Assembly: GCA_946480245.1 (NCBI GenBank) | Contig: CAMLIZ010000007.1 | Span: forward strand, 1-51,223 | DNA length: 51,223 nt | Direction: 5' to 3' | Origin: an uncultured Pseudomonadota bacterium | GTDB taxonomy: Bacteria; Pseudomonadota; Gammaproteobacteria; Burkholderiales; Burkholderiaceae | Shown: positions 1-51,223 of the stretch, one piece after another | Position numbering within the stretch: position 1 is the stretch's first letter | Layout of the letters: each line of letters starts with the position of its first letter | Translations under genes and position numbers: made by a program | Notes under the pieces: model-generated | Databases searched by the model: none | The model's input: the letters and a program-made list of their open reading frames with translations, nothing else | Told to the model about the DNA's origin: nothing

Positions 1-1116
1 GCCGCCACGCGTCTCGTGCAGGATCTTGCCCGGCTGTGCGTCCTGCGCGTCGCTCACCTTGTCGGCCTGCGTGGACGCCAGGTACCACAGCACGCCGCGC
101 GCCATGTCCGGCGCGAACCACAGGCATTGCAGCGCGGTGATGATGCCGTCGCGCCCGAACGGCGTGCTGAACCACGGCACGCCGGCATACGGGTAGCGGC
201 CGCGCGGCGTCTCGGTGGCCAGCATGTGCAGGTCGGCCAGCGAGCGGTTGATCCACTCGTTGAACTGCGAGTTGGAGGTGTTGAGCACCGGCTCGGCCTC
301 GCGCGCGGCCTGAAGCTCGGCGCGGCGATGTTCCGCGGCGGCGGCGTACCACGGCGGCTGCGCCGGTGCCTGCACCTTGCTGGCCACAGCGGCCTTCTCC
401 TGCGAGTCCTCGGCCTCGCAGCTCACGGTCCAGCACAGCTCGGCGGCGTCGTGCGGCGCCAGGTCCACGTCGAACGTGGCCTCGCCGGCCTGCAGCGACG
501 CGGGCGGGGTGTCGAACGCGATGCGCGTGCGGCGCAGCCGGTCGTCCAGCCCCTCGTAGCTCAGCAGCACGGTGTTCTTCTCGATGCGCGGCGCACGCAG
601 CGTGCCGTGCCGGTTGCGATGCATGCCGCGCGCCTCGAAGATGTCGGCAAAGTCGGCGCCGAACTGCACGTGCAGCGTCAAGCGCAGCCGCTCCTCGCCG
701 TAGTTGTGAATGCGCAGCCGGTCACACAGCGAGGCGCGCCACAGCACCTGCGTGCGCAGCAGGTGCAGCAGGCCCTGCGGAAGGCAGTCGGCGCCATCGG
801 CCTCCATCGTGGGGTTGGTCAGGTGCACGAAGAGGATGGCGTTGTCGTCCTTCACTGCGGAGCTCAGCAGCATGGGCGGGCGCGGCGCATGGCCGCCCGC
901 GCTCATGCGCAAGCCCAGGCGCGACAGGAAGCGGGTGTCCTGGTGGAACAGGCCGTATTCGGTGGGGCCCTGGTCCTCGGCGTTGCCCATGCGGTCCAGC
1001 ACCACGAAGCTGTCGGCATGCTTGAGCACCCGCGTGCGCAGGTCCAGCCGCGTGGACGGGGAGTTGATGTGGTACTCGTCGTGCTGGTGGTCCTGGGTGT
1101 CGTGGTGCTCATCCAT
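1..1116 (-). CDS. Glycogen debranching-type enzyme (amylo-alpha-1,6-glucosidase family), C-terminus beyond window
   Basis: Open from an ATG at 1116 to the left edge, 372 codons without a stop, so only the N-terminal part is here. The start is preceded by GGGAGG and overlaps the end of the upstream glycosyltransferase by 8 bases, which implies translational coupling. Near the N-terminus it reads DRMGNAEDQGPTEYGLFHQD, then DTRFLSRLGL, the opening of the debranching-enzyme N-terminal domain. Further on come LHVQFGADFADIFEARG and, near residue 315-330, VPWFSTPFGRDGIITA, a signature of the (alpha/alpha)6-barrel catalytic domain. Family members remove alpha-1,6 branches or act on related storage glucans in the cytoplasm. 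With a glycosyltransferase next door, a role in glycogen or trehalose-like polymer turnover is likely; the exact substrate cannot be read from the sequence. Confidence 0.85.
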   Translation of the reverse strand, partial: MDEHHDTQDHQHDEYHINSPSTRLDLRTRVLKHADSFVVLDRMGNAEDQGPTEYGLFHQDTRFLSRLGLRMSAGGHAPRPPMLLSSAVKDDNAILFVHLTNPTMEADGADCLPQGLLHLLRTQVLWRASLCDRLRIHNYGEERLRLTLHVQFGADFADIFEARGMHRNRHGTLRAPRIEKNTVLLSYEGLDDRLRRTRIAFDTPPASLQAGEATFDVDLAPHDAAELCWTVSCEAEDSQEKAAVASKVQAPAQPPWYAAAAEHRRAELQAAREAEPVLNTSNSQFNEWINRSLADLHMLATETPRGRYPYAGVPWFSTPFGRDGIITALQCLWFAPDMARGVLWYLASTQADKVSDAQDAQPGKILHETRGG

Positions 1117-2170
1117 GGGAAACCTCCCTCAAGGGAATGCGGGGGTGGCGCTGCGCGACCGTGTCGTACACCGAGAGGTAGTCGCGCGCCATGCGATCCG
1201 CGGTGAAGCGCTGCTCGAAGCGCTGGCGGCAGCGGCTGCGATCGAGCTTGAGTGCGCGGCCCACGGCCTGCGGTGCTTCGTCCAGCCGCTCGACCATGCA
1301 GCCGGTGACGCCAGGCTCCACGATCTCGGGCACCGAGCCCCGGCGGAAAGCCACCACCGGCGTGCCGCAGGCCAGCGCCTCGATCATCACCAGCCCGAAC
1401 GGCTCGGGCCAGTCGATCGGGAACAGAAGCGCCATTGCGTTGCCGAGGAACTCGTCTTTCTCGTGCTCGCCGATCTCGCCCACGTACTCCACCAGCGGGT
1501 GGCTCATCATGGGCTTGACCACCGCTTCGTAGTAGGCCACGTCGGCAGGATCCACCTTGGCCGCGATGCGGATCGGCAGGTCCATGCGCAGGGCGATCTC
1601 GATCGCGCGGTCGCAGCGCTTCTCTGGGCAGATCCGGCCCAGGAAGGCGAGGTAGCTGCCGGGCCCGGGATGAAAGCGGAACAGCTCGCGCGGCAGGCCA
1701 TGGTGCACCGTGGCCTGCCAGTGCGCCCAGGGCAGCGGCTCACGCTGCGCATCGGAGATGGAAACGAGCGGCATCTCGATGAATTCGCGCATCAGCGGCA
1801 CCAGGTCGGGCAGGTCGAGCCGGCCGTGCAAGGTGGTGACCGTCGGCACGCGATGCCGGCGCGCCAGCGGAAAGTGCATGTGATCGGTGTGGAAATGGAT
1901 CACGTCGAACTCGTCGCGGCGGCGGAACACCTGCTCCATCTGCAGCAGATGCGGCACCTGGTACAGGTGGCTGCGGCCTTCCAGCCGCAGGCCCTGGGGC
2001 CAGGCGGGAACCAGGCGCGCACCGGTGCACGAATCGGCCGTGGCGAACAGCGTCACCTCGTGCCCCTGCCGTACCAGCGCCTCGGTGAGATACGAGACCA
2101 CACGCTCGGTACCGCCGTAGTAGCGGGGCGGAACGCTTTCGAAGAGGGGAGCGACCTGGGCAATGCGCAT
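1109..2170 (-). CDS. Glycosyltransferase family 4 (GT-B fold)
   Basis: 353 residues. The N-terminus MRIAQVAPLFESVPPRYYGG is followed by TERVVSYLTEALVRQGHEV, the acceptor-side Rossmann half of a GT4 enzyme. The C-terminal half carries FLGRICPEKRCDRAIEIA and the E-x7-E donor-binding motif EPFGLVMIEALACGTPVVAF. These enzymes move a sugar from a nucleotide-sugar (GDP-, UDP- or ADP-linked) to an acceptor. The gene overlaps the debranching enzyme by 8 bases and the two probably form one transcript, so it may build or modify the same glucan; acceptor and donor remain unknown. No clear Shine-Dalgarno is visible: the bases directly before the ATG form a small palindrome (GTCTC-GG-GAGAC on the plus strand) that could mask initiation. 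Confidence 0.88.
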   Translation of the reverse strand: MRIAQVAPLFESVPPRYYGGTERVVSYLTEALVRQGHEVTLFATADSCTGARLVPAWPQGLRLEGRSHLYQVPHLLQMEQVFRRRDEFDVIHFHTDHMHFPLARRHRVPTVTTLHGRLDLPDLVPLMREFIEMPLVSISDAQREPLPWAHWQATVHHGLPRELFRFHPGPGSYLAFLGRICPEKRCDRAIEIALRMDLPIRIAAKVDPADVAYYEAVVKPMMSHPLVEYVGEIGEHEKDEFLGNAMALLFPIDWPEPFGLVMIEALACGTPVVAFRRGSVPEIVEPGVTGCMVERLDEAPQAVGRALKLDRSRCRQRFEQRFTADRMARDYLSVYDTVAQRHPRIPLREVSHG

Positions 2171-2174
2171 GGCG

Positions 2175-2220
2175 GTCTCGGGAGACGGGCTTGCATGGCA
2201 TGCAAGCCCCGTACGCGGGG
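2175..2220. repeat. Three stacked inverted repeats upstream of the glycosyltransferase
   Basis: Three adjacent palindromes lie in the 168-base gap between the SYLF gene and the GT4 gene. 2175-2186 is GTCTC-GG-GAGAC. 2187-2209 is a perfect 11-base inverted repeat around one central base (arms GGGCTTGCATG and CATGCAAGCCC). 2207-2220 is CCCCG-TACG-CGGGG. No run of T follows on either strand, so an ordinary intrinsic terminator is not clear. They could end the upstream SYLF transcript, act as an operator, or fold over the GT4 ribosome binding region. Confidence 0.55.
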
Positions 2221-2338
2221 GCCGCCGGCGTTACAGCACTTACGCCATCTTGCTCAACCAGAACGCGATGGGAAAGCCGACCACCGGGTAGCCGGCAGCG
2301 GCTCCGATCAGCAGCGCATGCACCGCCGCCGCTCCCGC

Positions 2339-3559
2339 TCAGGCGCCGAGCACCAACCCGAGCACGTTGCTGCGCGGGTTGTCGACGCGGCCGTTGACGA
2401 TCTCGCGCGGCTGCAGCCCGTCGCGGCCGTAGTAGGCGCGATTGGCGTCCTTGTCGACCATCACGTCGGTCACGCCCACCGACACGCCGGCGTAGGCGCC
2501 CTTGGTTGCGGACCACGCGATCACGTCCTGCACCTTGCCGGCCGAGCCCTGCGCCCGCTTGGACCAGTTGACGATCGTGAGGCCGGCATCGGCATCGAGC
2601 GAGAACTTCTTGCCCGAGGCGAAGTCCTGCACGGCCTTGTCGGTCATCAGCAGGAACGCCACCGGCCCGCCGGCACCGCCGGCCTGCGCGCCGATGCTCA
2701 CGCCGCCCAGGTTGTAGAAGACCGGGTTGCCGAACTTGTTGCCCTGGCGCGTGACCAGCACGCCTTCGCCACCCTGCACGCCCACGCCGAGCGCGCCGCG
2801 CCCGTAGTGCGGCAGGATGAACACGCCCTTGGCCTGCTGCAGCGCATCCTGCATCTTCGGGTCGGCCTTCATGCGCTGCACCACCTGCACCGCGCGGTCG
2901 ATCTCCTGCTGCGCGTCGCGCAGGTCGCCGTCGTCCACCTTCACCGGCGCGCGCGTGCCGCTGGTGCTGGCCTGTGCGGCCTGGCCGTCGTCGCGATCGG
3001 CAGCGGCCACCTTGCGGTCCACGTTCTCGGCCATCGCGAGGTGCGTCTGCAGCTTGCCGAGCACCTTGCTCGCAAAGGCCTTCACATCCGGGTCTTGGCC
3101 TTGATGGGCCTCCTTGCTGAACAGGTCGATCGCCTGGTGGTGGGCCTTCAACCCGAAGCTTTCGGCGTAGCGCTGGTCGAAATCCTTGCCGTCCACCGCC
3201 TTCAGCAGCTCGAGCTTGCTCCTCTGCAACATCGACGGATCCGAGGGCAACTGCACGCCCTTGGCCTGCGCCAGCTTCATCAGCTGGGCATTGGCCTGCG
3301 TGTGATCGTCGACCATGTGCCGCGCAAAGTTCTTCAGCACCGGGTCGGTGGCCTTCTGCAGCGCCATCTGGCTGGCCTGCACCTCGGCCTTGCCGGCCTC
3401 GGCCGCATTCTTCATGAAGTCGCGGTCCTGCTCCGACACGCCGGCGCGGTCGTGCGCATAGGCGCCCTGCTGCGCGGGTGCGCTGGTGCTTTGCGCCTGT
3501 GCACCGAAGACGGCCACCGCGAGCACGGCGGCCGCGGCAAGAGGATGAAGTTTGTTCAT
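2339..3559 (-). CDS. Exported DUF4142-SYLF (Ysc84) fusion protein
   Basis: 406 residues with a Sec signal peptide (MNKLHPLAAAAVLAVAVFGA, then QAQS as the likely cleavage site). AGGAG stands 8 bases before the ATG. Residues about 40-180 match DUF4142: DRDFMKNAAEAGKAEVQASQ, then NFARHMVDDHTQAN, a helical ferritin-like domain common in periplasmic stress proteins. After an Ala/Gln linker, residues about 215-406 match the SYLF/Ysc84 lipid-binding domain: AKGVFILPHYGRGALGVGVQ, GGVSIGAQAGGAGG and the closing GLVLGA. SYLF domains bind acidic phospholipids or actin in eukaryotes; the bacterial role is unknown. The fusion suggests a periplasmic envelope-stress protein. It has its own start signals and seems to be a single-gene unit. 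Confidence 0.85.
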   Translation of the reverse strand: MNKLHPLAAAAVLAVAVFGAQAQSTSAPAQQGAYAHDRAGVSEQDRDFMKNAAEAGKAEVQASQMALQKATDPVLKNFARHMVDDHTQANAQLMKLAQAKGVQLPSDPSMLQRSKLELLKAVDGKDFDQRYAESFGLKAHHQAIDLFSKEAHQGQDPDVKAFASKVLGKLQTHLAMAENVDRKVAAADRDDGQAAQASTSGTRAPVKVDDGDLRDAQQEIDRAVQVVQRMKADPKMQDALQQAKGVFILPHYGRGALGVGVQGGEGVLVTRQGNKFGNPVFYNLGGVSIGAQAGGAGGPVAFLLMTDKAVQDFASGKKFSLDADAGLTIVNWSKRAQGSAGKVQDVIAWSATKGAYAGVSVGVTDVMVDKDANRAYYGRDGLQPREIVNGRVDNPRSNVLGLVLGA

Positions 3560-3599
3560 GTTGGATCTCCTGGTTGATGAGCGGGGAGAAGGCGGGTGG

Positions 3600-3836
3600 C
3601 TAGTGCCGGATCAGCTCGATCCCGGAGCGCGCGACCCGCATCGAGCCGTCGCGCTGCACGTCCACGCGGTCCCCGTCGGCCAGCCGGTACTCGGCCAGGC
3701 CGGTGGGCTCCCAGTGCTCGCGTCCGTCGGCCACGGATTCGTCGCGCACCAGGTGTTCGTAGCCGCAGACCTTGTAGGTCGCGCCGTCCGAACCTTTCGC
3801 CTCGAACGACTCCAAGAGGTGCAGTTTTCGTTCCAT
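3600..3836 (-). CDS. Small conserved-looking protein of unknown function (78 aa)
   Basis: Starts at an ATG 7 bases after a good AAGGAG and follows the ASRT-like gene after only 12 bases, so it is probably the last gene of that operon. The protein is soluble and charged (MERKLHLLESFEAKGSDGAT, ending SGIELIRH). It contains YKVCGYEHLVRDES and reads like a small beta-rich domain. I do not recognise the family. An overlapping frame starting at a GTG at 3844 gives a Trp/Ser/Arg-rich shadow and is not considered real. Its position downstream of a putative transducer protein and a redox enzyme is the only functional hint. Confidence 0.65.
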   Translation of the reverse strand: MERKLHLLESFEAKGSDGATYKVCGYEHLVRDESVADGREHWEPTGLAEYRLADGDRVDVQRDGSMRVARSGIELIRH

Positions 3837-3848
3837 GTCGTCACTCCT

Positions 3849-4235
3849 TCATTGACCGTAGGCGGTCGTCGACAGCAGCGCCAGCGCGCTCTGGCGCGAA
3901 TCCAGCCGGGTGTGCTGCACGACCACCGGCTGGTCCGAGACGAGCACGCTCGAGTACGGCGTGTCGCGCGGCACCGGCTCCGGCTGCTGCAGATCGTTGA
4001 AGCGCAGGTGCAGCGTGCGCCGCGCCGGCACGGTCACGGGGTAAGGCCCGGCCGGTTCGCGGTCGGTGAAGTACAGCGTGAGCTGCACGTGCGCGTCGTG
4101 CGGCCCGGCGTTGAGGATGCAGGCGGCCTCGTGGCTTTCGAGCTCGCGTCCCTGCCCCGTGCTGCGGCCCGGGATGTAGCCCTCGGCGATGGCCCAGAGC
4201 GTGCGCCCGGGCACCGGTGCGTGGCTGCTGCTCAT
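3849..4235 (-). CDS. Anabaena sensory rhodopsin transducer (ASRT)-like protein
   Basis: 128 residues, matching the ASRT family almost end to end: GRTLWAIAEGYIPG near the N-terminus, then SHEAACILNAGPHDAHVQL, FTDREPAGPYPVTVPARRT, LHLRFNDL, and VVVQHTRLDSRQSALALLST at the end. In Anabaena the homologue is a soluble beta-sandwich tetramer that interacts with a microbial rhodopsin, but most bacteria with this family have no rhodopsin, and none is encoded here. The ATG overlaps the stop of the upstream FAD/Fe-S dehydrogenase by 4 bases (ATGA), so the two are translationally coupled. It may bind a small ligand, a sugar or a partner protein for that redox operon; the true function is unknown. Confidence 0.85.
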   Translation of the reverse strand: MSSSHAPVPGRTLWAIAEGYIPGRSTGQGRELESHEAACILNAGPHDAHVQLTLYFTDREPAGPYPVTVPARRTLHLRFNDLQQPEPVPRDTPYSSVLVSDQPVVVQHTRLDSRQSALALLSTTAYGQ

Positions 4236-7153
4236 CGCGTCTCCTCACGGCCGGCCAAGGCCATGCGCATCACTTCGGCCAGGTGATGCACCTGGCGCCC
4301 GGTGGTCTGCACGATCTGCTCGCGGCAGCTGTAGCCGTCGGCGATCACCAGACCCTGCGCGGGCGTGTGGCGCACCGCCGGCAGCAGCACGCGCTCGCCG
4401 CAGCGCAGCGACACGTCCACCTTGTGCGCCTCGAAGCCGAACGAACCCGCCATGCCGCAGCAGCCATCGTCCGGCTCGTGCAGGTCGAGCGCCATGCGCT
4501 GCAGCAGCTCGGTCTCGGCCTCGGTTCGCAACACCGCCTTGTGGTGGCAATGCATGTGCACCAGCGCGGGCCGGTGCAGCGGCTGCAGTGCCAGCTTGGG
4601 CGCGCGCTGCTGCAGGAACTCGCTGAACAGCACGCTCTGGCGTTCCAGCCGCATCGCCTGCTCATGCCGCGGCAACATCATCGGCAGCTCCACCTTGAAC
4701 ACCGACAGGCAGGCCGGCTCCAGCACCACGATAGGCGTGCCTGCGCGCAGTGCCGCATCCAGCGTGTCGAGGATGCGCAGCAGGTAGCGGCGCGCGTGGT
4801 CCAGGTAGCCGAACTCGTACAGCGGCCGCCCGCAGCACAGGTGGGCGCGCGGCACCTGCACCCGGAAGCCCGCGTGCTGCAGCACCTCGCTCGCGGCCTG
4901 CGCCACCTGCGGATGGAAATGGTTGTTGAAGGTGTCGGCCCACAGCAGCACCTCGCCGCGCGTGCCCTCGCCGGCCGCCTCGCGGTGCGCGCGATGGAAC
5001 GCGTCGCGAAACGTCTGCCGCGCAAAGGCCGGCAGGCGGCGCTGCGGCGCAATGCCGATCACGCGCTTGGCCAGGCCGGCAAACGGCTCGTGCTGGCCGA
5101 GGAAGTTGGCCACGCCCGGTGCCACCGCGGCCCAGCGCGACCAGCGATCGATGAAGCCGAACACCTGTGCGCTGATGGGCCGCGCATGCTGCTCGTAGTA
5201 GTGCGACAGGAACTCCGCCTTGTACGAGGCCATGTCCACCTTCACCGGGCACTCGTGGCGACAGGCCTTGCACGACAGGCACAGGTCCAGCGCCTCCTTC
5301 ACGGCCGGCTCCTGCCAGCCCTTCTTGAGCACGCCTTGCTCGCGCTCGCCGTTGAACATCTCGAACAGCAGGTGCGCGCGGCCGCGGGTGGAGTGCATCT
5401 CCTCCTGCGTGGCCATGTAGCTGGGGCACATGGTGCCGCTCTTCTTGCGGCATTCGCCCACACCCACGCAGCGCAGCACCGCGTGGCCCATGTCGCCCCT
5501 GTCGCCGGCGAAGAACATGCGCGTCTCCACCGGCATGGGGCTGTAGCTGGTGCCCAGGCGCAGGTTCTGGTCGGCGCGGAAGGCGTGCACCACCTTGCCG
5601 GGGTTCATGCGGTTGTCCGGGTCCCAGATGGCCTTGAACTCCTCGAACGCGCGCATCAGTTCGGGGCCGAACATGATCGGCAGCAGTTCGGCCTTGGACT
5701 GGCCGTCGCCGTGTTCGCCGGAGATCGAGCCGCCCAGGCTCACCACCAGTTGCGCCGCGTCGCGCAGGAAGCGGCGGAACTTGTCGATGCCCGGCTGGGT
5801 TTCCAGGTCGAAGTCGATGCGGGTGTGGATGCAGCCCTGGCCGAAGTGGCCGTACAGGTCGCAGGCATAGCCGTAGCGGTCGAACAGATCGCGCAAGCCA
5901 CGCAGGTATTCGCCCACGCGGTGCGGCGGCACCGACGAATCCTCCCAGCCTTCCCACGTGACCGGCTTGTCCGGCACGTGCGCGGTGGCGCCGAGGCCGC
6001 TTTCGCGCACCTTCCAGATGTGCCGCTCCTGCGTGGGGTCGTCCACCCGCTTCATCGACGGCGGATGCTCGGCGCGGCGCAGCGTGTCCATCAGCGCCTG
6101 CGCGCGGGCGTCGGCTTGCTCCTTGGTGTCGCCGCCGAACTCCACCAGCAGCCAGCCCTTGCCCTCGGGCAGCAGGCCGGTGTATTCCACATGCAGGTGG
6201 GTGTGCTTCATGTCGTCGATCAGGCGATCGTCGATGCCCTCCAAAGCGATCGGCCCGGCCTGCATCACCTCGGGGATGTGGTCCCCGGCCTCGTACACGC
6301 TCGGGTAGCCCAGCACCAGCAGCGTCGTGCGCTCGGGCTTGGGCAGCAAGCGCAGCCGCGCCTCCAGCACCACCACGCAGGTGGCCTCGCTGCCCACCAG
6401 CGCCTTGGCCACGTCGAAACCGTGCTCGGGCAGCAGCGCGGGCAGGTTGAAGCCCGACACGCGGCGCGGAATGTCGGGGAACTTCTCGCGGATCAGCGGC
6501 GCGTACTGGGCGGCCAGGCGCTGCAGCCGCTCGCCGATCTCGGCGGCGCGGCCGCCCAGGGCCTGCAGGCGCGCGGCGTCGTTGCCGCCGCCCAGCGTGA
6601 GGCGCAGGCCGTCGTAGGTGAGCACGTCAAGCTCGACCACGTTGGCCACCGTCTCGCCGCCCATCACCGAATGCGGGCCGCAGGAGTTGTTGCCGATCAT
6701 GCCGCCCAGCGTGTTGTGGGTGTGCGTGGCCGGATCGGGCGCAAAGGTGAGGCCGTGCTGCGCCGCCTGGTCGCGCAGGTCGTCGAGCACGCAACCGGGC
6801 TGCACCCGGGCCGTGCGCGCGGCCACGTCGATCTCCAGCACGCGGTTCATGTACTTGGAGAAATCCATCACCACGGCCACGTTGCAGCACTGGCCGCACA
6901 GGCTGGTGCCGCCGCCGCGCGACAGCACCGGCGCCTGGTGCGCACGGCAGGCGGCCACGGTGGCGATCACGTCGTCCACGTCGCGCGGGATCACCACACC
7001 GATCGGCACCTGGCGGTAGTTGGAGGCATCGGTGGCATACAGCGCGCGGCTGCCGTCGTCGAAGCGCACTTCGCCCTTCACCTGCGCGCGCAGGTCGCGC
7101 TCGAGCGCCTGCACGTCCAGCCCGACGGGCACATGCGGCGGGTTGCGGGTCAT
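4232..7153 (-). CDS. Fused FAD-linked oxidase / Fe-S oxidoreductase (GlcD-GlcF or D-lactate dehydrogenase type)
   Basis: 973 residues. The N-terminal half is a PCMH-type FAD-binding domain (SRGGGTSLCGQCCNVAVVMD, then GGMIGNNSCGPHSVMGGE) with the FAD-oxidase C-terminal domain (GEHGDGQ, NPGKVVHAF). Two ferredoxin-like cysteine motifs follow, CVGVGECRKKSG near residue 562 and CLSCKACRHECPV near 628. Two CCG domains come last (CCGRPLYEFG near 775, DDGCCGMAGSFGFE near 899). Such fused proteins oxidise D-2-hydroxyacids (D-lactate, glycolate, 2-hydroxyglutarate) and pass electrons to quinone at the membrane. The substrate cannot be fixed from sequence. The TPP enzyme lies just upstream, so a pyruvate/lactate connection is a reasonable inference. 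It overlaps the ASRT-like gene by 4 bases. Confidence 0.88.
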   Translation of the reverse strand: MTRNPPHVPVGLDVQALERDLRAQVKGEVRFDDGSRALYATDASNYRQVPIGVVIPRDVDDVIATVAACRAHQAPVLSRGGGTSLCGQCCNVAVVMDFSKYMNRVLEIDVAARTARVQPGCVLDDLRDQAAQHGLTFAPDPATHTHNTLGGMIGNNSCGPHSVMGGETVANVVELDVLTYDGLRLTLGGGNDAARLQALGGRAAEIGERLQRLAAQYAPLIREKFPDIPRRVSGFNLPALLPEHGFDVAKALVGSEATCVVVLEARLRLLPKPERTTLLVLGYPSVYEAGDHIPEVMQAGPIALEGIDDRLIDDMKHTHLHVEYTGLLPEGKGWLLVEFGGDTKEQADARAQALMDTLRRAEHPPSMKRVDDPTQERHIWKVRESGLGATAHVPDKPVTWEGWEDSSVPPHRVGEYLRGLRDLFDRYGYACDLYGHFGQGCIHTRIDFDLETQPGIDKFRRFLRDAAQLVVSLGGSISGEHGDGQSKAELLPIMFGPELMRAFEEFKAIWDPDNRMNPGKVVHAFRADQNLRLGTSYSPMPVETRMFFAGDRGDMGHAVLRCVGVGECRKKSGTMCPSYMATQEEMHSTRGRAHLLFEMFNGEREQGVLKKGWQEPAVKEALDLCLSCKACRHECPVKVDMASYKAEFLSHYYEQHARPISAQVFGFIDRWSRWAAVAPGVANFLGQHEPFAGLAKRVIGIAPQRRLPAFARQTFRDAFHRAHREAAGEGTRGEVLLWADTFNNHFHPQVAQAASEVLQHAGFRVQVPRAHLCCGRPLYEFGYLDHARRYLLRILDTLDAALRAGTPIVVLEPACLSVFKVELPMMLPRHEQAMRLERQSVLFSEFLQQRAPKLALQPLHRPALVHMHCHHKAVLRTEAETELLQRMALDLHEPDDGCCGMAGSFGFEAHKVDVSLRCGERVLLPAVRHTPAQGLVIADGYSCREQIVQTTGRQVHHLAEVMRMALAGREETR

Positions 7154-7169
7154 CGCGCAACGGCCCTCG

Positions 7170-8960
7170 TCAACCCTTGCCCCCGCTCAGGCCATCCCAC
7201 ACCTCCTTGGCGCTGGCCATCACGATCTTGGTGGCGTCGGGGTCGCCATGCAGCAGCGCCTTCGCGTAGTGCTTGGCCTGCGCCATGCTCACGTGCGGCG
7301 GTAGCGGCGGCACGTTGGGGTCGGTCACCATCTCCAGCACCACCGGGCGGTCGGCGGCCAGCGCCTCGTCCCACGCGGCGGAAATGCGCTCCGGGCGGTC
7401 CACGCGGATGCCCTTCAGGCCGAGCAGCTTGCCGTACTCCGCATACGGAAACTGCGGCAGTGCCTGCGAATCGACGAAGCGCGGCTCGCCGGCACTCGCG
7501 CGCTGCTCCCAGCTCACCATGTTGAGGTCGCTGTTGTGCAGCACCATCACCACCAGCCGCGGGTCGCGCCACTGCTTCCAGTGGTGCGCGATCGTCACCA
7601 TGCCGTTCAGCCCGAGCATCTGCATCGCGCCGTCGCCGACCAGCGCGATCACCGGCCGGTCGGGGTAGGCGAACTTGGCGGCCGTGGCGTACGGCACACC
7701 GGGGCACATGGTGGCCAGGCCGCCGGAAAGCGAACCCATCATGCCGCGCCGCGCCTTCAGGTCGCGCGCGTACCAGACCGCCGAGGTTCCGGAGTCGCAG
7801 GTGAGGATGCAGTGGTCGGGCAGCTTGGGCGACAGCTCCCAGAACACACGCTGCGGATTGATCGGCGAGGCCTCGTTCATCGCGCGCTTCTCGAGCACCT
7901 GCCACCACTTGCGCACGTCGGCTTCGATCTTGTCGCGCCAGCGCCGGTTGTCCTTGCGCTCGAGGTGCGGCCGCAGGCCGGCCAGCGTGGCCGTGCTGTC
8001 GCCGACGAGGTTGATCTCCATCGGGTAGCGCAGGCTGAGGCGGCGGCCGTCGAGGTCGATCTGCACGCCGCGCGCCTGGCCCTCCTTGGGCAGGAACTCC
8101 GAGTACGGGAAGCTGGAGCCCACCATCAGCAAGGTGTCGCAGCCGGTCATCATCTCCCAGCTCGGCACCGTGCCCACCATGCCGATCGAGCCAGTGACGA
8201 AGGGCAGTTCGTCAGGCACCGCGAACTTGCCGAGCAGCGCCTTCGCGATGCCGCCGCCGGTGGCCTCGGCCACGGCGATCAGCTCGTCGGTGGCGTGCAG
8301 TGCGCCGGCGCCGGCCAGGATGGCCACCTTCTCGCCGGCGTTGATCACCTCGGCCGCGGCGCGCAGCTCGCTGTCGCTGGGCACGCTGTGCTTGTAGGTG
8401 CGGCCGATGCCGGTATGCACGGTGCCGTGCTCGCGTGGTGGTTGCTCCACCGCCTCCAGCTCCTGCAGGTCGTTGGGCAGGATCACGCAGGTCACCGTGC
8501 GCTGGTCGCGCGCGATGCGCACGGCGCGGTCGATCAGCTGGCGGATCTGCGCCGGCACCGTGCCCATGTGCACGAACTCATGCGCCACGTCCTTGAACAG
8601 GCTCACCAGATCCACTTCCTGCTGGTAGTCGCCGCCCAGCGCCGCGCGCGCCTGCTGGCCCACGATGGCCACCACCGGCTGGTGGTCGGCCTTGGCGTCG
8701 TACAGCCCGTTGAGCAGGTGGATCGCGCCGGGCCCCGAGGTGGCCATGCACACACCCACCTCGCCGGTGAACTTGGCATGCGCGCACGCCATGAACGCGG
8801 CGAGCTCCTCGTGCCGCGCCTGGATGAACTGCATCTTGTCGCCGATGTGCTCGAACGCGCCCATCAGGCCGTTGATGCCGTCGCCCGGGTAGCCGTACAC
8901 GCGCGTCACGCCCCACTGATGCAGGCGCTCCAGCACCTGGTCGCTCACGGTCTTGCTCAT
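7170..8960 (-). CDS. Thiamine-diphosphate enzyme of the pyruvate oxidase / acetolactate synthase family
   Basis: 596 residues from the ATG at 8960, chosen because AAAGGAG stands 8 bases upstream and family N-termini begin like MSKTVSDQVLERLHQWGVTR. An in-frame codon at 9110 would add 50 low-complexity residues with no family match. The three domains are TPP-binding N (catalytic Glu in ARHEELAAFMACAHAKFTGE), central Rossmann (VAILAGAGALHATDELI) and TPP-binding C (ALVGDGAMQMLGLNGMVTIA, followed by NSDLN). It resembles pyruvate dehydrogenase (quinone)/PoxB or YdaP-type proteins that decarboxylate pyruvate to acetate or acetyl phosphate. The C-terminal membrane-binding tail of E. coli PoxB is not evident. 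It precedes the FAD/Fe-S dehydrogenase by 16 bases, likely one operon. Not clearly acetolactate synthase, since no small subunit gene is nearby. Confidence 0.86.
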   Translation of the reverse strand: MSKTVSDQVLERLHQWGVTRVYGYPGDGINGLMGAFEHIGDKMQFIQARHEELAAFMACAHAKFTGEVGVCMATSGPGAIHLLNGLYDAKADHQPVVAIVGQQARAALGGDYQQEVDLVSLFKDVAHEFVHMGTVPAQIRQLIDRAVRIARDQRTVTCVILPNDLQELEAVEQPPREHGTVHTGIGRTYKHSVPSDSELRAAAEVINAGEKVAILAGAGALHATDELIAVAEATGGGIAKALLGKFAVPDELPFVTGSIGMVGTVPSWEMMTGCDTLLMVGSSFPYSEFLPKEGQARGVQIDLDGRRLSLRYPMEINLVGDSTATLAGLRPHLERKDNRRWRDKIEADVRKWWQVLEKRAMNEASPINPQRVFWELSPKLPDHCILTCDSGTSAVWYARDLKARRGMMGSLSGGLATMCPGVPYATAAKFAYPDRPVIALVGDGAMQMLGLNGMVTIAHHWKQWRDPRLVVMVLHNSDLNMVSWEQRASAGEPRFVDSQALPQFPYAEYGKLLGLKGIRVDRPERISAAWDEALAADRPVVLEMVTDPNVPPLPPHVSMAQAKHYAKALLHGDPDATKIVMASAKEVWDGLSGGKG

Positions 8961-9108
8961 GCCGGCACTCCTTTGCGTTCGGGGACTGTTGCAGCGCGGC
9001 AAGGCGCGTTCCCCCAGGTAAAGCCGTGCCGGGGCGCAAGATGAATCTGCAATGGTGCAAATGTTTCTGCATCGCTTGCGCGGGAATGGGGGTTGCCGAA
9101 GCTCCCCC

Positions 9109-10434
9109 ATGTCACATCCCCTCCGCCTGCCCTGCGCCCTGCTGTGGGGCTGCGGCGCGGCGCTGCTGGCCGGCTGCGCCAGCGATGCGAGCTTGCCGAT
9201 GGAGGCGGTGCAGGGCCCGTCGCCGCAGCTGCCGCCGCCGTCTCATCACCTCATCCCCACGGTGGACATCGCCAAGGCGCACGGCTGGCCGCAGGGTGCG
9301 CAGCCGCAGGCCGCGCCGGGCCTGAGCGTGAAGCCGTTCGCCACCGGGCTGCAGCACCCGCGCTGGCTCTACGTGCTGCCCAATGGCGACGTGCTGGTGG
9401 CCGAGACGGACGCACCGCCGAAGCCGCAGGACGGCAAGGGCATCAAGGGCTGGGTCATGAAGCAGCTGATGAAGGAGGCCGGCTCCGGCGAGCCGAGCGC
9501 CGATCGCATCAGCCTGCTGCGCGACACCGACGGCGACGGCGTTGCCGACCGGAAGAGCGTGCTGCTCGAGCACCTGCATTCGCCGTTCGGCATGGCGCTG
9601 GTGGGCAACACGCTGTACGTGGCCGACACCGACGCGGTGATGCGCTTCCCGTTCACGCCGGGGCAGACGCGCATCAGTGCCCCCGGGCAGAAGCTCGTCG
9701 ACCTGCCGGCCGGCCCGATCAACCACCACTGGACCAAGAACCTGCTGCCCAATGCCGACGGCTCCAAGCTCTACGTGACCGTGGGCTCCAACAGCAACGT
9801 GGCCGAGAACGGCATCAGCGTGGAACGCGGCCGCGCCGCCATCTGGGAGGTGGACACCGCCACCGGCGCGCACCGCGAGTTCGCCACCGGCATCCGCAAC
9901 CCCAACGGCTTGGCGTGGGAGCCCGACACGCAAGTGCTGTGGACCGTGGTCAACGAGCGCGACGAACTCGGCGCCGACCTGGTGCCCGACTACCTCACCT
10001 CGGTGAAGGACGGCGCCTTCTACGGCTGGCCGTACAGCTACTACGGCCAGCATGTGGATTCACGCGTGCAGCCGCAGCAGCCGCAGAAGGTGCAGCGCGC
10101 GATCGCGCCCGACTACGCGCTGGGCCCGCACGTGGCCGCGCTCGGGCTCGCGTTCTCCGCGGGCGAATCGCTCTCGCCGAACTATGCGCACGGCGCCTTC
10201 GTGGGCGAGCACGGCTCCTGGAACCGCAAGCCGCGCAGCGGCTACAAGGTGGTGTACGTGCCCTTTGCCGATGGCAGGCCCAGCGGCCAGCCGGTGGACG
10301 TGCTCACCGGCTTCGTGCGGGGCGACGAGGCCTATGGCCGGCCGGTGGGTGTGGCGCTGGACAAGCGCGGCGCGCTGCTGGTGGCCGACGACGTGGGCAA
10401 CACCGTGTGGCGCGTCAGCGCCGCAAGCCGGTGA
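9109..10434 (+). CDS. PQQ-type sugar dehydrogenase (sorbosone/glucose dehydrogenase family) lipoprotein
   Basis: 441 residues from the ATG at 9109, which gives a clean lipoprotein leader ending in the lipobox LLAGC; an upstream in-frame ATG at 9052 adds 19 residues that spoil it. The rest is a six-bladed beta-propeller of the soluble aldose dehydrogenase / L-sorbosone dehydrogenase family: [80 protein letters not shown] and [20 protein letters not shown]. Members use PQQ to oxidise sugars or aldehydes in the periplasm. No pqq genes are in the window. The stop overlaps the GTG start of the next gene (GTGA). Confidence 0.87.
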
Positions 10435-11498
10435 CGGCCCCCGCGCGCGGCGCCCTCGCCGCCCCCTGCATCCCGCTGCCGCTGCCGCACCCGGCGCTGC
10501 TCGACGGCCGGCCGCTCGCGCCGCGCTCGGTGGCGGTGCTGCGCGCATTGCAGCTGGGCGACATGCTGTGTGCGGTGCCCGCGTTGCGCGCGTTGCGCGC
10601 CGCATGGCCGCATGCACGCATCACGCTGATCGGGCTGCCGTGGGCGCGCGACTTCGCGGCCCGCTTCGCGCACCTGGTGGACGACTTCATCGCGTTTCCC
10701 GGCTACCCCGGCATGCCCGAACGCGAGCCCGACCTGCAGGCCTGGCCCGGGTTCCTGGAGGCCACGCAGGCACGCGAGTTCGACCTCGCCGTGCAACTGC
10801 ACGGCGATGGCCGCCTGTCCAACGCGGTGCTGCGCCTGCTGGGTGCGCAGACCGAAGCCGGCTTCACGCCCGACCCGCAGACACCGGGGCTGTTCATGCC
10901 CTACCCGGAGCAAGGCGCGGAGCCGCACCGGCTACTGCAGCTGGCGCACTTTCTCGGCGCCGAGGCCACCGATGAATCGCTGGAGTTCCCGCTCACCGAG
11001 GCCGACGTCGCCGAGTGGCACACGCGCCCGGAGGTGCAGGCCCTGATCCGCCAGCCCGGCGGCCACTTGTGCATGCATGCCGGCGCACGCGCGGCCGACA
11101 AGCGCTGGCCGCCGCAGCACTTTGCACGCGTGGGCGACGCACTGGCCGATGCCACCGGCCTGCCGGTGGTGCTGACCGGCTCGGCCGCCGAACAGCCGCT
11201 CACGCAGGCGGTGGCGCAGCAGATGCGCCACCGCGTGATCGACGCCGCTGCACCGGTGGGCGTGGGCGCCCTCGCTGCGCTGATCGGCAGTGCGCGGCTG
11301 ATCGTGAGCAACGACACCGGCGCCTCGCACATCGCCACCGCGCTGCGCGTGCCGAGCGTGGTGATCTTCCGCAACACCGACCTCGAGCGCTGGGCGCCGC
11401 AGGACCGCACGCGCCATCGCGCCGTGTGGGACCCGGAAGCGACGCGCGTGGACGAGGTGCTGCGCGAGGCGCTGTCGCTGCTGAACGCTAGCGCGTAA
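10431..11498 (+). CDS. Glycosyltransferase family 9 (heptosyltransferase-like)
   Basis: 355 residues starting at a GTG that overlaps the previous stop by 4 bases; the first residues ([19 protein letters not shown]) are an extra leader before the GT-B fold. Motifs: [37 protein letters not shown], then [20 protein letters not shown] and [20 protein letters not shown], the donor-binding SNDTG loop. ADP-heptose:LPS heptosyltransferases (WaaC/WaaF) share this pattern, but many GT9 members outside the LPS core cluster act on other glycans. The 3' end overlaps the convergent GT9 gene by 11 bases. Coupling to a sugar dehydrogenase is unusual. Confidence 0.87.
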
Positions 11499-12546
11499 GC
11501 CAGGCCTGCAGCGCCAGCGTGCGCACCTCGTCCAGGCTCACGTCGTCGACGAACGACACTTCGTGCTCGCAGCGCTGGTGCACGTTCTCGAGACCGCACA
11601 CGGGGCACTGCACGCGCGTGGAAAAGGCCTCGCGATGCGGGCCGGCCACCAGCGGCGCCGAGGCCAGCAGGTTCATGAACCAGTAGATGCCGACGGTGGG
11701 CGTGCCCACTGCCTGCGCCAGGTGCAGCGGGCCGGTGTCGTTGCTGACCAGCAGGCGCGCGCGCGCCAACAGCGCCGCCAGCGCGCCCAGCGGCAGGCCT
11801 TGCAGCGCTTGCGCCGGCCGGCGCATCGAGCGCAGCACCTGCTGCGCCAGCGCCTCCTCGCCGGGGCCGGCATGCACCGCCACCTGCGCACCGGCTTCGG
11901 CCAAGGCCTCACCCACCGCGGCGAATCGCTCCGGCGACCAACGGCGGCGCGCGTCGCTGGCGCCGGGTTGCAGCACAACCCAGTCGCCTTTGCCGTGGAA
12001 GCCCGCCGCGTGCAGCGCGGCATCGTCGTGCGCCGTCACCGCCAGCGCCGGCGCCAGGTCGACCGGCACTGCGCCCACCAGCGACACCACTTCCAGCAGA
12101 CGCAGCCGCTCGTTGCGCCAGGGCGTGTAGGGCACGGTCCTGTCGAGGGCAGGGGCATCGGGCGCGCGCAGGCCCACCGCCAGCCGCGCGCCAAGGCTGC
12201 GCACGACAGGGTTGGAGTAGCGGCCGCCGCCGAACAGCTGGATCGCGATGTCGAAGGCGCGATCGCGCAGCGCCGCCATGAAGGCCTGCACCTGCGCGTC
12301 GTCCTGCACCGCGTCGAGCGGCGCGCCCACGCCGCGCAGCGGCGGCAGCGCGATCACCTCGTCCCACGGGCCCGGGCGGCCCTGCAGAAAGGCCGCATGC
12401 CAGGGCTTGCCGAGCAGCGTGATCTCGGCACCCGGGTAGGCGGCGGCCAGTGCGGCGAGCGCCGGCAACGCGAATACGAAGTCGCCCACCGCATTGGGCC
12501 GCAGCACCGCGATGCGCCGCACGCGTTCCGCGCGCGCCGGCGTCAT
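11488..12546 (-). CDS. Glycosyltransferase family 9 (heptosyltransferase-like) with C-terminal cysteine cluster
   Basis: 352 residues. GT-B motifs: IAVLRPNAVGDFVFALPALA, AEITLLGKPWHAAFLQG, VVLQPGASDARRRWSPERFA and VSNDTGPLHLAQAVGTPTVG. Near the C-terminus stands CPVCGLENVHQRCEHE, a three-cysteine cluster seen in several GT9 proteins that may bind metal. It likely adds a heptose-like sugar to a surface glycan. The ATG overlaps the stop of the upstream GT2 gene by 4 bases (ATGA), so GT9, GT2 and the hemerythrin upstream form one transcript. It is similar in type to, but clearly divergent from, the convergent GT9 gene; they are not recent duplicates. Confidence 0.88.
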   Translation of the reverse strand: MTPARAERVRRIAVLRPNAVGDFVFALPALAALAAAYPGAEITLLGKPWHAAFLQGRPGPWDEVIALPPLRGVGAPLDAVQDDAQVQAFMAALRDRAFDIAIQLFGGGRYSNPVVRSLGARLAVGLRAPDAPALDRTVPYTPWRNERLRLLEVVSLVGAVPVDLAPALAVTAHDDAALHAAGFHGKGDWVVLQPGASDARRRWSPERFAAVGEALAEAGAQVAVHAGPGEEALAQQVLRSMRRPAQALQGLPLGALAALLARARLLVSNDTGPLHLAQAVGTPTVGIYWFMNLLASAPLVAGPHREAFSTRVQCPVCGLENVHQRCEHEVSFVDDVSLDEVRTLALQAWLTR

Positions 12547-13376
12547 GGCAGCAGGCCCTGCAGCGCAAAGGGTGCGTCGCAGTCGCGTCGCGGCACGGTG
12601 GTGGGCAGCTCCTGGTGATAGGCACCGGAAGGCATCAGGCCGGCGCCGCCGAAGCGCGCCATCACCCGCAGCTGGGCCAGCACGTCCTCACCGCAATGCT
12701 CCGAGGGCAAGTCGCACCAGAAGCTGAAGCCGCCGGCCTCGCGCAACCTCGCGTGGTCGTACATCACGCAGCCACCCACCCAGGCCACCTTGTACAAGCG
12801 CGGCTGGGCGGCAGTGACGCGCAGCTGCTGCTGCACGTGCAGCAGGTTGGCGGCGCTGTGCAGGTGGTGCCGAGCCCACGCGCGCCCGCCGGGCTGCACC
12901 ACCTCGGGCTGCACCGGCCCGTCCCAGAACTCCACCGCCTGCTGGTGCGGGCGCCGGTCGTCGCGGTAGCTCAAGCCCAGCACCCCGCTGCCGACGAAGC
13001 CGCAGCCCGCGTCGACCAGCGCACGGCGCATGCGCTGCACCATGTCGGGCTCGAGGATCACGTCGTCGTCGAGAAACAGCACGTGCGGGGCGCGGGCCTG
13101 CTCGAGCAGGAACTGGCGCTGCTCGGCCAGCCCGCGGCGCGGCAGGTGGCGATGCCACTGCAGCTCGCGGCCCTGGTGCGCGAACAGCCGCGCCAGCGAC
13201 GCGAACTCCGGCCGCTCGGCCAGGCCATCGTCGTCGCCCTGGTCCGACACCACCACGCGCAGCGGCGCCCAGGTCTGCGCCGCCAGGGCGCCCAGCGTGA
13301 CCGCCAGTGCGAGCGGGCGGTTGCAGGTGGGGATGAGGACGTCGACCGGCGTGTCTTCGGCTGCCGGCTGGCCCAT
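12543..13376 (-). CDS. Glycosyltransferase family 2 (GT-A fold)
   Basis: 277 residues from the ATG at 13376; this start overlaps the upstream hemerythrin stop by one base (TGATG), and the GT2 fold begins directly after it (VDVLIPTCNRPLALAVTLGA). The metal- and nucleotide-sugar-binding acidic motif is LFLDDDVILEPDMVQRM near residue 97-113. Later come AWVGGCVMYDHARLREAGGF and SEHCGEDVLAQLRVM, the catalytic-base region (ED). A longer in-frame start at 13499 reads into the other gene's codons and is rejected. It would act in the cytoplasm, building a surface polysaccharide together with the neighbouring GT9 enzyme; the sugar is unknown. Confidence 0.87.
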   Translation of the reverse strand: MGQPAAEDTPVDVLIPTCNRPLALAVTLGALAAQTWAPLRVVVSDQGDDDGLAERPEFASLARLFAHQGRELQWHRHLPRRGLAEQRQFLLEQARAPHVLFLDDDVILEPDMVQRMRRALVDAGCGFVGSGVLGLSYRDDRRPHQQAVEFWDGPVQPEVVQPGGRAWARHHLHSAANLLHVQQQLRVTAAQPRLYKVAWVGGCVMYDHARLREAGGFSFWCDLPSEHCGEDVLAQLRVMARFGGAGLMPSGAYHQELPTTVPRRDCDAPFALQGLLP

Positions 13377-14299
13377 CAGGCATCTTCCCGTTCGGGACTG
13401 TCCAGACGGAAGAAGTTGCTCTGCCTGCCGTCGGCCTTGTTCTCCTGGAACAGGAACACGAGGTCGCGCTCCTGGAACACGCGCGCCCAGGCCTCCCACG
13501 ACACCGGCTGCAGGCTCTTGTCATAGTCGGGGAAGTCGAAGCGCAGCACGCGCGGGCGTTCGGCGTCGCCACCCGGCGAGGTGGCGGGGCGGCCACCGCG
13601 CGCCTCGGCCCAGGCGCGGATCACGTCGATATTGCGCGTGGCCAGCGTCTGGCCGTCGTGCTCGGCCTGGTCCTGCGGCGAGTGGATCCAGCGCGCGCGC
13701 TCGGTGCTGCGCGACAGGCCCTCGCCTTCGTGCTCCTTGAGGTAGCGCTCGTCGTCCCGCGTCTGCGCCTTGGCATCCAGGCCCTGCGGCGCGCGCGGTT
13801 CATCGTCGCTGTCGTCCGACTGCGCGCCGCGGCCGTCCGGCGCGCGCGCCGCCTCGGCCATCGGGTCCTTGCCGTCGCGGCAGTCCTGCAGCGCCTGGCC
13901 CAGCGCCTGCAGGTCGACACCGGTCTTTTCGACCTGCGGGAAGATCTCGCTCTCTTCCTCCTGCACGTGGTGTTCGATGTACTCGCCCAGCACCTTCATC
14001 ATGGCCTTGAAGCGCGGCGTGCCGGGTTGTTCCTGCGGCAATTGCGCCATCAGCTGCTTGGCCGTGTCGTGCTCGATGCTGGCCTCCTGGAACAAGTCCT
14101 CGCGCGCCGTGGCCTCGCGCAGGTACGGGTAGAACACCTGCTCCTCGATCTCGGTGTGCGTGCGCAGCTCGCCGAGGATCTGCTCGCACAGGTCGCGCTG
14201 TTCGCTCTCGGCCTCGGCCTTGTTCATCTTCTTCAGCAGCGCCTGCACGTGCCGGTGGTCGCGTCGCAGCAGGTCCAGGGCGTTCATCGAACGGGGCAT
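13376..14299 (-). CDS. Hemerythrin HHE-domain protein with a second C-terminal domain
   Basis: 307 residues, AAGGAG 7 bases before the ATG. Residues 1-145 are an HHE four-helix domain with the di-iron ligands visible: LRRDHRHVQALLKKM, ELRTHTEIEEQVFYPYL, EASIEHDTAKQLM and YIEHHVQEEESEIFPQVEK. A long charged linker (about 150-215) follows. The last ~90 residues (TLATRNIDVIRAWAEARGGR, then VLRFDFPDYDKSLQPVSWEA and LVFLFQENKADGRQSNFFRL) match a small stand-alone domain often labelled, probably wrongly, 1,4-alpha-glucan branching enzyme. The hemerythrin part may bind O2 or NO or store iron. It opens an operon with two glycosyltransferases, an odd association. Confidence 0.86.
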   Translation of the reverse strand: MPRSMNALDLLRRDHRHVQALLKKMNKAEAESEQRDLCEQILGELRTHTEIEEQVFYPYLREATAREDLFQEASIEHDTAKQLMAQLPQEQPGTPRFKAMMKVLGEYIEHHVQEEESEIFPQVEKTGVDLQALGQALQDCRDGKDPMAEAARAPDGRGAQSDDSDDEPRAPQGLDAKAQTRDDERYLKEHEGEGLSRSTERARWIHSPQDQAEHDGQTLATRNIDVIRAWAEARGGRPATSPGGDAERPRVLRFDFPDYDKSLQPVSWEAWARVFQERDLVFLFQENKADGRQSNFFRLDSPEREDA

Positions 14300-14400
14300 G
14301 TCGGGCTCCTTGTGGGGTGCGTGGTTTCACCTGGCGCCGCGGCAAACGCCGTTCCAGCCGCGCGCATCGACTGGGCGTCGTTCTTGCCTCTTTTGCCGGC

Positions 14401-15312
14401 ATGGCGGAATCCAGGCTGGCGGTGTATGGCGCGATGGGCGCGAACGTGGCGATCGCGATCACCAAGTTCGTGGTGGCGGGGCTCACGGGCAGCTCGGCGA
14501 TGCTGTCCGAGGGCATCCACTCGGCGGTGGACACCGGCAACAGCGTGCTGCTGCTGGTGGGCATGAAGCTGAGCGAGCGGCCGGCCAGCGCGCAGCATCC
14601 GTTCGGCCACGGCAAGGAGCTGTACTTCTGGAGCCTGATCGTCGCGGTGCTGATCTTCGGCATCGGCGGTGGCGTGTCGTTCTACGAAGGCCTGATGCAT
14701 GTGCGCAACCCGGTGCAGCTGGAAGATCCGCTGTGGAACTATGTGGTGCTCGGCGCGGCCGCGGTGTTCGAGAGCATCAGCTTCACGATCGCGACGCGCC
14801 AGTTCCTGCGCGACACCCAAGGCCGCCCGTTCTGGCAGGCCCTGCGCGCCAGCAAGGATCCCACCACCTACACGGTGATGGCAGAGGATTCGGCTGCGCT
14901 GGCGGGCCTGGCCGTGGCGGCACTGGGCGTGTGGAGCAGCCATGCGCTGCAGATGCCGGTGCTCGATGGCGTGGCATCGATGGTGATCGGCGTGCTGCTG
15001 GCCGCGGTGGCGGTGGTGCTGATCCACGAATCGCGCGGGCTGCTGATCGGCGAAGGCATCCGCCCCAGCACCGCGCAGACGGTGCGCGAGCTGATCAATG
15101 CCCATGCGTCCGTGCAGGGCATCGGGCAGATGCAGTCGATGTACATCGGCCGCGACTCGGTGCTGCTGACGATCGACGTGCAGTTCCGCGCCGGCACGCG
15201 CGCCGACGACGTGGCGCGCACCATCGCGCGGATCGAGCGCGAGGTGCGCGAGCGCTTTCCGGTGATCAAGCACATCTACATCGAAGCCAAGAGCCTGGCG
15301 ATCGCGCAATGA
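14401..15312 (+). CDS. Cation diffusion facilitator (CDF) metal exporter
   Basis: 303 residues from the ATG at 14401; an in-frame upstream codon at 14317 would add an Arg-rich stretch overlapping the divergent promoter area. Six transmembrane segments fill residues about 10-220: VYGAMGANVAIAITKFVVAG, the metal-site helix EGIHSAVDTGNSVLLLVG, then HPFGHGKELYFWSLIVAVLI, and the second metal-site helix YTVMAEDSAALAGLAVAALG. The C-terminal cytoplasmic ferredoxin-like domain begins near 225 (GIGQMQSMYIGRDSVLLTID). CDF proteins export Zn, Co, Fe or Mn in exchange for protons. The single Asp in each helix motif (HxxxD and EDxA) leaves the metal open. It is a single-gene unit with a weak ribosome binding site. 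Confidence 0.88.
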   Translation: MAESRLAVYGAMGANVAIAITKFVVAGLTGSSAMLSEGIHSAVDTGNSVLLLVGMKLSERPASAQHPFGHGKELYFWSLIVAVLIFGIGGGVSFYEGLMHVRNPVQLEDPLWNYVVLGAAAVFESISFTIATRQFLRDTQGRPFWQALRASKDPTTYTVMAEDSAALAGLAVAALGVWSSHALQMPVLDGVASMVIGVLLAAVAVVLIHESRGLLIGEGIRPSTAQTVRELINAHASVQGIGQMQSMYIGRDSVLLTIDVQFRAGTRADDVARTIARIEREVRERFPVIKHIYIEAKSLAIAQ

Positions 15313-15376
15313 CCGCACGCGGTGCGAAACCGGCACAATCCGATCCCTCCTGCGCAGCCCCCCTTTCATCGTCACC

Positions 15377-16018
15377 ATGTCCGCCCAACCCGCGCCCACC
15401 CCGGCGCCTCGCGACACGCTCGCCGCCGACTGCGCCGAGCAGCTGAAGGCCCGCTTTCCGGCGCTGTTCACCGGCGCGCCCAAGCCGCTGAAGATCAAGA
15501 TCCAGGCCGACATCCAGGAGCGCGCTCCGGGCGTGTTCAGCAAGCAGGCCTTGTCCGCGTTCTTCCGCCGCTACACCGGCAGCACCGGCTACCTGATCGC
15601 GATCACCAAGTCGCCGCACCGCTTCGACCTCGACGGCCAGCCGGCTGGCGACATCACCGACGAGCACCGCCAGGTGGCCGAGACCGAACTGGCGCGCCGC
15701 CGCGCCAAGCAGCGCGAGCGTCGCGAGCAGGAAGACGCCGAGCGCCGCAACCGCGCGCAGCTGCTGCACGACTTCGAGCGCACCACGCTCACGCCGCACA
15801 ACTTCTGCGCCCTCAAGGGCGTGCCCGAAGCCGAGCTCGACGCCCTGCTCGCGCTGGCGCGCCAGGAGCGTGCCGAGGCGCCGCCGCGCCCCGCGCCGGG
15901 GCAGCGCCCGCACGGCCGCCCGCCGCGGCCCGACGCACGCCCCGGCCCACGGCCCGATCGGCGACCACACCAAGGGAGGCCCCGTGATGGCAAACGGCAG
16001 CAAGACGGAAACGCCTGA
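15377..16018 (+). CDS. proQ: ProQ/FinO-family RNA chaperone
   Basis: 213 residues. The FinO domain covers about 10-115: CAEQLKARFPALFTGAPKPL, KIKIQADIQERAPGVFSKQA, LSAFFRRYTGSTGYLIAITK, DLDGQPAGDITDEHRQVAET. After a charged helical linker a second short motif (TLTPHNFCALKGVPEAELDA) is followed by a disordered Pro/Arg-rich tail (PPRPAPGQRPHGRPPRPDAR). FinO-domain proteins bind structured RNAs and small RNAs after transcription. The symbol is by family; it may be one of several paralogues. The tail overlaps the start of the next gene by 32 bases in another frame. Confidence 0.87.
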   Translation: MSAQPAPTPAPRDTLAADCAEQLKARFPALFTGAPKPLKIKIQADIQERAPGVFSKQALSAFFRRYTGSTGYLIAITKSPHRFDLDGQPAGDITDEHRQVAETELARRRAKQRERREQEDAERRNRAQLLHDFERTTLTPHNFCALKGVPEAELDALLALARQERAEAPPRPAPGQRPHGRPPRPDARPGPRPDRRPHQGRPRDGKRQQDGNA

Positions 16019-16421
16019 ATCCCCCTTCGCCTGGAACTGGCCCCTGCCCTGGGGCTGGCCAAACCTGGCGCCGCAGCAGCTGACGCAGCCGATCAATCCC
16101 GGCTGGTCGTTCGGCAACGTGGTGGTCAACAACACCAACTCGTCCGCGCCCGACGTGGAAGAGGCGGTGGTCAGCCACCACAGCTATGGCCGCCAGATCG
16201 GCCGCATCACCGACGCGCTGCTGGCGCTGGCCGACGCGCTGGGGCAGCCCAGGCTCGAGGCCGACCCGCGCATGAAGGCACTGCGCGCGCTGCATGCCGA
16301 GGTGGAGGCGATCAAGCGCGCCACCGGCACGCAACGGCTGCAGCGGCTGCGCGAGGAGCTGCAGGAGCTGAAGGCCTGCGACCCCGCGGCCTGGAAGCAG
16401 CTGGCCGCGCTGCTGCGCTGA
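15987..16421 (+). CDS. Hypothetical protein with Trp/Pro-rich N-terminus and helical C-terminus
   Basis: 144 residues. Start ATG at 15987, 7 bases after AAGGGAGG; a GTG three bases earlier is also possible. The gene overlaps the ProQ coding end by 32 bases, so it is probably co-translated with it. The N-terminal part is WNWPLPWGWPNLAPQQLTQP with INPGWSFGNVVVNNTNSSAP, then amphipathic helices with heptad-like leucines (ALLALADALGQPRLEADPRM, GTQRLQRLREELQELKACDP). No signal peptide or membrane segment. I do not recognise the family. The pattern of an aromatic-rich N-terminus plus a coiled coil recalls phasin-like or granule-associated proteins, but that is only a resemblance. Confidence 0.72.
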   Translation: MANGSKTETPESPFAWNWPLPWGWPNLAPQQLTQPINPGWSFGNVVVNNTNSSAPDVEEAVVSHHSYGRQIGRITDALLALADALGQPRLEADPRMKALRALHAEVEAIKRATGTQRLQRLREELQELKACDPAAWKQLAALLR

Positions 16422-16522
16422 GCGCACGGCCGCATTTCACGGCGCCGTCGGGCCCATAGCAAAGCCACCACTGGCGCGAGTGGCGCCGGCCTGCTAGCTT
16501 TCCTGGGCTACAGGAGACGTCG

Positions 16523-17680
16523 ATGGGCCGCCGCTGGATGATGCTCGGATGCTGCTTGCTGCTGGCCGCCTGCGCCAGCGCACCGCCATTGCCGGCCGTT
16601 CCCCCCGCCTTGCTGCACGACGGCGATTTCGCCGCGCCGTCCCATCGCCCCGACCCCGCCGAGGTGTTCGCACTCGACGACGCGATGCGCCGCTACCTGG
16701 TGCAGGACATCGGCCCGCGCGTCCGGCGCGAGGGTGCCAAGCAGGCGCTGGTCACCGCCTTGCGTGAACGCGGCGCCCTGCGGCTGGACTACGACGCCAC
16801 GATGACGCGCAACGCGCGCGAGGCCTTCCAGGCGCGCTCGGGCAACTGCCTGTCACTGGTGATCATGACGGCGGCGTTCGCCAAGGCCATGGACCTCAGC
16901 GTCACCTTCCAGAGCGCCGTACTGGAGGAAACCTGGAGTCGCAGCGGCAACCTGTACTTCGCCAGCGGCCACGTCAACGTGACGCTCGCACCGCGGATGA
17001 CCGACTTCGGCAATGCCTACGACGCCGCCCACTACATGACGATCGACTTCCTGCCGGAAGACGAGCTGCGCGGCCTGCGCACCCGCCCGGTGGACGAATC
17101 CACCATCATCGCGATGTACATGAACAACCGGGCGGCCGAATCGCTGGTGGCCGGCGAGGTGGACGATGCCTATTGGTGGGCCCGCGAAGCGCTGCGCCAG
17201 CGCAGCGACTTCCTGCCCGCCTACAACACCCTGGGGGTGGTGTACCTGCAGCGCTCGATGCCCGCAGCCGCCGAGAGCGCGTTCACGCACGTGCTGCAGC
17301 ATGGGCCGGACAACGCGCAGGCGCTGGCCAACCTGGCGTCCGCGCTCAAGGCCCAGGGCCGCAACGCCGAAGCCGAGGCCGTGCAGAAGCGGCTGGCCCG
17401 GGTGGAGCCGGTGCCGCCCTTCCGCGACTTCCGCCTCGGCCTGGCGGCCATGCGCGCCGGGCAGGTGGCCGCAGCACGCGACCTGTTCGCCAAGGAGGTG
17501 GACCGCGCGCCGTACTACCACGAGTTCCAGTTCTGGCTTGGCGTGGCCGAGTTCCGCCTCGGGCATGCCGAGCAGGCGCGCAAGCACCTCGAGCTGGCGA
17601 TGGAGAACAGCACCACGCGCAGCGACCGCGATCTCTATGCCGCCAAGCTCGACCGGTTGAAAGCGACCCAGCTGCATTGA
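16523..17680 (+). CDS. TPR-repeat lipoprotein with transglutaminase-like N-terminal domain
   Basis: 385 residues. CAGGAG stands 7 bases before the ATG. Signal peptide with lipobox LLAAC near residue 17. Residues about 45-195 resemble a transglutaminase-like fold (catalytic-type context ARSGNCLSLVIMTAAFAKAM, then ASGHVNVTLAPRMTDFG and YDAAHYMTIDFLPEDELRGL). Residues about 205-380 are tetratricopeptide repeats (SDFLPAYNTLGVVYLQRSMP, GPDNAQALANLASALKAQGR, FQFWLGVAEFRLGHAEQARK). The visible Cys, His and Asp could form a catalytic triad, but activity is not proven. Likely an outer-membrane-anchored periplasmic scaffold. The 100 bases before it hold a small inverted repeat (GGCGC-GAGTG-GCGCC) and no obvious promoter. 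Confidence 0.84.
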   Translation: MGRRWMMLGCCLLLAACASAPPLPAVPPALLHDGDFAAPSHRPDPAEVFALDDAMRRYLVQDIGPRVRREGAKQALVTALRERGALRLDYDATMTRNAREAFQARSGNCLSLVIMTAAFAKAMDLSVTFQSAVLEETWSRSGNLYFASGHVNVTLAPRMTDFGNAYDAAHYMTIDFLPEDELRGLRTRPVDESTIIAMYMNNRAAESLVAGEVDDAYWWAREALRQRSDFLPAYNTLGVVYLQRSMPAAAESAFTHVLQHGPDNAQALANLASALKAQGRNAEAEAVQKRLARVEPVPPFRDFRLGLAAMRAGQVAAARDLFAKEVDRAPYYHEFQFWLGVAEFRLGHAEQARKHLELAMENSTTRSDRDLYAAKLDRLKATQLH

Positions 17681-17724
17681 TCCAGGGCAAGGGCGGCCAT
17701 GCGCCGCGGTGCCATGCTGCCCGC

Positions 17725-18363
17725 ATGGCTGCCCCGACCCCTCCCACCACCCCGCACCGGCACCTGGCGCTGCAGGTGATCCGCGACGAACACCAGGCGC
17801 TGGCCGCGATGCTGCGCTCGATGACCCTGCTGCTCGCAGAGCACCGGCGCACGCGCACCGCGCCCGCCTTCGACGTGCTGCGGGCAATGCTGTTCTACGT
17901 GGACGAGTTTCCCGAGCGCCTGCACCACCCGAAGGAGGACGAGCTGCTGTTCCCCCGCCTGCGCGCGCGCTGTCCCGAGCTGGCCCCGGCACTGGAGCGG
18001 CTGCAGCGCGACCATGCGCACGGCGAGCGCGCGATCCGCACGCTGGAGCACGCGCTGCTGGCCTACGAGGTGATGGGCGAGCCGCGGCGCCTGGCCTTCG
18101 AGCAGGCGCTGGACGCCTACGTGGACGACTACCTGCGCCACATGGCGCTGGAGGAGTCGCAGCTGCTGCCGGCGGCCGAGCGCGTGTTCAGCCAGACCGA
18201 CTGGGACGAGCTCGACGCGGCCTTCGGCGAAAACCGCGATCCGCTCACCGGTCACGAGGCGCCGGACGCCTACCGGCCGCTGTTCAGCAAGATCGTGCGC
18301 GAGGCGCCGGCACCGATCGGGCTCGGGCCGGCACTCGCTCACACCTCCACCACGTCCCGATAG
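17725..18363 (+). CDS. Hemerythrin HHE-domain protein
   Basis: 212 residues from ATG 17725. The di-iron ligands fall in the expected order: IRDEHQALAAMLRSM, FPERLHHPKEDELLFPRLRA, LQRDHAHGERAIRTLEHALL and YLRHMALEESQLLPAAERVF. This is a single-domain protein, slightly longer than the minimal fold, with a C-terminal tail. Hemerythrins of this type bind O2 or NO or protect iron-sulfur proteins; no redox partner is fused. The 3' end overlaps the convergent beta-CASP gene by 25 bases. An upstream extension of the same frame reads through the TPR gene on another frame and is not coding. Confidence 0.84.
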   Translation: MAAPTPPTTPHRHLALQVIRDEHQALAAMLRSMTLLLAEHRRTRTAPAFDVLRAMLFYVDEFPERLHHPKEDELLFPRLRARCPELAPALERLQRDHAHGERAIRTLEHALLAYEVMGEPRRLAFEQALDAYVDDYLRHMALEESQLLPAAERVFSQTDWDELDAAFGENRDPLTGHEAPDAYRPLFSKIVREAPAPIGLGPALAHTSTTSR

Positions 18364-19694
18364 TCGGGCACAGTACACGGCCAGCGGTAGCGTTCCTCGA
18401 TCGCCAGGCGCAGCGCGTCGGCGGCCACCGGCTCGCCGTGCGTCACGTACACGCGGCGCGGCGGCTTCGGCAGCGCGCCCACCCAGGCCAGCAGCTCCTC
18501 GCGATCGGCATGGGCCGACAGCATCTCCAGCTGCGCCACCTCGGCGCGCACCGGCACGTACTCGCCGTGGATCTTCACAGAGGGTGCGCCGCCCACCAGC
18601 GATGCGCCGCGCGTGCCCGCCGCCTGGTAGCCGGCGAACAGCACCGTGTTGCGCCCGTGCGGCAAGTAGGCCTTGAGGTGATGCAGCACGCGCCCGCCGG
18701 TGGCCATGCCGCTGGCCGACACGATCACCGACGGATACGTGAGCGTATTCAGGCGCTGGCTCTCCTCCACCGTGTTCACGATGTGCACGCCCTCGCTCAT
18801 CAGCGCGCAGGCCGCCGCGTCGAGCCGGTGCTCGTCGGCATGGTGCTGGTAGATGCGCGTGGCGTCGGTCGCCATCGGGCTGTTCAGGTAGATCGGCAGG
18901 TTGGGGATGCGGCCCGCCTGCTTGAGCAGCGCGATGCAGTACAGCAAGGCCTGCGCGCGCCCCACCGCGAAGGCCGGAATCACTACCACGCCGCCGCGCG
19001 CGGCGGTGCGGTTGATCGCCTGCGCGAGCGCGTCCATCGGATTACCCGGCGCATGCGCACGGTCGCCGTAGGTGGACTCGACCAGCACCACGTCGGCCGC
19101 CAGCGGCGGCGCCGGTGGACGCATCAGGATGTCGTCGTCGCGGCCCAGATCCCCGGAGAACAGCACCGAACGCCCGCCCGCGGCCACGTGCGTGCTGGTG
19201 GCGCCCAGGATGTGGCCCGCCGGCCGCAGCCGCAGCTGCCAGCCGGCCCACGGCGAGAACGGCTGCTCGAGCGGCAGCGGCTCGAAGCGCTTGAGCGCGT
19301 CACGCGCCTGCTGCTCCGTGTACAGCGGCAGCGCCGGGTGGTGCTTGGAGTGCCCGTGCCGGTTGGCATAGTCGGCCTCCTCCTCCTGCAGCCGCCCGGC
19401 ATCGGGCAGCAGCAGCTCGCACAGCTCCAGCGTGCCGGGCGTGCAATACACCGGGCCGTGGAAGCCTTCGGCCACCAGGCGCGGCAGGTAGCCGCTGTGG
19501 TCGATGTGGGCGTGCGTGAGCAGCACCGCGTCGATGCGCCGCGGCGGCACGGGCAGCGCGTCCCAGTTGCGCAGGCGCAGCGCCTTCAAGCCCTGGAACA
19601 GGCCGCAGTCGACCAGCAGCTGGCGGCCGTCGTGCTCCAGCAGGTACTTGGAGCCGGTGACCGTACCGGTGGCGCCGAGAAACTGCAGCTTCAT
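18339..19694 (-). CDS. Metallo-beta-lactamase fold / beta-CASP hydrolase (RNase-like)
   Basis: 451 residues. The N-terminal MBL motifs are MKLQFLGATGTVTGSKYLLE, then LLTHAHIDHSGYLPRL (HxHxDH), AGHILGATSTHV and FSGDLGRDD. The beta-CASP insert and RMMBL tail follow: VLVESTYGDR, VVIPAFAVGRAQALLYCIAL, SVIVSASGMATGGRVLHHLK, MLSAHADREELLAWVG and YVTHGEPVAADALRLAIEE. The family includes CPSF73-like and RNase J-related nucleases; bacterial members of this length probably cleave RNA, although their substrates are rarely known. It overlaps uspA by one base (TGATG), so the two are one unit, apparently under the FNR-like site upstream of uspA. Confidence 0.88.
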   Translation of the reverse strand: MKLQFLGATGTVTGSKYLLEHDGRQLLVDCGLFQGLKALRLRNWDALPVPPRRIDAVLLTHAHIDHSGYLPRLVAEGFHGPVYCTPGTLELCELLLPDAGRLQEEEADYANRHGHSKHHPALPLYTEQQARDALKRFEPLPLEQPFSPWAGWQLRLRPAGHILGATSTHVAAGGRSVLFSGDLGRDDDILMRPPAPPLAADVVLVESTYGDRAHAPGNPMDALAQAINRTAARGGVVVIPAFAVGRAQALLYCIALLKQAGRIPNLPIYLNSPMATDATRIYQHHADEHRLDAAACALMSEGVHIVNTVEESQRLNTLTYPSVIVSASGMATGGRVLHHLKAYLPHGRNTVLFAGYQAAGTRGASLVGGAPSVKIHGEYVPVRAEVAQLEMLSAHADREELLAWVGALPKPPRRVYVTHGEPVAADALRLAIEERYRWPCTVPDYRDVVEV

Positions 19695-20116
19695 CAGGGC
19701 ACCAGCAGCACGGGCACCTTGCTCTGCGCAATCACGCGCTGCGTGACGGAGCCGAGCACCGCGCCGGCCAGTCCCGAATGCCCGTGCGTGCCCATCACCA
19801 CCAGGTCGTAGTGCGCGGCGGCAGCCAGCTCGGAGATCGCTTCGCCGGCGTGGCCCACGCTGTGCTTGAGCTCCAGCGTCCAGCCCTGCTGCGCGCCGAA
19901 GGCGCCCACGGGCTGCAGCACGCGGTCCACCTCGCCCTGGTAGTAGCTGTCCACCACCTCGCGGCTGAGGAAGGCCGCCGCATGCGACGGGATCGGCGCC
20001 ACCACGCAGTAGGCGGTGTACGCGTGCCGGGCGCCGAGCAGTTCGTCGTGCGCGGCGATGTAGCTCAGCATGCGCTTGGTGTGGACGCTGCCATCGACAG
20101 CCAACAGGATCTTCAT
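19694..20116 (-). CDS. uspA: Universal stress protein (UspA family)
   Basis: 140 residues from ATG 20116, AAGGAG 7 bases upstream. The single Usp domain begins MKILLAVDGSVHTKRMLSYI and ends with the ATP-binding signature VVMGTHGHSGLAGAVLGSVT, then RVIAQSKVPVLLVP (G-2x-G-9x-G(S/T) pattern). Usp proteins bind ATP and help survival under starvation or low oxygen. A 9/10 FNR-like box with a correctly spaced -10 lies in the 86-base gap upstream, so anaerobic induction is likely. Translationally coupled to the beta-CASP gene. Longer start at 20341 is a shadow extension through the cupin gene. Confidence 0.88.
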   Translation of the reverse strand: MKILLAVDGSVHTKRMLSYIAAHDELLGARHAYTAYCVVAPIPSHAAAFLSREVVDSYYQGEVDRVLQPVGAFGAQQGWTLELKHSVGHAGEAISELAAAAHYDLVVMGTHGHSGLAGAVLGSVTQRVIAQSKVPVLLVP

Positions 20117-20138
20117 GGTCGCTCCTTCGGAACAGGGG

Positions 20139-20187
20139 TGACGTGATCCTGCGCCCGCCGGGGCGAGGCCGGATTGATCGGCCTCAA
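20139..20187 (-). promoter_or_regulatory. FNR/DNR-like class II promoter of uspA
   Basis: Plus-strand box TTGAT-CGGC-CTCAA at 20174-20187 matches TTGAT-N4-ATCAA at 9 of 10 positions. Its centre (20180.5) lies exactly 29.5 bases before the minus-strand hexamer CAGGAT (20151-20146), placing the box at -41.5 from a start at about 20139. The leader to the uspA ATG would be 22 bases. The hexamer is a poor -10, as expected for an activator-dependent promoter. Inference from spacing; no experimental data. Confidence 0.6.
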
Positions 20188-20202
20188 GCGCGCTGTCGCC
20201 GC

Positions 20203-20562
20203 TCAGGCGGTAGACGAGCCGCTGCCGGGCAGGCCGGGAGGCAGCTGCACCGTCAGCAACAGCGACGCATCCGTCTCGGCGCGCACGGCGTGCAACGCGC
20301 GCGCCGGCAGCAGCACCACCTGCTGCGCCGTCAGCCGGCACGACGGCCCCTCGCCCTCGACCACCACCGTGCCCTCCAGGCAGTGCAGCGTGATCTCGCC
20401 GTACACGCTGTGCGGCGGAAGGCCGTCGCCGGCGCGCAGCACCAGCCGCATCAGCTCCAGCGCGTGGGTCTTCAGCAGCGCATGGGTGCTGGCGCCGGCC
20501 AGCGCCGGGCCGAGCGGCGCGATGTCAACCGGTTGCCAGGGTTGTGCGTGGGGTAGCGCCAT
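20203..20562 (-). CDS. Small cupin-domain protein
   Basis: 119 residues from ATG 20562, chosen for the GGAGG 9 bases upstream; another in-frame ATG at 20589 lacks such a site. A single beta-barrel cupin: LVLRAGDGLPPHSVYGEITL (metal-type motif region with one His), then HCLEGTVVVEGEGPSCRLTA, VVLLPARALHAVRAETDASL. The second motif histidine is kept (ALHAV). It could bind a metal or small acid; it may also be a sensor-like stress protein. It stands alone between uspA and the divergent two-component system. Confidence 0.78.
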   Translation of the reverse strand: MALPHAQPWQPVDIAPLGPALAGASTHALLKTHALELMRLVLRAGDGLPPHSVYGEITLHCLEGTVVVEGEGPSCRLTAQQVVLLPARALHAVRAETDASLLLTVQLPPGLPGSGSSTA

Positions 20563-20626
20563 CGGGGTTTCCTCCAAAGGGGTCATCATCTCGCAGCCAA
20601 CGGCGTGCCTTGTGCAAAATCAGCTC

Positions 20627-21393
<767 letters not shown>

Positions 21394-21397
<4 letters not shown>

Positions 21398-23463
21398 GCG
21401 GCACGCCGCACGTCGACGAACAAAGCGTCTTCCGCTCGCTCTTCTCCGCCTACCCCGATGCGCTGCTGCTGGTCGATGGGGCGGGCGGCATCGTGCTGGC
21501 CAACGCGCAGGCCGAGCGCGTGCTGGGCTACAGCGCCGCAGAGCTGGCGCAGCTGACGGTGGAAGACCTGGTGCCCGACGCGATCCGCTCGCGCCATGCC
21601 TCGTACCGCGATGCCTACGGCCGCAACCCGCGCGCCCGGCCGATGGGCCTGCAGATGGAGCTGGCGGCCAAGCGCAAGGACGGCAGCGAGGTGATGGTGG
21701 AGATCGCGCTCAGCCCGCTGCAGGACCAGGGCCTGCCCTACGTGGTGGCGGCCATCCGCGACATCGGCGCCTACCCGCGGGTGAAGCAGGCGCTCAAGCG
21801 CGCCAGCTATGCCGAGTCGATCGCCCGCGTGGGCCGGCTCGCGGTGGACACGTCCGACCCGGAGCTGCTGATGCACCAGGTGCCGCAGGCCGCCGCCGAG
21901 GCGCTGCAGGTAGAGGTGGCGCAGGTGTTCCTGCTGGAGCCCGGTGGCCAGCATTTCCGCGTGGCGGGCGGCGTGGGCATGGTGGCCGGCGAGGCGGTGG
22001 GCGAGCGCGTGCCCAACCGCCCCGACACCCCGCCCGGCTACGTGCTGCAGCAGGGCCGGCCGGTGATCATTCCCGACTACGCACAGGAAACCCGCTTCGT
22101 GCCGCCGCGCACCTACCTGCAGGCCGGCCTGAAGAGCGCCCTGGCCGTGCCGCTGCTGGACCAGGGCCGCGTGGTGGGCACGCTGACCACGCGCTCGCGC
22201 CAGCCGCAGCGCTTTGGCGACGATGAAACCCGCTACCTCACCTCGCTGGCCAACCTGCTGGCCACCGTGCTGCAACGCGCGCACAGCGAAGAGGCGCTGC
22301 GCCACGCGCAACGCCTGGAGAGCGTCGGCCAGCTCACAGGCGGCATCGCGCACGACTTCAACAACCTGCTCACCGTGATCCAGGGCAACCTGCAGGTGCT
22401 GGAAGACCTGCCCTCGCTGGAGGGCGACGACTATGCGCAGCAGCTGGTGGCCGCGGCCACGCGCGCCAGCCGGCGCGGCGCGGAGCTCACCGCCAAGCTG
22501 CTGGCGTTCTCGCGCCGGCAGGTACTGCAGCCTGCGCGCGTGGATCTGCAAGCGATGCTGCAGTCGCTGGCCGACATGCTGCGCCGCACGCTGGACCAGC
22601 GCATCCGCATCGAGGTGGACGTGGCGCCCGACTGCCCGCCCTGCCTGGCCGACCCGGGGCAGCTGGAATCGGCGCTGCTGAACATCGCGATCAACGCACG
22701 CGACGCCATGCCCGACGGCGGCAGCCTGTCGTTCAGCGCGCAGGGCAGCCCGCCGCTGCCGGCCGCCCTGCGCGAGGAGCTGGCTGCCGCGGGCGCGCCC
22801 ACCGACGACGCGGCCTACGTGCGCATCGCCATCCGCGACAGCGGCTGCGGCATGCCGGACGAAGTGAAGGCGCGCGCCTTCGAGCCCTTCTTCACCACCA
22901 AGGAAGCGGGCCGCGGCACCGGCCTGGGCCTGAGCACCGTGTACGGCTTCGCCAAGCAATCCCGCGGCGGCGCCACGCTGGACAGCGAGCCCGGCGCCGG
23001 CACCGCCGTCACGCTGTACATCCCCCGCTTCGAGCAGGCCGCCGCCACGGCTCAGCGCAGCCAAGGCAGCGCCTCCGGCGTGCCGGCGGGTCTGAAGGTG
23101 CTGGTGGTGGAGGACGAACCCGAGGTGCTGAAGGTCGTGCAGGCCTTCTTGCAGCGCTGGGGCTGCACGGTGGAGGCCTGCGGCACCGCCGAGCAGGCGC
23201 TGGCGCTGCTGCAGCAGCCGCAGGAGCAGACGGACCTGCTGTTGACCGACGTGGTGCTCGGGCCGGGCATGCGGGGCACCGAGCTCGCCATCCGTGCACG
23301 CGCGCTGCGGCCGCAATTGCCGGTGCTGCTGATGTCGGGCTACACGTCGGAGCTGCGGCCCGGCGAAGGTTTGCCCGGCCCCGGCGTTCCGGACCTGCTG
23401 CGCAAGCCCTTCTCGCGCGAGCAACTGGCAGCGGCGATCGCCAAGACCTTGCGCGGCGGCTAA
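21394..23463 (+). CDS. Hybrid sensor histidine kinase (PAS-GAF-HisKA-HATPase-REC)
   Basis: 689 residues, soluble, GTG start overlapping the regulator stop. PAS domain about 10-125 (PDALLLVDGAGGIVLANAQA, RVLGYSAAELAQLTVEDLVP), GAF domain about 150-300, then HisKA with the phospho-acceptor His in QLTGGIAHDFNNLLTVIQGN, and HATPase_c (LNIAINARDAMPDGGSL, IRDSGCGMP, GRGTGLGLSTVYGFAK). A C-terminal receiver (about 565-685) has the Asp in LLLTDVVLGPGMRGTELA and the Lys in LRKPF. No transmembrane segments, so it senses a cytoplasmic signal; a ligand such as redox state is only a guess. Partner of the OmpR regulator. Ends 4 bases into the convergent membrane gene. Confidence 0.9.
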
Positions 23464-24254
23464 GCCCCCCGCTGACGGGAACCTGCGGCCCGCTGCGGAA
23501 GCAGCAGCACGCACATCGTCATGACCGCCAGCAACGCCAGGGAGGCATGGAGGCGGCTCAGTTGCAGCCCCCCCTGCGACAGCGGCTTGTCGAGGAAGTC
23601 ACCCACCGTGGCCCCGAGTGGCCGCGTGAGCACGAACGCCACCCAGAACAGCAGCGTGTGCGACACCCGCGTCCACAAGTACAGCGCGGCGACCACGAGC
23701 AGCGCACCGCCGAAGATGAGCGCCGCCGGTTCGTAGCCGAGCCCGAGGCCGCCGCGGTCGTCGCCCGCGGTCCAGTCGCCCAGCGCCGTTCCGAGAGTCT
23801 GGGAGAACAAGATGGTGCACCAATAGAACCACTCCGCGCGCGGCTGGGTGATGCTCGCGATGGACACCGTGCCTTCCACCCGATGCCAGACAAGGAGGCT
23901 GGCAATCAGCAAGACGGCAACGATGGCGGTACCTCCCGGGTAGCCGACGCCCAGCGACCGGTCGAAGAAGTCGGCCATCGTGGTGCCAAGCGTTGTCGTG
24001 GCCACGATGGTGGCCCAATACAGCAAGGGGTGGAAGCGCAAGGCCTTCACCTGGCCGGACACCAGGGCGATGAACAGGGCCGCGAAGATCGCGGTCCCGA
24101 CCAGATAGCCGAAGTTCAGCGACATCGTCACCCAGTCCCCGCCTGTCTCGCCGAGGGTGGTTGCGGCCACCTTGGCAATCCAGAAGCCGAACGTGACCGC
24201 CGGAACCTTGGCGGCTGCCGTGTCCAGGGCATGTTGCCGACCGTCGTCACTCAT
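23460..24254 (-). CDS. COG4705-like membrane protein with four internal repeats
   Basis: 264 residues from ATG 24254 (AAAGGA upstream); an in-frame ATG at 24272 adds six residues. Mostly hydrophobic, about 8 membrane segments arranged as four tandem units, each opening with a similar motif: ATTLGETGGDWVTMSLNFGY, TTTLGTTMADFFDRSLGVGY, SQTLGTALGDWTAGDDRGGL and TRPLGATVGDFLDKPLSQGG. The repeated T/P-LG-T-x-G/A-D core suggests binding of a cation or substrate by the four acidic residues in a pseudo-symmetric pore. The family (uncharacterised membrane-anchored protein) has no known function. Neighbours give no further hint. Confidence 0.78.
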   Translation of the reverse strand: MSDDGRQHALDTAAAKVPAVTFGFWIAKVAATTLGETGGDWVTMSLNFGYLVGTAIFAALFIALVSGQVKALRFHPLLYWATIVATTTLGTTMADFFDRSLGVGYPGGTAIVAVLLIASLLVWHRVEGTVSIASITQPRAEWFYWCTILFSQTLGTALGDWTAGDDRGGLGLGYEPAALIFGGALLVVAALYLWTRVSHTLLFWVAFVLTRPLGATVGDFLDKPLSQGGLQLSRLHASLALLAVMTMCVLLLPQRAAGSRQRGA

Positions 24255-24326
24255 CGCGATTCCTTTCCGCAAGGGAAAACCGCGAAGCCTAGTTCGGGTG
24301 GCTTAAGTCAACGTGAAGACGCTTCG

Positions 24327-24346
24327 ACGAGCCGGCAGAGGCTCGT
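24327..24346 (-). terminator. Possible hairpin terminator after the Crp/Fnr gene
   Basis: Perfect 7-base stem (ACGAGCC / GGCTCGT) with a 6-base loop, 38 bases after the stop of the Crp/Fnr-type gene. No T-run follows on the minus strand, so it may be a weak or Rho-assisted terminator only. Confidence 0.35.
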
Positions 24347-24384
24347 GATGAACGGGGCCGCGCGCGACGCAGTCTCAGTGGACC

Positions 24385-25140
24385 TCAGTGCGCCAGCACG
24401 CCCGCCGGCTTGCCGGCGGCCTGGATGAACTGCGTCAGCGCCGCAAGCTCGGGGATCTGGATCTCGCGCCGGCCCTTCTCGGCAAAGCGGATCACCTGCT
24501 GGCGCGCCAGCCGGCTCAGGGCGCGGCTCACGCTCTCCAGCGTCATGCCCAGGTAGTTGCCGATCTCGGCACGCGTCATGCGCAGCGTAATCTGGTCGGT
24601 ACGCAGCCCGCGCCGCGCCAGCGAGCCGGCCCAGTAGCGCAGGAAGTCCGCCACGCGGGCGTCGGCCGACAGTGTGCACAGCGACATCAGCGAGTCGCGG
24701 TCACGCGTGATCTCGCGGCTCATCTCGGCGTGCATCACGCCCAGCAGTTCCGGGTGCGCCATGCAGGCCTGCAGCAGGGCGTCGTAGCGGATCGCCCAGA
24801 CCTCGCCGATGTCCATGGCCACCGCGTCGCAGCCGTACTGCGCCTTGGCGATGCCGTCGAAACCCAGCCAGTCGCCCTTGAAGTGCAGGCCCACGACCTG
24901 CTCGCGGCCATCGGCAGCCGTGTTCACCACCTTGTAGAAACCGGAATTCAGCACGTACAGGTGGGTGAAGCGCTCGCCGGCCTGGTACACCACGTCGCCG
25001 GCGCGCACCACGCGGCGCTGCACCGGCACCTTCGCGGCCACCAGCTTCAGCATCTCCGCGATGCGCCGCGTCTCGTTGTCCTGGGCGTGGTCGGCCGGGT
25101 GGTGAGCAGCGGGGGCGGTGGCTTGGGCTTGGGCGAGCAT
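24385..25140 (-). CDS. Crp/Fnr-family transcription regulator (DNR/FixK-like, no N-terminal Fe-S cysteines)
   Basis: 251 residues from ATG 25140, selected because GAGGA stands 5 bases upstream; an ATG at 25152 (MRTYM) has no such site. The cyclic-nucleotide-fold domain (about 30-145: VVRAGDVVYQAGERFTHLYV, LHFKGDWLGFDGIAKAQYGC) resembles FNR. The winged helix carries MTRAEIGNYLGMTLESVSRA, with the E-x2-SR pattern that reads TTGAT half-sites in FNR. The four-cysteine cluster of true FNR is absent: no Cys before residue about 100. It may therefore be a DNR-type NO-responsive or FixK-type activator. It is the only candidate in the window for the FNR-like boxes found upstream of norB, nrdJ, uspA and others. 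Its own control is unclear; a palindromic site lies 146 bases upstream. Confidence 0.86.
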   Translation of the reverse strand: MLAQAQATAPAAHHPADHAQDNETRRIAEMLKLVAAKVPVQRRVVRAGDVVYQAGERFTHLYVLNSGFYKVVNTAADGREQVVGLHFKGDWLGFDGIAKAQYGCDAVAMDIGEVWAIRYDALLQACMAHPELLGVMHAEMSREITRDRDSLMSLCTLSADARVADFLRYWAGSLARRGLRTDQITLRMTRAEIGNYLGMTLESVSRALSRLARQQVIRFAEKGRREIQIPELAALTQFIQAAGKPAGVLAH

Positions 25141-25285
25141 GTAGGTCCTCATCGGTTGGGTTCGTGCGATGGACCAGAGTGTCGAAACCCCCGGTCAACG
25201 TGGTGAGAACCCTCGATGTCGCTCGGTAACGCTCGGTGAACGGCCGGTATCCGGCCTGCAACAGCACAGTTGGCCGCTCGCACGG

Positions 25286-25334
25286 TTGACGGCCGTCAAA
25301 CCCCGGTGCGCGCCAACGCATAACCTTGCGCCCA
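25286..25334 (+). promoter_or_regulatory. Perfect palindromic FNR-type site upstream of the carbamoyltransferase-like gene
   Basis: TTGAC-GGCC-GTCAA at 25286-25299 is a perfect 14-base palindrome, 8 of 10 matches to TTGAT-N4-ATCAA. On the plus strand a TAACCT hexamer at 25321-25326 begins 28.5 bases from the centre, one base off the class II position; the predicted start near 25333 gives a leader of about 38 bases to the gene at 25371. No good -10 exists at that distance toward the regulator gene, so autoregulation, if any, would be by other geometry. Confidence 0.55.
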
Positions 25335-25370
25335 TGCTGATCGCGGGACATCCCCACGTCGAGAGAACAG

Positions 25371-25889
25371 ATGAGCCACCCGCTGAATGACCGGTTGCTG
25401 GCCCCGGCCCCGCTGACGGCCTCCGAATCGAAGGCGCTGGTCGGCACGGCGCAGGCGCTGCGGCGTGCTGCGCAGGCCGGCTTGCCACAGTTGTTGCTGC
25501 GCGGCAAGCACATCGCGCTGCTGTGCGACCTGGACAACTGCGAACCGGCCGAACTGTTCACCACCGCTGCCACCGGGCTGGGCGCCCGCGTGTCACGCGT
25601 GCGGCCCGACGCCGCACTGCTGGACGACGGGGCCGCAAATGTGGGTGCGGCCGCCACTGCACGCATGCTGGGCAAGCTGTACGACGCGGTGGAGTGCGAT
25701 CACATGCCGGCCGATGCCGCGCGACGCCTGCAGCGCGAAGTGGGCGTGCCGGTATTCAACGGGCTGGGCCGTGAGGATCACCCCTTGGCCGACCTGCTGC
25801 CCGCTCTGGACGGCCACGGCACCCCGGCCGAGCACGCGCAGGACCGCATCTACCTGATGCAGGCGCTGCTGGTAAATACGATCGGGTAG
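25371..25889 (+). CDS. Orphan carbamoyltransferase-fold (OTCase N-domain-like) protein lacking the catalytic motif
   Basis: 172 residues. The central and C-terminal part resembles the carbamoyl-phosphate-binding half of ornithine/aspartate carbamoyltransferases: LLLRGKHIALLCDLDNCEPA, FTTAATGLGARVSRVRPDAA, ATARMLGKLYDAVECDHMPA and VPVFNGLGREDHPLADLLPA. In active enzymes the first stretch contains S-T-R-T-R, which binds carbamoyl phosphate; here it is DNCEP, and the whole ornithine-binding half is missing. Activity as a carbamoyltransferase is therefore unlikely. It may bind a phosphorylated ligand or serve a regulatory role. Weak ribosome binding site (GAGAGAA). Behind an FNR-type palindrome, so probably induced at low oxygen. 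Confidence 0.72.
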   Translation: MSHPLNDRLLAPAPLTASESKALVGTAQALRRAAQAGLPQLLLRGKHIALLCDLDNCEPAELFTTAATGLGARVSRVRPDAALLDDGAANVGAAATARMLGKLYDAVECDHMPADAARRLQREVGVPVFNGLGREDHPLADLLPALDGHGTPAEHAQDRIYLMQALLVNTIG

Positions 25890-26017
25890 GCGCCTGGCGG
25901 GGCTTCGGCCGATTCGGTCGAGGCGATGTGGCTGAAGTTTCGGACCGCGCTTTGTGACGCCCCCGCGCGGTCGGCGGCTGCAGCGCGCTCTGACGGCGCC
26001 GATGGTGGTCGTACCGA

Positions 26018-28300
26018 TCAGCGCATCAATGCACGCTTCACCATATCGTTGACCAGCAGCGAGGCCACGAGCGCATAGCCGACGATGATGGCCATCTGAC
26101 CGCCCGGCAAAGGCCGCAGTTCGCCTACCCCGTGCAGGCCGATGACGAGCCCCACGCAAGCATCGGCGGACAGCGCGGCGGCCAGCGGCCAACTCGGCAT
26201 GGAGGCCCAGAAAGCACGGCGCTCGCGGATCGAGACGATCGAGAACAGCGCGAAGAACAGCAGAATCTCGAAGGTGAAGGTGGAGCGGGTGCCGGCATCG
26301 GCGTCCAGGCCGAAGCGCTGCCATCCGTAGGCCAGGAGCCCGAGCGCCTCGACGAGCATGATCACGCCCAGCAGCGCCGCCGCCTTCACCAGCGGCGCGA
26401 TGTTCCACGTCACCGGGCGCGGCGAAGGGCTGACGCGGTCGGTCGATAGCGCGATCTTCACGAAGTCGGTCATGAAGACGAGCAGCACCATGCCGAGCGC
26501 CGAGATCACGAAGCGGCCGGTGGCAAGAAAGGCGATGGCCACGAAGCCCGACTTCAAGATCGTTCGGCTGACCTTGTTGACGATCCAGGTCAGCACGCGC
26601 TGGTAGATCGAGCGGCCGGTGCGCACCAGGTCGACGACGCTGGTCAGTCCCTCGCGCGTGAGCACGACGCTGGCCGCGCCCTTGGCCACGTCGGTGGCGG
26701 TGCTGACGGCGATACCAACCTCGGCCTGCCGCAATGCGGGCGCATCGTTGACGCCGTCGCCGGTCATGCCCACCACATGGCCGGCGGCCTGAAGCACCTC
26801 GACGATGCGGAACTTGCCTTCGGGCAGCACCTCGGCCGACACATCGGTCACGCCGAGCGCGCGCGCCACCTCGTCGGCAACGGGCGCCGCATCGCCGGTG
26901 ATCATTTTCACTCCGACGCCCAGCGAGCGCAGCTCGGTGATGAGCGCCTTGGAATCCGGCCGCACGGCATCGTTGAGCAGTGCGAGGCCAACGAGTCTCA
27001 GCGGCTGGTTGCCCTCGGCTCGGGCCACGGCGATCACGCGATGGCCTTTGCGCGCGGCCTCTGCCGCCTGAGAGTCCACCCGTGCGCGTGTCTCCGCGTC
27101 AAGCCCCGCGAGCCCGGCTACCGTCGCCACGGCGCCCTTCATCACGCGCACGACGAGGCCGCCATCGTCGATCACGGCCTCGGTGCGCCGCGTCTGCGCG
27201 GAGAACGGCACGAAGGAGCGCTGCGGCCGGATTGGCCAGCCTCGCTCCTGCGCTGCTCGCAAGAATGCCAGATCGATCGCGTCCTGGTCGGCTTCGTTGG
27301 AGGCCATCGCGCCATCGCGCAGCACGTCCTGCGCGGTGAAGCCGGCCTGCGCAATGGCGTCGACCCACGCCAGGCGGTTCATGGTCAGTGTGCCGGTCTT
27401 GTCCGCGCACAAGATGTCCATGTTCGCCGCATCCTCCGCCGCGCTCAGGCGCGTGATCAACACCCCTTGGCGGCCGAGCTCGAGAGCGCCGAGCGACATG
27501 CTCACGGTGAACATGACGGGCAGCGCGACAGGCACCGCGCTCATCAGTAGCACCAACGACAGCGGCAGGATGTCGACGAGCAGCCCGTGCCGCGCAAGCG
27601 CGAGGCCCGCGACCACGGCCACCTGCACGCCAACGATCAGGAAAAGCCACTTGACCACGCGCGAGACCACCGCCTCGACATGCAGTTTCGGCTGGGCGCT
27701 CTCGACGAGGTGCGTGGTGCGGCCGAAATAAGTGGCCGCGCCGGTGGCGCGGACTTCGGCCGTTGCCTCGCCACGGCGCACGATCGAGCCCGAATGCACC
27801 TCGTCGTCGCGCCGCTTGTGCGCCTCGCGCGATTCGCCGGTGAGGGCCGACTGGTCGACCGCGAGCTCCCCATCGACGAGCCGCAGATCCGCGGGAACGA
27901 AGTCGCCGGCGCGCACGCGCACGATGTCTCCGCGCACCAGCTCGCGCGCCGCGATCGGGACCCAAGCGCCATCTCGCAGCGCGCGCGCCGTGACCTGCAT
28001 CTGCCGCCGCAGTGACGCGACCGCCGATGAGGCGCGCTGTTCCTGCAGAGTGCCGAGCACGGCGTTCACCAGCAGCAGCGCCACGGCGATCCAGAAGTCC
28101 GTGAGCTTGTGAAGGACGAGCGACAACACGGCGATCGCTTCGAGCATCCACGCGGACAGTCCCCAGAACTTCAAGGCAAGCCGGCGCAGCGGGTGCGCCG
28201 CCTCAGGCGCAACCTCGTTTGGACCATCGCGCTGCAGGCGAGCGCGCGCCTCTGCGGAACTCAGACCCTCGGGCATCGGTCCTGCAAACACGTTTAGCAT
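26018..28300 (-). CDS. P-type ATPase, plasma-membrane proton pump (P3A) type
   Basis: 760 residues from ATG 28300; ATGs at 28354 (an Arg-rich extension) and 28276 (MPEGLSS, with AGGA upstream) are alternatives. Motifs: actuator TGES (VDQSALTGESREAHK), phosphorylation motif DKTGTLTMNR, KGAVATVAG, hinge MTGDGVNDAPALRQAEVGIA. The N-terminal cation-ATPase domain GLSSAEARARLQRDGPNEV and the short C-terminus match P3A H+-ATPases rather than Ca, Mg or heavy-metal pumps (no CxxC, no CPC). It would export protons at the cost of ATP, which could help acid or energy stress. It is convergent with the gene at 25371. The 234 bases between it and nrdJ contain no gene that I can support. Confidence 0.88.
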   Translation of the reverse strand: MLNVFAGPMPEGLSSAEARARLQRDGPNEVAPEAAHPLRRLALKFWGLSAWMLEAIAVLSLVLHKLTDFWIAVALLLVNAVLGTLQEQRASSAVASLRRQMQVTARALRDGAWVPIAARELVRGDIVRVRAGDFVPADLRLVDGELAVDQSALTGESREAHKRRDDEVHSGSIVRRGEATAEVRATGAATYFGRTTHLVESAQPKLHVEAVVSRVVKWLFLIVGVQVAVVAGLALARHGLLVDILPLSLVLLMSAVPVALPVMFTVSMSLGALELGRQGVLITRLSAAEDAANMDILCADKTGTLTMNRLAWVDAIAQAGFTAQDVLRDGAMASNEADQDAIDLAFLRAAQERGWPIRPQRSFVPFSAQTRRTEAVIDDGGLVVRVMKGAVATVAGLAGLDAETRARVDSQAAEAARKGHRVIAVARAEGNQPLRLVGLALLNDAVRPDSKALITELRSLGVGVKMITGDAAPVADEVARALGVTDVSAEVLPEGKFRIVEVLQAAGHVVGMTGDGVNDAPALRQAEVGIAVSTATDVAKGAASVVLTREGLTSVVDLVRTGRSIYQRVLTWIVNKVSRTILKSGFVAIAFLATGRFVISALGMVLLVFMTDFVKIALSTDRVSPSPRPVTWNIAPLVKAAALLGVIMLVEALGLLAYGWQRFGLDADAGTRSTFTFEILLFFALFSIVSIRERRAFWASMPSWPLAAALSADACVGLVIGLHGVGELRPLPGGQMAIIVGYALVASLLVNDMVKRALMR

Positions 28301-28534
28301 GATCGCTTCTGAAGCGCGGCGATGCCGGGCACGATACCTTGTAGCGCGTGGCATGGAACACGAGCAGCCCCGCCTGGGCGGCCGTCACATGCAGGGATCA
28401 TCTGCTGGGAGCGGGGTCCAGATTGCTGCCGCTGCGGACCGTGCGCTTTGCCCATTCCGGCCTTGCAGAAACTGCAGCGGCGCGGCCGAGCCAAATCGAC
28501 CGCGCGAGAAGCGTGCAGTCAGCGACCGAATCGC

Positions 28535-31417
28535 CTAACCACACGCTCCCACATACCCGCACGCCGTGCAGAAGCTGCAGCCGTCCTTCTGGATCAGCGT
28601 GGTGTTGCCGCACTCGGGGCAGCGGGCGCCGGGCATCGGTGCGGCCGCGGCATGGCCGCCTTCGGGCGACACCAGCACGCCCATCTCCTGCAGCGGGTAG
28701 CCTTGCTCGTCCAGGATGCCGAGCATCGCGTAGCGGTGGATGATCAGCCGCGCCAGATACGCCACCGTCGAAGGCCAGGTCTGCTGGCGCCGCTCGTGCG
28801 GCTGCAAGCTGGGCACGAAGGCCATGAAGTGGCCCAGCGGCTCGGCATACGACAGCAGCTTGCGCAGCTTCATGCCGATCCACGCCGGATCGATCACGCG
28901 CATGTCGAGTGACAGCACGCGGGCCAGCCCGTCCAGCGCGCGCGGATAGTTGCCCGAGAAGCCGATCGCGCAGGGGCGCGTGGCATGCGCGCCGGCGCCG
29001 GGCAGCAGCACCTCCTTGAGCGTCAGCGTGAAATCCTCGCCGGTGCTCGGGTTCTCGATGTCCACGGCCCAGGCCAGCGTGCCGGCCGGGCCGGTGTGCG
29101 GCTCGTCCAGGCTGAACATCGCGTCCAGCACCGGCGTGGGCAGCTTGGCGCCGGTGTCGGGCCACAGGCCGAGCTGCTCGCAACGCCAGCGCACCACCGC
29201 CGCCGTGGCGGCCACCACACCGGGGAACTGGCGCTGCTCGCCGTGCGGCGGAAACGGCATGTCGAACGCGCGCTCCTCCTGCACCGTGGCCATGGCCTCC
29301 AGCTTCAGGCGCACCCAGGCCGGGTCGCGCGCACGCAGGTCCATTGACAAGGTCTTGGCAAGCGCCCCCAGCCCGCGCGGCTGCTCCGCGCCGTTGACCC
29401 ACACCTCGAACGGCAGCGGCCGCGGCACCGCCTCGTCGGACGGCGCCTCGCCCACGAACAGCGCGAACTCGCCATACGGGTGGCGGATCATGTAGCACCA
29501 GGCCGCATTGCCGGCCGGAAAGTCGGGGCGGCCGGGCCAGCGCAGCGAGGCCAGCACCGGCGCGCGCGGCAGGCGCTCCAGCGCGAAACGCTGGTCGGCA
29601 TGCGCGCCCGGCGCCGGCACCGCGGCGGGCTGCGGCGCGGCCTCCACGCTCAACACCGAGCCGAGCACGCGGTTCGGCCGGTAAGTGGCCAGGCCCTTTA
29701 GCCCCGAGGCCCAGGCGCGCAGGTACAGATCCTGGAAGTCGGCATACGGGTAGTCCTCCGGCACGTTCACCGTCTTGGAGATCGCCGTGTCGATGCACGG
29801 CGCCACCGCGGCCACCATCTCCTGGTGCGCCTGCGCGCTCATCTCCAGCGCGGTGACAAACGATGCGGGCAACGGCGCGTCCTGCCCTTTCAGATGTCTA
29901 TACAAGCGCCAGGCGTGGTCCTCGACCGCGTACTCCTTGAAGGTGCCGTCGGGCATGCGCTTCTTGCGGGTGTAGGTCCAGGAGAACGGCGGCTCGATGC
30001 CGTTGCTCGCGTTGTCCGCAAAGGCCAGGCTGATGGTGCCGGTGGGCGCGATCGACAGCAGGTGCGAGTTGCGCAGCCCGTGCTGGCGGATGCGCTCCTT
30101 CAGAGGCGCCGGCAGGCGCGACGCGAAGCTGCCGCGCTGCAGGTACAGGTCGGCGTTGAACAGCGGGAACGCGCCGCGCTCCTGCGCGAGATCCACCGAT
30201 GCGTCATAGGCGGCGTCGCGCATCGCCTCGGCCAGGCGGCGCGCCATGTCGCGCGCAGGCTGCGTGTCGTAGCGCAGGTTCAGCATCGCCAGCGCGTCGC
30301 CCAGCCCGGTGAAGCCCAGGCCCACGCGGCGCTTGCTGCGCGCCTCCTCGTGCTGGCGTTCGAGCGGCCAGTGCGTCACGTCGAGCACGTTGTCGAGCAT
30401 GCGCACGCACACGCGCACCAGCGCGGCGAAGCCGGCGAAGTCGAATCCGGCTGCCGGCTCGAACGGGTCGCTCACGAAGCGCGTGAGGTCGATCGAGCCG
30501 AGGCAGCAGCAGCCATACGGCGGCAGCGGCTGTTCGGCGCACGGGTTGGTGGCGGCGATCGTCTCGCAGTACGCAAGGTTGTTGTCGGCGTTGATGCGGT
30601 CCAGGAACAGCACGCCCGGCTCGGCGTGGTCATAGGTGGACCGCATGATCTGGTCCCACAGCGTGCGCGCCTTCAGCTTGCGATACACCCACAGGCCGTC
30701 GGCGCGCTGGTAGGCGCCGGCGGCCTTCTGCCCTTCACCCGGCGCGGCCTTGTGCACCAGCTCCACGTCGCCGTCGGCCTGCACGGCCTGCATGAACGCG
30801 TCGGTGATGCCCACGGAGATGTTGAAGTTGCGCAGGTCGCCGCCGTCCTTGGCGTGGATGAACTCCTCCACGTCGGGGTGGTCGCAGCGCAGCACGCCCA
30901 TCTGCGCGCCGCGCCGGGCGCCGGCCGATTCCACCGTCTCGCAGGAGCGGTCGAACACGCGCATGTAGCTCACGGGGCCCGACGCACTGGATCGCGTGCT
31001 GCCCACCCACGCGCCGCGCGGGCGGATGCGCGAGAAGTCGTAGCCCACGCCGCCGCCGCGCCGCATGGTCTCGGCGGCCTCGGTGAGCGCGGCGTAGATG
31101 CCGGGGTGGCCGTCGTCGACCTGGGCGATCGAATCGCCCACCGGCTGCACGAAGCAGTTGATCAGCGTGGCGGTCAGCTCGGTGCCGGCCGCGGAGTTGA
31201 TGCGCCCGGCCGGCACGAAGCCGGCCTCCTGCGCGCGCAGGAACTCGGCCTCCCAGTGGCCGCGCCGCTCCGGCGCCTCCACGGCGGCCAGGGCACGCGC
31301 GACGCGGGCGCGCACGTCGGCCACGCTGCGCTCGTCGTCCTTGGCGTACTTCTCGATCAGCACTTCCTCGCTGATTGGCTGGGCGGCGAGAACGGGGCGC
31401 TTCAAGGTGGTGCTCAT
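28535..31417 (-). CDS. nrdJ: Adenosylcobalamin-dependent (class II) ribonucleotide reductase
   Basis: 960 residues. It reduces ribonucleotides to deoxyribonucleotides without needing O2. Catalytic region: [71 protein letters not shown], and [20 protein letters not shown]. The active-site asparagine, cysteine and glutamate stretch is NPCAE. After about residue 640 two similar TSCPD-like units follow ([20 protein letters not shown] and [20 protein letters not shown]), and the C-terminus is a zinc ribbon (CPECGN, then [12 protein letters not shown]). Needs vitamin B12. A class II FNR-like promoter precedes it, which fits use under anoxia. No B12 riboswitch was recognised in the short leader. Confidence 0.93.
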
Positions 31418-31438
31418 GCGGTGCTTCCGGTGGATGAC

Positions 31439-31487
31439 GGGCGAAACGGTAGGCAGTTCACGCCAACGCAGGTTTGATGCATGTCAG
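31439..31487 (-). promoter_or_regulatory. FNR/DNR-like class II promoter of nrdJ
   Basis: Minus-strand box CTGAC-ATGC-ATCAA (31487-31474), 8 of 10 matches with one perfect half. The hexamer TACCGT (31451-31446) starts exactly 29.5 bases from the box centre, giving box at -41.5 and a start at 31439 with a 21-base leader. TACCGT keeps the T1, A2 and T6 that matter most in a -10. Strongest spacing match in the window, still an inference. Confidence 0.6.
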
Positions 31488-31510
31488 CAGGCGCGCCAGC
31501 ACGCAAAGGC

Positions 31511-31561
31511 TTGTCCCGGATCAAGGCGGCGCGGCGCAAAGCTGCATTCAATATGCACCTA
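31511..31561 (+). promoter_or_regulatory. FNR-like box plus NsrR-like operator before the DUF2249 gene
   Basis: TTGTC-CCGG-ATCAA at 31511-31524 (8/10 to the FNR consensus) has its centre exactly 29.5 bases before TTCAAT (31547-31552), a good -10, giving a start at 31559. An NsrR-like palindrome lies over it at 31539-31561: left half AAGCTGCAT, 5-base spacer, right half ATGCACCTA, against the known AANATGCAT-N5-ATGCATNTT. It would cover -20 to +3 and block initiation when NO is absent. Confidence 0.55.
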
Positions 31562-31582
31562 TATCACTTCACAGGAAACCCG

Positions 31583-31852
31583 ATGACCGCCACGACCATC
31601 GACGTGCGCAGCGTGCAGCCGCGCGATCGCCACCCGCTGATCTTCTCCACCTTCCAGGGCCTGCCGCCCGAAGGCGCGCTCGAGCTGGTGAACGACCACG
31701 ATCCGAAGCCGTTGTACGCGCAGTTCGAGGCGCATTTCCCGGGCCGCTTCAGCTGGCAGTACCTGCAGCAGGGCCCGGACCTGTGGCGCGTGCGCATCGC
31801 CAAGCAGAACGGCAGCGACTGCTGCGGCGGCTGCACCTGCAGCGGCAGCTAG
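31583..31852 (+). CDS. DUF2249-domain protein with C-terminal cysteine cluster
   Basis: 89 residues from ATG 31583 (AGGAAA 6 bases upstream); an in-frame ATG at 31481 lies before the predicted transcription start and is rejected on that ground. Motifs: DVRSVQPRDRHPLIFSTFQG, LVNDHDPKPLYAQFEAHFPG, FSWQYLQQGPDLWRVRIAKQ. The protein ends with CCGGCTCSGS, a cysteine-rich tail that could bind iron or a cluster. DUF2249 genes are frequent near nitric-oxide and hemerythrin genes in denitrifiers; the biochemical role is not known. The overlying NsrR-like site places it in the NO response. It is followed after 12 bases by the FmdE-like gene. Confidence 0.82.
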   Translation: MTATTIDVRSVQPRDRHPLIFSTFQGLPPEGALELVNDHDPKPLYAQFEAHFPGRFSWQYLQQGPDLWRVRIAKQNGSDCCGGCTCSGS

Positions 31853-31864
31853 CGGCGCCGCGCC

Positions 31865-32551
31865 ATGCCCTTGCCCGCCTTCTTTGCCCGCGTGCCGCGG
31901 CTGCGGCTGTATGACCCGCTCGCGCAGCTGCTGGGCAGCGCCGACGACGGCATCCTCGACTACGGCTACGAAGACGCGGTGAAGCTGGCGGGGCACTCCT
32001 GCCCCACGGTGGCCTCGGCCTACTGGCTCACCTGGCGCGCATTGCATGCGCTGTATGGCGACGCGCTGCCGCAGCGCGGGGGCGTGCGGGTGGCCTTTCG
32101 CGACGACCTGCGTGACGGCAGCAACGGCGTGCTGGCGGCGGTGGTGCAACTGCTCACCGGCGCAGCAGGCGAGACCGGCTTCAAGGGCCTGGGCGGGCTG
32201 CACGCACGCCAGGGCCTGCAGGCGCGCTCGCCCGATCTGCCGATGGCGCTGCGCTTCACGCGCATCGACAACGGCCACGCGGTGGACGCGATGGCCGACC
32301 TGAGCCTGCTTCCGCAGCCGCCGCGCATGGCCGATCTGGTGCAGCGCTGCATCGACCATCAGGCCAGCGCCGGCGAACTCGCCGAACTGGCCGGCCTGTG
32401 GCAAAGCCGCGTGCAGCGCCTGCTCACCGAGTTCGCCTACGACGACGGCGTATTCGTGATCCGGCCGTCCAACGTGGCGCCCTGGCAGGTGCAGATGCTG
32501 GTGGCGCTGGCGCCGCCACCGCGCCCGCCCGCGCACGACAGGCGCGTGTAG
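31865..32551 (+). CDS. FmdE/FwdE-like protein (formylmethanofuran dehydrogenase subunit E domain relative)
   Basis: 228 residues. The centre GYEDAVKLAGHSCPTVASAY carries the GH-x-CP signature of FwdE-type domains. Next come LPQRGGVRVAF, then DGSNGVLAAVVQLLTGAAGE, which matches the D-A-I-Q-x-LTG region of that fold, although the usual cysteine before it is missing. FmdE-like proteins outside methanogens occur near molybdenum, Fe-S and denitrification genes and are thought to handle metals; the function here is unknown. Probably co-transcribed with DUF2249 (12-base gap) and ends one base before the convergent ubiT. Confidence 0.62.
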   Translation: MPLPAFFARVPRLRLYDPLAQLLGSADDGILDYGYEDAVKLAGHSCPTVASAYWLTWRALHALYGDALPQRGGVRVAFRDDLRDGSNGVLAAVVQLLTGAAGETGFKGLGGLHARQGLQARSPDLPMALRFTRIDNGHAVDAMADLSLLPQPPRMADLVQRCIDHQASAGELAELAGLWQSRVQRLLTEFAYDDGVFVIRPSNVAPWQVQMLVALAPPPRPPAHDRRV

Positions 32552-32552
32552 C

Positions 32553-33005
32553 TCAGGGCGCGGGCACCAGCGGGCCGAGGGCGTCCAGCGTGTTCTTGAG
32601 CACCAGCCCGAACTCGGTGTCGCCCTCCATCACCAGCGCACGCTCGAAGAACAGGCGGTCGGCGTCGTCCTCGCCACGCAGCAGGCGCCAGTAGTGCGGC
32701 AAGGCGGCGGCGATGCGCAGCACCGGCACCGCAGCACGCGGCGCCGGTGCGAAGCCGGCGCTGCCGAGCTGCAGCCGCATCGCGAGCCCGAGGTCGGTGA
32801 CGTCCACCCGCACGCAGCGTTGCGACAGCGCCTCGCGCCCCACCGCATCGAGGCGCGGCCACAGCAGGCGGTTGAGTGCGAGCGACAAGGCCAGCGCCGG
32901 CGGGTGCATCGGCAGCTTGGTCACCAGCGGCCGCAGGCGTGCCGACATTGCCTGCCAGCCGCGCAGCAACGCCGGCCCCTGCAGCGCGGAGTGGGTGGGG
33001 TTCAT
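32553..33005 (-). CDS. ubiT: UbiT, SCP2-domain accessory factor for O2-independent ubiquinone synthesis
   Basis: 150 residues. An SCP2-type lipid-binding fold: FLIPHYWRLL-like region PVLRIAAALPHYWRLLRGED, then DADRLFFERALVMEGDTEFG, LVLKNTLDALGPL. These are the hallmarks of UbiT (formerly YhbT). UbiT is thought to hold the polyprenyl ring intermediate while UbiU and UbiV hydroxylate it without oxygen. The start overlaps the UbiV stop by 4 bases (ATGA), and it is the last gene of the norB operon. Confidence 0.9.
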   Translation of the reverse strand: MNPTHSALQGPALLRGWQAMSARLRPLVTKLPMHPPALALSLALNRLLWPRLDAVGREALSQRCVRVDVTDLGLAMRLQLGSAGFAPAPRAAVPVLRIAAALPHYWRLLRGEDDADRLFFERALVMEGDTEFGLVLKNTLDALGPLVPAP

Positions 33006-33913
33006 GCGGCGATCCAGTCCAGCCCGGCGCCGGCGCGGGCAAAGCCATTGACCAGGCCGCCGGGCAGCGCGTGCGCCTGCAGCCGCTGCAGCGCCGCGGC
33101 CGCCGGCGCGCCGTGGTTCATCACGTCGTCGAAGCTACGCAGCACCTCGGCGAAGCCCTGCGACTGCGGCGACAGGCGCAGGCGCGACACGCCGGCCGCG
33201 CGCAAGGCTTGGCGCTCGCCGATCAGGCACTGCTGCGCGGCCGACTGCGTCTGGATGCCGTTGAGTGCGAGAAACGGCTGGCCTTCGCCGGTGAACAGCG
33301 GCAGGCCGTCGGCGTCGTCGCGGCAACGGAACGCGCATTCGTCCTTGTTCAGGCGATGGTGGCGCGCGGTGAAGCAGCGCGCGGAAAACGCGAGCGGCAG
33401 GCGGCCGAAGCCCCAGGCCTCCACAGGCATCGGCGACGCAATGGCCGCCAGCGTGACCAGCGACAGCTCCACCGGCGCCACCCAGCGCACGGCGCCCAGC
33501 CGCGCATGCTCGTCGAGCGCGGCGCGGCTGTACACGTTGATGTGCGGGCCCAACACGAACGGCAGGCCCGCCTGCGACAGCGCATGCAGCGCCGAGGCGT
33601 CGCCGGCTTCCACCAGCAACTCGCGCTGCTCGGCCACGCGGCGCAGCGTGCGCAGGTCGGCTTCGGATTCCATCAGCACCTGCGTGGCCAGCACCACCTC
33701 CTTGCCTGCCTCGCCGAGCTCGCGCGCCAGCGCCAGCCAGTCGTCGAGCTTCATCTCGTGGCGGCGCGAGCACACCACTTCGCCGAGCACCACGGTGTCG
33801 GCGGGCGAGTCGGCCATGTCGGCGTAGAAGTGCAGCAGCGCGGTGCGCGGCCAGTACGGCAGCACCGGGCCCACGGTGAGCGCGATGCGCGCGTTGTCGT
33901 CGATGGGGGTCAT
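33002..33913 (-). CDS. ubiV: UbiV, peptidase-U32-family anaerobic ubiquinone hydroxylation protein
   Basis: 303 residues from ATG 33913, 5 bases after the ubiU stop; an upstream extension (frame starting 34411) is a shadow of ubiU. The four Fe-S cysteines known for UbiV are in place: one in VVLGEVVCSRRHEMKLDD and three in AFSARCFTARHHRLNKDEC together with AFRCRDD. Other family motifs: YWPRTALLHFYADMADSPAD, FVLGPHINVYSRAALDEHAR and VAPVELSLVTLAAIA. With UbiU it forms an Fe-S heterodimer that hydroxylates ubiquinone precursors in the absence of O2. Confidence 0.92.
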   Translation of the reverse strand: MTPIDDNARIALTVGPVLPYWPRTALLHFYADMADSPADTVVLGEVVCSRRHEMKLDDWLALARELGEAGKEVVLATQVLMESEADLRTLRRVAEQRELLVEAGDASALHALSQAGLPFVLGPHINVYSRAALDEHARLGAVRWVAPVELSLVTLAAIASPMPVEAWGFGRLPLAFSARCFTARHHRLNKDECAFRCRDDADGLPLFTGEGQPFLALNGIQTQSAAQQCLIGERQALRAAGVSRLRLSPQSQGFAEVLRSFDDVMNHGAPAAAALQRLQAHALPGGLVNGFARAGAGLDWIAA

Positions 33914-33918
33914 CAGGT

Positions 33919-34944
33919 TCAGCGCCAGGGGCGGTCGTAGGCACCCAGCGTGTGCTGCTGGCCTTCGGCGAGGTGGCCGAGCGCGGCGGTCCACGCCGGC
34001 TGCACCGCGAAGCGCTCGGGCGCTGCGGCGGCGGCGTCGATCGCCTGGCGCCACACGCGCGTCACCTGCTGCACATAGGCCGGGCTGCGCTGGCGGCCCT
34101 CGATCTTTACCGCGCGCACGCCCAGGCGCATCAACTCGGGCAGCAGCGCCAGCGTGTTCAGGCTGGTGGGCTCCTCCAGCGCATAGTCGCGCCGCCCGTT
34201 CACCTCGAAGCGGCCCTTGCACAAGGTGGGGTAGCCGCGCGGCTCGTCGGGCGTGTAGTGGTCGATCAGCAGGCCGTTCAGGCGCACGTCGGTGCCCTGC
34301 GGCCCGTCGCTCCAGCGCACCGCCGAGGGCGGCGAGCACACGCCGGCGTTGTTGGGCGACTGGCCGGTGGCGTAGGAGGAGAGCGCGCAGCGCCCCTCCA
34401 CCATCACGCACAGGCTGCCGAAGCCGAACACCTCGATCTCGGCATCGGTGTTGCGCAGCAGGTGCCCCACCTGCTGCAGCGTCAGCACGCGCGGCAGCAC
34501 CGCGCGCTCGATGCCGTAGTGCCGGCGGTAGAACGCGATCGCCTCATACGTGGTGGCCGAGGCCTGCACCGACAGGTGCAGCCGCAGCGCGGGGTGATGG
34601 CGGCAGGCGTAGGCCATCACTGCCACGTCGGCCACGATCAAGGCGTCCGCGCCCAGGTCCACCGCCGCGTCGACCGCGCGGTACCAGGGCTCGGGGTCGT
34701 CGGCACGCGCAAAGGTGTTGAGGGCCATCAGCACCTTGCGATCGCGGGCGTGCGCGTAGGCCACGCCCTCGCGCAATTGCTCGTCGCTGAAGTTCAGGCC
34801 CGCGAAGTTGCGCGCATTGGTGGCGTTGCGCAGGCCGAGGTACACCGCGTCGGCGCCGGCATCCACCGCGAGCTGCAGGGCGCGCAGCGATCCGGCCGGA
34901 CACACCAGTTCGGGCTTCGTGAGCCCGCGGGTCGAGGAAGGCAT
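33919..34944 (-). CDS. ubiU: UbiU, peptidase-U32-family anaerobic ubiquinone hydroxylation protein
   Basis: 341 residues. N-terminus ELVCPAGSLRALQLAVDAGA, then DAVYLGLRNATNARNFAGLN is typical of U32 proteins. The Fe-S cysteines are visible: FGFGSLCVMVEGRCALSSYA, NNAGVCSPP and YPTLCKGRFEVNG. The end matches (VQQVTRVWRQAIDAAAA). UbiU forms a heterodimer with UbiV and is needed for ubiquinone during denitrification or fermentation in several proteobacteria. It follows nnrS after 11 bases, so the operon joins NO reduction to quinone supply for the quinol-fed NO reductase. Confidence 0.93.
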   Translation of the reverse strand: MPSSTRGLTKPELVCPAGSLRALQLAVDAGADAVYLGLRNATNARNFAGLNFSDEQLREGVAYAHARDRKVLMALNTFARADDPEPWYRAVDAAVDLGADALIVADVAVMAYACRHHPALRLHLSVQASATTYEAIAFYRRHYGIERAVLPRVLTLQQVGHLLRNTDAEIEVFGFGSLCVMVEGRCALSSYATGQSPNNAGVCSPPSAVRWSDGPQGTDVRLNGLLIDHYTPDEPRGYPTLCKGRFEVNGRRDYALEEPTSLNTLALLPELMRLGVRAVKIEGRQRSPAYVQQVTRVWRQAIDAAAAAPERFAVQPAWTAALGHLAEGQQHTLGAYDRPWR

Positions 34945-34955
34945 GGGCCGGCACT

Positions 34956-36230
34956 CTATCGAGCCGGTGTGCGCGCGCCTTGGCCTGGGTCAACGGTTGG
35001 TGGTGCGGCACGCACGTACCAGCGGCCGTAGCGCAGCGCCCACGCCGTCATGCAGCCGGCCCAGGCCAGTGCCGCCATCGGCAGCAGCCCGGGCCCCGGC
35101 AGCAGTGCCGCGCCCAGGCGCAGCAGCACCGCGCCCTGCAGCAGCCAGAACAGGCGCCATGCAAAGGTGTCGGCCGCCACCGTGCGCCGCTCCAGTGCAC
35201 AGGACATGCGCGTGACCATCGCCAGCATCGTGCTGCCGAGAAAGCCCATCGTCAGCGCGTGCAGCGGCGCCAGGCCGAGCGACAGTGCGCCCTGCGTGAT
35301 CGCCATCAGCGCATGCGACAGCGCCGCGAGCGCGAAAGCGACGCCCAGCCACACGAAGCCCAGGTGCAGCATCGCGATCAGGCGCACGCGCAGGCTCTGC
35401 ACGCGCGCCCAGCGCACGGCCAGGCCGAGCAGCAGCAAGGCCACCGCCAGCTCGAACGCCGCCTGCGCCCAGCGCGCCGCGGCCGGCCATGCGGGCCACA
35501 GCAGCTCGGCCGCCGACAACGCGCCCTGCACCACCACGATGCAGCCCTGCGTTTGCAGCAACCCCGGCAGCGCGGCCGCGCCATAGAACGGCACGATGCG
35601 GTGCGACACCACCACGAACACCAGCGTCACGAAGCACCACAGCCCGCCATGCAGCGCTGCGCGCAGCAGGGGCTGCCGATGCAGCAGCAGGCCGAGCAGC
35701 GCCAGCGCAAGCACGCCGCAACCGGCGGCGCAGGCCGCGGCCACCCAGGCGGCATGCTGCTTGTCGTCTGCCTTGCTGCGCCCGAGCAGGCGCATGAAGC
35801 GCAGCGTGAGCAGCCCCCACGCGAACAGGCTAAGGCTCATGCCGGCTGCGGCCAGCGCCAGGCCGGACATCGCACCGCACAGGAACAGCAACCAACCGCC
35901 GGCATAGGCCAGCACCGGCCACCTCAAACTGCTCGCCGCCACCGGCGCCTGGCGCAGCCACTTGGGCCCGGCGGTGAACAGGAAGCCGGCAAAGAACAAG
36001 GGCATGAAACCGTAGCCCATCAGCAGGCCGTGCACGATGCCGCGCGGCACGGCCCACGCCACCGGCACGCCTTGCGCCTGCAACAGCAGCACGGCAACCC
36101 ACCCCAGCGCCGTTCCGGCCAGCAGCACGGCCGCCGCCAGGAAGGCGATGCGATGAGGCGCCTTCCACAAGTGCGCAAGCCGCCCCGCGGGCGGCTTGCG
36201 CTCGGAAGGCGGCGTGGGCCGCCCGGGCAT
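34956..36230 (-). CDS. nnrS: NnrS-family multi-spanning membrane protein
   Basis: 424 residues with about 12 hydrophobic segments. Family motifs: GIVHGLLMGYGFMPLFFAGF, LFTAGPKWLRQAPV, FVVVSHRIVPFYG, and APLHALTMGFLGSTMLAMVT, with conserved His and Arg in the membrane. NnrS proteins are haem- and copper-containing membrane proteins of denitrifiers that relieve NO stress; the mechanism is not settled. The gene overlaps norB by one base (TGATG). A second NnrS-type gene lies at 40593-41786; the two are distant in sequence and not a recent duplication. Confidence 0.86.
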   Translation of the reverse strand: MPGRPTPPSERKPPAGRLAHLWKAPHRIAFLAAAVLLAGTALGWVAVLLLQAQGVPVAWAVPRGIVHGLLMGYGFMPLFFAGFLFTAGPKWLRQAPVAASSLRWPVLAYAGGWLLFLCGAMSGLALAAAGMSLSLFAWGLLTLRFMRLLGRSKADDKQHAAWVAAACAAGCGVLALALLGLLLHRQPLLRAALHGGLWCFVTLVFVVVSHRIVPFYGAAALPGLLQTQGCIVVVQGALSAAELLWPAWPAAARWAQAAFELAVALLLLGLAVRWARVQSLRVRLIAMLHLGFVWLGVAFALAALSHALMAITQGALSLGLAPLHALTMGFLGSTMLAMVTRMSCALERRTVAADTFAWRLFWLLQGAVLLRLGAALLPGPGLLPMAALAWAGCMTAWALRYGRWYVRAAPPTVDPGQGARTPAR

Positions 36231-38512
36231 CAGCCTGCCCGCACCACGCGCACGGCGGGCGACGCAGGCACCGCCACCACCGGCGAGCGGCGCAGCAGCT
36301 TCAGCGCATACACGGCCAGCACCACGGCACCGGCAGCGAACACCACATCACCCGGCACGCGCAGCCACACCAGCGTTTGCATCAGGCTCGAGTGCACGAT
36401 CTCCGGCGAGCGCGCGTACCACAGGCCCTTGGAGATGCTGGCCCAGGCCTGGTAGATGCCGGCCGGCACCAGCGACATGAACACCATCATCGCCAGGCCC
36501 AGGTTCAGGCCCCAGAAGGCCGGTGCCAGCAGCCGGTCGGCATGCAGCGAGCGCGCATACAGGCCGCGCAGGCAGAACAGCAGCAGGCCGATGCCCAGCA
36601 TGCCGTACACGCCGAACAGCGCCGCATGCCCGTGGGCCGCCGTGAGGTTCAGGCCCTGCACGTAGTACAGCGACGCGGGCGGGTTGATCGCGAAGCCGAG
36701 CATGCCGGCGCCCACCGTGTTCCAGAAGCCCACGGCCACGAAGCACAGGATCGGCCACTTGTAGGCGGCCACCCAGGGCGCCGCCTGCGTGCGCTTGTAG
36801 TTGTGCCAGCCTTCCAGCCCGATCAGCGCCAGCGGCACCACCTCGAGCGCGGAGAACACGGCACCCACGGCGATCACCGAGGTCGGCGTGCCGGTCCAGT
36901 ACAGGTGGTGCAAGGTGCCCAGGATGCCGCCGAACAGGAACACGATGGTCTCGGCGACGATCGCCTTGTTGGCGCTGGCCGCACGCACCAGGCCCAGGCG
37001 GGTGAAGATCAGCGCGACCACGGCGGTGGCGAACACTTCGAAGAAGCCTTCCACCCACAGGTGCACCAGCCACCAGCGCCAGTACTCGATCATCGAGTAA
37101 TGGGTGTGCTGGCCCCAGGTGAGCGAGGTGGCGTAGAAGCCGCCGATGCAGGCCGCCGACAGGAACACCATCGCGATCAGGCCGCGAGTTTCCGAGGGCT
37201 TCATCAGCGCGGGCCACAGTGCACGGCCCATCAGCAGCAGCCAGAACAGCAGGCCGACGAACAGCAGGATCTGCCACACGCGGCCCATGCTGGTGAACTC
37301 CAGCCCCTGGTTGCCGACCCAGAACGAGAAGTCCATGCCCGCGCGTTGCAGGTGGCCCAGCCAACCGGTGGCGGTGGAGCCCACGACGATCAGGATCAGC
37401 GCCCAGAACAGCGCGTCCACGCCCAGCTTCTGCAGCTTGGGCTCATGGCCGGACAAAAGCGGCGCGATGTACAGGCCCGTGGCCAGCCAGGCGGTGGCGA
37501 TCCAGAAGATGCCCACCTGCGTGTGCACGGTTCGGCTGACCACATAAGGCAGCACCTCGCCGAGCGGAATGCCGAAGAACGCGCGCCCTTCGACCGCATA
37601 GTGCGCGGTGATGGCACCCATGCCGATCTGCAACAGCAGCAGGCCGATCACCGTGAAGAAGTACTTGCGCGTGGCGCGCATCGACGGCGTCGGCGTGGCG
37701 CCGAACAGCGGGTCCGACTTGGGCGGCGCGGCCTCGGGCTCTTCCTTGCGGGCGCCCTGCAGCCACAGCATCGAGGCGATGCCGCCGATCAGCAGCACCA
37801 CGCTCACGATCGTCCAGATGGCCGACGAGCTGCCCATCGTGTTGCCCACCAGCGGCTCATGCGGCCAGTTGCTGGTGTACGACAGGCCGCTCTCGTTGGG
37901 CCGGTCGGTGGCCGCAGCCCAGCTGGACCAGAAGAAGAACGCGGTCAGCGCCTGCCGGTTCGATGCGTCGGGGATCGCGTTGTCCTCCATCGCGTACTGG
38001 TCGCGCAGTGCCTCGAGCCGCGGGTCGGTGCCGAACAGGCCCTCGATGTGCTGCGCCACGGCGCGGATGGCCTGCGCACGCTCGGGCGACACGGTGATCG
38101 TGCCGTTGCCTGCGTGGTAGGTGTTGGCGCGCATCGTGGTCTTCACCTGCGCGTCCACCGCCGCCTGGTCGGCAGCGCCGAGACGGTCGAAGCTGCGGTG
38201 AAAGCTCTGCTGCGCATACACGTCGCGCAGGGCCAGCGCCTCGCGGTGCAGCCAGTCGGCCGACCAGTCGGGCGCCACGTAGCTGCCGTGGCCCCAGACG
38301 GTGCCCAGCTGCTGGCCGCCGGCAGCCAGCCAGGCCTGCTGGCCGCGCTGCACCTGCTCGCCGGTGTACAGCGTCTGGCCGTCGGTGGTGACCACCGCCT
38401 TCGGGATCGGCGGTGCGCTCAGGTAGATCTCCCAGCCGAGATAGGCCAGGACGGAGAAGGACAGCAGGCAGATGATGCCCAGCCATCTCCACAACTTGGC
38501 AGTGGGTTGCAT
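36230..38512 (-). CDS. norB: Quinol-dependent nitric oxide reductase (single-subunit qNor)
   Basis: 760 residues from ATG 38512, the usual length of qNor; an in-frame codon at 38599 lies upstream of the predicted transcription start. The N-terminal extension with its own helix and periplasmic domain (QVQRGQQAWLAAGGQQLGTV, WGHGSYVAPDWSADWLHREA) replaces the NorC subunit, so electrons come from quinol. The catalytic core: TVHTQVGIFWIATAWLATGL, HTHYSMIEYWRWWLVHLWVE with GFFEVFATAVVA, HHLYWTGTP, and AHGHAALFGVYGM, giving haem and FeB histidines and the acidic residue near FeB. It reduces 2 NO to N2O at the inner membrane. First gene of norB-nnrS-ubiU-ubiV-ubiT. Also called norZ in some species. 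Confidence 0.94.
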   Translation of the reverse strand: MQPTAKLWRWLGIICLLSFSVLAYLGWEIYLSAPPIPKAVVTTDGQTLYTGEQVQRGQQAWLAAGGQQLGTVWGHGSYVAPDWSADWLHREALALRDVYAQQSFHRSFDRLGAADQAAVDAQVKTTMRANTYHAGNGTITVSPERAQAIRAVAQHIEGLFGTDPRLEALRDQYAMEDNAIPDASNRQALTAFFFWSSWAAATDRPNESGLSYTSNWPHEPLVGNTMGSSSAIWTIVSVVLLIGGIASMLWLQGARKEEPEAAPPKSDPLFGATPTPSMRATRKYFFTVIGLLLLQIGMGAITAHYAVEGRAFFGIPLGEVLPYVVSRTVHTQVGIFWIATAWLATGLYIAPLLSGHEPKLQKLGVDALFWALILIVVGSTATGWLGHLQRAGMDFSFWVGNQGLEFTSMGRVWQILLFVGLLFWLLLMGRALWPALMKPSETRGLIAMVFLSAACIGGFYATSLTWGQHTHYSMIEYWRWWLVHLWVEGFFEVFATAVVALIFTRLGLVRAASANKAIVAETIVFLFGGILGTLHHLYWTGTPTSVIAVGAVFSALEVVPLALIGLEGWHNYKRTQAAPWVAAYKWPILCFVAVGFWNTVGAGMLGFAINPPASLYYVQGLNLTAAHGHAALFGVYGMLGIGLLLFCLRGLYARSLHADRLLAPAFWGLNLGLAMMVFMSLVPAGIYQAWASISKGLWYARSPEIVHSSLMQTLVWLRVPGDVVFAAGAVVLAVYALKLLRRSPVVAVPASPAVRVVRAG

Positions 38513-38551
38513 GGTTCTATGGCGGCACGGGCCGCGCGGTGGTTGACGAAT

Positions 38552-38604
38552 AAGGTGCATGCAATGTGCACCTTTGATTCCGCGCCGACATTGATCCACA
38601 GCAA
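38552..38604 (-). promoter_or_regulatory. norB promoter: FNR-like box overlapped downstream by NsrR-like operator
   Basis: FNR-like box at 38591-38604 (plus strand TTGAT-CCAC-AGCAA, 9/10). Its centre is exactly 29.5 bases before the minus-strand hexamer CACATT (38568-38563), giving a start at 38556. An NsrR-like palindrome at 38552-38574 covers -18 to +5: left half AAGGTGCAT, 5 spacer bases, right half GTGCACCTT; the outer eight bases AAGGTGCA / TGCACCTT are perfectly complementary. Low oxygen would activate, and NO would relieve NsrR. Inferred from sequence. Confidence 0.65.
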
Positions 38605-38647
38605 ACCGCGGGCATCACCCGGGCAACCTGGCGCCACACCCACCGCC

Positions 38648-38707
38648 TTGCGCCAGGTCAAGACTTGTGCGGCGGCAAAGATGGAAGATCAATGCATCTT
38701 TCGGAGG
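38648..38707 (+). promoter_or_regulatory. nsrR promoter: NsrR-like operator, weak FNR-like box, and strong SD before a TTG start
   Basis: NsrR-like palindrome at 38678-38700: left half AAGATGGAA, right half ATGCATCTT (perfect half), 5 bases between. A weak FNR-like box TTGCG-CCAG-GTCAA lies at 38648-38661 (7/10) with GAAGAT (38684-38689) exactly 29.5 bases on; start at 38696, so the operator spans -18 to +5, the same as at norB. A sigma-70 alternative is TTGTGC-17-ATCAAT (38665-38693). The SD GGAGG sits at 38703-38707, 8 bases before TTG 38716. Confidence 0.5.
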
Positions 38708-38715
38708 CCCTCGCC

Positions 38716-39147
38716 TTGAAGCTCAGCACCTTCACCGACTACAGCCTGCGCGTGCTCATCTTCCTGGCCACGCGGCCCGAGCAGCGCGCCACGATCGCCG
38801 AAATCGCCGAGGCTTTTCAGGTGTCGGAGCATCACCTCACGAAGGTGGTGCACTTCCTGGCCAAGCAGGGCTGGCTGGTGAGCACGCGTGGCCGCGGCGG
38901 CGGCCTGATGCTGGGCAGGCCGGCCAGCGAGATCGTCGTGGGCCACGTGGTGCGCGACACCGAAGGCCCGGTGCGCCCGGCCGAGTGCTTCGAGGACGAC
39001 CGCGGCGACTGCTGCCTGCTGCCGGTGTGCCAGCTGCGCGACGTGCTCGGCGAGGCGGTAGCGGCGTTCAACGCCGTGCTCGACCGCTACACCTTGCAGG
39101 ACGTGGTGCGCAACCCGCGCGCGATCCGACGCATGTTGCATACATGA
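38716..39147 (+). CDS. nsrR: NsrR-type Rrf2 family NO-sensing repressor
   Basis: 143 residues from a TTG at 38716. This start is chosen because a clear GGAGG lies 8 bases before it, and family proteins begin MxLTxFTDYxLR, matched here by KLSTFTDYSLRVLIFLA; an ATG at 38692 would put the operator inside the gene. The winged helix is ATIAEIAEAFQVSEHHLTKV with VHFLAKQGWLVSTRGRGGGL. The Fe-S cysteines are present: ECFEDDRGDCCLLPVCQLRD. NsrR holds an iron-sulfur cluster that reacts with NO and so lets go of DNA. It starts an operon with DUF59, a membrane protein and nnrS, and is probably autoregulated. Confidence 0.88.
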   Translation: MKLSTFTDYSLRVLIFLATRPEQRATIAEIAEAFQVSEHHLTKVVHFLAKQGWLVSTRGRGGGLMLGRPASEIVVGHVVRDTEGPVRPAECFEDDRGDCCLLPVCQLRDVLGEAVAAFNAVLDRYTLQDVVRNPRAIRRMLHT

Positions 39148-39148
39148 G

Positions 39149-39484
39149 ATGAGCATGAGCCAGCCCTTCCCCTACCTCGGCGAAGAGCCGCTGCGCGAGC
39201 CCATCACGGCCGCGCTGCGCCGCGTGATCGACCCCGAGGTGGGCCTGTCGATCGTCGACGTGGGCCTGATCTACCAGGTGACCGTGGCGGACCAGCGCGT
39301 GCACGTGCTGATGACCATGACCTCGGCCGCCTGCCCGGCGGTGGACGAGATCATGGACGAAGCCGAACGCCGGCTCGACCCCGTGGTGCCGGCCGCCTAC
39401 CGCATCGAGCTGGAGCTGTGCTGGGAGCCGCCGTGGACGCCCGCCTGCATCACGCCCGAGGGGCGCAAGCAGATGGGGTGGTGA
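39149..39484 (+). CDS. DUF59/MIP18-family iron-sulfur assembly protein (SufT-like)
   Basis: 111 residues. The domain pattern is ALRRVIDPEVGLSIVDVGLI (D-P-E-x9-GLI), then TMTSAACPAVDEIMDEAERR with the conserved cysteine, and CWEPPWTPACITPEGRKQMG (W-x-PPW-x-P, second Cys). Members (SufT, PaaD, MIP18) help insert iron-sulfur clusters into target proteins. The ATG lies one base past the nsrR stop; a second ATG two codons on is also possible. Encoded within the NsrR operon, so it is plausible that it repairs clusters damaged by NO. Confidence 0.88.
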   Translation: MSMSQPFPYLGEEPLREPITAALRRVIDPEVGLSIVDVGLIYQVTVADQRVHVLMTMTSAACPAVDEIMDEAERRLDPVVPAAYRIELELCWEPPWTPACITPEGRKQMGW

Positions 39485-40596
39485 TGGCCACGCCCGCGCG
39501 CCCGCTGCTCGCGCTCGCCTTCGGTGCGCTGGTGGCCGGCATGCTGGGCGGCCTGCTGCGCGCCGGCGCGCTGCCACCCCAGGCGGCACCGGCCCTGCTC
39601 GGCGCCGCGGCCGCATGGCACGCGGCGCTGATGATCTGCGCCTTCTTCGGCACGGTGATCGGCATCGAGCGCGCGGTGGCCCTGAAGCACCCGGCCGCCT
39701 TCACGCCGCCGCTGGCCTCGGCCGCAGGCGGCGTGGCGCTGTTGCTCGGCGCCGTGCCGGTGGCGCACGCTGCCTTCGTGGCCGCAGGCGCGGGCTTCGT
39801 GCTGGCCAATGCAGCCATCGTGCGACGCCAGCCAGCGCCGCACACCGCCTTGCTGCTGCTGGCCGCCGTGGCCTGGCTGGGCGGCAGCCTGCTGTACATG
39901 GCGCAGCCCGGGCAGCCGGCCGTGCTGGCACTGTGGTTTGCGTTCCTGGTGCTCACGATCGCCGCCGAGCGCCTGGAGATGACGCGCCTGATGCGGCATC
40001 GGCGTGGCGCGCAGCCGCTGCTGTACGCGCTGACCGGCGCGCTGCTGGGCAGCGCCGCGCTGTCGCTGCCGTGGCCGCGTGCCGGCGGGCTGCTCTACGG
40101 TGTGGCACTGGCGGGGCTGGCGCTGTGGCTGGCCGCCTTCGACATCGCGCGCCGCACCGTGCGCACACCCGGCCTCACGCGCTACATGGCGCTGTGCCTG
40201 CTCGGCGGCTATGCGTGGCTGGCCGCCGGCGGCGTGGCCTGGGCGCTCACCGCCCTGGGCCAGCCGACCGCGCGCGACGCGGCCCTGCATGCCATCGGCC
40301 TGGGCTTCGTGTTCAGCATGGTGATGGGTCATGCGCCGGTCATCCTGCCGGCCGTGGCACGCATCAAGATCGCCTTCGGCTGGGCCTTCTACCTGCCGCT
40401 GGCCGCGCTGCACGGCTCGCTGCTGCTGCGGCTGGCCGGTGCCTGGCTTGCGCCGGGCCTGCTGGCCGTGGGCGCCGCGCTCAATGCGGCGTCGCTCGTC
40501 CTCTTCCTCTTCACGATGGCCGGCGGCGCCGTCGCCTGGCGCGTGCGCCATGGCGGCGCGCCGCGTCGCGCCGCACTGCGCACCCGAACACCATGA
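39484..40596 (+). CDS. Polytopic membrane protein of the NO-response operon (NnrS neighbour)
   Basis: 370 residues from ATG 39484 (TGATG overlap with the previous stop); GTG 39481 is equally possible. About 10-12 hydrophobic segments, Ala/Leu-rich. Recognisable stretches: IGIERAVALKHPAAFTPPLA, AERLEMTRLMRHRRG, GLGFVFSMVMGHAPVILPAV, ARIKIAFGWAFYLPLAALHG. The conserved His/Arg motifs at membrane edges (MGHAPVILP) recall NnrS-like architecture, but it does not carry the full NnrS signature. Found commonly next to nnrS in denitrifiers to my knowledge; function unknown. It overlaps the following nnrS by 4 bases. Confidence 0.72.
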   Translation: MATPARPLLALAFGALVAGMLGGLLRAGALPPQAAPALLGAAAAWHAALMICAFFGTVIGIERAVALKHPAAFTPPLASAAGGVALLLGAVPVAHAAFVAAGAGFVLANAAIVRRQPAPHTALLLLAAVAWLGGSLLYMAQPGQPAVLALWFAFLVLTIAAERLEMTRLMRHRRGAQPLLYALTGALLGSAALSLPWPRAGGLLYGVALAGLALWLAAFDIARRTVRTPGLTRYMALCLLGGYAWLAAGGVAWALTALGQPTARDAALHAIGLGFVFSMVMGHAPVILPAVARIKIAFGWAFYLPLAALHGSLLLRLAGAWLAPGLLAVGAALNAASLVLFLFTMAGGAVAWRVRHGGAPRRAALRTRTP

Positions 40597-41786
40597 CCAC
40601 CTACCTGCACATCGAAGAACCCGTACCGCCCGCCGCGCCGCGCACGCTGGCGCTGTGGGAGCTCGGCTTCCGCCCGTTCTACCTGCTGGCCAGCGGCTTT
40701 GCTGCGCTGTCCATCGCGCTCTGGGGCGCGCAGAACGTGGGCTGGCTGGGCGTGCCGTACCTCAGTGGTCCGGTGCTGCATGCGCACGAGATGCTGTTCG
40801 GCTTCACGCTCGCGGTGATCGTGGGCTTCCTGTTCACCGCCGGACGCAATTGGTCCGGCCAGCCCACGCCCACCGGCCGCGCGCTGATGGCGCTGGCCGC
40901 GCTGTGGCTGGCCGCGCGCGTGCTCGCGCTCACGCCCTGGGGCGTGGCCGCAGCGGCGGCCAACGCCGGCTTCGCCTGGTGCAGCGCCTGGGCGTTGTGG
41001 CGGGCGCTGCGCGCGGGCGGCAACCGGCGCAACTACTTCTTCGTGGCGCTGCTCGTGGTGATGGGCTTCGGCTCGATCGCCGTGCACTTGTCGCAACAGG
41101 GCTGGCTGCCGCTGCCGCCGTGGGCCGGGCTGCAGTTGGGGCTGGACGTGGTGCTGTTCATGATGAGCGTGATGGCCGGCCGCGTGGTGCCGATGTTCAC
41201 CAACAACGGCGTGCCCGGCGCGCAGGCGCTGCGCGAGCCATGGGTGGAGCGTGCGGCGCTCGGCTCGGTGCTGGCGCTGCTGGCCGCCGACGTGGGCGGC
41301 CTGCAGGGGCCGGCGCTGTTCGCGCTGCTGGCCGCGGCCGCTTTTGCGCACGCGCATCGCCTGCTGCTGTGGCAGCCGTGGCGCACGCTGCGCACCCCGC
41401 TGGTGTGGGTGCTGCATGCGGCGTATGCGTGGATTCCGCTGCACCTCGCGCTGCGCGCGGCCGCCGCGCTGGGCGCGGTGCCGCCCACGCTGGCCACGCA
41501 CGCCCTCACGGCCGGCGCCATCGGCGCGCTGGTGATCGGCATGATGACCCGCACCGCCCGCGGCCACACGGCGCGCCCGCTGCGTGCCGACCGCTGGGAC
41601 GTGGCCATGTACACGCTGGTGCTGGCCGGCGGCGCGGTGCGCGTGCTGCTGCCGCTGCTGCTGCCCGCGGCCTACCTGCCCGCGATCGCTGCGTCGGCAA
41701 CCTTGTGGTCGCTTGGCTTCGCGCTGTATGCGCTGCGCTACGGGCCGATGCTGCTGCGCCCGCGGCTGGACGGCAAGCCGGGCTGA
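40593..41786 (+). CDS. nnrS: NnrS family protein (second copy)
   Basis: 397 residues, start ATG overlapping the previous stop (ATGA). Strong NnrS signature: WELGFRPFYLLASGFAALSI, GPVLHAHEMLFGFTLAVIVG, FLFTAGRNWSGQPTPTGRAL, MMSVMAGRVVPMFTNNGVPG and TAGAIGALVIGMMTRTARGH. Twelve predicted membrane segments. It is the better NnrS match of the two in the window. Last gene of the nsrR operon; an NsrR-like box begins 17 bases after its stop and belongs to the next gene. Confidence 0.92.
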   Translation: MTTYLHIEEPVPPAAPRTLALWELGFRPFYLLASGFAALSIALWGAQNVGWLGVPYLSGPVLHAHEMLFGFTLAVIVGFLFTAGRNWSGQPTPTGRALMALAALWLAARVLALTPWGVAAAAANAGFAWCSAWALWRALRAGGNRRNYFFVALLVVMGFGSIAVHLSQQGWLPLPPWAGLQLGLDVVLFMMSVMAGRVVPMFTNNGVPGAQALREPWVERAALGSVLALLAADVGGLQGPALFALLAAAAFAHAHRLLLWQPWRTLRTPLVWVLHAAYAWIPLHLALRAAAALGAVPPTLATHALTAGAIGALVIGMMTRTARGHTARPLRADRWDVAMYTLVLAGGAVRVLLPLLLPAAYLPAIAASATLWSLGFALYALRYGPMLLRPRLDGKPG

Positions 41787-41802
41787 GCCGCCGCCTCCCG
41801 TA

Positions 41803-41877
41803 AACATGCATCGCGCATGCACCTTCAACTGATGTTGCTCAACGCGGCAGGCAAGCGCCGCCCCTAGCATCGACCCA
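41803..41877 (+). promoter_or_regulatory. Cytochrome c gene promoter: NsrR-like box beside an FNR-like box at -41.5
   Basis: NsrR-like palindrome at 41803-41825: left half AACATGCAT (full match to AANATGCAT), right half ATGCACCTT (one mismatch to ATGCATNTT), 5 bases between. FNR-like box CTGAT-GTTG-CTCAA at 41829-41842 (8/10), centre exactly 29.5 bases before TAGCAT at 41865-41870; start predicted at 41877. Here the NsrR site lies upstream of the activator site (-74 to -52) and not over the start, unlike norB. Confidence 0.55.
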
Positions 41878-41909
41878 TTGCCTTCCATCCACCTCTTAAA
41901 GGATCCGAG

Positions 41910-42326
41910 ATGCCGAGAACCGCCGCCCTTCTGCCTGCGCTGCTGCTGAGCCTGCTGGCCGCCTGCGGCAAGGCCGACAACAGCGTCCCCACCCCGGGCC
42001 CGGCCTCCGCGCCGACGCCGAAGGTCGAGGCGCCTGCCGCGCCCGCGGCCACCACCACCGCACAAGGCGACCTCGACAAGGGCGAGCATGTGTTCAAGTC
42101 CACCTGCGCGCTGTGCCATGCCAGTGGTGCGGCAGGCGCTCCGCTGTTCAAGTCCAAGGAAGACTGGGCGCCGCGCATCGCGCAGGGCAAGGACACGCTG
42201 TACGCGCACGCGCTCGGCGGCTTCACCGGCAGCAAGGGCGTGATGCCGCCGAAGGGTGGCAACACCGCGCTGGCCGACGCCGACGTGAAGGCGGCGGTGG
42301 ATTACATGGTGTCGAAGGCGCAATAG
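41910..42326 (+). CDS. Lipoprotein cytochrome c5-type (class I, one haem)
   Basis: 138 residues. AAAGGA 6 bases before the ATG. Lipoprotein signal with lipobox LLAAC near residue 19, then a disordered Pro/Ala-rich linker, and one cytochrome c domain from about 55: haem site CALCH, then APLFKSKEDWAPRIAQGKDT, LYAHALGGFTGSKGVMPPKG with the methionine ligand, and ALADADVKAAVDYMV. The layout matches c5-like cytochromes. Being anchored and periplasmic, it could feed electrons to NosZ or a nitrite reductase. The NsrR-like and FNR-like sites upstream point to expression during NO production. Confidence 0.88.
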   Translation: MPRTAALLPALLLSLLAACGKADNSVPTPGPASAPTPKVEAPAAPAATTTAQGDLDKGEHVFKSTCALCHASGAAGAPLFKSKEDWAPRIAQGKDTLYAHALGGFTGSKGVMPPKGGNTALADADVKAAVDYMVSKAQ

Positions 42327-42338
42327 CGCGTTTCCCGC

Positions 42339-42353
42339 CCGGGACCATCCCGG
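42339..42353 (+). terminator. Short hairpin after the cytochrome c gene
   Basis: CCGGGA-CCA-TCCCGG, a 6-base perfect stem 12 bases after the stop. No T-tract, so termination may be partial or Rho-dependent. Confidence 0.35.
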
Positions 42354-42423
42354 CCCGCGTGAAGGAAGTCACGCCACCCGGGGCGGTCGCGGTCCTACAC
42401 TGGTCCGCTCCGCCACGTCCGGG

Positions 42424-43125
42424 ATGGTCGACATGGATCAGTTGGGTTCCGCCCCCAACGCCACGCTGGTGGCCTCGCTTCTGCTGCTCTTGTCGATGCT
42501 GTGGCTGCGCGTGCGCAGCGGGCGCAGCCAAGCCCCGCGCAAGCGCACGCACGACCAGCTGGACACCGTGCAGGCCTGGCCGGCCAAGCTGGTGCGGGTG
42601 CTGACCCCCGTGCAGTTGAAGGCGCACGACCTGCTGCGCCAGGCCCTGCCCGGGCAGATGATCCTTTCGCAGACACCTCTGGCGCAGTTCATGCGCGTGT
42701 CCACGCGCTACTCGTATTCCGAATGGTTCAAGCGCGCCGGCCGGCTGCGTGCGAGCTTTCTGGTGTGCGACGCGCAGGCCACCGTGATTGCCGCCGTGGA
42801 CCTGCGCCTGGCCAACGAAAGCGAGCGCGAGCAGGCGCGCCATGTTCGGCTGGTGCGGGTGCTGGATTCGGTGGGCGTGCCCGTGCTGGTGTGGGGCGAG
42901 CACGACCTGCCCACCGTTTCGCAGATCCGGCAGCGCTTCGCCGGCTTGCTGGAAGACCTGGCGCAGCGAGCCGCCGCCGCATTGCCGCAAGAGCTGGCCG
43001 CCGGTGACGAGATGATGTCGGGCCTGCACGAAGCGATGGACGCCGCATCCACCGACTTCGCGGCCTTCGAGACCGCGCCGGTGCCCTTCGACGAGGGCCG
43101 GCGCCCCGCGCGCGGCTCTGCCTGA
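42424..43125 (+). CDS. DUF2726-domain membrane-anchored protein
   Basis: 233 residues. A single N-terminal transmembrane helix (TLVASLLLLLSMLWLRVRSG) is followed by a cytoplasmic domain of about 150 residues: LDTVQAWPAKLVRVLTPVQL, MILSQTPLAQFMRVSTRYSY, ASFLVCDAQATVIAAVDLRL and VGVPVLVWGEHDLPTVSQIR. This is the DUF2726 pattern, distantly related to restriction-endonuclease-like folds, yet catalytic residues are not obvious. A second ATG at 42433 (MDQLG) may be the true start. A TACACT hexamer at 42396-42401 is a possible -10. No clear link to denitrification; it ends 38 bases before the convergent nosL. Confidence 0.75.
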   Translation: MVDMDQLGSAPNATLVASLLLLLSMLWLRVRSGRSQAPRKRTHDQLDTVQAWPAKLVRVLTPVQLKAHDLLRQALPGQMILSQTPLAQFMRVSTRYSYSEWFKRAGRLRASFLVCDAQATVIAAVDLRLANESEREQARHVRLVRVLDSVGVPVLVWGEHDLPTVSQIRQRFAGLLEDLAQRAAAALPQELAAGDEMMSGLHEAMDAASTDFAAFETAPVPFDEGRRPARGSA

Positions 43126-43163
43126 ACCCGCGCGGCACGCGTGCTGCACGAGGCCCGCGCGGC

Positions 43164-43703
43164 CTACATCTGCTTGTCCTTCAGCACGCCGCCGTCCAGC
43201 ACGGCCATCTCCGGCGTGATCTGCGCGAAGCGATAGGTCTTGCCGCCCTCGCGCGCGGCAAATGCCGCCGCATCGGCCTGCTGCGCGAACGACGCGAAGG
43301 TGCCGCCCATCGATCCGCGGCGCTTCGAGCCCACCACGTAGTGGGCGGTTTGCGCGTCGATCCAGTGGCCGCGCGGATCGTTCCAGTCGGCCAGCGCCAT
43401 GTCCTGCACATAGGCTGCGCGCAGCTTGCGCTGCTGCTCAGGACGCAGCAGCACGGCAAACATCTCGATCGTGTCGCAGAAGAACTGCGGCTCGCCCTGT
43501 TCGTACAGCAGCTGCGCCTTCGGCCCGGGAAAGTCCGCCAGGGTCATGCCGTCCAGGCTGCAGGGCGTGTCGGCCGTGATCTCGCGTGGCTGCACGGGCG
43601 GTGCCTTGGCTTGCGAGCAGCCGGCCAGTGCGGACACGGCGGCGATGCCGGCGCTGCCGGCCAGGGCAGTGAAGCGGCGGCGGTTGCAGCACATCGGGTT
43701 CAT
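43164..43703 (-). CDS. nosL: NosL, copper chaperone for nitrous oxide reductase
   Basis: 179 residues from ATG 43703, overlapping the nosY stop by 4 bases. A lipoprotein leader (RRRFTALAGSAGIAAVSALA, then GC) with a twin-arginine-like start may be exported by Tat or Sec. The metal site motif is PCSLDGMTLADFPGPKAQLL (C-x4-GM), and QFFCDTIEMFAVLL matches the family D-T-x-E-M-F segment. Later come NDPRGHWIDAQTAHYVVGSK and RGSMGGTFASFAQQADAAAF. NosL delivers Cu(I) in the periplasm to NosZ maturation by NosDFY. Confidence 0.92.
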   Translation of the reverse strand: MNPMCCNRRRFTALAGSAGIAAVSALAGCSQAKAPPVQPREITADTPCSLDGMTLADFPGPKAQLLYEQGEPQFFCDTIEMFAVLLRPEQQRKLRAAYVQDMALADWNDPRGHWIDAQTAHYVVGSKRRGSMGGTFASFAQQADAAAFAAREGGKTYRFAQITPEMAVLDGGVLKDKQM

Positions 43704-44527
43704 CGGCGGAATCTCCAGGCGGCCAGCCCCAGCGGCAGCACGATCCAGCCCAGCATCACCGCGCCCAGCAGCAGCGGATTCGCCAGCTGCTGCGGGAACA
43801 CGGTGGCCAGCCCGTACATCGTGCGCACCTCGTCGAGGCTGAAGATGTTGAGGATGCGGAACACGTCCGCAGGGTTGAGCAGCAGCAGGTAGGGGAACAC
43901 GCCGCCGCCGATGGCGCCGCCGCTGGCCACCAGGGCGCCCAGCAGCAGCAGGTCGAACACGAGCACGAAGAAGAACCACAGCGCGATGGCGGCGCCGCTG
44001 GCGCGCGTGCGGTCACCGGCCCACACCGACACCAGCACGGCCATGCTGAGGAAGGCCATGCCCAGCAGCACCGAGCTCAGCATGAAGCCGGCGTAGTCCC
44101 ACAGCGCGGACGCGGGCAGGTGCGCGGCCAACAGCGCGCCCACGATGCCGAAGCCCACCACCGTGGCGCAGGCCAGCGCGGCCGACAGCCCGAGGAACTT
44201 GCCCAGCAGCACCTCCAAGCGCGTGATCGGCATCGACAGCAGCAGGTCCAGCGAGCCGCGCTCGCGCTCGCCCACGATGGCGTCGAAGCCGAGGATCAGC
44301 GCGATCAGCGGCACCAGGTAGATCACCAGGCTCACGAGGCTGGCGATCGTCACCTCCATGCCGCGCAGGCCCACCTCGCCTTGCTGGGCCGAGCCCACAT
44401 ACGCGATGGCGAGCGCGAACGCGGTGAGCACCGCCGTCACCGCCAGCACCCAGCGGTTGCGGATGCGATCGCGAAACTCCTTGGCGATCACGACGCCGAT
44501 CTGGCGCGGTTCGAGGGCGAGTTGCAT
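43700..44527 (-). CDS. nosY: NosY, membrane permease of the NosDFY copper-sulfur maturation transporter
   Basis: 275 residues with six transmembrane helices. N-terminus IGVVIAKEFRDRIRNRWVLA, then VIYLVPLIALILGFDAIVGE with RERGSLDLLLSMPITRLEVL, the coupling-helix region of ABC-2-type permeases, and FRILNIFSLDEVRTMYGLA near the end, all typical NosY. It pairs with NosF to move or transduce energy for the CuZ sulfur/copper site of NosZ. Nine bases separate it from nosF. Confidence 0.93.
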   Translation of the reverse strand: MQLALEPRQIGVVIAKEFRDRIRNRWVLAVTAVLTAFALAIAYVGSAQQGEVGLRGMEVTIASLVSLVIYLVPLIALILGFDAIVGERERGSLDLLLSMPITRLEVLLGKFLGLSAALACATVVGFGIVGALLAAHLPASALWDYAGFMLSSVLLGMAFLSMAVLVSVWAGDRTRASGAAIALWFFFVLVFDLLLLGALVASGGAIGGGVFPYLLLLNPADVFRILNIFSLDEVRTMYGLATVFPQQLANPLLLGAVMLGWIVLPLGLAAWRFRR

Positions 44528-44536
44528 GGTTGTCTT

Positions 44537-45436
44537 TCAGGCAGAGGCGGCGAGCAGCACGTCCTCGAGCGAAGGCTCGTGAACCTGCAGGTCGGTGACG
44601 GCGCCGCCGAGCGCAGCCAGCGCCTGCAGCAGCGGCATCTTGGCGGCGCGCGGGCACTGCACCGCCACGTGGTCACCCTGCGTGTGCAGCGGTGTGCCGC
44701 CGCCGGCGGCCACGGCGCCGTGCACGCGCTCGTGTGCACCAGCGGCCAGGCGCAGGTCGAAGCGCAGCGGCAAGGCACTGGCCTCGCGCATCGCCTGCAC
44801 CGTGCCCACCGCATGGATGCGGCCGTTCTTCATCGTGGCCAGGCGCCCCACGCGCTCCTGGATCTCAGACAGGATGTGCGAGGTGAGCACGATGGTGGCG
44901 CCGCCGGCCTGCAACTCGGCCACGATGTCGTAGAAGTCATGGATGCCGGCCGGATCCAGCCCGTTGGTGGGCTCGTCCAGGAACAGCAGGCGCGGCGCGC
45001 CCAGCAGGGCCTGCGCAAAGCCCAGGCGCTGGCGCATGCCCTTGGAGTAGTCGCGCACGCGGCGCGCGCCGGCGTGGCCCAGGCCCACGCGCTGCAGCGT
45101 GGGCGCGCATTGCGCCTGCGGCACGCCCTTGAGCCGCGCAAAGAACGCCAGCGTCTCCAGGCCGCTCAAGTTGTCGTACAGCACCACGTTCTCGGGCAGG
45201 TAGCCCACGCCGCGGCGGATGCGGCGGAACGCCTCGCCGCGCACCGGCTGGCCGTCGATGTGGATCTCGCCCGACGTGGCCGGCAGCAGGCCGAGCATCA
45301 TCTTGAACAAGGTGCTCTTGCCGGCGCCGTTGTGGCCGATCAGGCCGAACAGCTCGCCGCGGCCGACCTCGAGATCGACGCCGGCCACGGCCTGCACGGC
45401 GCCAAAGCGCTTGACGACGTTGCGCACTTCAATCAT
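44537..45436 (-). CDS. nosF: NosF, ABC-transporter ATPase for NosZ maturation
   Basis: 299 residues. Walker A GHNGAGKST, Q-loop region GYLPENVVLYDNLSG, signature YSKGMRQRLGFAQ, Walker B RLLFLDEPTNGLDP, H-loop LTSHILSEIQ. The C-terminal ~90 residues (LRFDLRLAAGAHERVHGAVA, DLQVHEPSLEDVLL) form the short accessory domain of this subfamily. Works with NosY and NosD. The start overlaps the nosD end by 8 bases, so translation is coupled. Confidence 0.94.
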   Translation of the reverse strand: MIEVRNVVKRFGAVQAVAGVDLEVGRGELFGLIGHNGAGKSTLFKMMLGLLPATSGEIHIDGQPVRGEAFRRIRRGVGYLPENVVLYDNLSGLETLAFFARLKGVPQAQCAPTLQRVGLGHAGARRVRDYSKGMRQRLGFAQALLGAPRLLFLDEPTNGLDPAGIHDFYDIVAELQAGGATIVLTSHILSEIQERVGRLATMKNGRIHAVGTVQAMREASALPLRFDLRLAAGAHERVHGAVAAGGGTPLHTQGDHVAVQCPRAAKMPLLQALAALGGAVTDLQVHEPSLEDVLLAASA

Positions 45437-46691
45437 GGCGGTTCATCCAGTTGTGCCAATCGGCGTGGCGCGGGCTCATGCGCGGATGCGTGTCGGTGAC
45501 GCTGGGCGCGCGCAGCAGCGGAAACTGGTCCGCCACCAGGCGCAGCGTCTGCACTGCGGGGCTGCCGAGCAGCAGCGTGGCCGCGGGGTGGCGCCACACC
45601 AGGCGATCGACCATGTCGTTGGCGCGGTATGGCACGTCGCCGCGCCCGTCGCCATTGCGGTCCCAGCCGAGGTAGTTGCTCCAGTGGTTGCCAGCCTGCG
45701 CGCCCCAGGGCTCGTCACGCGCGCCCACGTAGCGCACCTGCTCCCGGTTGCGCACGAAGTCGTTGCCTTCCACGGTGTTGTGGATCGAGGCGGCCCACAG
45801 GTGCACACCCACGTCGTTGTCGACCACCAGGTTGTTGCGCAGCGTGTTGAACTCGGCGTCGTAGACGAAGAACCCGCGGTGGTTGCCGGCCACCACGTTG
45901 CCCTCGATCACCGAATCCTGGATCGTGCGCAGCATGATCCCGTGGTCGGTGTTGCCCCAGGCGCGGTTGTTGCGCACCACCTGGCGCCGCGTCATCATCA
46001 GCGCCAGGCCGCCGCGGTTGTGGTACGACTCGTTGTTCTCCCACGTGTTGTCGTTGGAGTTCATGTAGTGCGTGCCGTAGCGCACGTCGTGGATGCGGTT
46101 GCCGAGGAACAGCGCATGGTGCGACACGTCCACGTAGATGCCGTCGCGCGCAAAGCTGATCTCATTGCCCTCGATGCGCGCATGCTGGCTGTTGTAGAGC
46201 TGGATGCCGTTGCCGCGCTGTGCCGACGGGTGGTCGCGCAGGCCGGTGATCACGTTGCCCACCACCTGCACGCCGCTCACGCCCTCGATCCACAGGCCGA
46301 ACAGATTGGTGGTGATCTGGCAGTGGCGCACCTTGGCACGGTCTGCGCCCGGCTGGATGTAGATGCCGGCGTTCTGCGCGCCCAGGTCGTCGCCGCTGTC
46401 GCTGACGACGAGGCCGTCGATCGTGACGTCGGGCGCCGTGATGCGGATCGTGTCGCCCTTGCCGCTGGCGCTGATCGTGGGGTGCCCCACGCCCTGCAGC
46501 GTGAGCGGCTTGTCGATGCGCAGCGCCTGCGCATAGCGGCCGCGTTCGATCAGCAGCGTGTCGCCCGGCTGCGCCCGCGCCACGGCATCGGCCAGCGACT
46601 CGCCGGCATGCACGCGCAGCTGCGCGGCAACGGCCGTGGCGCCGAGCAGCAGCGCCACGCAGCCGGCCAGCACGCGGGTCAATACAGCCAT
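45429..46691 (-). CDS. nosD: NosD, periplasmic beta-helix protein for CuZ assembly
   Basis: 420 residues from ATG 46691; a longer frame to 48218 is a shadow of nosR. Signal peptide (LTRVLAGCVALLLGATAVAA) then right-handed parallel beta-helix repeats of the CASH type: ITAPDVTIDGLVVSDSGDDL, GNGIQLYNSQHARIEGNEIS, DGIYVDVSHHALFLGNRIHD, RGGLALMMTRRQVVRNNRAW, and NHWSNYLGWDRNGDGRGDVP. NosD acts in the periplasm with NosF and NosY to supply the copper-sulfide centre. The start overlaps nosR by 13 bases. Confidence 0.93.
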   Translation of the reverse strand: MAVLTRVLAGCVALLLGATAVAAQLRVHAGESLADAVARAQPGDTLLIERGRYAQALRIDKPLTLQGVGHPTISASGKGDTIRITAPDVTIDGLVVSDSGDDLGAQNAGIYIQPGADRAKVRHCQITTNLFGLWIEGVSGVQVVGNVITGLRDHPSAQRGNGIQLYNSQHARIEGNEISFARDGIYVDVSHHALFLGNRIHDVRYGTHYMNSNDNTWENNESYHNRGGLALMMTRRQVVRNNRAWGNTDHGIMLRTIQDSVIEGNVVAGNHRGFFVYDAEFNTLRNNLVVDNDVGVHLWAASIHNTVEGNDFVRNREQVRYVGARDEPWGAQAGNHWSNYLGWDRNGDGRGDVPYRANDMVDRLVWRHPAATLLLGSPAVQTLRLVADQFPLLRAPSVTDTHPRMSPRHADWHNWMNRHD

Positions 46692-49309
46692 TTGAGCCCC
46701 GGCACCGCGCGCAGCCACGGCAGCACGCCGACGGCGTTCATGAAGAGGAACAGTGCCGCGCCGATCAGCAGGTTCTTCATGCCGACGTAAGCGGCCATGT
46801 CGGGCCAGCTCGCCGGGCGCAGTGCGCGGCCCCACCACGGGCCCTCCTTCACCTGCGGCTTGCAGGCCATGCGCACCACCAGCTCGTAGGCGCTCCAGGC
46901 CAGCCACCAGCCGAGCACGATGCCCGGCCCCAGCTTGCCGGCCGCCCCGAGCAGCCAGGCCCAGGTGACCAGCACCGCCAGCCCGATGCCCGCCGCGCGG
47001 AAGAACAGCGGATGCGTGAGGAAGCTGCGGTTCCACGGCAGCAGGTGGTCCACCAGCTCCGCGCGCAGCCAGGCCAGCGTGCCCGGGCGCTGCGGCACCG
47101 GTGCGGGCGCCGGCGCAGGCACCGCAGGCACCGGGTGCAGCGGGATGTAGTAGCCGTCGGCACCGATCGGCGTGAGCTCCAGCCCGGCACGCGTGCGCTT
47201 CTTGCGCTCGCCGGCCAAGGGCGGGCAGGCATGCTCGTCGTAGTACATCACCATGCAGTCCAGGCACAGCAGGCACTCGCGCTGGTCGATGCGGCCTTGC
47301 CGGTCGATCGCCTGCGACGCGCAGCCCACCTCGCAGGCGCGGCACGGCCCGCATTCCTTCTTGCGCTTCAGGCCCCACCAGCGGAACGTGGACGGGATCG
47401 CCAGCGACGCGCCCAGCGGGCAAAGGTACTTGCAGAACGGCCGCTCGATGAACATCGAGGCCGCCAGCAGCGCCGACCAGAACGCCACGAAGGGCCAGGT
47501 GCGGTGCGTCACGCCGACCAGGAAGGTGGTCTTGAACGGCTCGATCTCGGCCAGCTTCTCGGCCAGCCCCATCGAGTAGAACGACACGCCCAGCAGCCCG
47601 GCGAACACGCCGTACTTCACCCACTTGAGCTTGTCGTGCAGTGCCTGCGGCAGCTTGGTCTGCCAGCGCCGCAGGCCCAGCGCGCCGGCCACCTTGTGCG
47701 TGATCTCGCTGAGCGCACCGTACGGGCACAGCCAGCCGCAGAACATGCCGCGGCCCCAGAAGAACACGCTGATGATGATGAACCACCAGAACAGGAACAC
47801 GAACGGGTCGGACAGGAACAGCCCCCACTGCCACTTGAACAGGATCGCGTGGAACCACGTGAGCACCTGCGTGATCGAGGGCTGCGCCATCAGGTGAAAG
47901 CCCGCGAATCCCAGGCTCGCCACCCACAGGGCGTACTTGGGGATCGACACCCAGCGCTTGTCCTTGCGCTCGGCGCGGCGCACCAGCCGGTCGCGCAGCG
48001 CATACACGGTGCCGGCCGCGGCCAGCAGCAGCGCGAACAGCGCGATCTCGATCGAGCGTGTCTTCCAGATCTGCAGCCAGGGCGGCGCCGGCGCGTCGTA
48101 GTGCGGGCGGCCGCCTTCGAGATAGGCCGCGGGCAGCCAGTAGTCGGCGTCGAAGCTGGTGAAGGTCTTGGCGCCGGTGTCGCGGTCGATGCGATTGGCG
48201 AGGAACACCATGCGCCACGGATACGCCGACGAGAAGCCCTCGCTGCGCAGGATGAAGATGCCCGACTCGCGGAACGCCGGCGCGCCGGCAGCGCGCACGC
48301 CGTACAGGTTCAGGTAGTCGAGGTCGCGGAAGGTGAAGTTGTCGCTGCCCTGCGCCACCGCGATGCGGTCGAAGATGCCGCCGCGCACGAAGCCCGAGCC
48401 CTTGAAGCTCTCATGCCCGCTGGAGATGATGAAGATCGCGTGCTCGCCCGGCTTCAGCCGCGCCATCAATGACGCGTATTCGGCATCACCGAGCAGGCTG
48501 CGCCCGACGGCGGGCGCGCCCAGGTCGCCGAAGAACATGTCGATCGTGGGCTGGCCGTCGGCCGGCAGGCCCACGTCCTCGGGCTGCACGGTCAGGCGCT
48601 TCACGGCGCCCTCGTCCAGCAATTGCCGCCAGTTGCGCGACTGTGCTTGCGGCACGAAGCGCGCCTGCGGCCGGCGCGTGGGCGGCAGGATGCCCACCTG
48701 CTCGGCCACGGCCTTGGCGCTGCTCTGGATCAGCTGGTTCTCCGACATCACCGTCACGGTGGCGCCGCTGATCGCGTCGAGCCCGGTGATGCCGTCGTCG
48801 GCATGCGCATGGCCGATCTCGATGCGCTGGCCCGCCCGCTTGCCGTTGTACTGCCCGATGAAGTGCGTGAGCGCCGATTCCGGAATGCCCAGCAGCAGGA
48901 TCGGCTCCGAATGCCGCAGCACCTTGGCACCGGTGATCACGCCGTGCGTGTCCATGCCGATCAAGGTGACGATCGGCTTGCCGGAGTAGCCCGGCATGTC
49001 GACGATGTCGGTCGACAGGAACACGTATCCGAGCAGCTTGCGCGCAGCGCCGGCGCCCTGGTAAGCCTCCACATAGGGCGGCCTCCCGATGCGCGCAGAA
49101 AAGCTCTGCGCGCCCGGCAGCACGTCCGCACACGGCACGTGCGCGCACAGCTCGGGGTCGGTGGCCAGTGCTGCCGGCAGCGGTGCCTCGTAGGCACCGC
49201 CGCCTTGCACCGAGGCGCCCGCTGTGCCGGCGAGCAGCCAGCCAACCAGCAGGGCCACCAGCCGCACCAGCCAATCGGCCGTGTGCCGGGTACTGCGACT
49301 TCGCTGCAC
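46679..49309 (-). CDS. nosR: NosR, membrane FMN/Fe-S electron donor for nitrous oxide reduction, with long C-terminal extension
   Basis: 876 residues from GTG 49309, 7 bases after nosZ. The periplasmic FMN-binding domain has the flavinylation motif DAISGATVTVMS, followed by GSGFVRGGIFDRIAVAQGSD. A membrane part has about six helices (GRGMFCGWLCPYGALSEITH with CxxxCP, and FCKYLCPLGASLAI). Two 4Fe-4S motifs come next: CGPCRACEVGCASQ and CLLCLDCMVMYYDEHACPPL. After them stand about 180 more residues with a Pro/Ala linker and three hydrophobic helices (AAGIGLAVLVTWAWLLGAAG and others). From memory, the well-studied NosR proteins are about 725 residues and end soon after the cluster region, so this tail is unusual. 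Needed for NosZ activity and nos expression. Confidence 0.92.
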   Translation of the reverse strand: MQRSRSTRHTADWLVRLVALLVGWLLAGTAGASVQGGGAYEAPLPAALATDPELCAHVPCADVLPGAQSFSARIGRPPYVEAYQGAGAARKLLGYVFLSTDIVDMPGYSGKPIVTLIGMDTHGVITGAKVLRHSEPILLLGIPESALTHFIGQYNGKRAGQRIEIGHAHADDGITGLDAISGATVTVMSENQLIQSSAKAVAEQVGILPPTRRPQARFVPQAQSRNWRQLLDEGAVKRLTVQPEDVGLPADGQPTIDMFFGDLGAPAVGRSLLGDAEYASLMARLKPGEHAIFIISSGHESFKGSGFVRGGIFDRIAVAQGSDNFTFRDLDYLNLYGVRAAGAPAFRESGIFILRSEGFSSAYPWRMVFLANRIDRDTGAKTFTSFDADYWLPAAYLEGGRPHYDAPAPPWLQIWKTRSIEIALFALLLAAAGTVYALRDRLVRRAERKDKRWVSIPKYALWVASLGFAGFHLMAQPSITQVLTWFHAILFKWQWGLFLSDPFVFLFWWFIIISVFFWGRGMFCGWLCPYGALSEITHKVAGALGLRRWQTKLPQALHDKLKWVKYGVFAGLLGVSFYSMGLAEKLAEIEPFKTTFLVGVTHRTWPFVAFWSALLAASMFIERPFCKYLCPLGASLAIPSTFRWWGLKRKKECGPCRACEVGCASQAIDRQGRIDQRECLLCLDCMVMYYDEHACPPLAGERKKRTRAGLELTPIGADGYYIPLHPVPAVPAPAPAPVPQRPGTLAWLRAELVDHLLPWNRSFLTHPLFFRAAGIGLAVLVTWAWLLGAAGKLGPGIVLGWWLAWSAYELVVRMACKPQVKEGPWWGRALRPASWPDMAAYVGMKNLLIGAALFLFMNAVGVLPWLRAVPGLKWLY

Positions 49310-49316
49310 GGTACGG

Positions 49317-51223
49317 CTACGCTTCCACCAACATGCGCGTGCGCATTTCGAGGTGCAGTGCGTGGCAGAAGTTGGTGCAGTAGCACCAGTACACGCCCGG
49401 CTGATCCGCCTTGAAGGTGACCGACTTGGTCTCCTGCGGGTTCACGATGAAGTTGATGTTGTATTTGGGAATCGCGAAGCCGTGCGTCAGGTCCTCCACC
49501 TTGTCGAGGTTGGTGAGGATGATGGTCACCTCGTCGCCCTTCTTCACCTTGAACTCGCGCAGCCCGAACGCGGGCGCCTGCGAGGTGAGGTACACCGTCA
49601 CCTGCTTGCCCTTGCGCTCGACGCGGCAGTCCTTGGCGTCCTTCACCGCATTGGGGAAGTCGTCGATGTTGTAGACCTGGCGCGTCTTGATGATGTCGCG
49701 CCGCACGATGATCGAGTCGTGCGGCTCGGAGTACACCGAGTGGTCGGCCACCAGCTTCATCTTGTCGCCGCTGATGTCGATCAGCTGCGCGGTCTCGGGG
49801 TGCAGCGGGCCCACCGGCAGGAAGCGGTCCTTCGAGAACTTGTTGTCCGACACGAAGAACTTGCCGTCGGCCTCCTTGGTCTCGCCCATCGAGGTGAAGC
49901 CGTGGCCCGGCTGGTAGTGCACGTCGATGCGGTCCACCACCGGCTGCGCGCTCTTGTCACCCTTGAACTGCTTGATCGCGGCCTCGAGGTTCCACTTGAC
50001 GATCTGGCTGTCGAGGAACAGCGTGGTGTAGGCATTGCCCCGGTTGTCGAAGCCGGTGTGCAGCGGCCCCAGGCCGATCTCCGGCTCGGCCACCACCGCA
50101 TCGCGCGGGTTCTTCAGCTCGCCGTCGAACCACTTGAGCACCAGCGCATGCTCGATCAGCGTAGCGGTGGGCGACAGCTTGCCCGAGCATGCGTAGTACT
50201 TGCCGTCGGGGCTGGCGTTCACGCCGTGCGGGTTCTTCGGGATCGGCACGTAGCAGGTGAGCGCGGTCTTCGGGTCCGCGTTGGCGGCCCGGGTGCCATC
50301 GACCACCGGCACCTTGGAGCTTCCGATGGTGAAGGTCTTGCCGGCCTTCACGGCGGCCTCGATGCGCGCCACGTTGAAGAACACGCAGGCGTCGCGCTCG
50401 GCGGACATCATGTCCTCGTAGTGCGCGCCACCTTCCATGTTGTACTGGTTGGAGCAGGCCAGCTTGCCGTCGTACGACGTGGCCACGAGGTCGAGGTTGC
50501 CGTCGATCTTGACCTGCCAGCGCGGCTCCATGGTCTCGGCGTCCACGCAGGTGAACAGGCAGAAGTACTTCTTGGGGTCGTCGAGGTCGCGGCCGTCGTT
50601 GGGCTGCGGAATGTGGAACTCGTTGCCGCAGAACACGCGCGTGGTGCGGTTGATCTTCTCGTCCACCGGATCGCGCTTGTCGGGGAACACGCCGTGGAAG
50701 CCCTGCACGTTGGGCAGCTCGGTGATGCGGTCGCACTCCATCGTGTCCAGGCGCACGCGCGCAAGGCGGCTGTGGATCTTGTCGTTCACGAAGATCCAGC
50801 GCCCGTCGTAGGTGCCGTCGGTGTACGACGGGTGCACGTGGTGGGTGTCGCCGGTGTAGTACTTGAGGCTGCCGTCCGGGTGCGTGCCCATGATCTTCTT
50901 CGACTCGTTGGTGATGCCCCAGCCCACCAGGCAGTCGATGTTGAACACGGGGATGCGCTTGAGCGAGCGGCCCGACGGCAGGCCGTAGATGCGCACCTCG
51001 CCGGAGTGGCCGCCGCTGGAGAACGAGTAGTAGGTGTCGAGCTGGCCGGGCGGCACCTCGTACTTGCTGTAGTCCACCGCGCCCGCCGCCGCGGCGTTGG
51101 CAGGCTTGGCTTCGCCCGATTCACCGCTGCCCTTGTTGCAGGCCGCCAGGCCCACGGACATGCCCACGCCGGCCAGGCCGGCGAGCGCACTGCGGTTGAG
51201 GAAGCTGCGGCGTGCAGGGTTGG
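49317..51223 (-). CDS. nosZ: Nitrous oxide reductase NosZ (clade I type), N-terminus beyond window
   Basis: 634 codons are visible; the reading frame runs off the right edge just after a twin-arginine leader (RRSFLNRSALAG, arginines at 51207-51212), so Tat export and clade I type are indicated. CuZ histidines can be seen in DTHHVHPS, GFHGVF, NEFHIPQPNDG, GPLHTGFD, DVHYQPGHGF and EPHDS. The C-terminal CuA domain has YWCYCTNFCHALHLEM. The usual clade I motif from memory is CSWFCHALHMEM, so W to N and M to L differ, and one extra Cys lies before. The enzyme reduces N2O to N2 in the periplasm. First gene of the nosZRDFYL operon visible; its promoter is outside. Confidence 0.95.
   Translation of the reverse strand, partial: NPARRSFLNRSALAGLAGVGMSVGLAACNKGSGESGEAKPANAAAAGAVDYSKYEVPPGQLDTYYSFSSGGHSGEVRIYGLPSGRSLKRIPVFNIDCLVGWGITNESKKIMGTHPDGSLKYYTGDTHHVHPSYTDGTYDGRWIFVNDKIHSRLARVRLDTMECDRITELPNVQGFHGVFPDKRDPVDEKINRTTRVFCGNEFHIPQPNDGRDLDDPKKYFCLFTCVDAETMEPRWQVKIDGNLDLVATSYDGKLACSNQYNMEGGAHYEDMMSAERDACVFFNVARIEAAVKAGKTFTIGSSKVPVVDGTRAANADPKTALTCYVPIPKNPHGVNASPDGKYYACSGKLSPTATLIEHALVLKWFDGELKNPRDAVVAEPEIGLGPLHTGFDNRGNAYTTLFLDSQIVKWNLEAAIKQFKGDKSAQPVVDRIDVHYQPGHGFTSMGETKEADGKFFVSDNKFSKDRFLPVGPLHPETAQLIDISGDKMKLVADHSVYSEPHDSIIVRRDIIKTRQVYNIDDFPNAVKDAKDCRVERKGKQVTVYLTSQAPAFGLREFKVKKGDEVTIILTNLDKVEDLTHGFAIPKYNINFIVNPQETKSVTFKADQPGVYWCYCTNFCHALHLEMRTRMLVEA

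Follow-up and report, generated by a model that had tools for sequence, protein, structure and literature searches.

Predicted dual control by an FNR-family activator and an NsrR-like repressor, with unusual spacing, at three promoters of a denitrification gene cluster

Are the genes around the NO reductase gene norB controlled jointly by an activator of the FNR family and by the repressor NsrR, and is the geometry of their promoters shared by related bacteria? The window (the whole stretch of 51,223 nucleotides that was analysed, 70% G+C) contains a denitrification cluster, and a first-pass annotation had described an FNR-like box followed by an NsrR-like operator before three of its genes:

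31580–31852, plus strand: DUF2249 gene, 90 amino acids (PF10006, E 1.4e-30)
36230–38512, minus strand: norB, quinol-type NO reductase, the type being read from the domain pair (PF22085, PF00115)
38716–39147, plus strand: nsrR, Rrf2 family (PF02082, E 7.1e-36), likely TTG start at 38716

On its 3' side, norB is followed by nnrS and then by ubiU, ubiV and ubiT. These three genes of oxygen-independent ubiquinone synthesis (32553–34944) lie on the same strand after norB-nnrS, possibly in one operon. The nsrR gene, divergent from norB, precedes an FeS-assembly-like gene, a gene that probably encodes a membrane protein, a second nnrS and a cytochrome c gene, beyond which lie nosL, an ABC-transporter ATPase gene, a nosR-like gene (602.6 bits, under the cut-off of 1000) and nosZ, which is over its cut-off. 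The DUF2249 gene is 6.7 kb distant, and nrdJ, which encodes the class II ribonucleotide reductase, diverges from it. A GGAGG motif is found about 8 bases 5' of the TTG start of nsrR, and homologs support this start, most of the first ones listed having the N terminus MKLSTFTD or a near-identical one. Among the best 120 of 2935 homologs, the closest NsrR proteins are those of Aquabacterium sp. A7-Y (79%) and Ideonella sp. BN130291 (76%); the search for a near relative sharing the gene order reached at best 66% in the genomes searched.

The 9-5-9 palindromes announced for norB, nsrR and the DUF2249 gene are present where they had been placed, and a fourth one precedes the cytochrome c gene:

31539–31561, centre 31550, plus strand: NsrR-like operator of DUF2249 (16/18)
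38552–38574, centre 38563, minus strand: NsrR-like operator of norB (18/18, the top score of the window)
38678–38700, centre 38689, plus strand: NsrR-like operator of nsrR (16/18)
41803–41825, plus strand: fourth NsrR-like site, 5' of the cytochrome c gene at 41910–42326 (17/18)

These four palindromes (16–18/18) outrank the rest of the window, where the runner-up reaches 14/18. The window scan gives 10 NsrR-like matches (the four places counted on both strands, plus two matches with 3 mismatches); 100 shuffles yielded 1.02 on average and never more than 5. All four sites are near NO genes and fit gATGyAT-N5-ATrCATc, the consensus palindrome given in PMC1274295, provided that the arms may carry G in place of A and C in place of T. 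Sites of at least 16/18 number 70, four of them the window's, in the 1.62 Mb formed by 80 norB loci and the window, and 65 of the 70 sit at most 350 bp 5' of a matched cluster gene (norB, nsrR, DUF2249, nnrS, the FeS-assembly-like gene or, in the window, cytochrome c); the other 5 do not. The four predicted operators are well supported by these computations.

Two further arrangements were observed. In 11 norB loci (L027, L029, L032, L034, L046, L047, L052, L060, L069, L073 and L078), two NsrR-like sites lie 26–28 bases apart 5' of norB, and L069 has an additional 9/10 box upstream of the pair. At the cytochrome c promoter of the window the order is reversed, the NsrR-like site (17/18) being followed downstream by the FNR-like box CTGATGTTGCTCAA (41829–41842, 8/10); 22 bases past this box lies TAGCAT, which is the -10 element of some relatives' DUF2249 promoters.

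Regarding the activator, the boxes of the three promoters are as follows, scored against TTGATN4ATCAA:

31511–31524, centre 31517.5, plus strand: FNR/DNR-like box of DUF2249, TTGTCCCGGATCAA (8/10)
38591–38604, centre 38597.5, minus strand: FNR/DNR-like box of norB, TTGCTGTGGATCAA (9/10)
38648–38661, centre 38654.5, plus strand: FNR/DNR-like box of nsrR, TTGCGCCAGGTCAA (7/10 strict, 8/10 in Y/R form)

Each box is upstream of its operator, with 32.5 bases between the centres at DUF2249 and 34.5 at both norB and nsrR; these distances, and matches of 7–9 of 10 positions, reproduce what had been claimed. The nsrR box is the weakest, and its membership of the FNR type is borderline. Over the best of 26 upstream positions, a range of our own choice, the chance of the observed score in dinucleotide shuffles is 0.0045 for DUF2249, 0.00025 for norB (1 of 4000 shuffles) and 0.038 for nsrR. 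FNR-like boxes are more frequent in the window (45) than in its shuffles (mean 14.98), and for this reason we prefer the real rates of the window (0.00088 per position for at least 8/10 and 0.00016 for at least 9/10, with the Y/R consensus form taken from relatives), which give about 0.004, 0.004 and 0.023, and jointly about 4e-7 if the boxes are independent. The three boxes are supported jointly, the nsrR box not by itself.

There is also a second FNR-like box between DUF2249 and nrdJ (31474–31487, 8/10, or 9/10 in Y/R form), 69.5 bases from the NsrR centre of DUF2249 and 63.5 before nrdJ. In Y/R form it ties with the box at 32.5, and a best-score rule picks the one at 69.5. Its conservation before nrdJ is mixed in the 11 rows listed, i.e. 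10 relatives and the window, with the best two boxes each: boxes of 9/10 are found in the window (63.5), L017 (78.5) and L048 (77.5), boxes of 8/10 in L049 and L061 (73.5 both) and L107 (61.5), and the remaining 5 of the 11 rows have no box of at least 8/10 near such a distance.

Is this geometry conserved? The 80 norB loci supplied DUF2249 upstream regions, as did the 70 best places (tblastn, at least 70 bits) in the genomes of one family, in which 132 of 399 genomes had a match. L091, L104 and L109 duplicate the genomes of L011, L004 and L017 and were omitted; 83 hits were scored, at most three boxes being weighed per promoter and the top-scoring one taken. An NsrR site of at least 16/18 precedes DUF2249 in 34 of the 83 hits, that is, 33 relatives and the window. 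In 26 of these 33 relatives a box of at least 8/10 lies 44.5–46.5 bases from the NsrR centre; the other 7 have a box at 65.5 (one), 67.5 (two) or 77.5 (one), or none (three). Because these promoters are orthologs of one another, the counts do not represent independent events. By the same best-scoring box, none of the 33 relatives has a box at 32.5–34.5; under looser scoring, a perfect box precedes DUF2249 in L085, 32.5 bases from a weaker NsrR-like site (15/18). The window, with 32.5, 34.5 and 34.5, falls outside the usual spacing of its relatives and is shorter by about one helical turn.

Genome-wide scans extend this result. An exact composite with a gap of 10–40 occurs at 10 places in 10 of the 399 genomes of the sampled family, and nowhere in the reversed control. 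In nine of the ten, the distance D between the box centre and the NsrR centre is 45.5 or 46.5, and these nine precede DUF2249 (four), norB (two) or nsrR (three). The tenth, L153 (G058:C16:16987-17033), has D 28.5 and precedes a gene that probably encodes a membrane protein. In the 40 genomes with a close NsrR (E <= 1e-40), a search at D = 45.5 with 3 mismatches allowed finds 31 places in 25 genomes (control 0). By coordinates, 16 of them are before DUF2249, 4 before nsrR and 2 before norB; 4 more are 2.3–2.5 kb before nsrR, at the expected place of norB, 2 are just past nsrR, and 3 have no assigned gene. The same search at D = 34.5 finds 2 places in 2 genomes (control 0), and both carry 3 mismatches and resemble coding sequence; 34.5 is ruled out as a general spacing of the family.

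The composite module is concentrated at DUF2249, norB and nsrR, and 34.5 is not its usual form. Composite control of these three genes, as first proposed, is supported by the nine exact composites before them, and the boxes are kept in related genomes at all three; what did not survive is the common geometry as the conserved form, since relatives prefer 44.5–46.5.

When identical upstream sequences are counted once, any composite is found in 13 of 93 norB stretches and in 11 of 107 nsrR stretches besides the window. Short norB spacings with perfect boxes exist in L016 (31.5) and L008 (32.5), and weaker short composites in L066 and L022 (33.5 each) and L034 (28.5); the short form of the window's norB has parallels among relatives. 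Before nsrR, four composites are strong at 44.5–45.5 (L180, L151, L159 and L160) and one is weak at 46.5 (L021), the remaining six being at other distances, including a weak one at 32.5 in L065. In any locus examined, the short form was seen at no more than one of the three promoters, most genomes being covered for fewer than all three promoters.

The first-pass annotation also took as support that each box centre is exactly 29.5 bases before a -10 element. The hexamers at this position are TTCAAT (4/6) at DUF2249, CACATT (3/6) at norB and GAAGAT (3/6) at nsrR, and no promoter passes in a sigma-70 scan of 31400–39200. The predicted starts, 31559, 38556 and 38696, each lie 41.5 bases downstream of their box centre; the "exact" 29.5 therefore restates the class II rule and gives no independent support. 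In the relatives, 29 DUF2249 promoters (box 44.5–46.5 from the NsrR centre, NsrR site of at least 15/18) were aligned with the box set at -41.5; 20 of them have A at -11, 19 have A at -8 and 22 have T at -7, so a -10-like element is enriched at the class II position. An exact TAnnAT touches the operator in 17 of the 29, ending on its first base in 14 and one base earlier in 3, with neither in the other 12; the first operator base is T in 25 of 29.

It may be that only the NsrR operators function at some promoters of the window and that the FNR-like boxes, above all that of nsrR, are decayed or fortuitous. We regard this as possible but rather unlikely. The left half-sites are degenerate at all three (TTGTC, TTGCT, TTGCG), the nsrR box reaches 7/10 with a chance of 0.038 over the 26 positions, and the 34.5 spacing is so rare in the 40 relatives; however, all three boxes fall at 32.5–34.5, which is the basis of the joint figure given above, and the TTGCG left half also occurs in 4 of the 29 DUF2249 composites at 44.5–46.5 (L089, L090, L092 and L132).

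Another explanation, which we consider improbable, is that the distances conserved in relatives reflect the shared descent of one promoter rather than function. Most of the 26 cases are indeed the same orthologous DUF2249 promoter, but the 44.5–46.5 spacing recurs with 10/10 boxes before norB (L012, L014 and L156) and before nsrR (L151, L159, L160 and L180), in other gene orders, and the spacer between the box and the -10 element varies in sequence.

Last, the identity of the two regulators has to be considered. The closest solved chain to the Rrf2 protein is 5n07, named NsrR, which we take to be that of S. coelicolor. The protein has cysteines 91, 99 and 105, presumably the three cluster ligands, and an FTD motif at 6–8, whose Asp8 we assume to be an NsrR feature; among the best 120 of 2935 homologs, the C-X7-C-X5-C spacing is found in 114 and the Asp in 119. 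The NCBIfam NsrR model NF008240 gives 117.8 bits, under its cut-off of 182; the protein is therefore called NsrR-like, although this equivalog model may cover less than the whole family. That it is instead a RirA-like iron regulator and no NO sensor is very unlikely: RirA has the same C-X7-C-X5-C spacing and its model scores slightly higher (121.8), but this score too is under its curated cut-off (193), the predicted operators are at NO reductase and NnrS genes, many of the 114 homologs with this spacing are named NO-sensitive repressors by their source, and the 5n07 match and Asp8 speak for an NsrR-like protein.

The candidate for the activator is encoded in the same window:

24385–25152, minus strand: FNR-family regulator lacking an N-terminal Cys cluster (PF00027, PF13545)

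Its top PDB match is an FNR-type regulator, its ESVSR motif is presumably the FNR-type recognition helix, and its cysteines are at 108, 130 and 159 only. Since it lacks N-terminal cysteines, it is unlikely to sense oxygen in the manner of FNR. It is an unproven candidate for the reader of the boxes. A box TTGACGGCCGTCAA (25286–25299, 10/10 in Y/R form) lies about 140 bases 5' of its start.

We consider that a dual switch, FNR or DNR together with NsrR, is probably the best explanation of the DUF2249, norB and nsrR promoters. What is observed is the presence of the sites, the order and spacing in which they occur, their conservation before the same genes, and the -10-like element of the relatives; we infer binding, signals, start sites and which activator acts. 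Counting against this explanation are the short distances and poor -10 hexamers of the window, the 7/10 score of the nsrR box, the 7 of 33 relatives and 12 of 29 aligned promoters that depart from the pattern, the small share of norB and nsrR stretches with any composite, and the slightly higher score of the RirA model. The upstream box near -41.5 would be bound by an activator of the FNR family (DNR or FNR), which would recruit RNA polymerase as at class II promoters. NsrR, whose gene neighbours norB, would occupy the downstream palindrome, over the -10 and start region, and block transcription until NO damages its iron–sulphur cluster. The three genes would then require the activator and NO together, and NsrR would restrain its own synthesis.

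This type of control has a precedent. We take COG4309 to be DUF2249, which fits the gene order of several relatives, where DUF2249 is immediately 5' of norB. In 2005, Rodionov et al. (PMC1274295, sections on these sites) predicted a DNR site upstream and an NsrR site downstream for norB/nirK of C. violaceum, COG4309-norB of R. solanacearum and nnrS2 of Burkholderia, and assigned COG4309 to the NsrR regulon of three beta-proteobacteria. The idea of composite control is thus not new, and the window adds another example of the DNR and NsrR kind: it is alike in site order, genes and logic, but its norB and DUF2249 are apart and its nsrR carries the module too. The same sections give no distances for the paired sites. 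They also describe the enterobacterial hcp-hcr promoter, with an FNR motif upstream and an NsrR motif downstream, which differs in the gene and in that anaerobic FNR acts there, not DNR. In Neisseria, according to the passages of PMC10187123 on this region, aniA requires FNR and norB is repressed by NsrR, and the region that the two genes share holds two NsrR motifs; unlike in the window, the Neisseria norB has no nearby FNR site. Our literature search found no paper joining NsrR to DUF2249 by name, none on NsrR in Comamonadaceae with RegPrecise, and none on NsrR together with FNR at 41.5 and hcp. As for the "local NO-plus-anoxia regulon" proposed at first, composite control at the three genes stands and the signals are plausible, but the boxes as such do not discriminate between FNR (oxygen) and DNR (NO), and the 2005 prediction names DNR (PMC1274295, same sections).

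Judged from its DNA, the window appears to be a real case, with unusual spacing, of an already predicted dual control by activation and NO-relieved repression. It is conceivable, if rather doubtful, that in this lineage the NsrR operator has moved by about one helical turn towards the activator at all three promoters, from just past the -10 element onto it; if so, this shift would be a coordinated change, within one regulon, in the way the repressor blocks the polymerase. For the sampled family, the results turn a weak pattern of three sites into a testable rule: the centres of the activator box and the downstream NsrR operator are usually about 45.5 bases apart, and in many cases a TAnnAT -10 element touches the operator. 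This rule could aid the annotation of NO regulons in denitrifiers, and the window is a natural exception with which the importance of the spacing may be gauged.
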